From Haliclystus octoradiatus (lineage: Eukaryota > Cnidaria > Staurozoa > Stauromedusae > Haliclystidae): a DNA stretch of 64,000 nucleotides. The DNA lies in contig OU744448.1 in NCBI GenBank assembly GCA_916610825.1, positions 31,208,107 through 31,272,106 on the forward strand, given 5' to 3'. Positions 1 to 64,000 of the stretch are shown here, piece after piece (positions within the stretch are counted from its first letter, which is position 1; each line of letters begins with the position of its first letter). The translations under genes were made by a program, and so were the position numbers. The notes below the pieces were generated by a model, which had not been told where the DNA came from, ran no database searches, and worked only from the letters and a program-made list of their open reading frames with translations.

Positions 1-3000
1 TCGAAGCTGTGAACTCGTGACAATCATCAACGAATCAATGTTTTTGAACAACGATTTATTCCATGCATTTAACTCAGATTCGCATAGTTTTATTGAATTA
101 TCACATTAGTTTGCTTTTGGTATATTCATCCTTGGTTATATTCACTGAAGTTGCCTTGTTATTAGTTGGCAAGCTTTTATGGACCGATAGTTACATCAAA
201 AACATGAAAAAGAACGATAATCGATACGCAAGATGACCTAAGATGTCAAGAAACACAAGGATTTGGCTTTATAACGAAAATAAAAATGTTAAACAAGGTT
301 CTTGTTTAGTGTTACTTTCGTTCAACATATCAATCGAGCTGATCGAACTAAAACCGCTTCTGCACATCATACTTTTTATGCTGTTGATCACATAGTGAAC
401 AATACATTAAAGTCCAGAACGTGATAAAATAAGTACGTAGTATAGCTCCCAAATTGTGATTTTAATTTGTTCATTTGAAATGCTTTACCATAAAATCAAC
501 ATACGGCCAGAATAATAAAACGAAGGTCACTCGGAACTCACACGCACGGCAGATTTTCTCAAAGCTTTGTTTAAATTGATGATGTATGAGTTGGTTGAGC
601 GCACAATGTTCCCCGGTCAGTATTCTCCCTTTAAGAATACTTTCTTTTACAGTTTTGAAATTATTGATGTGGCACACAGTCTGAAAAGGAAAAGATATAT
701 TTTTGCTGCTCACCATGAAGCTGAGTCAAGTTTTATTCATCATTTGCGTATTTACTTTGAATTTTCAAGCAAAGGATTTTCTTTTATTGTTGTATTTGTC
801 ATTGTAGATATAATTGGTTTTGATTTATCACAACCAAATTATTAATATAAATAAAGGAAATTCATTTGACAAAACTATCTTGTATAATTCATGCATATAT
901 ATAAACTACAATTCAAACAACAAACAACAATAAAATTAGCTGCTTATATATATACCATAGAATGTGTAACATATTTTTCACAGATTAAATTGCCTGTTGA
1001 TCGCCTTGGCGTGAAACTAATAGTAGCAAATATGAATGTCTGATTTTTTCTTTTATTAATTATTATAGTACAATTCACATATGCAACTAGATTAAATTAT
1101 GTTCTAGACTCTTGAAATCATTCCTGGATTTATTAGTGTCTGTAAAAAAAATAGATTTTATCTATCAACTTGAATGTAAAAGTTCTTTTTTATTTCTGAA
1201 TAAGCAATTACATCTTTTAGGGAGTGACTCATCTATGAGAAAATCAATCGTTGGCTGGTAAAATTTATAATTTGAATGTAGGCAGCTGCACTTTAATTAG
1301 TATATTTTTAAAATGTTAGTTAACAATGACGAAACAGATGATTCTTCTTTTTCTTAATTGATAATACAATGGAAAATTGATTGTATTTTATAAAATCATA
1401 GAATGTGAACTAAGAACCGTTGTCTACTAGTTTGATATCGTTGATTTAAGGTGTGGTGAAATGGACTTTTAGCAAAACATCAAATGCTTTTGTTATATTT
1501 TGAGCTTTTGAAGGTCTATGACTATAGCATGTCTGGCACAACAATCTCCTGCAGTCTATGTACGCCATTTTCGACCAATCAGAACAAGACTCATAGTTTA
1601 TAAATTTGATTCATTCGGACACTTCATGCGCATTCAAAAATTTTTTAAGGTCTACATTAAAGTGAAATTTAACACAAGCCAGCAGTTGGGTAGGAATTGA
1701 AATGCTGGAAGTATCCCCGGATATGGTTTGGCTATCAGACATTACGCTATACACTTCGTAAGTATTAATAAACAGATTTTTGTTGTTATTTATCTGATAT
1801 TCAATTTCAATTTTTTTTATGATCGTTCTCACATCGGTCATGCCTGTGCTGCAAAACAATACATCCCAGGGTCACCGTCTTTTCTAAATACACACCCATG
1901 CAGGAATTTGATTTTTTTCTTTTAATAATTCTCAAGTGCCTGCAAAAAAGCCCTAATTTTATGATCTTAATTCCTTTATGCTGTGAGCTTCTACCGTCCT
2001 TCCCAATCTCAGTAAGTGACACACACAATTAATATTTTTTATATAATCACTAAGGATTCAATCGGCTTGAAAAGAAATTATCAACCCAGACGATGGAATG
2101 ACCTATGCAGTGACCCTAATTCTCTAAAATAAAATAAGGTTAGATATGTTAGATTTCGAACGTGTCTATTTCTTGTTTAATATAAATCCTGTTTCAATTC
2201 ACATTCTACAAACCATCGAATGATCCTAGCAATTTGATTGGTTGGTGAGCTTGCAGGTAAAATTCGATGAAAGCACGTGGCATCCTTTGTTGTATAATGC
2301 TCAAATGATTCCTGGAAACTTCATAGGTCGATTGATCGTGCAAGAGATATGGATGAAGGCATGCGTGAAAATTTTACCCTTAATTCTATTCACATCAAAA
2401 CCAAACAAAATCAAAACAGATAAAATGGCAGAGAAGCAACCTTGAATTTGGGATATGCTCTTAAAAATAATACATATAGTATTAATTATAAGAATTTTAG
2501 AATATTTTCAAAGAAGACTGGAGATAAACTTAACAAGCTTTGAAAAAATTCAAATGCAACCAAGTACAAAATGGCTCAAGTAATTAAAATATTTACCCAG
2601 CTCCACCACAACCATCGTCGTTCGATTGCATTGGTTAACAATAATTAAAATATTCCAAATTTTGTTTTGTTCAAGCTACCTAATAATAAATTATGGTAAT
2701 TCATGCAGTTTTTTTCATCGATCTTTTATCGCCAACAGTTTGCGGAGATTACAGTTCGAAAAAAAAATGCGTAACATGATTTTGGTGTTACTATTTATTT
2801 ATAATTTTGTTTGAATAACACAAGAATTGAATATGTTATATTAGTTCATGTCAACGGCTAACCTGATGAGTTTTGTCGCCTTCTAAATTGATTTGTTCTA
2901 AGGAATTTGATCTACAGTCCTCTTAATATCGCCTTCGTTATAGTTTTTCCTGCAGACAACAATTTAGGATATAGTAACCACATGAACCGTTCACAGTTCA

Positions 3001-4967
3001 TACACGGGTTTCGCCATGCTCAATCGAAATTACTGCACTCGGAATGTTGTCCGATACTCGAGAAGGATAAATAAACTCACAAGCATGTTGATTTCTCAAA
3101 CATGTGACCTGAGATTTGCATCGTGGATAAATGACATGTCAAAGTTACACATATATGTTGACCATGCTATGGATTCTCTATCAGATCAAAATAATGTTGA
3201 AAATGGTGAATGAGACGTAGAAATTGCAAATTTGAAGAAATATGAAAAGATGTATCGAATATTTTCCAACTCAATTTCAGTTATAAAATTAAGTTTGAAT
3301 TTGAAAAGAAATCCCCTATATCATTTACTAAATACTATTTCTCTTTGCATCATTCTCATTCTCATGGTATTAATGATGCTTTCCTATTCTCTACCATTGC
3401 AATCTGGTGAACGAATTGGTCTGACAATCACATTGTTTCTAGCAGTATAACATTATTTCAGCAATTAATCAGTGACTCTCTACCGAGGAACTCTGACACC
3501 CTGGCTCTGACAGATTTCGACGACTTAGTATATGTTTCTTGTTAACAAGTTCCAAATTTGATTAGAATATTATGCAATATCCCTCTTAACAATCTTTCAA
3601 TTCTTTCAACGGATAACCTGACAGTCAACCAACAGATATAAATTAACCAGCCAATAGAAATGACCTCTAGAACATCTAAAAACATTATAAATATTGAAGC
3701 CGTGGAACGGTCCGAAATATCTGATATTCAAGAACACGGAAGTGACAATATTTCGATCCACGGTCAAAGTCACTAACTTGATTCAGAAACAAGGAATTTG
3801 AAATTGGTGTCACTACCGAATACTACACAATGCAAGACTCAATTGCAAATGGCAGCTAAGAGACTTGACAAGTTATTCCTCTTTGTTTTCCTATTTGCAT
3901 CAATTTCATACTTGTTTGGAATAATATTCCAAAGTTATTTACAATTATTATAGAAAATAACATTATCTTAAACCATAATTTGTTCATATGTATTCGCATG
4001 CTGGAATTAACTTTTAATGATTCAATTTTTGAACTTCAGATTTATGATTTGCAACACCATATAAAAATAGAATATTTATCCACCTTGATTGTAAACTAGG
4101 ATACACGCATGTATTTGAAAGTGCTTCAGGTTTTCTTTACCTTGCATTCTCGATTTTGATGATCTTATGATGATCATGTTGATGCATATTCCATAGGTAG
4201 CTTACTTTTCTCCAAGACATTGAAAGCATCTATGCATAATATATTTTATCTTAATACTGTGATTCTCTGTCTATAATTATTATCTAAGCTCTGCTATATA
4301 TTTATTGCATTCAGCCCTATATCTGATCAGGAAGACGTTTACAATATTATTTAATCTTAATACTGTCTATATGCTCTGAGATATATGATTCTGTAAGTTA
4401 TGAAAATGTAAATAGTAAGCAAGATCATTTGTATAAATCCATTATATTTTGTACTTTAAAACTACGAAAATGTGTAAATGTGAAAAAAAATTCAATTCAC
4501 TATAGGTAATTATCAAGATTGAAGAGAATTCTCTTAAGAAGGTTTCTCCAACTCCAATCTGATTTCTCCTTGATATGTATAATATTAATACTGGAAAGGA
4601 GTTATTAAATAGTTCTAAAATGCTACACTGCATTTGATTGAAATTTTTTAATATTCATATCAAAATATGTTATGCTATATTAGACTGCGTTGGTTAAAAA
4701 ATGCTTCGCCTTGAAAGTGCCAAAATACAGCTATTGCGAGATTTCTTGTCTAGACAATCAATATTTATTTATATTTATTTAACAATAAGTTACGGTGATT
4801 TTTCAGCTGTAATGAAAACAGCAAATATAAGATAAATACTGAGGTATAGAATAGTTTTGTGTCACATTTTATTGCTAAAAATATACATGATAAACATTCT
4901 ATTTACATGCGATGTAAATTCTGATTTAATTCATACTTACTGGCCGTAAATATTGATCAATCGTATC
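1..4967. other. Gene-free AT-rich region
   Basis: I see no coding exon that I can support here. Open frames are short (under 100 codons), low in complexity and without recognisable motifs or paired splice signals. The only structured item found is a dispersed repeat at 2771-2997 that recurs at 13587-13786. The region may hold introns or regulatory DNA of a gene outside the window. Confidence 0.5.
2771..2997 (+). repeat. Dispersed repeat, copy 1
   Basis: By eye this is strongly similar to 13587-13786 in the same orientation. Both begin GTAACATGATTTTGGTGTTA and both contain TGTCAACGGCTA, ACAGTCCTCT, CGCCTTCGTT and CGTTCACA blocks in the same order, with small indels. No open frame spans it. 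It is probably a fragment of a mobile element whose ends I cannot define. Confidence 0.6.
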
Positions 4968-4974
4968 TATACCA

Positions 4975-4981
4975 TATATAA
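4975..4981 (+). promoter_or_regulatory. TATA box candidate, astacin gene A
   Basis: TATATAA lies about 105 nt upstream of the gene A start codon. The other astacin copies also have a TATA-like element 65-120 nt upstream of ATG, which makes this placement believable. The start of transcription cannot be read from sequence alone. Confidence 0.4.
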
Positions 4982-5084
4982 TGGTTCGCAGTGAATGGAT
5001 TTTTAATTTATCATTACCAATTAACTGTAACCATTGCTTGTGAGAGATTTAAAAATATTCGCGAAACAAAAGCAACAAAGAATA

Positions 5085-8000
5085 ATGAATGTCTTGATAT
5101 TGGTTGCGACGTTACTTTGTTTTCATGGTGCTGCTTGTAAAGATCCAATGGAAAGTGAGTTTTGTTATGTGTATCATTTCGTATTCATAATATTCCTGAT
5201 ATCAAGATATACTAACTGTAATAGCGTCTGACAATAACGGCTAATTTCTGCAATGTTCAAATCGGTCGAAAATAATTATATCTCTACACTATACCTTCAT
5301 CATCATCATTATCATATTTTATTCAGTATAACCTGATAAACATACATATTTTTACATAGAAACTTGTAAGTGAAGTGTTCTCAACGCATTATTACAGATG
5401 TTAGCAAAACATATTTTTCATACCTAGGACATATAGATTTAATGTGGTATAGATGCACGTGAGATCAGCCAACATTTATGCATAGCGTTACGACATTCGA
5501 ATTTGTATAGTTACAAGATTGTTGACTCCTTAATCCTTACCTACATGTTATACTAGTCATTTCTTTTTTATTTTCATCCGTATATATTGTTCTCTTTCAA
5601 TTCTTAAGATGATAAATATTTTGAAGGAGATATGAGACTCACTGTTGACCAATACATTAGTATTCGTCGTGGTAACGTAAATCGAGGAATTCCATTAGGA
5701 GCTACAAAAACAAATCATTGGCCTAAGAAGATTCCTTATGTGATTGCACCAGAGCTGAGTAAGTATTACAGATAAAAACAAAATAATGATTGTTACTCAA
5801 CACTGTTTAGATTATCTACATTATGCATACAGAAAAAAGGGTTTCATTCATCATGATACCTAGGCACCTTCACTGTTTCAATAATCAACTCTCGAAATAA
5901 TAAAACATTATTTAAAATCAGTTTTTTGATAATTCAACTTCTGTATTAAAGTTAATCTACAAAGTCATAAATTTAGCAAGAACATCTTCTTTTCTGATAA
6001 TTGCAATTTCATATTCGATTACATTCAAAATGTTCAGTATATGTACACCTATTGGGAAAAGATAGGAAAGCTGAGTATTTAATGAGTACTACATTTATTA
6101 AAGGAGGATAAGTTCAGATGGCAGAGCAACCGGACTTCAGATCGGATCATATCTGATCGACTGTGGTACAAATCCCCCCAAGGTCAACTCAGCCTTGACT
6201 TTATCTGAAACATCAAATGAGTAGCATCTGAGGATGGCGGATGGAATGGTCCAGAGGGCATTGTGAGTAGCTGCGGCGCATCGTTGCACATCGACAATCA
6301 AGACCTATCTGCCATGAAATCTGTTGAAATTGATCTGCAGTGTCGCGGCTGAGATCAACAAAGAGCGTTTAAAATCATTGCTCTCAGCGAAATAAGCCAC
6401 CCATCTAGAAATAGAGGAGTGGTACGGGTTCCTTCGGTAGGGCGACACCGTCTACATTTTACATTTATTAATACTCTCAAAGCACTGTTTCCAAGAAGAA
6501 GATCAATAGTAAAGTTATCTCATGCATGATTATCGTCTATCACAAGCCGTGTCAAAGAAAATAATATGTCTTAAAAAGAAAAGGTCTTTGTTGACACTGA
6601 ACGGGCTCGAATATATTCTATAATACAATACAAACCTGTTATGTTTAACGGCGATATTTCCACATCTCCAGGTGCCACTCCATAAATATATTCTTGTTGT
6701 GACTCAGAGCGGATACTGAAAATAATTTTCTACATATCATGAAGGCTGAGTGAAGTCACTAGGATAAATTTCTGTATAAATAATACAATAATCCCCTTTT
6801 GCATAAGATAAGACTCATGCCATTATTCTAAAATTTCAAAGTATTTATTTGTTTTAAGGAAATGAAACATACTTCATGAAAAGATTCAACGAGGCAATTG
6901 AATCGTATCATGCTCTCACTTGTCTGAGATTCCATAAAAGAAAAAATGAAAGAGGATATATGTACTTCTTCAAGGAGAATGGGTGAGATCTGTTAAGAAC
7001 AAATTCTATTATCTCTAAAGTGTCTTACTTCAAACTGTTATAGTGCCAACCTTGAAAATAGTGGCTATCAAAATCACACTTGATAGTTTCGATAGTGACT
7101 CCCTTGAAAACCCAAAGACAACAAATTGATTTAAAAGTGGTTTTTAAGATAATAAACAACATTGTTGACTTAAATAGAGACAAATACTATCGTAACATGA
7201 AATCGTCAAAACTACAAGAAGTCAAACTTTGCAAATACGTCCATTATCTATAATTAACGCAATAACTCATGCATATTTGTATCGTAAAACCTCACTCTTG
7301 AATTCATTACATGTAGGTCTTGTAAATTTAGCATCATTATGTTCCTTTAAATTTTATTATAGTCTAATATAGATCAAAAATCACATTTAAAACAAAGCCA
7401 TTATGCTGCATGTATGCAAAAATTACTTTGCTCAATGCTAGTGAATAGCAGAGCGTAAATAGTAATAATAATGAGAAGGTAAAGAAAGACACATTCTTTG
7501 GTTGCAACTTCAAGTTTCACGTCATTGAACGATCATCAGACAACAAATACTAACAACAATTACAAACATACACATTAACAAATAGCTAGAACAGGAATTG
7601 GGAAATACTTTAAGATTATAATATTATATTATTATTTATTGTGTTTTCATCCTCTATAGGTGTTGGGCACAAATAGGGTTCAGAAAAAGCAAAAGGGAGT
7701 TGTCTCTTGGAAGTGGTTGTTGGTCGAAAGGAATTATAATGCACGAAATAGCTCATTCACTTGGATTTATGCACGAACAGAGTCGACCAGATAGAGATAA
7801 ATACGTGAAAATAAACTATCAAAATATTATTCCAGGTAAAGTATTTCTTAAGCTTCATTATCTCAGTGTTTTCTAATAACCATCATAAATACGCATTCTA
7901 TAAATTCAGAAGTATATCTTAGAGAGCCTTTTGGCATCGAATTTATTTCTTAATAGCCTTTCATTCGGATCCAAAGAAAGCAGTATACCTTATCGCATTT

Positions 8001-10861
8001 TCGATGTCCATTACGAAATTGCAATCTATATTGATACTAGATAATTGAACAATTTACAATGCTCAAAAATATCTTATGATGATGTCATATGTATACATAT
8101 TGAGCCCTAATTGCTAAATTATAGAGACATTCAATTCAAAGAGTTCAGTTTTTCTGTATACATAGAAAATTGCTAAAGTTGATCACTATATGAAGAGGAT
8201 ATGGTAAATGATATTAACTCATGCTTTTAAGAATGTCACATCGGATGTAAAACAGTGTACTTTAGGTGATCACAAAACGGTGCAAAGTCAATAAATAGTG
8301 TAAAATTTAAAGTTTTTCTATTTGTAACTTGCAAGAAAAAGTTTTTTGGGATTAAATTTAATGGTTGTTTGTTGTTTTCATAAACTCCTTGCAACGGGGT
8401 CAAGCTTGCAGGTATGGGATGTCCCGTCAAAGGCGTTAACCATTTTGAATGCGATAGTGAATCATGGCAAAACCTTGTTATGTTCTAAAATATAATAGTC
8501 TGAAAATGTTGTGAAATAGGCACTTGAATAATCTACTATCAAAAATATTCGTTGAGATGTTATGTAATAATTATTGAGTTTTCCATACACTTTTTATCTC
8601 GTTCTATGTAGGCAAAGAGCATAACTTCAAAATATATCACACAGTGGATTCAATGGGTTCTCCGTACGATTATGACAGTGTAATGCATTACAGAGCAACA
8701 TCATTTACTAGTAACGGTTCACCAACAATCGAAGTGAAGGTGAAAGGTAAAAAAATTGGCCAAAGAAAAGGATTTAGTAAACTTGACGCTGAACAAATGA
8801 ACCAATTATATCGTTGTGGCAAAGGTAAACCTGAACCTATATATATAAGAGAAAATGATAGAAACCTGTTTTCTCCTTCATATTTATTTACGGTTTTGCA
8901 AATATGAAATTCTTATTCTTTCATTTTACAATTAATTATGATTTGGTCGAGTAAGATACCGAGATGAGGTAAAAGCCTTTTACCTTTATACTCAGAGTTT
9001 CATACGTTTACTTGCGATTTTCAATTGGTAATACTGAGAATTAAATACGCGCAATCGTCTGAAGATCGCAGTTAAACGCATGAAACTCCTAATAACGAAA
9101 ACCGTTTTACGTTATCTTTGTCTAAAATTTTATAATGCTCTGTTTGACCCAACATTGAGCACTCTTATATACATATGTGTATCTGAGTTTACACTCATTG
9201 TAATCCATTTTTCTAATTTATTATTATTTATGATTTGGTATAAATAAGGGAAGTATCTTTATACCCCATACATAACCAAGCTCTAATATGAGAACAAAAT
9301 TTTAGAATATGTATGGTAGGATATAATAAATCGAATGGGAGCTAACGAACAAGGTCCAACTGTTCCTACATCATTGATTGCTATAAAAGATTATGGCAGA
9401 AACATTCTTAAATATACAGTTCTTCACCTAAATGGAAGATATTGATTTCTCATTATTCTAAAGCAGTAATATATACTATTAATAATTAAAAGTTACGAAA
9501 ATAAATTTTAGATGACTTCATAGTCAAATTGATATTTTTCTTTCGATCCATAATAAATACACCTAACCTTAAAATTGGCTCCAACCTTAACTTTTTCTGC
9601 ATGCTGGAGAATGTTATATTATTGATTATAATGTCGATGGTTCCCGAAATGACTTCGTATGTGTCTTATTCGCTTCCGTCTCAGGTGCCATACCAATTTA
9701 TTGAACATTATCAATATTTTTATAGTTGTCCCTCCTCCTACTGCAAAGCCAACAACTCGTCCTGTTTCAAGTAGAAGACGATCAACTAGCAGAAGAAGAT
9801 CGTCCACAAGTCGAAGAAGATCAACTAGCAGAAGGAGAACGTCAAGAAGTCGAAGACGAGCTGTTGTTACTCGAGCACCAGCTACAACACAAAAGCCAAC
9901 GAAACCAACATTAAAACCAACCAAGCCAACACGTAAACCAACCATCAGCAGATATGTTCACGGTGAGAATAATCTCCTTCACGGGATCTATAAGAAAAAA
10001 ATCCCCAAATACTTTGATAAGTATTGAAAGGCATACATTTAACCATCGCACAATTGAAAATGAAAGCAATTTATCAGGACCCCGCTCAAGTCATAGGTAG
10101 TGTTGTAAATTAGAATACTGAGCACGAAGGGCGTCGGTCGATCATATGTCTTTAATGTATAATGCGAGTCGTGATGAGAGGTTTTGAATTTGCAAACCTG
10201 CAACGTTAACATTTGCGTTGCTATAGTGACGTATTTATAGATGAAAAGGGAATAATAATACATTTGAAGTAGAATTCGTAATTTTATGAATCGTATACTA
10301 TGTCAACGTGTGGTATTAATTCAGTGACGTGAAAATCTTGTGAGGTTGTACCAGATAGAAATCAAAATCAATGAAATCGATTTTACTTTAATTTTATAGT
10401 GAATTATCATTGATCTTATCGTTAGATGCTAGAAGACGGCATATTTACATTACTTTACATAACTTTAAAATACTTTACTATATAATGTAATATCATCTAC
10501 TTACTTTGATAAATATTCTCATTTCATAACTGATTTGATATTTTTAGTTTGTTCTGGAAAGAACTTTTTTAAGCGATGCCCTTTTGGCAAGAAATTTAAA
10601 ATTGAATCTGCTTACTACGGATATCTACCAATGTCTTCTTGGAGGAAAAATCTTAAGAAATGCAACAAAGGCAAACGTGTTAATCTGAAATGTCGATTAA
10701 GGAGTAATTCCGCTCCTACAAAGATTAAGAAGATGTGTAATGGCAAAAGCAGATGTCTTGTTAGAGAATCTCAATTAGATAATCCAAAGCCCACTTCTTC
10801 ATTAAGTGATAAATGTACAACTGAAAGGAATATGCTGAGTATCAAATACAAATGTCAATGA
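5085..10861 (+). CDS. Astacin metalloprotease A with RS-rich linker and SUEL-type lectin domain
   Basis: Secreted zinc endopeptidase of the astacin family (M12A). Exons: 5085-5154, 5609-5758, 6859-6982, 7660-7835, 8612-8824, 9726-9962, 10548-10861; total 1284 nt, 427 aa, phases closing exactly. Residues 1-18 form a signal peptide (MNVLILVATLLCFHGAAC). A very short propeptide carries FEGD (28-31), the family's aspartate switch. The catalytic domain runs from about W61-P62 to C243. The zinc motif is [19 protein letters not shown] (143-161) and the Met-turn is SVMHY (196-200). Residues 245-323 are a linker of Ser/Arg repeats followed by Thr/Lys/Pro repeats. Residues 324-427 hold about eight cysteines and end MLSIKYKCQ, the pattern of SUEL/D-galactoside-binding lectin domains. 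Unlike its paralogues, this copy has an extra intron (5759-6858) splitting their 274-nt exon into 150+124 nt. Astacin identity is certain; the lectin assignment rests on the cysteine pattern. Confidence 0.9.
6102..6452 (+). mobile_element. tRNA-derived SINE, copy 1 (in gene A intron 2)
   Basis: It matches 23262-23730 block by block. The head (AGTTCAGATGGCAGAGCA) resembles a tRNA A-box region. The centre (AACTCAGCCTTGACTTTAT, then AAATGAGTAGCATCTGAGGATG) resembles the conserved core shared by Deu- and Ceph-type SINEs, from memory of those families. The tail carries TAGAAATAGAGGAGTGGTACG. It is noncoding and lies sense to gene A. Confidence 0.6.
7501..7544 (-). ncRNA. Type I hammerhead ribozyme candidate (gene A intron 3, antisense)
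   Basis: On the minus strand, CTGATGA is followed by a short hairpin (CGT..ACG), GAAA, a mini stem III (CUUGAAG) and a UU cleavage position. Stem I is GUUGU paired with GCAAC, with one G-U pair. Sequence of stems I and II differs from the copy at 60909-60963 while pairing is kept. The UU at the cleavage position is allowed by the UH rule but is usually slow. U faces U at the base of stem II, as in two other copies here. Confidence 0.55.
9055..9098 (+). ncRNA. Degenerate hammerhead-like sequence (gene A intron 5)
   Basis: CTGAAGA (fits CUGANGA) is flanked by UCGU, which pairs with ACGA downstream of a UA cleavage position, and GAAA is present. Stem II and stem III are imperfect (CGC faces CGC; C faces A). 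An inverted partner on the minus strand around 8985-9020 keeps GAAACTCTGAGTA but has lost the CTGATGA box. This is likely an inactive relic of the same family as 25997-26036. Confidence 0.35.
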
Positions 10862-10902
10862 TACAATTCCATATATATGCAAATATACGAGTATACTTGA
10901 TA

Positions 10903-10904
<2 letters not shown>

Positions 10905-10961
<57 letters not shown>
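10905..10961. repeat. (TA)n microsatellite
   Basis: An uninterrupted TA dinucleotide tract of about 57 bp, 44 bp downstream of the gene A stop codon. It probably lies in the 3' untranslated or flanking region. Confidence 0.9.
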
Positions 10962-10966
<5 letters not shown>

Positions 10967-12393
10967 CATCTGTATCAGTAAAGCTATAAATTATTACACA
11001 TAGAAATATTTGAGATCTATCAACCTATGATTGAAGTTTATTTTAAAAGTTATTATAAATATTAGCTTTCTAATTATATTATATCTACTTCATATTAGTC
11101 GTCAAATGTATGAATGACGACTCAGATTGTAACCAAGTAAATATACATAATGTATACCGAATGGCATGTATGGTTGTTTCATGGCGAAAATAGAGACAGT
11201 GGTACACCAAACACGTGGCTAACATAAGTGTGTTATAAAATGTACATTAAGAAAACTTCATTGATAAATATACATAACTGAATTTAACTTGCACTCTATT
11301 AAATATTTTTTATGAATATTTCTATAACTAAAAAGGTGTTCTATCTTTCGACAATTTTACATACTTTAAGAGAAAGAATCATTAACCTATGGTGTGATTA
11401 TTTTTCACATCATTCACAGAGTTGAAATATTTTCACTCTTAGCAACATGTGAATAGTTTGTAAAAAGTTAGACGCGAAGAGCTTCAGGAAGTCAATCCCA
11501 AAAATATTATGTGTCTTTAAATATTATCAATCTATTCAGATATGATAACCACATCAGGGCATTTGAGCAATGTTCTATCATAATGTATCATATTGAAACA
11601 TTTTATAGCATTTTAATTGTCCGATACATCGCTATGTTAACTGTGAAATAGATAAGAGAAAGATGTACAATGGAATTCTTTCCACTATGGTAGAAGTCTA
11701 CTGACGTCAAATAGCTTTCTTTTTTACATTTGCAATTAAACATCTGTACAAAATGAATAAGAAGGTGAATAGAGTTTGAATCCGAGCTCTAATACAAACC
11801 CTGCCTTTAGCTAATCTCCGTTGCAGATTGGTTTTCTTAACCTTTGCAAAGATTACAAAATGACTTCAGCGTAGAAAATGCTAAATATGCTTGCTCTAGA
11901 GGGACATTTCATCACCAGACCATTTCAGAATAAGCGGTGTTATAAATGTTAGCACTTTGCCTACAAGATAATAGTCGATCCTTTCTTCCCTGATTAGGAA
12001 TATCACGTACTTAAGACAGACTTAGCGTATTAATCAGTTATTATATCTGTCATGACTGACCCTGATGTGGTTATAGCGCCCACAGTAAATGGATTTGGAC
12101 TACTTTGTTCGAATCTTCTATGGTCTGTTTTCAGTTATTAGCATTATGTTAATCAACAATTTCTATTTTTTTAGTTATAGTTTTGAAAATAGAATTTTCT
12201 ACACTGATGTTTCTCCAAATTAAACAGATGCAATCCATGCAAAGGGTTGACTATGATCTATTGTGATGTATCCCTACATCCCTATATCCATAGATTATTT
12301 TACATATTATATTATATCCCTAGATCCTTAGATCGAGCTCAATTCTAAGTTTCATCACCTTCAAATCTGAAGTACATCTGTTGTGCCATTTAA
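10962..12393. other. Intergenic, no gene seen
   Basis: AT-rich sequence between gene A and the LINE fragment. I found no exon, repeat or structured RNA that I can support. The gene A polyadenylation site is probably in its first few hundred bases, but no canonical AATAAA is obvious close to the stop. Confidence 0.4.
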
Positions 12394-12950
12394 AGACTAA
12401 AATATTACAATTTTGAAAAGTTGGAAACTCGTAGAATTGAAAATGATTTAATTTTTATGTTTAAAATAACCCATAATATGGTTGATTCAGACATAAATAA
12501 GCTATGCGATTTTGATATAAATAAATACCACATGAGAGGAAACTCTTACAAATTAAAATCAAAATCAATCCCAAAGTTCAAATCCGTTCAAAATGACTTT
12601 TGCAATCGTGTCATACCTTGGTGGAACTCTCTGCCAGAGAAATGTGTTACTTCAAAGACAGTGCCAGCATTCAAACGTTCTTTAGCTAGCATAGATCTAA
12701 ATGCCTTGTAATTACTTTAGTACAAATTTCATAGACTTTAAATTTTATCTTATAACCTTTTAACTTAGCTAGATAGTTCTAAATGCCTTGTACATATTTG
12801 AGTAGCAATTTTTGTTTGTAAAACTTTTATCTTAATAACCTATCTTAACTTTTTTAACGGCTTCACATAAGTGGGAACCACAAGTTTCCCTGTATTTGCC
12901 TGTCACCATTGTTGAAAAAATAAAATACATACATACATACATACAATCAC
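12394..12950 (+). mobile_element. Non-LTR retrotransposon (LINE) 3' fragment
   Basis: The open frame 12394-12711 encodes the C-terminal tail typical of metazoan LINE reverse-transcriptase proteins. It has KLETRRIENDLIFMFKITH, then an RG..YKL segment, and ends FCNRVIPWWNSLPEKCV...FKRSL. The frame is preceded by a stop, so only the last 105 codons are kept, as expected of 5'-truncated insertions. A short 3' UTR follows, ending in AAATAAAATACATACATACA, a simple-repeat tail of the kind LINEs leave. Clade cannot be told from this fragment. Confidence 0.75.
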
Positions 12951-13586
12951 ATATGATCACTTATAATGATCATAGAGACACACATTTGGTGCTTTGAAAT
13001 TCTGTTCTTGCTGGATGATTATACCTTGTGTAGGAAGAGCTTGATCGTAAACCATTGGAGCCTTCTAGTAGGCTTCATAATTTGTCCATACAATCAACAA
13101 ACAATGGCAGTGCGGTTTTTGTATTAGAAATCCTCATTCCAAAGCAAGGTAATATAATGAGAACTATAAGATATTACAAATCAAATACGTTCAATGTATT
13201 GTACGATAACGTATTATGCGATATTGACTGTATGCTTTTTCAATAGTTTCAAAAAGCTTATTGTTGGCACGTTTTCTGTTGCCATTAGATATCACCTTTA
13301 TGTTAAGTCACCATCATTGTCATCGTTCATTAGTTTCTATTTGTGTTTGTAATGTTTCATTGTGATTGATTGCATTCATCGTATTGTTTAGTATTTCAAT
13401 AGTTATTTTGTGCTTTGTATTATATGGAACTTCTTCCTGTCTGTTTTGTGGTGGAGTTCTGTGTTAAACGTGTTTAAGTCAGTTCTCGCCTAGCCATCGT
13501 CTTGTAGACATGTGGTTTTTGAGCTCAACATTCCTCGCCTTTGAGTTAAGTATATGATAGATGACTCTTAGCTTAGAAGTATTTGT

Positions 13587-13786
13587 GTAACATGATTTTG
13601 GTGTTACTTTTATATATAATCTTGTTTGTATAACATAATAATTAAAAATGTTATAATTAGTTTATGTCAACGGCTAGCCTGATAAGTTTTGGAATTTGAT
13701 ATACAGTCCTCTCAATGTCGCCTTCGTTCAAGTTCTTCCAGTAGACAACATTCTAGGATATTTAGTAAACACAGGAAACGTTCACA
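13587..13786 (+). repeat. Dispersed repeat, copy 2
   Basis: Second copy of the repeat at 2771-2997, same orientation, lacking about 20 bp in the middle (after GATAAGTTTTGG). It lies in the interval between genes A and B, upstream of the lectin exon of gene B. Confidence 0.6.
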
Positions 13787-14627
13787 CTAATAAAAATTTA
13801 TTAATACTCCAACATAGTGGTAATAACATCTTCAAACATTGAATAATTCAAATCTAAAATCTGATTTCATGACTGATATCAGTAACATACTCAATAATGA
13901 CGTTTCGTAGACCTCAATTGCAATATTTACACAAACGGTGTCGCTGCTTTTCCACCAAAAATATTTATAGAGGGGTTTTCGATATTTGAGATCTTCTTGT
14001 CTGGGTGTTAAAAACACAAAGGACAAATGCATATGTGATTCTTTGCATATTTTTGAACTATGGAACTTCCAAGATGTGCTGATAAGATAATTCAAACAAA
14101 TAGTGTGTGCTATAACCTTGAATTTTGCGTGCTATAGTTACCCCAGCTCGTGTTGCAAAACCTTGCGTTCTGCGTGCTATAGATGTCAAAAATTTCCTCC
14201 AAGTATATCATGACCATTGAATAAGATTGAAAACAAAATCTGTCCAATTTACTTTATTGCATTCAAATTAGAAATCTAAAAATGCCGAAAACTATCCACC
14301 GGGGAAAATATTTTCCAAAATTCAACTATTCAGTGTTTGAATATGCTGTTTACAGTTTAGTTGGATCATTTGAAGGTTTGAGGCCGACTTAAACTTGTGA
14401 AACACACTTCATAACGCAAATTTGAAATTCACTTTCTTAGCTCTCAATACGTTATCTTGCCTTGAATGAACAAAGTAAAGACCAGTCTGTGAAATTCGGT
14501 TGATGGATTGGCTGCAAACAATGATCACATACCTTCCGAAATAAAATGTATTTCTTTAGTAATTACTTGTCATAGACAAATCTGCTATATTCTTTTGAAA
14601 ATTAAAAAAATAATTACATTATATATA

Positions 14628-17600
14628 TCATATGCAGCGGTAATGAACAACAACATAATATTTAAGTCCATTACAGCTTCCATAACTTGATTTTGGAACT
14701 CCAAGATCCTGTTGGCTAACTCTTATCGAGCAGTATTTCTTTCTATTGCATGATTTCATAATATTTTTAGTTGAAGTAGAACTTTTACAGTATGCTTGAT
14801 TACCGTATTTATATAGATTGCAAGAGTGACGAATAGTTTTTTCTGATGATCTTGTTGTAAATCCAAAAAGCGTGTTATCGATGATGATTTTTCTGCCTTG
14901 ACAATAGAGTGTTAGACGAGATCCTTCGCATCTAGTGCCTGAAAGAAATCAAATGTATCATATAATGATTATTCGAAGCGAGCTAGTTTTTATCTTGAAA
15001 GTATATTTTATATTGAATTGTGCAGCATATTCAACATATTTTTTTCTATCGTTATTGTAAGAATGAAAATAACTAAGCAAAAAGAACATCTCGAAGAAGT
15101 CCAGAAACTGATTATGGAGTCAATAACTATATTCTTATCCATTTCCAAAACGCAAAATAATTAATGACCATATATATGCAATAATTAATGAACTACAGTG
15201 CTCATAAGTGAGATGCAGAAATTGATCTACTCTTTCACTCCAATATAAACATATTAACAATTATCCAAGGAGCCCGAATTGGCTACCGTCGAATAGTGAC
15301 GGAGGTCTTTCGAGGTGACTATTGACGATGGTAGCCAATAATAACGAATTTTACAATTGTTTCAGTAGAAACCAGCTATAGAGGTACAAGATATAAAAAG
15401 ATAAAAATTTAAATTGTTTATCGGCTTCTTCCCTAATTAACTTTTAATACTTATGTCAATCAAAGGCAGTCATGAAGACGAAAAAATCGTAATTTGAGGT
15501 CGACTTGTAATTCGAAATTATTCAGATTTAAGCCCCGGCGAAATGACTTTTTTATTTCACCAACATTCATCGGATAAAATCCGATGAAACTTAGCGTTTT
15601 TTCGCAAACATCTTTAGGGTGGCCAAATGACTTTTTATTTTCGCCAACATTCATCGGATTTTGTTGAGTTCATTTTCGTCAACAGCGGTTGTTATTTTGA
15701 GGCTTGGAAGCTAGTCAATGGAGTCCACCAATCCTGGGACAAGCTACGTCATTGTTGATCAATCAGAGGAAGTTTCAAATTTTCAACAAAGTCCAACAAT
15801 GTTGGCGAAATAAAAAGTCATTTGGCCATTTCGCCAACATCGGTAGAGAACAATAGAAATCAACAAAATCCGATGAATGTTGGCCAAATTTTTGAATGTA
15901 TTCAAAATCCAAATTCAACATCAGCCAACAAAATTCGAAAAGGTGAGGGTGGCCAAATGACTTTTTATTTTGCCAAAATTCATCGGAGTTTGTTGAATTC
16001 ATGAATGTTGGTGAAATAAAAAGTCATTTGGCCGGGGCTTTAGGTATGAAAATAAAATAATTGTTTATTTATATTGACTACAAAAATACAGCTCCTAAAA
16101 AGGAAATTTAAACAAGGTTACTGTTGAATAACTACAAATATAAAAATGTTGGCAGCTTTTTTAAGATAAAATGGTGTTGTTCACAAATCTTTATCCAATT
16201 AGCAAACTACAGTCTTCAAAAAGATATCAACGAAAAAATGGTGAGAAGAATGTTAAATAAAATTAAAATTGTATATGCATAGCCACCATTACACATCTTC
16301 ATCTCACATGCTTTTGTTTGTTTTGTTTTCCTGGGCAGCAAAGTCAGACGAATATCGTATATTGATTAAAGAACATTTACAAATAGCGTGTTTACTGTTC
16401 TAATTTTGGGAGGGAACTTGTAAGAGTTCAACTATGAGAAAATAGTGGATGATTGAGCAACAAATTAGAACGCAGATTATCGATTGGTACCTTAATCGGT
16501 TTGGACTAAAAGTTATATATCTCATAAATGTCTCATATTGAAATGTTTTAATCGAGATACTAATGTAAATACTTTCAACTAGTAAAAGTTGAAAAATGTT
16601 GTGCTCCTTAATGTTAATGTAGAAATAGAAAAATAGAAATAGTTTATTTAAAGACATATAAACATTTATGATACAAGATTTTTGCTTTTTGTTCCATTTG
16701 ATTACATGGATGTGTTTTATAAGGCATTATTGTTAAGCAGTGGTTTCTTGATGTCTGACGGCGTCATCGTCGTCTAATAATTAGTTTGATTGAGAATATA
16801 GTGTATTTTTAATTTTTTGTTTATATTTAATTATATTGTATGAATCGTATTTGTAATAATTATTTAGTGATTGTGCACCTCGAAAGCTGAATGATCGTTT
16901 ACCACGGTCAGTATGGACGCGCAGGAGAATGTACATATTTTTTCTTGTAATATATTTGTAATTACTTTTATGTTATTGTAGTATGCTGTAGGAGTAGCTT
17001 GATTCATCTAAGAATCATTCTATTTATAACCTTGGGAGGTCCAATTATCTTCATATGGGATGCGGTAAAAATCAAGTCATGATTATATAAAAAAACAGGT
17101 AAAAAACAGATGAATGAATGAAATTACTGCTTCAATTAGAAACTGGCCATTCAGCAGGCTAGAAAGAAACGTTTGCATACAACTACATTATGAGTGAAGT
17201 GAGTGTTGCCACACTTTTTGTCTCCTATTTATGTGTTCTTACCTCTTTTCAGAGATGTTGTTGGTCGTCTTGTTACTCTTGGCTTAGTGACTGGTGATCT
17301 AGTGACAACTGGGCGACCTGATTGCACAATAGTATAAATATTTCATAATTATATAGGCCATTTGATCCAGTAGAGCTTTAAAATAATAAGATTATAGTAA
17401 TTTGAATCATATCTTGATTCTCATTTTTCTCGCAGTCTTTCAATTTAAATATTGTTTCAAGCAAAGTGAAAAAGTAAACACACACATCAATACTGAAAAC
17501 CTAACTATTTTTGTTTTGTCCAAAGTAGATAAAAGTTATGTAAAATCACTTCGACCCTGAAAAGTTAAATAACTTTCACAAGACAATGTCAAGACACGAT

Positions 17601-20600
17601 TATTGTTTGAAAAGGCCAAAAATGTTGTGGTATAAATTTGGAAAAATGAACAAGCACACACATACACATATACCCAACACATACATTCGCCTAACAGACA
17701 TTCGTTAATATGCAAAATTATTAATGACTCCACCAAAATTGAGAGGAAAATACATAGTTCTAGATACTCTGTAATGTAGACATTCTATTTTGATTTAAAT
17801 AACAAATTTGTTGTACTTGTATAAATAATTTGTTTTCACTTCAGGTACAAATGAGACAGCATTTTGCTGACGGTTCTGAGACTTGATAGGACAGTCGTAT
17901 TGTATGAGTGAAAGTGTTTCCTGGGGTAACATGGAGAATTTCACATTCATTCGTACATATTCTTATTTTCTGCAATTGGCATACTCTCTGTAATATATAA
18001 AATTGATTCACACAAAAAGTTACAAATTCCATACCATTGCATTGATAAAGTTGGTTCATCTGTTGAATATCAATTGGACTGAATCCTTTTCTTTGTCCAA
18101 TCCTTTTTGAATATTTAGGGTTCAATGTCTCGATTGTCTTTTGGAGATTGTTTGAGAAATAATATGCACCATAATGCATCACACTATCGTAATCATATGG
18201 CGATCCAAGAGAGTTCACTGTACGCTTGGATTGCTTTTTAAATTGTACCTTACTGCCTATAAATAAGTGAAAAAAATTTTTAAGACTACTTTCCACGTTC
18301 AATATGAAAGACATGGATAAAATTGATAAACTTCAGACAAAATCGTTTTTTGATATTAAAATTTAATGAAAAATTTGAAATCCAAATCGTTTTCTTATTG
18401 CTTCAAATGGATTTCGTAAATATAGCAATCGTGATGGAAAGCGCCGGGATATTGAAGTAACTTCTGGATGACTACATACATAAACAACAGTTTCAAATAT
18501 AGATTAATGGTTGCTCTCAATATTTACATTTTCGAACTTTATGTATTATCATTTTTTTGCTCCTTACGGAAAATAAATAAAACGTTTTACCTTGATCCAT
18601 ATTACGGAAATTGATTTTGACATAATTATCACGATCTGGTCGACTTTGCTCATGAAAGAATCCAAGAGAATGTGCCATTTCATGCATTGCTATTCCTTTC
18701 GTCCAACAGCCTGTCCCAAGTGAAATAGGGCATTTACGATTTGAGTATCCTACGTATGTGTAGCAACTGAAAGGAGAATATTAAGAGTAATTGCATTTTA
18801 ACTAAAAACTTCAGTAATCAGTGAAAAAAAATCATCAAGAATTAACAATATTTAACTTACAGAGTTATCATAGTATGCATTGAGAAAAATTTAATATATA
18901 GGCAGATCAAAATTGAACCTCAAGTATGGATTTGAGCTGCGCTCGTATCAAAACTAACTGATTTGATATACTGATTGCTGATCCTTTTGATTGAATTTGT
19001 TTTTTTACTGACATCACAATTTGCCTGTGAAACCAATTTTTAAAAATATAGAATTCGAGGACAACTCATTCAATAATTTCAAATTAACGCTACTGCCCTA
19101 ATTGTGACTTGAGCCGTGAAATGTTTTGAACCATGTGCATACTTGTAGCAAAATATTACTTTTGTTTCTTTCTAGTTTTAGTACGTTATGAAGAGGAATG
19201 CAATATCGAAGTTATAATTGTTCAGCAAGTAGTTTTGATGTTTTTCATTGCTGAATCCGTGATTTGCAATGAAACATCCTACATTAGATGCATTGTAAGG
19301 GATTATGATTTATGATTTGTACTGAAAATTCCACATTCTTACGTAATTTTGTAAAAAAAATTGTAAAAGATATTATTACCCATCTCCTTTAAAAAAACTC
19401 ATATAAGCTTTCTGATTGGTTCGTCTCACAAATCGAAGACAGGTATGACGATGGAAATCTCCAATAGCATCCATGATTGCGCGGTAAGCACTTGTTTCAG
19501 ATCTCAAGTCACTTGAAATCTTATATGGAATTGTCTTTGGCCATTTTGTAAATGTTGATGCAGAAAGAGGAATGTTTGGATTGAAGCCATCATCATTTAA
19601 AGATCTGAGCTGCTCAGGTGTCATGAGAATGTCGCCTTCGTATAAATTAGGATCTATACAAACAAACAATAATTCAAGCCAATTTCCAGAATGCATTAAA
19701 ACATGAATGATGGCGAAATCATATAAACGACACTATCCTGCTTACATGAAATTATAATCAAAAAACGTATCAAGGATATATATGTTAAGTCTCTGTGTTT
19801 GATTATTTCCGTTTTTTTTTAACTTTTCAAGGCTTTTTTCGACTTATTTTCCTAGATTTACCTTAGTAAATGTTTAACTTGAAGAAATAATACCTTACGT
19901 TATGTAATACGTGCAAAGTATTTACGTAAATAATATGGAAAATAAATATATAACAATAAATTACGCACTTCGATTAAAATGAAAATGCTGATTAAAACAT
20001 TAATTGATAGTATCCTAAAAGGTACAGTATGATGAACTTGGTAATGGCAATTGATTCGCTTACGTTTCATAATGAGGCCAACTATAATATATATGAAAAT
20101 ACATCACAGCGTATAGTAAGTGTATTAAAAGTTCTGCTTTTTTGTATTAAAAGTTATCTTTTGATTAAGGTTTCAGGCAGATCTTGGAGAGTCAATTGCG
20201 AAAATTTAGGCAATGTTGGAAAAAAAGATACATTTTTAAACGATTTCTTGAACGAACATAACACTGTTGCTTGTATATGCTATATAGACAGCTATATATT
20301 CTAATTCAATATTCCAGCATTATATTCCCGAGCCGTATGCTTCATTATTCTGTTAGCCACACCACTTTCATTTAAAGTTTATCAAATTAGTTTCTGATGA
20401 TAAATGCTCAATAGTATAAAACAATTACTTAAAAGTTATGAAATGGAAATGATCATTGTCAACTATTTGTTGAGACTGTCTAAGTGGGAAAAACCATTGA
20501 AACGAAAATCTAATACATGATCTATTCGAGTCTGACAATTACAATGGCGTAAATTTTATTCGATTTGGAATTTGTTTGTTGGTGTAAATTACAATCAAAA

Positions 20601-22004
20601 AGGTATTTCAGGCCAAATCTCGCTGAGTAAAAACAATAGATTCGATCTATAGCTTCATGACAAAAACAGGATCACGTTAAAAATTTAGATAGAAGGAAGT
20701 GATGTGATAGACTTTGTTACCCGATATCATATTCGATACCAAATAATTTATCCTTGCTGCAATATATTTGGTTTCAAAAGAAGCCCGAGATAAAGATTAG
20801 CCTGTACTCTTTTAATTGATATAACTTTTTTTTATTAATTGACATTACGATTCTATAAAAATATTATAACAACTACATAAGGATGGTGACTGAGTCAAAG
20901 AAAACACATTCTTAATTTCTGTTACTATAATTTCACGCAGTGTGCGATCATCAGACAGTTGATACTCAATGAAAAATATACATGGTGACTTCTATTACAT
21001 GCTATCATAAGTGCCGCAGCGCGTTATTGTTTTAATACAATAGTTGTCTTAACATACAATGGTCGCACACTGCGTGAAACTATAGTAACAGAAATTAAGA
21101 ATGTGTTTTCTTTGACTCAGTCACCATCCTTATGTATTACAGCTCTGCCAATGTTTAATCGGTATTGAGCACTATCACATCTGACGATAGATAAATCTAT
21201 CTTTATTATTATTATATTATAACAACTATAATTATTGTTCAACTTTGTTCCCCGATCACTCGTTTACTGAACAGTGCTTGTGGTTAATGGGTGACAGGCA
21301 GCGGCGCATCTCGATGTTGAGTAATCCTCAAATTTAATTCAACCATGCGTATTTTGTTTGCTTGTGGTTTGTTGAAAGGGATTATATCTCTTTCTTTCTG
21401 TCTTTTTATGTCACGCCAAAAATCGTTCCTCTGTCAGTCAACCCAAAAACAATTGCCTTTTTAAAACTCAAATTCGGAGTCTCTATAAAATACTCTAGAC
21501 ATCATAATGTTTGAGAATAGAATGAATATATAGTAGATATGGGTTTGGCTTCATCCTTGCCTAGAATAAAATCGTATGTCAGGTGACTGAGACGCGTTAA
21601 GAAAAACATCGTGTCATAGTCCCGTACGTTTCTGTACTAAAGAAATAAATTTCGTTCTTAGTTTTACGCCATAATGCTAGGTCCAGTCTCTCTTTTTTTA
21701 AGCAATATTTGGCCTAAACATATCTGTAATTGTAGTTCACACTATCAAGGAAATTCCAGATCGAAATAAAAATTACACCATTCTAATTTTCAGACTCGAA
21801 TACATCATATATCAAATTGTAGTTTTAAAGGTTTTTCCCATATTAAAAACTTAAATTTTCTTTGATTGTTTTCCAACATTCAAATATAGTTCTATATATC
21901 TAGATATCTATCAATTATCGATTCAACTTACTTTCCATTGGATCCATTGCCAATGAGTTTGCTGAAACTGCAATTAGAATAGCAGTTATGTAAAATCTCT
22001 CCAT
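14628..22004 (-). CDS. Astacin metalloprotease B with SUEL-type lectin domain
   Basis: Secreted astacin-family zinc protease, complete. Exons (transcript order): 21932-22004, 19380-19653, 18591-18766, 18035-18256, 17243-17317, 14628-14938; 1131 nt, 376 aa, all phases closing. Signal peptide MERFYITAILIAVSANSLA is followed by DPMEN and a short propeptide with YEGD. The catalytic domain starts near WPKTIPY. The zinc motif is [19 protein letters not shown] (144-162) and the Met-turn lies in DSVMHYGAYYF. Cysteines of the two expected disulfides are present (HTCLRF, GCYTYVG, GCWTKG, LYQC). A 25-residue basic Thr/Arg/Pro linker leads to a 103-residue Cys-rich domain from CEGSRLTLYCQGRKIII to CNGLKYYVVVHYRC, a good SUEL lectin pattern. 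The 2.3-kb intron between lectin and linker exons hosts a MITE; intron 1 hosts a hammerhead-bearing fold-back. It is tail-to-tail with gene A and head-to-head with gene C. Confidence 0.9.
15531..16039. mobile_element. 509-bp MITE, TTA target duplication (PIF/Harbinger-like)
   Basis: Termini are AGCCCCGGCGAAATGACTTT and, inverted, AAGTCATTTGGCCGGGGCT. They are flanked on both sides by TTA (15528-15530, 16040-16042). The unit AAATGACTTTTTATTTCGCC with CAACATTCATCGGA recurs inside in both orientations. The paralogous DNA at 57930-58070 lacks the element and shows a single TTA at the equivalent place, an apparent empty site. A 3-bp TTA/TAA duplication is usual for PIF/Harbinger elements; that family call is inference. 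It sits in a gene B intron and has no coding capacity. Confidence 0.7.
16040..16640 (+). repeat. Duplicated segment shared with 57930-58530
   Basis: Together with 15400-15530 this is similar to 57930-58530. Shared blocks include ATTGTATATGCATAG, CTTCATCTCA and GATTGAGCAACAA/CCAAT. The copy here lies in the gene B intron; the other directly precedes the second exon of astacin pseudogene E. It may be a dispersed repeat or a trace of segmental duplication of the cluster. Confidence 0.5.
20876..21134. mobile_element. Fold-back element with hammerhead-bearing arms (gene B intron 1)
   Basis: Two arms of about 75 bp in inverted orientation (CATAAGGATGGTGACTGAGT... at the left, its complement at the right) enclose about 100 bp. 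A TA dinucleotide flanks each side (20874-20875, 21135-21136), as for TA-inserting MITEs. Each arm contains a hammerhead-like sequence reading inward from its outer end. The left-arm copy (minus strand) keeps the catalytic core; the right-arm copy (21053-21091, plus strand) has ACAATGG in place of CTGATGA. Confidence 0.65.
20919..20958 (-). ncRNA. Type I hammerhead ribozyme candidate (gene B intron 1, sense)
   Basis: Minus strand order: CUGU, CUGAUGA, UCGC-ACACT-GCGU hairpin, GAAA, UUAUAG, UA cleavage position, ACAG. Stem I pairs CUGU with ACAG and stem II pairs CGC with GCG. Stem III is reduced to A-U plus a U-G pair. It lies in the same orientation as gene B, so it would be transcribed within the gene B pre-mRNA. 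Confidence 0.55.
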
Positions 22005-22121
22005 TATAAAATGGTACATTCCAATTTTAATCCTAAAATTATGAATGTTAGATATATTGAACTAATAGTTTTAAATCATCCAATTTATAATGTAATTGCT
22101 TGGCATGTGTGTAAATTGATC

Positions 22122-22127
22122 TTTATA
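22122..22127 (-). promoter_or_regulatory. TATA box candidate, astacin gene B
   Basis: TATAAA on the minus strand (context GTGTATAAAG) about 118 nt upstream of the gene B start codon, comparable with the other copies. Confidence 0.4.
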
Positions 22128-23261
22128 CACCTGGATGGTTGAATAAATAAATAAAATTATTCTGGCAAAATCAAACATTTGCTGTGTTAGGCAGTTAATT
22201 TTTACTTAATTAGTAATATTGATATTCACAATCATATTCAACTTCCAGAATTATATTTAGTATATGATAATTATAATTATGTGAAACAGTGCAATGGACG
22301 TAATTTATCTGTTAGAATTAGAGATAAACTCCAATTTGAAAGAAGACTTTTATTTGAGTTTTGCATGATTATCTGTATATTTATTTCAAGGTCTCAACGA
22401 TTGCATTATGTTTGATTTGGTAAACAATTGTGGTATATAATTAGCTAAACATCTTCTTGGTGAGAAAATTAATCTATTTGATAAGCTGAAGCAAAAAGCT
22501 TGAAGTTTATGTCCAATATAAAATTCAAATATCTATCTGTAGCCTGTGTGTGCTTATACATAAGTCTAAATATAGATTTTACCCGATTTCAATCTGTTTG
22601 TTTATTTTCAGATATAACCTCCAAGTTTGATTTAACAGATAAATCGTAATAGAAAAGCATTATTGGATATTTATATCGTTTGTGAAGTAAAGTTGTTGTA
22701 AAGAGAAAAACAGATAACTGATAGATTGACTAACAAGGAGTACAAGCAACAAAAACTAGAAGTGGACATTTTAATAATGCTTTGTTGACGCATTATATTT
22801 TCTGCAAGAAATTAATTGTATATGGGCACAGTTAAAACTGTGCCCATACAATTAATAAGCTTGCATTGTTTTGAAATACCCTGGTATAAAATGCCAACAG
22901 TAGCAGAGTAACTGATCGATATACGTTTTTGATAATTTTTGATTTTAATCATATGAGCTAAGCATGTGATTTTGTATGGTTGATACAAAATACAACTTTT
23001 CGTAAGTTTGTGAATTCATTCGTTGATTCACATGACTTAAAAGCTTAAATTCAAAAATAAATTTACTTCCTTCCAACAACTGAATCACTCTTCACAGACG
23101 CATTCTTGTCAGTCACGTTCATCAATTCCAATCAAATGTATTCTTATTTCATTCTACAGATAAGAGATAGGATCTAATATTGAATATAGATATACGACAT
23201 TATAATGTTTATCAATCTTATTTTTCAATTACTTCTTAATCTCATGTGCAATCTGAGCTAT
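22128..23261. other. Intergenic between genes B and C, first part
   Basis: No exon was recognised. It is AT-rich and contains one strong palindrome at 22811-22856. As the region is the head-to-head space between two astacin genes, it should contain upstream control sequences for both, but I cannot name sites. Confidence 0.4.
22811..22856. repeat. Near-perfect palindrome with 2-nt loop
   Basis: ATTAATTGTATATGGGCACA plus GTT, then AA, then the complement. The arms are 23 and 21 nt with one 2-nt bulge. It could form a very stable hairpin or cruciform. It is isolated, with no target duplication visible, so it may be a tiny fold-back element or a processed hairpin RNA; I cannot decide. Confidence 0.8.
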
Positions 23262-23495
23262 GAGGATTAGCTCAGATGGCAGAAAAACCTAAGAAAACCG
23301 AGCTTAAGATCAGATCATATCTGTTTAACTGTGACTCAATTCTTCCAAATATCAACTCAGCTTTGACTTTATCCAACATCAAATGAGTACCATCTGAGGA
23401 TGGTGGATGGAATGACATAGAGATGGAATTCCGTTCTTAGTTGCTGCAGTGAATCGTTGTACATGTGTAACTTAAAGGTTTCTGAATAAATGATG

Positions 23496-23577
<82 letters not shown>

Positions 23578-23730
23578 GGCCTATATCTCATGAAATCTGT
23601 TAAAATTTGTCCGCAGTGTCGATGCCGAGATCAGTAAAGAGCATTTAATATAGTAATTGCTGTTAGCAGAAAGAGCCACTCCGCTAGAAATAGAAGAGTG
23701 CTGCAGGAGCCGTTGGTATCGTACAATACC
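23262..23730 (+). mobile_element. tRNA-derived SINE, copy 2, with (GAT)n expansion
   Basis: It begins GAGGATTAGCTCAGATGGCA, which fits a tRNA A box (TAGCTCAGATGG). The following blocks match the copy at 6102-6452: AACTCAGCTTTGACTTTAT, AAATGAGTACCATCTGAGGA, CATGAAATCTGTTAAAAT and TAGAAATAGAAGAGTG. About 80 bp of GAT trinucleotide repeat (23498-23577) has grown inside it. Confidence 0.65.
23498..23577. repeat. (GAT)n microsatellite inside the SINE
   Basis: An uninterrupted trinucleotide tract of about 26 units, absent at the equivalent point of the other SINE copy. This indicates growth after insertion. Confidence 0.9.
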
Positions 23731-25585
23731 ATCACAATTACTAATTAGTCTTATTTCCAATCAGTAAACAATTTTCTGTGGGCAAGCACATGTGTAGGAT
23801 TCTCCGCAAAGCTATCGAAATTAGCAAATTAAAATATCGATCTTGTCTTTTAATTACAAATGCATTGGAACGTGTATACAGTATGTGGTAGTCAGATATT
23901 TACAAATATGATATTATTCGTTATAAATCATACTATAGCAGATTCTCCTTGTTATATAATTCCGATTACTAATACTGCAATGTGATATGAGCGAATGTTT
24001 ACACAACCATGCGATATATTATTTACACAACCGATTGAATTCGAGTATACGATATTCACAGCTAAACAATCTTATCGAACTAGAACAATGCACTGTTTGT
24101 CTGAGTGTGATGAGATCCTACACAAGTTTAAAACATGTCTGCTTTTTATTGCATGTCTGGAAAACTGTGAAAATGCGTATAGTAACACCATTTCTTTTTG
24201 AACATGTTTGACGAGTTATACCATACCTTTATACCGTGTCTGTCTTTATCGTTATATTCCAATCTGTTAAGAACTTGAAAAATATTCCTAATGTCCCATT
24301 ATTTAAATAATATATTTAATTTTAATTTTATATATTTGATTTACTCGTTCTTTGAAAATACAATTCGTCGATAACCTGATCATCTTGTAAAAATATTTCA
24401 AGCCTCACCAATAATTTTGTATTGATTGACATATATAAATGCATAATTGTATTTATCTATTATTTAATAGTATAGAAATAACATTTTTAAAATTTGTAGA
24501 GAAATCGTATGATTTTGAAATATAAATCGAGATCGCTTAATGATAAACAGCAAGCAAAGTAATTCCACTTTTCACTTTATTTCTTCATTTCTTCTGTATA
24601 TTAAGGTTCTTTCTACAGCGTCTTGACATTATCGAATTAATTAGTGTAGCAAGCCATATAGCATATTTGATTATTTTTATGGAATTCAAAGCCTAAATCT
24701 ATCATGAAAAGAAACAGATTTGATTATATGGATAACAAATCCATATGTAACTACAGTTATTGAAGAGGATATTATTACAGCCATTGAAGAGAGATATCAA
24801 ACAAACATTTTGTGAATAATTTTGCTGAATAGTAATCAATTTCGACTTTTTGTGTTTCCTTATTTAAAAATTACGTTATACAAGTACAAAGGCTCAAAAT
24901 GACGGCTTACTCATTTAATTCTGAATTATTATTGAAAAATAATATGTCGTTCTAGTACAATTTTTCTACAAAATCAATTCCTTTGTTGAATTAGCGAACT
25001 CATTATAGATATCTTCGGCATTGACAATGAGAGGCAATGACAAATAAATAAATTCGTGAAGTCAATTTCAAAACACAATAGATAGATTAGTTAACTGCTG
25101 ATTTTGCAGTTAAATTGATCATATTAAAGAAATTATGAAATTTGGATTAAGGCTTGATAAATTTCTTCCAACAGTTTATCAAAATGTTACAATATATTCT
25201 CTTATCATGGTTTTAAATTTTATACCATAAACTAGAATAGCCACGTAGATTAAATCGGCATCTGTCAATGTAAATATATCCATTGAATAAAGAATTGTAA
25301 AGTGAGCGACTTCTGTATATCTCAATTATCCGCTATGCTGACTTATTTATCTGATTGGCGACATCTATTAAATAGTTAAAGGGATGATTGGAACAGATCT
25401 CTTGAGCAATCTGAGAAAATCAGCGAATCAGCATCTTTAAAAAGCATACAAAACTAGCATAATTTTCCGAATTACAGAGGGAGTGATACCATATTTACTC
25501 TAACACAGCAATGTTTACATCCAAAAATATACTGTTGCTTTCATATTATGATCAGATGTTTGCTCACCTGTATTAGAATAATGAA
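23731..25585. other. Intergenic between genes B and C, second part
   Basis: AT-rich sequence with no supportable exon or repeat. Short open frames near 24,000 lack splice context and motifs. It leads into the gene C promoter. Confidence 0.4.
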
Positions 25586-25595
25586 TATATATAAA
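25586..25595 (+). promoter_or_regulatory. TATA box candidate, astacin gene C
   Basis: TATATATAAA about 70 nt upstream of the gene C start codon, followed by CCAAT. Confidence 0.45.
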
Positions 25596-25660
25596 CCAAT
25601 GAAATTTGTTTAAATATTATAGTTAATTGAATATCCCATGACAATTTCTGATAATCAATA

Positions 25661-28600
25661 ATGGATAAATTATTTATTGTATTCATAGTTGCAATGATTG
25701 GAGCCTTGGAATCTGCTAAAGTTCCAATGGAAAGTAAGTGCCTATAATCATTATCTTTGCTCATACATCATGTAGATAAATAAAATATTTCAATTATTGA
25801 AAATTAGGTAAAAATTAAAGTTTATATTTTTATGACAATGATCTCGGTCATCCATTGAGCATAAATGGTTGTTGACTGGGAGATGTGTGGTAATATACAT
25901 GATTTAGTTATTAATGTATAAAATAAGAAGTCAAAAATCAGCCAAAGTTTGCTACTCAGAGTTTCACGCCAAGGCAGTCATCATCCCATCTCAGGATTGC
26001 CTGATGATCACCTTGATGAGAAACTTTGAGTAGCAAACATGATTGCCTGATGTTACTTAAAGCTGTGCTGTATAGCATTGCGCCTTATGTTCAGTCAGTA
26101 AGACCACTTACAACACATGATTTAATTATATATAGCTAAAAATAATATTTAAAGATATTGAAGAGAAAAAAAATAGCTTAATATAATATAAATGGATTTC
26201 CATTCACACATATGTATATTATAATGAATCAGAAAAGGAGTTTTTAGAATGTAAGTAGCTATATTGGTAAGGAAAGTTTTATTTGTTTCGAATAAGGTAC
26301 GTATTTGAATTGGAAAAGTTGCCCTCTGTTCTAAATGTTAGGAAAAACGAGAAGGATTGTCGATGGATTTAACAGTAGTGTCTCAATTATTGTTTGTATG
26401 ACATATTTCGTTTATTTCTTCGTTTTTATAGATTCAAAGTTATTCGAAGGTGACATAGTGATGTCACCAGATGAATTCCAAGCCTTTCGTAAGGCAGGTA
26501 TTAATCCCGACATTCCTCTATCTTCATCAACTTTTGCTAGATGGCCAAAGACAATTCCATTCCTAATCTCTGACGAACTAATAAATAATCCAGCAGACTA
26601 TAGTGCCATACGTAATGCCTTACTCTATATTCAACAAGTCACCTGTCTTAGATTTGTGTTCAGAAAGAATGAGACAGCTTATTTGAATTTCATCAAAGGA
26701 AAAGGGTAAGATATACTTTATTAAATCACATAACATCTTTAATTATACTATAGTGACAAGTAAAACATGCGATAATCTGAAAATGTTCCAGAATATCATG
26801 TATTTTATTTATCCCAATTCAGTATTCGAACTCGAGATACCGTACCTCTCATTTTATATAATATAATTAATCATAGTAATAATAGCACAACATATTTTTG
26901 AAGGAGTTAAGAATATAAATGATAACAATGATGATGATGATCATCATCATGATTTATTCAGTACCCAATAGGCCTTCTCACGGGACTGTAAATAATAAGC
27001 AAACATATATAATAACAGGTTATACTGTAATATGTTATAGTAGAAAGAGAATTATTTACAGAGAGAATAATATATATATATGTAAGTAAGTAAAATTTTT
27101 GTTAAATGTGTTATTGACATGCATTTGATTCTTGAGAGATGCTTAAATCTGGTTTTCACTAGTATAACCACCTTCATCCCAAATGCAAGACCATTCCACT
27201 TTAAAACATCAGCGTGTTTGAATGAATGTGGATGGCTTAGCTCAATGTAGATGTCGTCGTAGAAATACTTGCGTGTTTTTGTGGAATGAGTTTTGAATAG
27301 CTGGAAAAGCACCGGAGGGGCTATGTCTAATTTGATTTGCATGTGACTATTAGCTGGTGATATTTTATTCTATCATTCACAGGTGCTTTTCATACATCGG
27401 ATATGGGCATTCAAAACGTGATATTTCGATTGGAGAGGGATGTGGAAAAAGAGGAATTGTTATCCATGAGGTTTCACATGCGCTGGGCTTCTTTCATGAA
27501 CAAAGTCGGCCAGATCGTGACAGCTATGTCACGATTAACTTCAACAACATAGCTAAGGGTAAACTATGTTAATCTTATCAATTAGTCTATGTTAACTTTA
27601 GAAACAAATATTGGGTGTGTCTACGGATCAATCTTTGGATGTAAAGCCTAATATACAATTTCAGATACAATGTTCTATAGAAGATGATATCCACAGGTCT
27701 GCAGTTGCAAGTATCCTCTTTTTTATAGACATGACCCCGAAGGATAATCTTTCCATATATTTTTGTTAAATCAATACCTCAAACACGTTGTGTTTAGTGT
27801 TGATAGTTTGCTATGATAGTGACTTTATTTAAATTACACTTACTTATATATTTGTTATCACATATTGTAAATCAGCTAAGTCAATCATATAAATATTCTT
27901 GTATTTTAAATTTCTATCCTTTTAATTTTATTCTCTTGGAAATCATATAAGTATATGACGAAGCGTCAAAATATTACGTCTATTCCATCGTTTTTCTTAT
28001 TATCAAAATTATTAAGCAAATAATTTTTTATTTCCTTACAGTTAAATTGTTATTTCATCTTGTACGTGGTATATTTATTTCTAGCTGACCAAATCCAATT
28101 TACGAAAGAGACTTCACAAATAATAAATTCTCGTGGATCTCCTTATGATTACGATAGTATCATGCATTATGGGGCATATTTTTTTTCAAAGAATGATAAA
28201 AAGACAATCGAGACATTGGATCCAAAAGATTCTAATAGAATTGGACAAAGAAACCTTTACAGCTCAATTGATATTCAGCAGATAAATGAGCTATATCAAT
28301 GCAAAGGTAATAACTCAAAACGATATTATAAAGGGTTACCAAACACTTTACAATGTCTGTATTCATACTTACTATGAATGTGATCTTTGGAACCACTGGT
28401 TAATAATGCTTTTAACATTTCCAGAGTGTCTTCCACATTTTCTGAGTGAATATAGTAAATATGAATACAAGCAAGGAAAAAGTGTCTGTCAACCCTCTTA
28501 TAAATTAACACATTTATCAGAGTCAAGCTTCAAACAAGTAAAATTTATTTATTTAATGGTTTTACTTACTAAAATGTCTTTGGATCAAGTTAAAACTTTA

Positions 28601-29177
28601 AAAGTTTACAAGTTGAAACGTTAGTATTTCTCAAATATAATTAGCTTTGTTGATATTATTTCTTTAGCAATTATTGCAGCTTCCTATTCTAATTCAGGTT
28701 TGAGCAAATAAATGTTATTGACAAATTTCAAGGAACTTTTAAAAAGATGTTTATCCTTGAATTTCCAAACAAATGGACGAACCAATCATATTGCAGGACT
28801 GCGTTCGATTGCGAAGTGATATTTTAGAAAAGATGTTCATATTGCAGGATCTCTTTCATGCCTGATGATGTTTTACAATAGAAACATGGCTTCAACCTGT
28901 ACAATCTCATGTTCAAAAGTAAATATCGTAAAGAGTGTTCGTTTATATTTTAGATAAATTGGCCTCTCTGACATCAACAATTAAGGCTCGATCAAGAAAG
29001 AAGAAGGCGAAGAATACGCGAAAAGGTATACGAATTTTTATTAAAGTTTTTTGGATATCTTACAGGTCTTATGATCTCTTAGCTTTGTTATTGACCTCCA
29101 TGAAGCAGATGCATCACAAAGAGATGAACGGGAAAATAATATCGCATTATTTTGGTACAAATACTAGCTGCAGATGA
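25661..29177 (+). CDS. Astacin metalloprotease C, lacking the lectin domain
   Basis: Secreted astacin-family zinc protease. Exons: 25661-25733, 26432-26705, 27383-27558, 28085-28306 and 28954 onward. The signal peptide is MDKLFIVFIVAMIGALES. The propeptide carries FEGD and the domain starts at WPKTIPF. The zinc motif is [19 protein letters not shown] (144-162) and the Met-turn lies in DSIMHYGAYFF. The fifth exon encodes a basic Ser/Lys/Arg linker (DKLASLTSTIKARSRKKKAK). At 29025 there is a possible donor (GGTATAC) at the same phase as the linker exons of B and D, but I find no lectin exon downstream on this strand. If not spliced there, the frame runs to a TGA at 29175-29177, giving 969 nt and 322 aa. 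Splicing to AG at 29082 would give an even shorter end. AATAAA at 29559-29564 could serve as polyadenylation signal. The first four exons are firm; the 3' end is uncertain. Confidence 0.82.
25943..26040. mobile_element. Fold-back pair of hammerhead-like arms (gene C intron 1)
   Basis: Arms of about 20 bp (AAAGTTTGCTACTCAGAGTT at the left; AAACTTTGAGTAGCAAAC at the right) are inverted around a 55-bp centre. Each arm is the stem I/stem III side of a hammerhead-like sequence. The right copy (plus strand) is intact; the left (minus strand) reads ATGATGA where the core should be CTGATGA and its stem I does not pair. Confidence 0.55.
25997..26036 (+). ncRNA. Type I hammerhead ribozyme candidate (gene C intron 1, sense)
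   Basis: Order on the plus strand: UUGC, CUGAUGA, UCA-CCUUGA-UGA hairpin, GAAA, CUUUGAG, UA cleavage position (cut after 26032), GCAA. Stem I pairs UUGC with GCAA and stem II pairs UCA with UGA. Stem III is A-U plus C-G. All invariant core positions are present. Stem sequences differ from those at 60909-60963, 20919-20958 and 7501-7544 while pairing is kept. It lies sense to gene C. Confidence 0.6.
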
Positions 29178-30779
29178 AGATTCCTTCCCATCGCTTGCTA
29201 TGATTCCACTCTTATTATTAATAAGAATAATTAGTATGATAAAATGGGAAAATAATATGATATAACGGTGCATTTTTCTTCAATAGTAAGCACAATTTAC
29301 GATAATATACACAGATCAGTGGGAATACAATTGCAAATTTCATTTCTCATGTGAACTATCGATAAATAATGATTCAGAGTTATAGTAAGAGTATGAGTTA
29401 TGTATGAATTTAAAGCGTTAATATATATTTATTCCCTTTTCATTGTCTTATTGGCATACATTTTCAAATATCATATTAAATGATGTATCTGTATAGTAAA
29501 AATGATGACTTATAATAGGGAACAGGAACGATTCGAAGACTACACATTTCTATAATTCAATAAATTTAAATTTCCATAAGTAAATAATAATGCGGTCTAG
29601 TTATGTAACTGAAAGTTCCGGAATTCATTCATTTAGAGCATTCAGAAGCCATTATTTCCTTCGTATTATCTTATCATTGCCAAAGTCACGACTCACGACA
29701 CATAGTATCAATGAAACGGTCGCTTTCAAAACTTCCAAAACAGCACCTTAATTCATAGTGTTTAACATTTTGTAGCCCATTAACCTTGAGCTGTATTTAT
29801 TTGCTACTAGATAACCACATCTATCATTGTTTTATTTGTTTCCATGTCTTCTTATAGATAAAGATACATTCATCAGTGGATCGATGGTACATAAAAGTTT
29901 AATAACAAGATAAACAGACTTTGATAATTGAGCTGGACATTGGTTTTAAAAGTGAATTTTCGTGAGATGAAATATCAAAGTATCGACAACATAGTAGAAT
30001 AGAAAATAATTTTTTGATTACTAATTCTCAATATAATTGAGCTTGGATAACAAAAAGAATATTAACATAATTTTAATAGTGGGAGCTTAAATGTTTTACT
30101 TTACTCTCATATATAGTTAATAAAAACATATGTTTGGATAAAATGTTCGACACATAGTGTCATTGGCGTCTCTTTTATTCTTTGAATATTCATTTGAAAC
30201 ATTGAACAGATAAGAATATAACTGTTTAATAATGTATTGCTAATGTCAGGGAATGACTCCTTAAATTTTGTAGAAAAAGCTTTTCCACATTTAGAAAACA
30301 ATTGACTGTTTTCAAATTTTTCTAACTGAAGAAATTAGCAGCAATGTAAGAAACAACTCCTACATAGATCTATATCTGCTTAGTTATTGCCCCTTTTGTT
30401 GCCATGGCAGCATTGGAGCCACATATAAAATGTCTATCTAAAGCATATTTTTGCAATAACTTATAAATTATAATCAGAGCAGCCCAATATATCTTCATCA
30501 TCACGTATACTTTGAATTGTTTTTCACATAAATGACAACATCAACAAAATGATTCAACCGAAAGAAGTGTTTGAAAAATATTGATCAGCAATTTGATAAA
30601 AGGAATTTTTCTACCTACTCAAATTTGATGATTATGTCGAACTTCAGAATTTATATTAATCCAAATACTTTATCCTAAAATGTATGGGTTGCTTTATTGA
30701 AATATGAGCCCTTAATCTATTTTAATGTCTTTCCTCGGTTAAATTGTTAAATATAACTGTTAGAAAACTAATTGTTCAT
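29178..30779. other. Downstream flank of gene C, no further exon seen
   Basis: I searched the plus strand for the missing 311-nt lectin exon (CEG..., CNGK.YC and H/Y-x-C end) and did not find it. An AATAAA lies at 29559-29564. Nothing else is recognised. Confidence 0.45.
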
Positions 30780-31082
30780 CTAAAACCCAACATAACGGGA
30801 GTATAGTAGTTCTTGGACGTAGCCAATAATGTAATACAATTGCATGTAATTGTCACGACTCTTGATCAGCAAATCAGCCAGGTTCTTATCTCTTGAAAAA
30901 AGGTTCGAAAAGCCCTTTTTACAATTTAAAATCATTTGCAAGATGCATAGTATCCCTATCATAACTTTATAGGGCACACAGCTGCTGTTTAGCCTGGTTG
31001 GAAGGTCGTGATCATTACAAGAATGCCCATGAAGATAGGAAATGAAGATAATCAGAATCGCAAGGATTAAATACCCAAACAT
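30780..31082 (-). CDS. Possible small secreted Cys-containing protein
   Basis: An uninterrupted 100-codon frame starting at ATG (31080-31082). Its N-terminus looks like a signal peptide (MFGYLILAILIIFISYLHGH), followed by cysteines in SCNDHD, SSCVPYK, ILCILQ and NCKKGF. I recognise no family. It lies in the tail-to-tail space between genes C and D. The signal-peptide-like start is the only positive evidence; AT-rich DNA yields hydrophobic frames by chance, and no polyadenylation signal or promoter was tied to it. Confidence 0.3.
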   Translation of the reverse strand: MFGYLILAILIIFISYLHGHSCNDHDLPTRLNSSCVPYKVMIGILCILQMILNCKKGFSNLFSRDKNLADLLIKSRDNYMQLYYIIGYVQELLYSRYVGF

Positions 31083-31661
31083 TGTGAAGAGTGACTAAAT
31101 TCTCTATCGTATAAATCCTTAGTCGACTGATCTCTCGTCATTTCATTTTCCAAATATCTATAAGCTTAGAGTTATTCATCGAAATGTGTAATTAAGTGGA
31201 TCTCATTGTCTCGTTCTACGTATAGTAGTAATGCAGCATCCCAGATTTTAATATTCAACTTGAAAATTAAGAGTATCAAAAAACTGCTTACCTCTCAAGT
31301 TAATGTCCTGCACCTATTAAGCAACAAAGTTGGAAAACGTCTACCTTTAAAATTTTACAATGTATCAATTTCAACCTGCAAGCTGGTTTCCTTTCGTTAA
31401 ATGTGGTATTTGCATCTGTGGTCGACATAAAATGACAGTTGCGTATCCCCATTTATGATTCCAAATTGCTTTCTCTGATCATGAAAAGGAATGAGACTTT
31501 TTTTCTTTTCTTTCTGTAATCGTTTAATTTCCTTTAAAAAATACTTTGCTTGACATTCAACTATCTCAACTCTGATCATATGATAAATGAATGATGCTAG
31601 CTATAAATTTATCTATAAATTTAAAAATGCTATCATATTTAATGGTAAGAGAAATTACGTA

Positions 31662-34600
31662 TTAAATACATCTGTGGTAAGTCACACCATAAAATTTTAA
31701 ACCAGCACAGTTACCAGAGCGCATCTTCGGTGTTCCGAGGTAAGATTTGCTGACATTAATTGAACAGTAATTCTTTCCATTACATGCTTTCTTGACCGTT
31801 TGTAATGCTGCTAAACTTGTACAAGATGCATTTTGAGTGTAGGTGTATTTATTACAGGTTTTTCGTATGGTTCTATCAGATACGCGAGTAGAAAATCCAA
31901 ACGATGACTATCTGATTTCAATCTTTTGTCCTGGACAGTATATTGATAAGCGTGATCCCTCACATGCGCTAACTGTTAATAGTAGAAACAAGGGATGAAA
32001 CTCAGTATCTTGGAGGATATGAGGAAATGCATAAAGGAGAATTATCCTTCTCTAGCTGAGAGTATATATCATTAGTATAGGAACATTAATCTAACATTTT
32101 GCAACGTTTTATTTTCTGTCATTTAAAAGCTGTATGCTCTGTCAAATTTAGGAAGAATGGTTGCAGCTAAAATTCTCTAATTTATACTGTAATTTTTCTC
32201 AATTTTGAAAACATATATGCTTACTTCTTTTGATCAACGTTGGTTTCTTCGTGACAGGTTTTTTGGTAATAGGAGCACGTGTTACTGTTGGTCGAGCTGT
32301 AGATATAGAAGGTAGAAAAATATTGAAGTTCGTTGAAGATAATATACAGTCTGAACTGAATAGATTATAATTATTCACAATTCATAATAGCTCACCGTTG
32401 CATTCATAAAGCTTGTTCATCTGTTGAATATCAATTGGACTGAATCCTTTTCTTTGTTCAATTCTGCTGGAATCTTTAGGATTCAATGTCTCAATTGTTT
32501 TTCGACCATTTTTGGAGAAATAATAAGCACCATAATGCATTACACTGTCATAATCATATGGCGGACCGAGAGAATCTATTGTACTGCTACTTTGTTTCTT
32601 GAACTGACTTTTTCCACCTGTGAAATAATGTATACATGTTTTATTGAACATGTAATAAACACTATTTAACAAAATATAAATATAATGGGAAAAGAGTGAG
32701 AAATTTTTATGAGGTTGTGTTGGTTGAAAGATTTTAAAAATGCTACTTAGCAAGTTTGACTGTCTGATACTCACTCTATTATGTCTGATACTCTCTCTAT
32801 TATTATTATATTGAGCCCTATGTATGATCAGTAAGACAACATTTCACAATATTATTAAGATATTACTTAATACTTTATGTCTTTCTTGATGATTTACTCT
32901 TTGAAATATCCAATTCCTCTATGAGGAAAAGTTCCAAAACCCTATTAGACATAGAACTCCACAGAACTCATGCGGTATGTTTTCATGAACTTTTAAATTC
33001 ATATAATATAGCGTAGCGTTCATAAGAAAATACTAAGTACCTTCCCTTCCTTGTTTTGGTCAAATTTTATTGCAAAACGTTCGACAATCCAATTTATATT
33101 TTGTTATTCCTGCAACATGGGAGCTTTTTGTGGTACTGTATTGTCTTATTTGTTTCCTGGTCGTAATCTGGTTTGTTTATTGTTTGTGAAAAAAGCAAGA
33201 AGCCTGAAAGCATTGTGGAATTTTATAAACATTTTATGTGAATTGCAATTTCCCTTAAAAGAGCCTTTAGAGACATGTGTCGCGCAGTCTGTAGGACCCT
33301 CACTGTAGCTAACTTGAAAAATCTAATTTCATTGATTAGAAAGATAAAGAGATATTTACCCTTCTCCATATTAAGGAAATTGCTTTTGACATAATAGTCA
33401 CGATCTGGTCGACTTTGTTCATGGAAGAATCCAAGAGAATGAGCTATTTCATGAATTGCAATTCCTTTTGACCAACAGCCTTGTCCAAGTGAAATAGGCA
33501 TTTATAATCAGAAAATCCAACGTATGTGTAGCATCTGCAAAAGAGGTTAAGAAGGTATGAAAATTTAAAGAAACACCAACTGGTTTTTAGATAATTTTTT
33601 ATAAGGTGGAATACAATGAATAAACATACAAAATATGACATAAGAAATATAGATAGATAGATAGATATTTCTAGCGTTATTTCAACCCATGAAGCATTAC
33701 ACAGTGCAATTATTAACCTTGTTAACGTCACCTCTAATGCAGTAATGCTCGTATATTTGATGGTCGCAATCCCTATGGAGCCATCAGTATTCATCTATTC
33801 AGCCTATTTTAAAAATTTTAAAATATGTTGAAGCGTATCATTCATTACATATATTTTTGATAAATAATTTGAAATTCTGAGAGCATTAGGAAAGATAAGT
33901 CAGACATTTACTGGTCCAGTATCTATAGATAAAAATAATTATAAGTATGATGCATGAGATTAAAGTTATGTATGGATACACGGAATACTACGGTAGCAGT
34001 ATTTATATCATGACAATTATCTATTCTCATGGTTCATGTCAGATTAACAGATCTAGGTATTGAATGATTCTCACCCATTACCTTGAAAAAAGCTCATATA
34101 GGCTTTTTGATTGGTTCTCTTGACAAAACGAAGACAAGTATGACGATGATAATCAGAAATTGCATCCATGATTGCACGATATGCAGATGGTTGAGACATC
34201 AAATCACTAGAGATTTCATAAGGTATTGTCTTTGGCCATTTCGCAAATGTTGATGCAGATAGAGGGATATTTGGATTGAAGCCATTTTGACGAAGTGCTT
34301 GTAGCTGTGCAGGTGAAATCAGAATATCGCCCTCGTATAGATTTGGATCTGAAAAATTAAAACATATATAGCTTTCCGTTGTTTATTCACCAGATTTTCA
34401 AGTAAGATGTCTTATGTTAAGATGTTATATATCATTGATGTCGCTGTTGTACAGTCATATTTTCAGCGGGATTTAAATTCTTTATTTCGATTTGTTTCAA
34501 CATAATGAAAAAATATACAATACATCAGCAGTGTTAATTTTTTGTCTTCCCTTTTGGATATCAAAATTGCACCGGTTATCGAAACTAATATCTGATTCAC

Positions 34601-35107
34601 ATCTGATATACAAATTAAGCAAGCAACGCAGTAAAAAATTTTAACTGGTGTAGTTTAACTGTGATACAAATGAATAGAAGCGCTTACGATGCACACTCTC
34701 CTTTATTATTTGACTCTAGTCACTACAGAATCTTATAGTAAACATTCTAGGCTACTTGCAATGTAGCACTTAAAGCATTTCAATGCTTTGTTACGGTATT
34801 TATTATACAAAATGAGAAATTCTATGTACCCTGTAGTGATCAATATTCGAATGCTTTAATACAAATTTTCGTTGAATTTGTAAACAATTATGACAGTTGC
34901 TGAATAGGACCTTGCAAATTTCCTAAAATTAGATTGGGAATAACAGATTCCTGGAAGATTACAGATATATCACACAGCCTATCGAAGCTCTTTGTGTTCT
35001 GACTCCACACATAACACAAAAAAATGATACTTACTTTCCATTGGATTAAATGCTAGAACAGACACGGAAATTGCCAAGACAGCGGCAAGAATAAAGAAAG
35101 TATTCAT
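31662..35107 (-). pseudogene. Astacin-lectin pseudogene D
   Basis: Same six-exon layout as gene B. Exon segments (transcript order): 35035-35107, 34075-34348, 33360-33534, 32396-32617, 32225-32296, 31662-31972. Signal peptide (MNTFFILAAVLAISVSVLA), YEGD propeptide motif, [26 protein letters not shown] and Met-turn are all still readable. Two independent lesions are seen. The zinc-motif exon is 175 nt instead of 176: one C is missing in the run after AAATG (TGCCTATTT against TGCCCTATTT in gene B), shifting the frame before the zinc site. In the lectin exon an in-frame TAG follows IEIR. The conserved RIGQRKGF is RIEQRKGF here. Splice sites and exon phases are otherwise intact, suggesting recent inactivation. 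Confidence 0.85.
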
Positions 35108-35187
35108 CTTTGAGACTTTTAATAAATAACACCTATGTATGAAGAATATCTGATCTTTCTTCAATTATCACAAATAAGATTTGTGTA

Positions 35188-35195
35188 TTTATATA
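35188..35195 (-). promoter_or_regulatory. TATA box candidate, pseudogene D
   Basis: TATATAAA on the minus strand about 81 nt upstream of the ATG, in line with the TATA positions of the other astacin copies. Confidence 0.4.
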
Positions 35196-37154
35196 TTGTG
35201 AGTTTAATTTGCAGATGTACAAATAAGCCTGCCCACACAGTAAAACATTAATCCTTTAAATATATTTGCGTGGAAGCATGTAAACAATGACTTTTTGTTT
35301 ATTGACACACTCGAAATCATTTTATAGTCTATATTAAGCCTCTTTCATTAAGAATCTATTACCATTAGGAGTCGTTTATTTTCCTTGGCGCTAGAATCAA
35401 CAATGGGCAAAATTAAATTGACAAGGAAAAAAGAGGATTATTTTTTTGTTGTTGCAAGAACGTTTTGATTTCTTCTCAAAAAAGTAGGGTGAGCTATGTA
35501 GAATAAATGTAAAGAGAAAATGAATTGATAAATGTATATAAGAATAAGAAACAGTTATGTTTCTCAAACAGATTTTTTAATCAGACCTACGTTATCTATA
35601 ATTCACCGGTTTTTATGAAACGGTGAGAATCGTACATGAGCTTCATATTTTCTAATTATTATTTACTTATATCCCTATTATATCCCTGTTATTATTATTA
35701 TTATTATTAACATTATTTAAACTTTTAACGCTTTTTATTAAAATCCACACGTAATTTGTTTTGTGTATCGCAAAAATGTGTCCATATATTGTTATAGATT
35801 AAGCTCTACATTTCATGACTAACTGTGTAATATTCATAATTAAAATCTTGCAAATAATTTTTGTGTAAGAAATCTCTATTTTTAGTCTGTTAACTGTTTG
35901 TATAGACGAATGTAGTAGTTAAGGAATTGTTATTGAAAATGAAATTAAATGTTCAAATCAATCTATAATTAATTATATTTGTTTAATCAGTGGATTGGTG
36001 TAGTCTTTTGTATGACATTGACATACGATGGGAATGTCACTTTTGAAATATAACAATATAAAATGAACTATTGACTATAGTATCATGACATTGCATTAAA
36101 TAAAATACCTAATAATCATTCTCAGCCCTTTTGAATTCAAATTATATATATAAAAGTGTCAAAGACTACACACTCATAGTTGTTTCGAAAGCTATGGGCA
36201 AAAGACAATAACATTCAGCTTTAACACAGATTCGGGTAGTTGATGATACATTAGGAAGAATGGCGGCAGTCATTTTTCAGTTTTTGATGCAAATAAGCGG
36301 ATATATTTATAGTAGAAAATACATTTTCCGACTATTCTCTTTTTCCTAATCTCAGAATTATAGACGGAATTGTAAAAGATCTTGCTATTCGAAAAAGTGA
36401 AGTCAGAATTATAAATATCCTTTTCTCGTCTCGTTTCAAACCAACCAAGAAGTTTTTAACATTCCAGTCAGTTATGACCCATTTTCTGCTTGAAATGAAC
36501 AGTTATTATCAAGAAATACATGGAATTTGATGATATCATGTGTATTTTAACTTGATTTGATATAGCACGATACTAATATTCTATTGAAATTTGTAACCAC
36601 AATAGGTATTACTTTATGTAAGAATAAAATATTATTTAAACAAGCTTTTCATTGTTAGCCGGTCAAAAGTTTTGGGCATATAAACCAAAGAAACTCCAGT
36701 TCCCAGACATAACACAGCTAAATAAATAACTTCTATTTAAGTCACAACTATTTCATAATCTCGAAATTAACATTACGCTAATTCTATATTGACAATTACA
36801 AGTTGTTATTCAGAAATGGTGGATTAACTATTGGTATAATTAAACACTGATATCAACCATGTTTCAAATACAAAAGGATACTCTGATATCAATGAAAAAG
36901 TTTTTACTGCTAACAGGAAGCCTGCCTTAAGGTTCAACTATTTAATTCTAACTTTCTAATGACAGACATGTCAGAGCTGCCGCCAACTGATTATAGAAAT
37001 ATGTGAAGTTGTGATTAGTTTCAATATGTAGTTAGGTAATTATAGTAGCGATTTGTTCGTATTATTCTTTTTATAGAATTTCAATGTTTTTGTAATGCAA
37101 TACCACATGAAGATTCCGATTTATCTCATATTATATATAACTCATTCAAATATC
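35196..37154. other. Intergenic, no gene seen
   Basis: AT-rich and without coding exons. A short stretch at 36155-36180 (GTCAAAGACTACACACTCA) resembles sequence next to the hammerheads at 60895-60910 but has no ribozyme core. Otherwise nothing is recognised. Confidence 0.4.
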
Positions 37155-37585
37155 TACACAGGAAAATCCATTTGCTAGGGTAGGCTTTTATTCTTGTTTT
37201 AAGCAACACATTTTCTTAAAACAAGAAAATAAGTGATGTGAATATTTCATAAAGAATTTATTTTCTTGAATCAAGAAAATTTTTCTACGCTAGACTAAAA
37301 TTGCTTGAATTATTGAAATTTGCTAGCCTAGTTTAAATTTGCTTGCTGTCATGTATTTGATTTATAAAAATATAGAGTATCAATTTTGTTAAAATTAGCC
37401 CTATAAAGTCATACTGTTTTGTGCTCTTGGCTCATAAATTCAATATTCTACACTGTTTAACAGTTAGATAATGGATCTTGAAGTAGAAATTATAATATAC
37501 AGCAAACTTTTATAATTGATTGAAGTTTCTATTATCTTACGTCTTAGATAACAGATTTAGCCCAAATTAATCTAGCAATCCAGAA
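37155..37585 (+). repeat. Left terminal segment, copy 1
   Basis: About 430 bp starting with the terminal repeat, with short inverted repeats built on CAAGAAAAT. It is nearly identical to 38471-38905. It passes directly into the first, divergent satellite monomer. Confidence 0.7.
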
Positions 37586-37589
37586 TAGT

Positions 37590-40500
37590 TCACAAAATAT
37601 CATCACGAAGATTCACAATGCTTTTTGCTCATAAAATCAAAACTTTTAAAAATTATTTAACAAAACTACTCATTGTAGTCAGCCTATGTGAAATAGATAA
37701 TATAACTTATGTTAAAAAATTTAATGATCACCTGAAGTTCTAATTATGCTGAGGGTACTGATTTTGTTAATATCAACACGATAATTCACAATGTTATTTG
37801 CTAATAAATTCAAAGCTTCTCAACATTGTTCAGCGAAACTGCTTATGGTAGTTAGTTTAGCCTAGGTGAAATAGATAATATGATTGAATTTGAAAAAATT
37901 TAATGATTAGCTGAAATTCCAATTATGTTAAGGGTATAAATTCAGGTAATATCAACACAACAATTCAAACTGCTAGTTGCTAATAAATTCAAAGCTTCTC
38001 AATATTATTTGACAAAATTACTCATGGCAGTTAGTTTAGCTTATGTGAAATAGAAAATGTGATTTATTTTGAAAATTTTCAATAATTAGCTGAAATTCCA
38101 ATTATGCTAAGGGTACTGATTTTATTAATATCAACACGATAATTCACAATGCTATTTGCTAATAAATATAAAAATTCTCAATATTATTTGACAAAATTAC
38201 TCATGGCAGTTAGTTTAGCTTATGTGAAATAGAAAATATGATTTATTTTGAAAAAATTAAATAATTAGCTGAAATTCCAATTATGCTAAGGTACTGATTT
38301 TGTTAATATCAACACGATAACCCACAATGCTATTTGCTAATAAATTCAAAATTTCTCAACATTATTCAGCAAAATTGCTTATGGTAGTTAGTTTAGCCTA
38401 GGTGAAATAGATAATATGATTGATGTTGAAAAAATTTAATGATTACTTGAAATTCCAATTATGTTAAGGGTACACAGGAAAATCCATTTGCTAGGGTAGG
38501 CTTTTATTCTTGTTTTAAGCAACACATTTTCTTAAAACAAGAAAATAAGTGGTGTGAATATTTCATAAAGAATATATTTTCTTGAATCAAGAAAATTTTT
38601 CTACGCTAGACTAAAATTGCTTGAATTATTGAAATTTGCTAGCCTAGTTTAAATTTGCTTGCTGTCATGTATTTGATTTATAAAAATATAGAGTATCAAT
38701 TTTGTTAAAATTAGCCCTATAAATTCATACTGTTTTGTGCTCTTGGCTCATAAATTCAATGTTCTACACTGTTTAACAGTTAGATAATGGGTCTTGAAGT
38801 AGAAATTATAATATACAGCAAACTTTTATAATTGATTGAAGTTTCTATTATCTTACGTCTTAGATAACAGATTTAGCCCAAATTAATCTAGCAATCCAGA
38901 ATAGTTCACAAAATATCATCACGAAGATTCACAATGCTTTTTGCTCATAAAATCAAAACTTTTAAAAATTATTTAACAAAACTACTCATTGTAGTTAGCC
39001 TATGTGAAATAGATAATATAACTTATGTTAAAAAATTTAATGATCAGCTGAAGTTCTAATTATGCTGAGGGTACTGATTTTGTTAATATCAACACGATAA
39101 TTCACAATGTTATTTGCTAATAAATTCAAAAATTCTCAATATTGTTTGACAAAATTACTCATGGTAGTTAGTTTAGCTTAAGTGAAATAGAAAAAATGAT
39201 TTATTTTGAAAAAATTCAATAATTAGGTGAAGTTCCAATTATGCTAAGGGTACTGATTTTGTTAATATCAACGCGATAATTCACAATGTTATTTGCTAAT
39301 AAATTCAAAAATCCTCAATATTGTTTGACAAAATTACTCATGGTAGTTAGTTTAGCTTAAGTGAAATAGAAATTATGATTTATTTTGAAAAAATTAAGTA
39401 ATTAGTTGAAATTCCAATTATGCTAAGGGTACTGATTTTGTTAATATCAACATGATAATTCACAATGCTATTTGCTAATAAATATAAAAATTCTCAACAT
39501 TATTCAGCGAAATTGCTTATGGTAGTTAGTTTAGCCTAGGTGAAATAGATAATATGATTGAATTTGAAAAAATTTAATGATTAGCTGAAATTCCAATTAT
39601 GTTAAGGGTATCGATTCAGTTAATATCAACACAACAATTCAAACTGCTATTTGCTAATAAATTCAAAGCTTCTCAATATTATTTGATAAAATTACTCATG
39701 GCAGTTAGTATAGCTTATGTGAAATAGAAAATGTGATTTATTTTGAAAATATTCAATAATTAGCTGAAATTCCAATTATGCTAAGGGTACTGATTTTGTA
39801 AATATCAACACAATAATTCACAATGCTATTTTCTAATAAATTCAAAAATTCTCAATATTGTTTTACAAAACTACTCATGGTAGTTAGTTTAGCTTATGTG
39901 AAATAGAAAATATGATTTATTTAAAAAAATTCAATAATTAGTTGAAATTCCAATTATGCTAAGGGTACTGACTTGGTTAATATCAACATGATAATTCATA
40001 ATGCTATCTGCTAATAAATTCAAACTTCTCAAGATTATTTGTCAAAACTACTCATGGTAGTTAGTTTAGCTTATGTGAAATAGATAATATGATTTATTTT
40101 GAAAAATTCAATAATTAGCTGGAATTCCAATTATGGTAAGGGTACTGATTATGTTAATATCATCACGATAATTCACAATGCTAATTGCTAATAAATTCAA
40201 AGATTCTCAACATTATTCAGCGAAACTGCTTATGGTAGTTAGTTTAGCCTAGGTGAAATAGATAATATGATTGATGTTGAAAAAATTTAATGATTAGCTG
40301 AAATTCCAATTATGTTAAGGGTATCAATTCAGTTAATATCAACACGATAATTCAAACTGCTATTTGCTAATAAATTCAAAGCTTCTCAATATTATTTGAC
40401 AAAATTACTCATGGTAGTTAGTTTAGCTTATGTGAAATAGAAAATATGATTTATTTTGAAAATATTCAATAATTAGCTGAAATTCCAATTATGCTAAGGG

Positions 40501-43500
40501 TACTGATTTTGTAAATATCAACATGATAATTCACAATGCTATTTGCTAATAAATTCAAAAATCCTCAATATTGTTTGACAAAATTACTCATGGCAGTTAG
40601 TTTAGCTTATGTGAAATAGAAAATATGATTTATTTAAAAAAATTCAATAATTAGCTGAAATTCCAATTATGCTAAGGGTACTGATTTTGTTAATATCAAC
40701 ATGATAATTCATAATGCTATTTGCTAATAAATTCAAACTTCTCTAGATTATTTGTCAAAACTACTCATGGTAGTTAGCTTAGCTTATGTGAAATAGATAA
40801 TATGATTTATTTTGAAAGAATTCAATAATTAGCTGGAATTCCAATTATGGTAAGGGTACTGATTATGTTAATATCATCACGATAATTCACAATGCTAATT
40901 GCTAATAAATTCAAAGATTCTCAACATTATTCAGCGAAACTGCTTATGGTAGTTAGTTTAGCCTAGGTGAAATAGATAATATGATTGATGTTGAAAAAAT
41001 TTAATGATTAGCTGAAATTCCAATTAGGTTAAGGGTATCAATTCAGTTAATCAACACGATAATTCAAACTGCTATTTGCTAATAAATTCAAAGCTTCTCA
41101 ATATTATTTGACAAAATTACTCATGGTAGTTAGTTTAGCTTATGTGAAATAGAAAATATGATTTATTTTGAAAAAATTAAACACTTAGCTGAAATTCCAA
41201 TTATGCTAAGGGTACTGATTATGTTAATATCATCACGATAATTCACAATGCTAATTGCTAATAAATTCAAAGATTCTCAACATTATTCAGCGAAACTGCT
41301 TATGGTAGTTAGTTTAGCCTATGTGAAATAAATTATATGGTTGATGTTGAAAAAATTTAATGATTAGCTGAAATTCCAATTATGTTAAGGGTATCAAATC
41401 AATTCAGTTAATATCAACACGATAATTCAAACTGCTATTTGCTAATAAATTCAAAGCTTCTCAATATTATTTGACAAAATTACTCATGGTAGTTAGTTTA
41501 GCTTATGTGAAATAGAAAATATGATTTATTTTGAAAAAATTAAACAATTAGCTGAAATTCCAATTATGCTAAGGGTACTGATTTTGTTAATATCAACACG
41601 ATAATTCACAATGCTATTTGCTAATAAATTCAAAATTTCTCAACATTATTCAGCGAAATTGCTTATGGTAGTTAGTTTAGCCTAGGTGAAATAGATAATA
41701 TGGTTGATGTTGAAAAAATATTATGATTACTTGAAATTCCAATTATGTTAAGGGTATCGATTTAGTTAATATCAACACGATAATTCACACTGCTAATTGC
41801 TAATAAATTCAAAGCTTCTCCATATTATTTGTCAAAATTACTCATGGTAGTTATTTTAGCTTATATGAAATAGAAAATATGATTTATTTTGAAAAAATTC
41901 AATAATTAGCTGAAATTCCAATTATGCTAAGGGTACTGACTTGGTTAATATCAACATGATAATTCATAATGCTATCTGCTAATAAATTCAAACTTCTCAA
42001 GATTATTTGTCAAAACTACTCATGGTAGTTAGTTTAGCTTATGTGAAATAGATAATATGATTTATTTTGAAAAATTCAATAATTAGCTGGAATTCCAATT
42101 ATGGTAAGGGTACTGATTATGTTAATATCATCACGATAATTCACAATGCTAATTGCTAATAAATTCAAAGATTCTCAACATTATTCAGCGAAACTGCTTA
42201 TGGTAGTTAGTTTAGCCTAGGTGAAATAGATAATATGATTGATGTTGAAAAAATTTAATGATTAGCTGAAATTCCAATTATGTTAAGGGTATCAATTCAG
42301 TTAATATCAACACGATAATTCAAACTGCTATTTGCTAATAAATTCAAAGCTTCTCAATATTATTTGACAAAATTACTCATGGTAGTTAGTTTAGCTTATG
42401 TGAAATAGAAAATATGATTTATTTTGAAAATATTCAATAATTAGCTGAAATTCCAATTATGCTAAGGGTACTGATTTTGTAAATATCAACATGATAATTC
42501 ACAATGCTATTTGCTAATAAATTCAAAAATCCTCAATATTGTTTGACAAAATTACTCATGGCAGTTAGTTTAGCTTATGTGAAATAGAAAATATGATTTA
42601 TTTAAAAAAATTCAATAATTAGCTGAAATTCCAATTATGCTAAGGGTACTGATTTTGTTAATATCAACATGATAATTCATAATGCTATTTGCTAAAAAAT
42701 TCAAACTTCTCTAGATTATTTGTCAAAACTACTCATGGTAGTTAGCTTAGCTTATGTGAAATAGATAATATGATTTATTTTGAAAGAATTCAATAATTAG
42801 CTGGAATTCCAATTATGGTAAGGGTACTGATTATGTTAATATCATCACGATAATTCACAATGCTAATTGCTAATAAATTCAAAGATTCTCAACATTATTC
42901 AGCGAAACTGCTTATGGTAGTTAGTTTAGCCTAGGTGAAATAGATAATATGATTGATGTTGAAAAAATTTAATGATTAGCTGAAATTCCAATTAGGTTAA
43001 GGGTATCAATTCAGTTAATATCAACACGATAATTCAAACTGCTATTTGCTAATAAATTCAAAGCTTCTCAATATTATTTGACAAAATTACTCATGGTAGT
43101 TAGTTTAGCTTATGTGAAATAGAAAATATGATTTATTTTGAAAAAATTAAACACTTAGCTGAAATTCCAATTATGCTAAGGGTACTGATTATGTTAATAT
43201 CATCACGATAATTCACAATGCTAATTGCTAATAAATTCAAAGATTCTCAACATTATTCAGCGAAACTGCTTATGGTAGTTAGTTTAGCCTATGTGAAATA
43301 AATTATATGGTTGATGTTGAAAAAATTTAATGATTAGCTGAAATTCCAATTATGTTAAGGGTATCAAATCAATTCAGTTAATATCAACACGATAATTCAA
43401 ACTGCTATTTGCTAATAAATTCAAAGCTTCTCAATATTATTTGACAAAATTACTCATGGTAGTTAGTTTAGCTTATGTGAAATAGAAAATATGATTTATT

Positions 43501-46500
43501 TTGAAAAAATTAAACAATTAGCTGAAATTCCAATTATGCTAAGGGTACTGATTTTGTTAATATCAACACGATAATTCACAATGCTATTTGCTAATAAATT
43601 CAAAATTTCTCAACATTATTCAGCGAAATTGCTTATGGTAGTTAGTTTAGCCTAGGTGAAATAGATAATATGGTTGATGTTGAAAAAATATTATGATTAC
43701 TTGAAATTCCAATTATGTTAAGGGTATCGATTTAGTTAATATCAACACGATAATTCACACTGCTAATTGCTAATAAATTCAAAGCTTCTCCATATTATTT
43801 GTCAAAATTACTCATGGTAGTTATTTTAGCTTATATGAAATAGAAAATATGATTTATTTTGAAAAAATTCAATAATTAGCTGAAATTCCAATTATGCTAA
43901 GGGTACTGATTTTGTAAATATCAACACAATAATTCACAATGCTATTTTCTAATAAATTCAAAAATTCTCAATATTGTTTTACAAAACTACTCATGGTAGT
44001 TAGTTTAGCTTATGTGAAATAGAAAATATGATTTATTTAAAAAAATTCAATAATTAGTTGAAATTCCAATTATGCTAAGGGTACTGACTTGGTTAATATC
44101 AACATGATAATTCATAATGCTATCTGCTAATAAATTCAAACTTCTCAAGATTATTTGTCAAAACTACTCATGGTAGTTAGTTTAGCTTATGTGAAATAGA
44201 TAATATGATTTATTTTGAAAAATTCAATAATTAGCTGGAATTCCAATTATGGTAAGGGTACTGATTATGTTAATATCATCACGATAATTCACAATGCTAA
44301 TTGCTAATAAATTCAAAGATTCTCAACATTATTCAGCGAAACTGCTTATGGTAGTTAGTTTAGCCTAGGTGAAATAGATAATATGATTGATGCTGAAAAA
44401 ATATTATGATTACTTGAAATTCCAATTATGTTAAGGGTATCGATTTAGTTAATATCAACACGATAATTCACACTGCTAATTGCTAATAAATTCAAAGCTT
44501 CTCCATATTATTTGTCAAAATTACTCATGGTAGTTATTTTAGCTTATATGAAATAGAAAATATGATTTATTTTGAAAAAATTCAATAATTAGCTGAAATT
44601 CCAATTATGCTAAGGGTACTGATTTTGTAAATATCAACACAATAATTCACAATGCTATTTTCTAATAAATTCAAAAATTCTCAATATTGTTTTACAAAAC
44701 TACTCATGGTAGTTAGTTTAGCTTATGTGAAATAGAAAATATGATTTATTTAAAAAAATTCAATAATTAGTTGAAATTCCAATTATGCTAAGGGTACTGA
44801 CTTGGTTAATATCAACATGATAATTCATAATGCTATCTGCTAATAAATTCAAACTTCTCAAGATTATTTGTCAAAACTACTCATGGTAGTTAGTTTAGCT
44901 TATGTGAAATAGATAATATGATTTATTTTGAAAAATTCAATAATTAGCTGGAATTCCAATTATGGTAAGGGTACTGATTATGTTAATATCATCACAATAA
45001 TTCACAATGCTAATTGCTAATAAATTCAAAGATTCTCAACATTATTCAGCGAAACTGCTTATGGTAGTTAGTTTAGCCTAGGTGAAATAGATAATATGAT
45101 TGATGTTGAAAAAATTTAATGATTAGCTGAAATTCCAATTATGTTAAGGGTATCAATTCAGTTAATATCAACACGATAATTCAAACTGTTATTTGCTAAT
45201 AAATTCAAAGCTTCTCAATATTATTTGACAAAATTACTCATGGTAGTTAGTTTAGCTTATGTGAAATAGAAAATATGATTTATTTTGAAAATATTCAATA
45301 ATTAGCTGAAATTCCAATTATGCTAAGGGTACTGATTTTGTAAATATCAACATGATAATTCACAATGCTATTTGCTAATAAATTCAAAAATCCTCAATAT
45401 TGTTTGACAAAATTACTCATGGCAGTTAGTTTAGCTTATGTGAAATAGAAAATATGATTTATTTAAAAAAATTCAATAATTAGCTGAAATTCCAATTATG
45501 CTAAGGGTACTGATTTTGTTAATATCAACATGATAATTCATAATGCTATTTGCTAATAAATTCAAACTTCTCTAGATTATTTGTCAAAACTACTCATGGT
45601 AGTTAGCTTAGCTTATGTGAAATAGATAATATGATTTATTTTGAAAGAATTCAATAATTAGCTGGAATTCCAATTATGGTAAGGGTACTGATTATGTTAA
45701 TATCATCACGATAATTCACAATGCTAATTGCTAATAAATTCAAAGATTCTCAACATTATTCAGCGAAACTGCTTATGGTAGTTAGTTTAGCCTAGGTGAA
45801 ATAGATAATATGATTGATGTTGAAAAAATTTAATGATTAGCTGAAATTCCAATTAGGTTAAGGGTATCAATTCAGTTAATATCAACACGATAATTCAAAC
45901 TGCTATTTGCTAATAAATTCAAAGCTTCTCAATATTATTTGACAAAATTACTCATGGTAGTTAGTTTAGCTTATGTGAAATAGAAAATATGATTTATTTT
46001 GAAAAAATTAAACACTTAGCTGAAATTCCAATTATGCTAAGGGTACTGATTATGTTAATATCATCACGATAATTCACAATGCTAATTGCTAATAAATTCA
46101 AAGATTCTCAACATTATTCAGCGTAACTGCTTATAGTAGTTAGTTTAGCCTATGTGAAATAAATTATATGGTTGATGTTGAAAAAATTTAATGATTAGCT
46201 GAAATTCCAATTATGTTAAGGGTATCAAATCAATTCAGTTAATATCAACACGATAATTCAAACTGCTATTTGCTAATAAATTCAAAGCTTCTCAATATTA
46301 TTTGACAAAATTACTCATGGTAGTTAGTTTAGCTTATGTGAAATAGAAAATATGATTTATTTTGAAAAAATTAAACAATTAGCTGAAATTCCAATTATGC
46401 TAAGGGTACTGATTTTGTTAATATCAACACGATAATTCACAATGCTATTTGCTAATAAATTCAAAATTTCTCAACATTATTCAGCGAAATTGCTTATGGT

Positions 46501-46937
46501 AGTTAGTTTAGCCTAGGTGAAATAGATAATATGGTTGATGTTGAAAAAATATTATGATTACTTGAAATTCCAATTATGTTAAGGGTATCGATTTAGTTAA
46601 TATCAACACGATAATTCACACTGCTAATTGCTAATAAATTCAAAGCTTCTCCATATTATTTGTCAAAATTACTCATGGTAGTTATTTTAGCTTATATGAA
46701 ATAGAAAATATGATTTATTTTGAAAAAATTCAATAATTAGCTGAAATTCCAATTATGCTAAGGGTACTGATTTTGTTAATATCAACATGATAATTCACAA
46801 TGGTATTTGCTCATAAATTCAAAACTACTCAACAATATTTAGCAAAATTACTCATGGTAGTTAGTTAGTTTAGCCTATATGAAATAGATAATATGATTTA
46901 TGTTGATAAAATTTAATGATTAGCTGAAATTCCAATT
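37590..46937 (+). repeat. 180-bp satellite array with higher-order repeats
   Basis: About 50 head-to-tail monomers of 179-180 bp. Each contains CTGATTTTGTTAATATCAAC, AATTCACAATGCTA, TTGCTAATAAATTCAAA, ACTCATGGTAGTTAGTTTAG and GAAATTCCAATTATG in order. No open frame is kept. Variant markers show duplication of multi-monomer blocks. ATCAAATCAATTCAG occurs at about 41393, 43364 and 46224, and AATTAGGTTAAGG at about 41022, 42990 and 45851. The offsets are therefore about 1,970 and 2,860 bp. Monomers at the left edge are the most divergent. Confidence 0.92.
38471..38905 (+). repeat. Left terminal segment, copy 2, inside the array
   Basis: Near-identical repeat of 37155-37585, 1,316 bp downstream and followed by the same divergent monomer. 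It starts where a satellite monomer reads GGGTA, so either a 1.3-kb unit was tandemly duplicated or a second element end inserted at a TA within the satellite. Confidence 0.75.
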
Positions 46938-47727
46938 TTGTGCTATGTGTATAGATTTTATATTAAACAATGCCTGTTTCTTATAAACAAACCAATACGT
47001 CACAAAATAATTTATTCGAACCCATTCGGGATATTTTCTACAATGTCTCTGACATGGAAAATATTGGGAAGCTTTCTATAGGCACTTTATAATATTCGTA
47101 AAGTCTAAAAATCGCTATGACGCTATTGAGCCTACACGCAGACGTAAAGGGAACACTGAATAGTATTTTTGGTCTGCATGCAGGCTGCTCGATAGTCGGC
47201 AGCTCCTGAAGTTTCTTTACAGCCAATCCCGAGCGTTCTTGCATCCAGACCCCAATTTGAAAAAGTGTGAAAACGAAAAGCTCAGTCAGTTTACGAATTT
47301 TACTGTTTTACCATGGTTTTACAAACTGAATTCAACTACAAGTATTTGTTTCCCCGATACATAAGGAACGTTTAGCCTACGATGAAAGTAATAAAATGAT
47401 GTACTGCGATATCACAACAACTTATCACTGGAACGAATTCTTTAACTTTACCATTCAAAACGAAATATGGTTTGTTTTTCTACTTGCTCTGAACATGCGA
47501 GATTCGGTGAAATGTTTTGGCGGTCATGGTCAATACGTATTTTACGACATCGTACTCTCTCTCATCCATTTTTCTGAGAAGTGGACATGTTACAGGTAAG
47601 TTTATTTGCTGTTTTCTTTCAATTGCTTCTTTAAATCAACAAGACTTATGTTGCTGCTATGGCACTGCTGCAATACTATACTAGACTATTGAACTTGGAA
47701 GATATCATTGCTAGCTAATCCACCATC
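46938..47727. other. Flank between satellite array and TTAA transposon
   Basis: Sequence is less AT-rich than the array. Short frames on both strands (for example minus 47038-47244 and plus 47396-47599) have no recognised motif. I cannot assign it to either neighbour. Confidence 0.35.
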
Positions 47728-47905
47728 TTAAAGTGCCTATGAAATGAAAAAATGGGTATTGAGGTTTTTACAGATTATGAATCTGCATGTTCGACATAGT
47801 ACCATGGCAATATTTTTTTATGAAAATTTTAAGTAAAATGTATCTTTTTCGCATCGCAAACATGATGCATTTTGGGGACAAGCGCCTGGGCACTAATTTA
47901 GATGT

Positions 47906-47927
47906 CGTGACGTCAAGAGTTGTACAC
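47906..47927 (+). promoter_or_regulatory. CRE-containing subterminal motif, left
   Basis: TGACGTCAAGAGTTGTACAC (with CG before it) contains the palindromic CRE TGACGTCA. The same 22 nt occur in mirror orientation at 50987-51008. It is 174 nt from the left end of the transposon and 80 nt upstream of the P2X7-like start codon. It may be a promoter element, a transposase-binding site or both. Confidence 0.6.
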
Positions 47928-48007
47928 ACGATTTTTCATACAAGCAGACACGAAGGCAAGAGAGAAAACATAGTAACTTTGTTCTTCTTTATTCCAACAA
48001 AAAAACA

Positions 48008-49141
48008 ATGTCTGGTATTGATTCTTCGGAAACAAACTATGAATCGGAAATCAGTTCATCAAATGAAGAAATTTCAACTGCCACACAGCCATACCAAGGT
48101 GAACCACTTGCTATGAGCACTGAATTTAGTGGCGAAGAATGCAACCAGGAAGAAGACGCTGACAATATTCCTCAGCAAACGCTAGAGGCAAGATTTGAAG
48201 GGAAAGATCCTGACAGTGCTTGGTAAGTAGTCATTGCAATATAATAAAAGCTGCTGTTGGGTTTAAGTTGTATGGGGTTTTCGAGTATGATTAATGACAA
48301 CGCTATATGTCTACATGAAATCATATTCACAATTTCCTCTACTCGATGAAGTAGACCTACTTGTTCGCCCCAATTTACATCAATATTTTGCGTATAGGCT
48401 ACATGTAAAAAGTAAATTTTCTTTCCTGTACTCATCTGGATTAGGTCTGAAGCAATCTTATCACATTTTAATTTTTAGGTGCGAATGTAGTAGTTGCCAT
48501 AATGAGTTGTTGATTGGAGCACTGGAGTACCGATGTTGTCATGAAGCCCTACCTGCAATTGGAATGCTGATGTTCGATGGTAACCCTGAAAAGCTGCTAT
48601 GTATTACCCAACACAAGGACTATACTGCTCTGATAAATACCACAGTTCTAAGGACTGCGGCCCCACTATTGAGGGATCGCAATGGGAGAAGTTATAGAAG
48701 GAATACAAAGCAAACTGAAAATGAGTAAGTTCTATTATAATTCACAGATAATAGAAACGAAGATAATGGTCAGTTGATTTGAATGCCGTTGATAAAGCTT
48801 CAAAATATTTTCATTGATAAAATCTCAATTATATACACGCAAATATGAAATGTAGGCTACCATAATAAAGTTAATGTAGTAATGTTTGTTTATTTACTGT
48901 TCATATAATGCTGTTTACATGAAAAATTCCTAAATCAAAAATAATTTTTCAAACATTTCATTGACTGATCTTTCACAGATTTCTTAGAGCTGTTTCCTAC
49001 CGATGGCTTATCCGATGGTTGTGTGGGTCGCTTGGATGGGACAATTCGAGACCGCTACCGGCATGTATATACCACAGTATACGAACGAAGTTTGGTAATG
49101 GTGGGATGCACGGCTACCTAGCTGCAACAAAGAGACTGTAA
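48008..49141 (+). CDS. P2X7 intracellular (ballast) domain-like protein
   Basis: Complete three-exon gene: 48008-48222, 48479-48724, 48979-49141; 624 nt, 207 aa, canonical GTAAGT donors. Residues 1-71 are acidic and low-complexity. From W72 the sequence follows the P2X7 C-terminal domain. There is a cysteine cluster WCECSSC (72-78) and YRCCHE (89-94), then CITQHKDYTALINTTVLRTA (113-132), and a last exon with YRWLIRWLCGSLGWDNSRPL and PACIYHSIRTKFG. In vertebrate P2X7 this domain binds zinc and guanine nucleotide; there is no channel part here. AATAAA at 49197-49202 is a likely polyadenylation signal. The gene lies wholly inside the TTAA transposon, convergent with the THAP gene, so it is probably element-encoded. 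Function in the element is unknown; DNA or RNA binding by the Cys cluster is a guess. Confidence 0.88.
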
Positions 49142-49317
49142 ATATATTGTTTGTATAAATATCTCACACTCCTGTAAAAAATATACGGCATAAAAAAATA
49201 AAAAATTAATATTCAAGAAAATGAAAACCACTCTTTCTATCACAAAGCAAATGTAGGTCTATACATACAATACCTTCCTAAACACACGACCCAATTTTAT
49301 GACCTTTCCTAGGTTTA

Positions 49318-49543
49318 CCGCATGATCTGCACATCGGTGCCTTTCGAGTGGAAGTAGAAGTGCTGTTTACAACTTGCTGACTTTGCGATTCCTTCTCTGC
49401 CGCCAATGGTACCAATTGTGGTCATACTGACCTTGGGATTTTCTCTCTTACACCGAAAACAGAACATAGCAAACAAATTAAATAACATAGAATAAAAAAC
49501 AATGAATTTTGGTTGGTCTTCAACAGGAGTATCAGCATCGACC
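49318..49543 (-). pseudogene. Transposase middle-exon remnant (KFIVFYS motif)
   Basis: After an acceptor (TTTCTGTTGCAG) the minus strand encodes VDADTPVEDQPKFIVFYSML followed by FCFRCKRENPKVSM and more cysteines. The order 'KFIVF-S-L--LF--C--C' is one I associate with THAP-containing transposase-like proteins of invertebrates. Its reading phase does not match the upstream exon end, and the preceding exon has stops. I therefore take it as a decayed part of the THAP transposase gene. No catalytic region follows. Confidence 0.5.
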
Positions 49544-49856
49544 CTGCAACAGAAAGAATATACAAAAATAATCAATCAATGAATCCTAGGAATGAAACAA
49601 ACCTACAAGTACTGGTATGCCCACAAGTGTAAAGGTCATTGGCTACTTATCTTCCACAGCTGATACCTAGGACATTGCCATATCTGAATATTTAAAGTTC
49701 TGAAATAGATACCCCAAAAATTTTCAAGACTATGAGAAGTTACCCTCAATAATTGGCAAGTGCCGTATGCAAGCCATTTGGAGTTACCCCCAGGGGCTAT
49801 CAAAATGCCTCTTACTTCACACTATTAATTGTTTCTTATTTCTCGTCAGTATCATT

Positions 49857-50960
49857 CTAGTCTATGTCTTTGTGTTCATCTATTTTGAAATCCTCGTCAC
49901 TATCAATACAATGTTCGTCATCACTGCCCTCGTAGTATGTATCGGCATCCTCAATGGTTGTGGGAACGTGTGCAGGCACGCAATTGTCATGCAAAGTTGC
50001 CTACACATAAGTAATTTCATATTTAAAACCCTAAATGTGTACAAAACACTTCAGTAGAGACATAAATTACAGATTAAATTAGCAGTTAAATTTTAATGTT
50101 ACTAATGCATGTACTTACATGACTCACACTTTCGAATCTAACTTTCAACTGCCTGATGGAATTTTTTAATCTGTAGTTTGCCTTAAGAAGGTTTCTTCTT
50201 TTTATTGACAACTGTTGACAACGTTGGCAATTATTGTTTGATGACACCTTAATATGCTGTTGGACCAAAGACGATGCAGAAAGAATTGGACTAGTACACG
50301 AGGGTTCTTTATCAGGTATAGAGGTTTCCATGTGAGTTGAACATGGTGACTCAGGCAACTCTGGTTTCACAGGAGGACAGTCTTCAGACTTTGTAGAAGC
50401 AGGAATCAAGGAAGAACCACAAAGTGCATTTCTGATAATCTGAAGATTTTTATATTGCATATTATAATTATTTATCTGCCTGGATTTAAGTTGTAATATG
50501 TATAGTAACAAGTAAAACCTGTTCATAATTTGTGTGGCAAGTCCTAGGTCTGTCTTTTTTCACGTTTTGATACGTTCTTACTTTCCACTGTAAAACTAGA
50601 ATCAGTATGAATAGTTGGAACAGCTCCAAACTGAAGACGTATCTTTTTAGGTGGAGAACAAACCAACGATTCAGGCATATCGGTCAATGATATATCTTGA
50701 CGCCGAACAAACGAAGTAGGCTCAAAATGAACGGAGCATAATTGAGAAGTTGGAGAAGGGACAAAATCACTACGATGAACCTTCACGAAAGCCGTCCATA
50801 ACCTGTTTGCTTCTTTATTCTTCGGGAAAGTATGCAATGAAATGCCCTTTATACCTGTTTTGTTTGTACAACTAACCTGGTTTGCAACACCTGCTACGCA
50901 GTATTTGCCCCCTCTTTGACTAGAAGTAACCTTAACCATAGGATTAACTCCGTCCGCCAT
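49857..50960 (-). CDS. THAP-domain protein, probably N-terminal part of a Kolobok-type transposase
   Basis: Proposed exons (transcript order): 50582-50960 (donor GTAAGA), 50119-50381 (donor GTAAGT) and 49857-50000, ending at TAG; 786 nt, 261 aa. The first exon holds a full THAP zinc finger. It shows YCVAGVANQVSC, ISLHTFP, a conserved W (LWTAF), LCSVHFEPTSF and finally GAVPTI, equivalent to the family's AVPTIF box. The second exon is Ser/Pro-rich and ends in a basic coiled-coil-like stretch (KRRNLLKANYRLKNSIRQLK). The third is acidic (EDADTYYEGSDDEHCIDSDE). Whether TAG at 49857 is the native end or a lesion is unclear; another transposase-like exon follows at 49318-49543. The acceptor of exon 2 could alternatively lie near 50445. 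It starts 27 nt from the mirrored CRE motif. Confidence 0.7.
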
Positions 50961-50986
50961 GCTTGCTTAGATCTCTTGTTCTGCTT

Positions 50987-51008
50987 GTGTACAACTCTTG
51001 ACGTCACG
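50987..51008 (-). promoter_or_regulatory. CRE-containing subterminal motif, right
   Basis: Inverted copy of the 22-nt motif at 47906-47927, 27 nt upstream of the THAP start codon and 192 nt from the right transposon end. Next to it, 51013-51020 reads ATTTGCAT, the consensus POU/octamer site. Confidence 0.6.
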
Positions 51009-51204
51009 CGCCTCATTTGCATAATCTGACCGCGTAAAAAGTGTCCCTCGAAATGTAGCGAAAATGCCGACTTTAGGCAATAAAAAGGTAGGTTAAAATG
51101 TGTTTGTTTAAAAAAATATATATATCATCGGAATCAGCGTAAAAAACTCTACAATAATATGTGAAAACCTCAATACCCATTTTTTCATTTCATAGGCACT
51201 TTAA

Positions 51205-52484
51205 TTCGAAAGCATAGGATAACAGGCCTTCTAGATAAATAAACACATCGTTACTAAAGATATGCTGCGGTATTGGCAAGTAGTTTATGTCTATTTTGTA
51301 AGCTGCCCCAGCTTCGAATTTCTTTTCAGAAGATCATAAGATTCCTGATATTTTTGTCGACCAATCAGTTCAGATCAGCAGACTAACTCAGCCTGACTGT
51401 TCGAATTGGGCTAATCTAATATGCTTGTTATATTTCTATACTTTCCAAGCATTTAAAGTTTTCTTATGTTTATATCTGACAGTAAAAAAGTATTAATTAC
51501 GTGCTGCAAAGGTTATCTTTGGCTCAAGTTTGTTTCTAGCCTAGGGCAATTCCATCGTGACCCACTTACAAGGTTGAGAGTGTTTTCTTTCAGGGCTTTA
51601 AAATTATTTTAACATTTGGCTTCATTTTTGTTACCAGTTGTTTAAAATGATAAGGGGGACATTATTATTCAAAATAATTTAACAGATATGAAAAATCAAG
51701 TAGATTAGAATGAGTTTACAAGCCGTAACCCACTTACTGCAATCTGCCATGTTCCCCAATCAGACTGAAAAACATAAAATATCCTGGTCATCGTTTTATT
51801 TAGATATGATATCTTGAAAACACAATCGAATTTATTAAATGCCTTTATTCAACTTAGAAAAAGCAAGGAAGTTACGATGTGACCCACTTACGCGCAGTTT
51901 GTGATCCACTTAGAGCTACAAAGCAGATTATTATATGAGCTTCGACATTTTCTGTATTGAATTGAGGCTATACTGAATCTTTCTGTAATAGCTATTCCTA
52001 ATTGGTGTTGCTGATATTTTTCAAAACATATCTGATTTATTGTAATCATTAGTTGTAATACATTCTATCTGAAGAGTTCTCAGCCTCTAAACCTATATAG
52101 TCCTTGTCAAAACATCACATATTCTCCTACGATTTGCATCTTGATATTCTACTGTCTGCATAGGTTTATTATCTTAACTTGTTTGTTGTGTTTTTCTATA
52201 CAAACTATAGGAATTTGCTGGATGGGAATTTGAAAAACATTCATGGCTATTGTTTTGTCACCATTTGCCTGACTATTCAACCCAATTAAAAATAGGTAGG
52301 CATGGTATATATTTAACTGTACTACGTTTGTAATTCAGGATTCCTAAACTTCCAAGTAGTTATTTCGGAAATTGAAAATTGCGTTTCTCATTTTTTTTGT
52401 AAAAAGAGATTTACGCGTTCAACCCTCTTTCACTCCATTTCAGGATTCCAAAGTTACTGAAATCGCAAAAGATTAAGTACCCAT
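51205..52484. other. Intergenic inside the composite, no gene seen
   Basis: No supportable exon. The phrase ACCCACTTA (or ATCCACTTA) occurs four times at about 51561, 51729, 51882 and 51904 within GTGACCCACTTA-like contexts. I cannot tell whether this is a decayed coding repeat or chance. Confidence 0.35.
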
Positions 52485-53866
52485 TAGACTGGTCCAAAAA
52501 ACATGAAAGTTTGAAATGTTATCAGGCCCATCAATTTTCTTGTTCAGAATGCGTGCACACATTTTATTGTAATTTGACATTGGGAAATGGGGTCCCAAGG
52601 CTCCTCTAGATAAATACGTAAAGTTAATGGGGAAAACGCTGATATTTTTCAAACGCTAATACGTCATCTTTGTGAAAACATATTCTAAAATTTGCTCACA
52701 TGGCCGTGGAGGTAATGATCTGAATAATCTGAATTTATTAATTTAAATGTTTGAATCTTTATCATTGCCTTAAAACTATGGGGTTGAATACGATGCATAA
52801 AAAACGTGGCTTCTGCTGTAAAAAAGGATTAATCTATAAGTGTCTGCTGTCAATCTGTCAATCTAAAAATATTTCCGTGAAAGGTGTCACCGCCGTTGAT
52901 ATCGTAGTTTGAAGAAAGTTTGTAACTCGAGAAGGTCATTCTGTTGAACGGTGACTGTTTTATAGATTCAGATCATATTGATGTTGTTATTGAGATATTC
53001 ATTATTGTTACGGTCGCTATTATTTAGATAAACAAAATATGGAATAAAGTTTAAATAAAGTTTCGAATAAAACGTTGGAAATCAAACAAAGATATCGCAT
53101 ATATTCGTATGTCGATTCCTATATATATTCATATTCATATTCATTAATTTATATTCGAATTTATAAAACATCTAATAAATTTTGGGCCACGGAGAACGGT
53201 GAAGCACGAGCGATCAACTGTTCCAAACGTACAACGATGATAAAGTTCAGTAATCCACGTAGAATTTTACGAATACATTTTCGGAAGTCACATGTGATCA
53301 GTTACATGTTCAAGCTTGAATTTATGAAGACATCGAATTATTTCTTTGTCACGTAGCAAGGGATATAGCTCTTAAAAAGTTTTCAAACATTTTGAGATTC
53401 AAGTAATTACCTCCGTAGATCAAGTTGAACAATGTCAAAGGCTTTGTTTCCGAAGTTTTATTTCCCAAATGGTAGCTAGTTCTGTTATAAATTTTAACTG
53501 AGTTAAACAAAATGAACAGCTTTCTGAGTAATATTTCTGCTATCTGAGTAAAGTGGCGGTAGCAAGAATGAACATTTTAATAACAAGTTAACGACATATT
53601 GTGTCTATAAAACAGCCACCATTCAACATAATGACCTTCTCGAGTTACAAACTTTCTTCAAACTACGATATCAAAATATGCGTTTGCAAAATATCAACGT
53701 TTTCCCCATTAGCTTTACGTATTAATTTAGAGGGGCCTTGGGACCCCATTTCTCAATGTCAAATTGCAATAAAATTTGTGCACAACTTATTTTCAAAGCA
53801 TTCTGAACAAGAAAATCGATGGGCCCGATAACATTTCAAACTTTCATGTTTTTTTGACCAGTCTAG
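52485..53866. mobile_element. 1.4-kb fold-back element
   Basis: Long inverted arms: 52485 to about 53090 on the left and about 53430-53866 on the right, with a spacer of roughly 340 bp. Shared blocks include AGACTGGTC, ACATGAAAGTTTGAAATGTT, TGGGGTCCCAAGG, GATATCGTAGTTTGAAGAAA and AACTCGAGAAGGTCATT. The left arm has an extra ~240 bp (52660-52898) missing from the right. No target duplication was recognised. Open frames across it appear non-genic. Confidence 0.75.
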
Positions 53867-56434
53867 TACCCATAGCCTATAGAATTCTAATCAGATTCTC
53901 TTTTTTTACAAATTTTCGCTTAAATCAAATATCCTGAATTCTACGTTGAGATAGATGTTAAGCCTATTAATGTTTTATTGTTAAATGTCTCATAATAGAC
54001 CTACAGATAAAAAGACAGGGAGTGATGTTCTACGTTGCCTGGATTTTACGAAATAGGAGTATAATTGATTTTCATAACTTAGTAATGGTCTGTCTTTTCG
54101 ATTCACAACAATTCTCTTTTTTATTATCAGAAAACTCTACATGTTTGGAAATAACAACCCAGAGTCAATGCAATACATATGTTTTGCAATGATTTAATGA
54201 AATGAATGAAAAAATTTATGGCTTTCCTTCTTCATTTGTAACAATTGACCTAACCTTTTCAGTTACATCTCTGTATTTACGGATTTTTGCCGTGTTTGTT
54301 ATGAATGAAAATGAGATATTTCCTCTTTATGAAAAGAAAATTTAATCTTCAAGATTACTTTCACAATTTGTTAATCCATAATCCACAGTTAATATCAGTG
54401 AATTGTCAATGTAACACTTGAGGCTTTTTATACAGAAATAATATTACGTCTGGAAGTAATATTACCTCCATGTCAAAAAAATAATATGAAATCATACAAA
54501 CTGTTAAAAAACATCCATTCCTACTGTGTCAACTGTGTACATTTGAGGTTATCAAAATTAAGCTTGTTACGACTGCCGGTGTTTTTCTTCCTGGTCACTG
54601 TAACCATGAACTACTAAATACTAATTTGAAGCAACTTCATCTGTTAATCCCACAGAGTACAGTGGAACCCGCTGTGCTAGTCAAAATTGTCAACAATTGT
54701 CATTGCAGTTATCCAAATTTGCACATACCTGAAATTGTTTAAAAAAGACATGACTACAAAATAGTCAATAGATTTTAAAAGCCAGGTTGCATATGTGCGG
54801 GGATTTCAGTTATCGGAATTGCGCTTGCAATTCCATTGTGTTGTAGAATATTTACGGCTAATAATCATAATAATCCGACATTGAAAAGTTTTCTTATCAA
54901 TCAAATTTTGTTCAAGAATATAATACACTGCTGTAATTTTATCAAACATATCCATATATCTTTTCTGCTTATTCTTGTATACCAGTGTGTATCTGCACAG
55001 TCTAGCATGGGAATTGAAAAATGTTTTTTTGAATAATTATGATATTGACAGGGATTTATTTGATTATTTTCCAATCCTTTAAAATCAAAACTACAGCCTA
55101 CTTAATTGTTGTTATTAGGTTAAAATTTTTATCAAATGCGAAAATATTCAAATTTTCTCACATCACTGTTCCAGAACAGTCAGTAGGCCTAATGTTGGGT
55201 ATCATGAGTATTGCCGTTAATATTGTGCATTGTCTGTATTATTATTGTTGAAAAATAGTGTATCGCATGATTAACATAATGCATAGAATGTTGCATTGTT
55301 TATCATAAATTTACATAGATATGTATACAAGCTTTCTTGAGATTGTTTTTGCTATGATTGTTTTTTTTGTTCCTAAGTAAACAGTTATGATGTGAGAGTG
55401 TAATTTAGGTGCAGCTGCTGTCAGCAGCTCATAGGACTTCATGGGCCAGAAGGTCTATGAACCGCTATCAATATTTTCTGATAAAACATACACAGCAACA
55501 TACATAGCAGAGAATAATGGTTTTGGAATTTGACTGCATTTTTGCTACTGATTTAAGCTTGTCAATATATTGCTCTATATAAGGCATTGTATCATAATAT
55601 AATATGTGATATTGACTGAGGGTTTGTGACAATTTTAATTTGATAAATTAGAATCTATCCTACTTCTTTTGAAACTTAGAATAAAATCTGCATGTTTTTA
55701 TTTTACTTCTGTTCACACATCATCAGAACGATAGTAATTAATTTTCTATTTTTTTATGACCAAGCAAAGTAATATCGTCTACATTGGCACATTGTCCACA
55801 ACATACTTTTTTGAAACTTTCACCGGCGTTGCCGGCAACTGACTTCACTGTGTTTTGCTAGTTGTCACTTTCATCTTAATGTAGCTTTAATCTTTTATTA
55901 CTTATCTGATCAGTGTTATATGCATTTGTTTTTCAGAGTGAAAATCCTGGATCTCAAAATTGACGAGCAATACTTTAATACACTTTAGCAATCAATACAC
56001 TGATATGATAAAGAAATGTTACACTCTGCTCACAAACCATCAAACATTACATATGGTTGAATATTGATGATTTTACTTGCTGGATGTAATAACACAAAAA
56101 GCAGATGAAATTTACTTACAAGCTATACAACAACTTTTCTCTTAAATATTTGGATCTCCTGCTGTTATTTTACAATTATCTATACATGCAGTTGTATTCT
56201 GGAATTATTATTGACGTTTGGGTATTATTATGATGGACTGATCTTTTTCAATAACCAGCTGATGAATCCAAACTATTACTCTGTTACGATTGAATTGTTG
56301 CACTGGCTCTCGTCAGGGTTCCAGTGTGACTTTATTATAGATCGTAACTGATTTAAATGAAATGTTTAATCTAATGTAAAATTAATATTGTGCTGTAATA
56401 TGATGATTAACATTGTATAGACAATATTTTGATT
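53867..56434. other. Intergenic inside the composite, no gene seen
   Basis: AT-rich sequence without recognised coding exon or repeat. Frames at 54836-55251 have no motif or splice support. Confidence 0.4.
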
Positions 56435-56956
56435 AGACTATATGTGCAACATTTTGATAAGTAATCGTAAAAATATCTTAATTCAAGAAAATATGTTCTT
56501 GTTTCAAGAATCTGATGAGAATATTTGATTTGTAGTTCCAAATGCGCTAGCAAATATTATCTTAATTCAAGAAAATATATGCTTATTTTACGAAAATATA
56601 TGCTTATTTCAAGAAAATGTTTGCTTATTTCAAGAAAATGTTTGCTTATTTCAAGCATATATATGCTTATTTCAAGAATCCAACAATTCTGACTGCACAT
56701 TATCTTCAGAAATGAAAGCAAATAGGGTCTTGTTTTAAGCAAAAATTTGCTCATTTCAAGAAATTTAAGCTGGAAAAGAGAATAATATGTCAAGCAAATT
56801 TGTGCTTAAAATAAGAAAATATAACAAGCAAATTTGTTCTAGGGTAGGAATATTTGCTTCCTATGTGGACAAGTACATTTATTCTTATTTCAAGCAAAAT
56901 TTCACTTATTTAAAGAAATTTTTTTCTTGATTTAAGCACATGGATTTTCCTGTGTA
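56435..56956. repeat. Right subterminal repeat block of the composite element
   Basis: Contains many direct and inverted copies of CAAGAAAAT/ATTTTCTTG, including four near-tandem TGCTTATTTCAAGAAAAT units at about 56560-56680. It ends in ATGGATTTTCCTGTGTA, the inverted terminal repeat of 37155 and 38471. Such clustered subterminal motifs are common transposase-binding regions. Confidence 0.6.
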
Positions 56957-57448
56957 TACTATTTCTGTTTGACCTGAAAATAAATTTGATAATGGTACTG
57001 ATAAAGGCACTGATTATTCGAAACGCGGATAACACCATTAGAATACTAGCTATTATCGTTATCCATAACTTTGAATTTTTTTTTCTAAGACTCTATATAT
57101 TGTAACAGTATATACTAGCAAAGAGATGAATTTAGCTATATATGTAGTTCAGCTCGATAAGTCCCATGTTATAATGTATCGTATAATAGTCAGCAAGCTA
57201 ATTGAATATCTATATTTTAGACTAAATAGACCATGTCTGTACGTGTGATTGTTTAATGATATCAATGTTAATTTCTGGAAATAAAATATTAATATCAACA
57301 GAATAAGAATTTCATCATATTGAAATATAATAATAGAACTGTTGTTGTTAGTTTATTATTTCAATATTGATCAATAGTTTCCAGCCATGATTAAAAATAA
57401 ATACAATTGTTGTGGGAATATGTTTGCACATGCGTATACAATTTCTAC

Positions 57449-57454
57449 TATAAA
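57449..57454 (+). promoter_or_regulatory. TATA box remnant, astacin pseudogene E
   Basis: TATAAA about 65 nt upstream of the ATG of pseudogene E, matching the promoter spacing of the intact copies. Confidence 0.35.
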
Positions 57455-57518
57455 TTACCTGGTTTAAGATTTTCTAGACATCAAAAATGACTTCTAGTTA
57501 CTTCAAACAAGCAGCAGT

Positions 57519-58813
57519 ATGAATTCCTATTATATCATAGCCATGGTATTAGCAATTACTGCTTCTACAGTAATGCCAATGAGCCCTATGGAAAATAAGT
57601 ATAGCGGATTTTCACAGGTTCCAAATGAATCCCTTGAGAATTACTTAAAAAAAAGATTTATAACAATGGTGGCGTATTTTGAAAGACCGTCCGACCCCAG
57701 GATGTATCATTATGCAGCAAAAACATGGCCGACGTTGGCCGACGTGAAATAGTTCTATAGATAACTGCAATTCATGATTACAAATCCCAATTAAGATGCA
57801 AATTACGGCGTTTATATAGTTAAACTATGCTTTTTACTATCAAATGAATTGTTTTAGTAGAAATCAAGTAGTGGTACAAGCAAAACATATCAAAATTATT
57901 ACATTCCAATTATTTATTCGCTTCTTGCATACTTAATTTTAAATACAGCCGTCAATCAAAGGCATCCATGTCGACTGCAGCGTCATCTTTTGCAGGATGG
58001 ATTTTAATTCGGCTTGATTTAGAATAATTTTAAAACAAGTTGGATATTGATACTACAAATTTACAGCCCAGTAAAATAAGAAACTTGTGCAAGGTAACTA
58101 TTGAGTATCTAAAATATTTAAATATTTGCAGTTTTTAATACGAAAGTTTGTTACTTATAAACTTTAGGTGACTAGCAAACTAATCAGCAACAAAAATTTG
58201 AAGGATATTGTTAATAAGATTAATATTGTATATGCATAGGCCATAGCCTACCATTAAACAACTTCATCTCATATTTTGTTGCTTCGTGGCTTGTTTTCGG
58301 GCACGGAATTTATAAAACTCTCGCATAAAATTGATTCAAAACATTTGCGAATCGATTGTTTATTTTTGGAAATTTGAGAGGCAACATGCAAGCGTTCACT
58401 ATTAGAAAACGATGAACGATTGAGCAACCAATCGGAATGCAGATCATCGAATAGTACCCTAGTTGGTTTCGAGTAAAGGTTATTGTGCAAAATATTCATG
58501 TGTGTCAAGGGATATCATAAATGTTGTATCGATTTCAGGTAGTAAATAATTCGAAGGGGACTTGATTGTGTCATCTCAACAGCTTGCAGATCTACGAGCA
58601 AGTGGTCTGGATCCAGACATTCCTTTATCCGCATTAACATTTACAAATTAGCCAAAAACAATTGCATATGAGATCTCAAGTCAGTTAAAAGCAGAAACAG
58701 CTACCTATCGTGTAATTATGGACGCAATAGCTGATTATCATCGTTACACCTATCTTCGTTTCGTCAGAAGAACCAATCAAACAGCTTACATGAATTTTAT
58801 TAAAAGCAATGGC
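57519..58813 (+). pseudogene. Astacin pseudogene E, 5' part only
   Basis: Exon 1 (57519-57592) encodes a signal peptide (MNSYYIIAMVLAITASTVM) and PMENK. Its splice donor GTAAGT is ATAAGT here, so the frame runs on to a stop at 57752. The second exon relic (about 58540-58813) reads FEGDLIV and a clear propeptide/catalytic start. It has TAA just before FEG and TAG in place of the Trp of WPKTI, and Tyr replaces the conserved Cys (YTYLRF). TGAGTAAGA stands where the donor should be. No zinc-motif, Met-turn, linker or lectin exon was found downstream. It is an old, truncated copy of the 5,000-35,000 cluster. Confidence 0.85.
57930..58530 (+). repeat. Duplicated segment shared with 15400-16640 (empty MITE site)
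   Basis: Similar to the gene B intron region around the MITE but without it. GTCAATCAAAGGCA, TGATTTAGAATAATTTT, ATTGTATATGCATAG and GATTGAGCAACCAAT blocks align. It lies between the two exon relics of pseudogene E. Confidence 0.5.
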
Positions 58814-60200
58814 TGAGTAAGAATTGTTACCTGTTTTTGGAAATCATATGAAATTTTCATGAAAAAATCCATAGTTTTCATAATCTGTCTACTACTAAAT
58901 GTATATTTTTCTTCCTAAGGTGCTTTCTGCATTACAACTAATCAAACTTGTTCCTTAGTTCTTTGCTATGTACTTAAATTCTCATTCGATTGATTTTCAA
59001 AGTGGTGAATCGTTTGTCCAGAAATGGACTACCTGTATTTAAAAATCGGCCGACAAGAATTGAAAATATTAAATCACATCATTCCATGAAAGCTCGCGTA
59101 AATCAACTCAATTACTTAGATATCAACCAGTAAGTTATTACCTATTTCTGTATTTCTTATATCAGAATGTATACTTGCTGTCGGGATCTATAATTTAAAT
59201 TCCTGGATGAAAAATAACTGAAATATAATAAAAAAATTGGTTTTACATAAGTTTTATAACAATGCTAAGTCTGGAATGAGAGGCACATGCTTGCAATTTT
59301 GTATATGATTATTGAATAAAAGTCATATATATAATTCAAATATTCCATCTTATGAATTAACCCTTTTATACGTAGCATTTCAACAATTCAATTTCACAAG
59401 ATCCTTATCACACAAACTTATAATCTTTTTTTTATTATGAAGAATCCGACTAAAATGCTGTGTTCTTTATGCTGTAGTTCCTCTATCTTAATTTGATGGT
59501 CTATCTTCTCCTGTCAACTCGATATACCATGCTCTTTATTGTATGTTGTCAATGGCCTTGAATATTCGGTATATCAATATTCGGAATATCAAGTGTCAAT
59601 TTTGATAGTGAAAAGTGTTGTTATTTACGAAAATCGAACTTGCAGAAATGCTGTTTGTGACGCAGGTTGTAGTTGAACAACGCTGAACAGCAGGAGTTAA
59701 AGTGTAATGACGTTCCGCCACTCCCTCCAACTTCCGCCCAGCGCAAGCTTTCTGTCGATATTACGCATATTATTTGGGTCTGCGCACAGGCTACTATCTG
59801 AGCGATTTAGCAAAAATTCAAATTGGCCCTAAAGTTATCATGAGTTCTAGTCTGATTATTTCGTCGTATATCCTGAATAACATGCTAGGATCGATGCATC
59901 AAATTGACATTAAAAGATTCAAGAACGGGTAATTAAGCGCACAAAATATTTGACGTAAGCTCTAAAATATGAAGGTCCTTATTCGCAATTTCTATGGGTC
60001 CAAAAATTTTTGGCGACCCTCAAAAATGAATAAGTACCTTTAGCAAATCGGTCCCCCTTGTTAAGAACAAATTTCCGCCATTGCAAAAGTAGTTGTGACG
60101 TTCTTAAATGTGTTCTTTGACGAACTTTGATTAAATTTCACAGTTTTGGTATTGGATAGGCAGGAAAAAGAAGCGCCATTTGATTATACAGTCCTTGAGA
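58814..60200. other. Intergenic, no gene seen
   Basis: No exon supported. The stretch 59,640-59,810 is richer in G+C and CpG than its surroundings (for example GTTCCGCCACTCCCTCCAAC) and may be a foreign insertion or a promoter-like island. No linked gene was found. Confidence 0.35.
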
Positions 60201-60870
<670 letters not shown>

Positions 60871-60908
60871 AACAAACTAATAAAAAGTGGAGTCAAAGAC
60901 TACACATT

Positions 60909-60963
60909 CATTTCTGTGACTTCAAGTTTCACGCTTTATGCGATCATCAGACAGTATTAAATG
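60909..60963 (-). ncRNA. Type I hammerhead ribozyme (3' of Penelope-like element)
   Basis: Minus strand order: CAUUU-AAUA-CUGU, CUGAUGA, UCGC-AUAAA-GCGU, GAAA, CUUGAAG, UC (cleavage between 60918 and 60917), ACAG-AAAUG. Stem I is two helices, CUGU/ACAG and CAUUU/AAAUG, separated by an AAUA bulge. Stem II is CGC/GCG. Stem III is A-U, C-G and U-A around a 3-nt loop. Every invariant core nucleotide is present. Penelope-like elements are known to carry type I hammerheads in their terminal repeats (Cervera and de la Peña), and a Penelope-like endonuclease remnant lies about 170 bp upstream on the same strand. Confidence 0.75.
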
Positions 60964-61131
60964 AAAAACATACATATATCTCCTACCTAGATTCAAATTT
61001 TCGCCTATTGTTCTAACTACAATGCTATTGTTATTAATTCTATTTATGTTATCCTGCAATGCGATTGTGGTTTCGTCATGCGGTAGTTGATATTGTTATG
61101 TTTTATGCTTATGGAAATTTGACAGATAAAA

Positions 61132-61600
61132 TTAGTTTTCATGCCGGCATTTGCTGATATATTCTGATCTTTTGTTAAGCAGTGACTCTTTAGCGCATAT
61201 TATTTCGTATTTCTCGACTAAACATAGATGACCCTTTTTAGAAATATTGCTGTATGGTCTGGCAGTGGCTAAAGGCACCCATTCGATTTTGTACTTTATG
61301 TTTAGGTCCTTCAAGTCCCATAAATATGCTTTCAAAGTTGCGTATTAGTAGTGAGCTTTCTATGTCTGAAATCCGATTTATGTTGTGTGATAAAAATGCA
61401 AATAAAAATATTGTGACTTTTGCCTTGTAAACGAGATTTTTCATTTGGCATTTATTGTTGAGCCGGCATGCGCTTTTTTCTCTACAACTACATGACGTAG
61501 CTTGGGCGGCATTTATGTTATCTTTGTTGAGTATCTTATTATTACGGCTCTTGATAATTGTATCCATGTTTTGTGTGCAGCTGTAGCTGACTTTGATCGT
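61132..61600 (-). mobile_element. Penelope-like element remnant (GIY-YIG endonuclease region)
   Basis: Minus strand frames read SYSCTQNMDTIIKSRNNKIL, then CSCREKSACRLNNKCQMKNL and VYKAKVT. After a frameshift they read ATLKAYLWDLKDLNIKYKIE, W, then CLVEKYEIICAKESLLNKRS and SKCRHEN. This order (Cys-rich CCHH linker, VYKA, LWDLKD, EKY, LLNKRSE, CRH) is the C-terminal GIY-YIG region of Penelope-like retroelements. The GIY-YIG core itself is scrambled by stops and frameshifts and no reverse transcriptase remains upstream, so this is a 5'-truncated, dead copy. The ribozyme at 60909-60963 is in its 3' flank. Confidence 0.75.
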
Positions 61601-61727
61601 ATTGATATTGAAAATCTTGTGAAAAATATGCGATATAGGGAAATGCTTTTTAACACATAATTTTCACGTACTTTTCACATCGCATATCTTTCACAACATT
61701 CTCAATATCAATACGATCAAAGTCTAA
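61591..61727. repeat. 137-bp inverted repeat (hairpin element)
   Basis: Arms of about 47 nt (GACTTTGATCGTATTGATAT... and its complement) with few mismatches surround a ~43-bp loop. It overlaps the 5' break of the Penelope remnant, so that end may itself be an inverted duplication created at insertion. Confidence 0.65.
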
Positions 61728-63216
61728 ATGAACATTTAAAAATATTGTCAGGTGCATAATGCTCAATGCCTGTGAAGAGCGTGTATGTATTATATTTTAT
61801 TGTAGTTGTGCAACTCATTCTAATTCGCAGCACAACCAGACAGGTATCCTCGATTGTATTAGGCGTGCTACATGAGTTTGGGTGATTCAGCAATTATAGA
61901 AATATTTTTAAGGACCATATAATTATCTAAGCAAGACAAGATAGTACTGAAGAAATGGCTCTTATAAAAGATAAGCTTCCTGCTATTTACTGTGCAAGTT
62001 CTTCACATCTTTCGATGGAGTTGATATGTTATTGTATTTTATTTGTTGAACAAAGAGAATTGTTTCTGAAATAACTTTTTTTTGATAATACATTTGGACA
62101 ACATTACTATTTGTCATAATGTAAATGATAATTACGCAAATTTCACATCTATAGTAAGGATATCTGATTTCGATAGATATAGTTTATTGTGCATTTATTA
62201 CAAAGAACTTGAAACAACTTGAATATTTTTGTTTTTCCTTGTAATGTATTTTCAATACTGTATTGACAGTTAATATGACAGTCAATAACCCAACAGAATA
62301 TGTTAGCAAGGCTGTGGGCCGTGGGGATAAATATGATACCCTTGGTGGGAGGGACCTTTTTGGTACCCCTAGGGGTCTATTAGGTGCCCAATGTGATCTC
62401 AAATTTGGGGACCCCTAAAATATCAAATAGGTACCCTAGATTTTAAGAGTGTAAAGGCGATAATTTAATACGATGTATATATTTTTGCAATGGAGTATGA
62501 CAGATAAATGACTAGGATAGAAGACTTGAATAAAATGGGAGCCACAAACTACATGCATATAGAGAATTCTCAACAGTAAAAATATCGAATAAATTAATTT
62601 TCTATCATTATTATTGTTATCACTATTTCTTGTGTTAGCTGTATTGAATGCTGCTGATATTTTAGACGCCAAAAAATTCTCTATGATGGTATAGCTTTCC
62701 TAGTGACTCCTTACATCATGATTGAATGATAATCGCGACGGAGAACAGCGATTGAGCATGAGCCCTTTCCATAAGGATAAATGCGAAATGGCAATCAATA
62801 ACTGATCTACTTTATTTTATCCACTCAGCATCGAACACTTTTTATCAAAAAGACTTCAAAACATTTTGTCCTATGATCATCAAGATTTTGAGTTATTCAA
62901 TTGAAATAATCATAATTTCATGTGTGTTCAAAAAACAGCGAAAATATTTTGGGAAGTATATTGCTTGAACATTTTGTCTTATGACTGCAGGTGCACAAAT
63001 GAAGAATGCGTTGGAAGGAGACATACCAATTTTCAAAAAACAAATTATGATAGTTCTCCAAGACATCGATCCAAACTGCTTTAATATTTTGTCTGTAAAA
63101 GAATAATATGCGACTGAGAGCGTCAATTAGTAACTTATTAACGTTAATTTGCAAACTCAAATAATGATACTAGATAAATAGTATATGGAACAAAGCATGC
63201 GTAGACTGGAGATAGC
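61728..63216. other. Intergenic, no gene seen
   Basis: No exon supported. A GC-richer patch at 62305-62440 contains GGTACC and CCCCTAGGGG palindromes and AGGGACC/GGGACCCC blocks and stands out from the AT-rich background. It may be a fragment of an unrelated repeat. Confidence 0.35.
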
Positions 63217-63372
63217 ATGATTCACACAACAGGTGGACCAAATTACCATTGCACAGCCGATGGAAGTTCATGCAACAAAAAGGTTCACGATACAAGATGC
63301 TACGCAGCAACCTCAGATCGAGTCTTAATTACCGTTATCTCGCATTCAAAATGTGGGTTATCAAAGAAATAG
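63217..63372 (+). CDS. Possible terminal exon of a Cys-rich secreted peptide
   Basis: The frame from 63217, or from an acceptor CACACAACAG at 63231, reads GGPNYHCTADGSSCNKKVHD, then RCYAATSDRV and ISHSKCGLSKK before TAG (63370-63372). Four cysteines in 46 residues, an acceptor-like upstream sequence and AATAAA (63411-63416) 39 nt after the stop suggest a real 3' exon. I found no upstream exon and no family. The alternative is a chance frame. Confidence 0.35.
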   Translation: MIHTTGGPNYHCTADGSSCNKKVHDTRCYAATSDRVLITVISHSKCGLSKK

Positions 63373-63416
63373 AGAAATGAAAACTCCAGTGTGTTCTCTT
63401 GCAAAGTGATAATAAA

Positions 63417-64000
63417 ATTTATATGCCATATAAAAATTTCTGCAAAAAGACTTTAACTCTGAGTTTTATTATTTCTAAAATCCACCAACAGCTTCAACGT
63501 TATAACCAGCAAAAACCGTTCTGATAAGAGTAATGTAGAGTTCAGCTATGTATCAACTTTTAAAACTATACATATTTTGTCAATTGCATAATCATAACAA
63601 GATGAAGTACTTCCATTTACATTGAAGACAGTTGATGATATATCATAATTGTTTACATAAAAACAGAAACAAATATGGTGCCATATTCTCCTCAATCCTC
63701 AAACAGTTAATTGAAAAGGCCGATGGGTAAGTTAATTTCGGATACTCAATTCTTGAATACTTTAAATATAAATAATTGATTTAAATTGAGCCTCTTGCAG
63801 CGGTCAAATGATTAAAAATATTAATTTTTTTATTAAATACATCATTTCGACATTGAGAGGTACATAAATAACGGACAGGATCACAGATGTAGAAATATAG
63901 AAATAATTTATTTACAAACAGACAATACTATCAAAATAGAAACCACATCTAGACGTAATTCTTATTTTCATCTTATATCGCAACATCGATAAATCCAATA
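63417..64000. other. Window edge, no gene seen
   Basis: AT-rich sequence with nothing recognised on either strand. Confidence 0.4.

Follow-up and report, generated by a model that had tools for sequence, protein, structure and literature searches.

The element at positions 47732 to 51200 of the window (the whole 64,000-nucleotide stretch of Haliclystus octoradiatus DNA analysed here, on the 35.87-Mb chromosome 3) is very probably a non-autonomous Kolobok DNA transposon of the kind that bears KolX, derived by deletion from a complete element of the type represented by copy L033. It consists of two convergent genes, with KolX, which encodes the ballast domain of P2X7, on the plus strand and the THAP part of a transposase on the minus strand. 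That the ballast domain is the Kolobok protein KolX, captured later by P2X7, has already been proposed in print (Kojima and Bao 2022, PMC9587614). Apparently new are the within-genome census of KolX, an N-terminal exon rich in cysteines in one of the two KolX groups, and the palindrome TGACGTCA beside both promoters. The genome searched was that of H. octoradiatus, with 262 Mb in 33 contigs; the publication on the jrHalOcto1.1 assembly of this species reports 33 scaffolds and nine chromosomes (PMC9975415). The mitochondrial COX1 in this genome was read as a single open frame with TGA as tryptophan.

The features of the window copy are presented in Table 1. A sequence-only reading of this DNA had described 37-nt identical inverted ends and a duplicated TTAA, and both were seen; the ends were still 96% identical at 51 nt. 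The complete spliced P2X7-tail-like gene of that reading was also recovered, with GT-AG signals at all junctions, a product of 207 aa and a Pfam score above the cut-off. The convergent THAP gene held in part: the gene is convergent and its THAP domain was recognised (PF05485, E 4e-12), but it is incomplete. The AVPTIF box of the domain reads AVPTIH, one letter off. The splice models of both KolX and the transposase rest on GT-AG signals and homology.

Table 1. Features of the Kolobok element and its target site, in window coordinates
Feature	Position	Strand	Remarks
Target-site duplication, left	47728..47731		TTAA
Left terminal inverted repeat, 37 nt, matching the right end exactly	47732..47768	+	starts AG (5'-RR)
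Subterminal inverted repeat, 23 nt, 100% complementary to 50986-51008	47906..47928	+	holds the palindrome TGACGTCA at 47908
KolX (P2X7-tail-like), exon 1	48008..48222	+	GT donor
KolX exon 2, with six of the seven ballast zinc cysteines (CECSSC ... RCC ... LCIT)	48479..48724	+	
KolX exon 3, with the seventh cysteine (PAC) and the stop	48979..49141	+	
Transposase remnant: start of DDE exon 3 fused by deletion to downstream sequence, without the catalytic core	49318..49575	-	
Remnant of transposase exon 2, acidic	49860..50000	-	
Transposase exon 1, second part, coiled-coil-like	50086..50559	-	out of frame with the THAP part in the window copy
Transposase THAP domain, 138 codons then a premature stop	50544..50960	-	
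Subterminal inverted repeat, partner of 47906-47928	50986..51008	-	TGACGTCA at 50999, directly upstream of the THAP start codon
Right terminal inverted repeat	51164..51200	-	terminates CT (YY-3')
Target-site duplication, right	51201..51204		TTAA

The Kolobok identity, which the sequence-only reading had also proposed, follows from the TTAA target, the AG...CT termini and the presence of both THAP and DDE parts in the transposase of L033. Published descriptions of Kolobok transposons name THAP, DDE and TTAA as their marks (PMC6004289) and RR...YY as the termini of the superfamily (PMC9587614). The DDD/E signature with C/DxxH between the second D and the E was found in L033 by motif (GDGRFD, SDRHKG, DIWH, CLEGFH). 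The window element also carries the trait of the Kol0 group, a second gene KolX with a ballast domain, and is a candidate member of that group. With Kol0 as described in the main text of Kojima and Bao (Kolobok-1_XT type, PMC9587614) the family shares TTAA, RR...YY, the DDE with DxxH and the seven-cysteine ballast of KolX. Staurozoa are not named in that main text, so that H. octoradiatus adds a species and a class, and most H. octoradiatus copies differ from the published Kol0 elements in being deletion derivatives without a DDE. The Xenopus Kolobok and T2-MITE elements (PMC6004289) have in common with the present family a THAP and DDE transposase, AG termini and a TTAA target with an occasional ATAA, and their non-autonomous copies are likewise attributed to transposase acting in trans. 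The main text of that paper contains neither KolX nor P2X, whereas the defective copies of H. octoradiatus retain KolX.

A set of 24 copies, made up of the window copy, L009-L030 and L033, all end-to-end and with flanks, was used for the counts of KolX intactness, selection and motifs; these counts omit L031/L032 and the partial or divergent loci L034-L044. L031 and L032 are the two parts of one copy, which an insertion of about 8 kb interrupts. Copy L033 is 5,523 bp long, and about 1.9 kb of it (insertions of 880 and 1,008 columns relative to the majority) is wholly or largely absent elsewhere; the other copies in the set measure 3.2-3.7 kb and have gaps at these places. The minus strand of L033 gave an open nine-exon model of an 848-aa THAP-DDE transposase, in which one splice acceptor was re-chosen so that the frame stays open. 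The order in this model is THAP, a coil-like region, an acidic exon, and then GDGRFD, SDRHKG, DIWHV and CLEGFHATLNHW, with EGFHATLNHW also among its motifs. As exact strings, the three acid motifs were found in only one of the 24 copies, L033, and the DDE motifs are absent from the window copy. Internal deletion has removed the DDE core from the window copy, whose THAP gene is a broken stub of the transposase, and likewise from 22 of the other 23 end-to-end copies.

A DNA search of the genome with the window element returned at least 123 matching pieces. Allowing up to 3 mismatches, the 28-nt end pattern was found genome-wide 69 times in forward and 65 times in reverse orientation, compared with 0 and 0 for the reversed control; the family is far above chance expectation. 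All 24 copies of the set have AG...CT termini, and they are flanked on both sides by TTAA (23 copies) or by ATAA (one copy), with flanks that differ. When the 24 joined flank pairs were compared with the retrieved DNA, one (that of L009) had a nearby paralogous site with a single TTAA, which has a 17-bp gap beside it. A scan of L031-L064 for TTAA-flanked inverted ends recovered only L033 and L043, most of the divergent loci being too short for both ends. A genome-wide search for the terminal repeat had been suggested in the sequence-only reading, and other copies do contain the P2X7-like gene. From the 100 ends listed, of 134, 37 end pairs were built; 24 of these have a KolX match and 13 have none, and in 11 of the 13 there is a diverged remnant of THAP that contains stops.

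Six near-identical copies (L017-L022), with 0-2 differences in 3,619 bp, are inserted at six sites whose flanks differ, and in all of them the THAP frame breaks at the same codon; this burst must have multiplied after losing its own transposase. Two further pairs each occupy two different sites: L011 and L012, in which part of KolX is deleted, have no mismatch and one gap between them, and L027 and L028, in which KolX is broken, are identical. As copies with a broken transposase or a broken KolX have multiplied in this way, neither gene is needed in cis, and the copies lacking the core have multiplied recently, probably with factors supplied in trans. A requirement for KolX in cis was rejected on the same grounds, as copies without an intact KolX have multiplied and the 13 end pairs mentioned above have no KolX match.

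The THAP end could have been kept for another reason. KP elements have a repressor role toward the P element, and core-less copies might similarly have been retained as makers of a THAP-only transposase repressor, with KolX as a co-regulator. This was judged improbable. It fits the presence of a THAP end in the 23 of 24 copies that lack the DDE motifs. The THAP frame was scored in 20 of the 24 copies, L011, L012, L016 and L025 being excluded as their start was absent by exact search; it extends as far as the coil in the complete L033 and also in L010 and L030, and long THAP frames (272-292 aa) are also present in L011 and L016, both outside the 20 scored. However, 17 of the 20 frames, those of the window copy and of the six-copy burst among them, fall short of the coil string. 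THAP variants in the 24-copy set also look close to neutral, with 27 nonsynonymous, 15 synonymous and 0 stop variants for expected values of 29.4, 11.4 and 1.2. Defective copies mobilised by a transposase of the L033 type remain our preferred reading.

The KolX of the window matched the Pfam P2RX7_C model (PF20478) with 27.6 bits (cut-off 23.5, E 3.3e-6). The zinc cysteines C73, C75, C78, C91, C92, C113 and C183 are invariant in all seven aligned sequences, P2X7 included, and W72, R157, Y161, R162, W167 and other invariant positions are also present in the window KolX, which is 31% identical to two P2X7 fragments over the aligned part. Against the PDB at E up to 1, the window KolX found no P2X7 chain, and its one match (E 0.28) was to an unrelated protein; the KolX of a second group (group B, below) matched P2X7 chains in the PDB at E 4e-8. 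By search, group B KolX thus appears closer to P2X7 than the KolX of the window family, which scores as a distant relative. The ballast or ZCD domain was described across animals by Rump 2020 (PMC7016195), in a main text without any word beginning "transpos-"; a tick ZCD protein is listed there with a second domain printed "TAHP", perhaps THAP. The P2X7 ballast and the nanor-like ZCD proteins of that paper belong to the same Pfam family and have the same seven zinc cysteines as the window KolX. Unlike the ballast of P2X7, the H. octoradiatus KolX is a separate transposon gene, unjoined to a channel. Kojima and Bao 2022 (PMC9587614) assign the ballast fold to the KolX proteins of Kol0, and hold that P2X7 arose via fusion with KolX and that nanor is likely a domesticated KolX.

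KolX is intact in 11 of the 24 copies and broken or deleted in the other 13. Its variants in the set comprise 38 nonsynonymous, 10 synonymous and 5 stop changes, compared with 37.0, 13.8 and 2.3 expected under no selection, and the window KolX differs from that of L033 by 6 nonsynonymous changes and 1 synonymous change. Between families, dN was 0.22-0.56 with dS at 2 or saturated in all seven pairs, a comparison that took in some damaged loci (L046, L047). By these substitution counts, KolX is under purifying selection between families and drifts within the window family. As no selection is apparent within the window family, its copies are silent on the role of KolX. KolX, drifting in defective copies yet conserved across families, would seem to be of importance for complete elements and dispensable in cis.

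A genome-wide search with the Pfam P2RX7_C profile gave 13 loci. They do not include the window family, presumably owing to the division of its ballast domain between exons. All 13 loci lie convergent to Kolobok sequence within 4 kb, nine via a DDE segment (with a DDE query taken from L033) and four via a tail piece only. The tail piece is homologous to the frame adjoining KolX in group B; Pfam gives it no name, and it was assigned to the transposase by position and strand. The arrangement at all 13 loci indicates that the domain has spread as a transposon protein, in agreement with the sequence-only reading, which had attributed its spread to Kolobok-like transposons. No free-standing host copy of KolX was recognised among the 13 loci. 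A host-gene origin of KolX within this genome was rejected, as every one of the P2RX7_C loci adjoins Kolobok sequence. In a wider collection of 60 KolX-like clusters, 43 have a match to the transposase, to THAP or to an element end at a distance of 8 kb or less; the remainder are four placed by the tail piece, three with an end match and ten short fragments of at most 64 aa without assignment.

The four loci with a tail piece only (C2:22600103, C2:26065030, C8:4321206 and C8:13679168) have no DDE segment, THAP or end match nearby, and might be taken for KolX genes domesticated by the host. This is very unlikely, as all four have within 2 kb the convergent tail piece described above, whose homologous frame lies next to KolX in group B elements with a DDE match. 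The ballast frame is open in C8:4321206, but it is damaged in the other three, with stops in C2:26065030 and C8:13679168 and a broken frame in C2:22600103. That the ballast gene is a host gene taken up by one transposon family as passive cargo is hardly credible: KolX does drift neutrally within the window family and is broken or deleted in 13 of its 24 copies, but the same convergent layout recurs in two KolX groups of different exon structure, all 13 P2RX7_C loci adjoin Kolobok sequence (four by the tail piece only), purifying selection acts on KolX between families, and KolX is regular in the Kol0 group across several animal groups, according to Kojima and Bao (PMC9587614).

The two KolX groups differ in their exons. 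In group A (the window copy, L053 and L054), KolX has three exons and an acidic N-terminus; in group B (L045-L052), the ballast is contained in a single exon. Seven of the eight group B loci (all but L052) have an upstream exon on the same strand with the pattern C.C...C...SGK..GCPCKDA...C...C.CG. L045 and L051, and likewise L049 and L050, are near-copies, so that these seven loci count as five kinds; the exon is degenerate in L046 (stop) and L047 (frameshift). A short charged exon follows the cysteine-rich exon in L045, L048 and L049, the three loci examined in detail. We take the cysteine spacing to resemble that of a CXC domain. The CXC/TCR model PF03638 had no group B exon among its 44 hits at E up to 10, and the exon had no match in Pfam or the PDB.

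Each of the 24 copies has the palindrome TGACGTCA near both ends, 160-177 bp in from the left one and 200-204 bp in from the right one. The 22-nt core of the subterminal repeat is exact on the left in 22 of the 24 copies and on the right in all of them. The repeats that bear the palindrome are directly upstream of both start codons, the left one 80 bp before the KolX start, and elsewhere in the window TGACGTCA occurs once in 60,490 bases. Among the 20 loci L045-L064 it is present in six (L049, L053, L057, L058, L061 and L062), by coordinates always upstream of a KolX or THAP start; of the 14 loci without it, several stop short of a gene start and some reach one yet lack the palindrome. TGACGTCA may act as a promoter site common to the two genes or as an internal binding site. 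The literature covered (article text, without supplementary files or Repbase) mentions neither the cysteine-rich KolX exon nor the TGACGTCA repeat nor the window family.

The complete element, as modelled in L033, comprises KolX in three exons and the THAP-DDE transposase in nine, convergent, between TTAA-flanked AG...CT ends. A transposase of the L033 type would bind the shared ends through its THAP domain, and would mobilise the defective copies in trans, inserting them into TTAA by cut-and-paste. No function is given for KolX in the literature passages covered. With a little less than even confidence, we propose that KolX is an accessory zinc-ballast protein of transposition that binds DNA or the transposase. 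It would be supplied in trans, as multiplication has also occurred among copies whose KolX is deleted or broken. A more specific reading, which we hold to be possible and rather doubtful, is that KolX binds DNA or chromatin as a cofactor of Kolobok transposition, and that the P2X7 ballast is the orphaned C-terminal half of a transposon protein for handling DNA. The DNA-binding reading would draw on the layout of group B KolX, with its putative N-terminal cysteine-rich module of CXC-like spacing, the short charged exon and then the ballast. If it were true, the zinc- and nucleotide-binding surface of P2X7 could be tested as a former protein- or DNA-contact surface.

Kojima and Bao (2022, PMC9587614) report KolX as a regular component of Kol0 elements from several groups of animals, and the H. 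octoradiatus element is a clear, well-preserved, young and multiply copied example of the origin proposed in 2022. It provides an independent, within-genome confirmation that the ballast domain of P2X7 lives as a Kolobok protein, in an early-branching animal. With one family recently mobile and an open transposase present, this genome offers a source for studying the function of KolX.

The palindrome TGACGTCA adjoins the promoters of both element genes, the P2X7-tail-like gene (KolX) and the transposase gene, in all 24 copies. It is also present in 6 of the 20 loci from other Kolobok families (L049, L053, L057, L058, L061 and L062).

In the group B KolX genes, a CXC-like cysteine pattern was observed in an exon upstream of the ballast exon, on the same strand, at seven of the eight loci (L045-L051). 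This exon was not recognised by Pfam or PDB. Across the genome, matches to the Pfam CXC model PF03638 lie inside long frames of recurring sizes, as though CXC were carried by other mobile elements.

Upstream of the window element by about 130 bp, an open frame ends near a GT donor, and the insertion site may be an intron of a host gene. Elsewhere, one copy lies in two parts (L031 and L032), and the roughly 8 kb of inserted sequence between them includes a stretch rich in simple repeats. A 562-bp miniature with TTAA on its flanks has ends and THAP-side sequence nearly those of the window element. A second set of elements, of about 3.4 kb, has the same ends as the window element. TAG stops recur in their THAP remnant, which has diverged, and no KolX match was present in this set. 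These elements are perhaps an older non-autonomous family, mobilised by the transposase of the window element's family.

Coordinates of the features in the window, at numbered loci (L) and on contigs (C) of the same genome
Feature	Location	Remark
Open frame	window 47330-47599	
Palindrome	window 47906-47928	
Palindrome	window 50986-51008	
CXC-like exon	L049:957-1100	example
CXC-like exon	L048:3357-3208	example; minus strand
PF03638 match	C5:25995530	696-698 aa frame; others besides these three
PF03638 match	C10:6123098	696-698 aa frame
PF03638 match	C10:16072131	696-698 aa frame
Interrupted copy	C5:18047296-18058656	
Miniature	L043:3437-3998	
Second set	C4:31683307-31686750	example
Second set	C5:19320308-19323682	example
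Second set	C7:7520615-7524067	example
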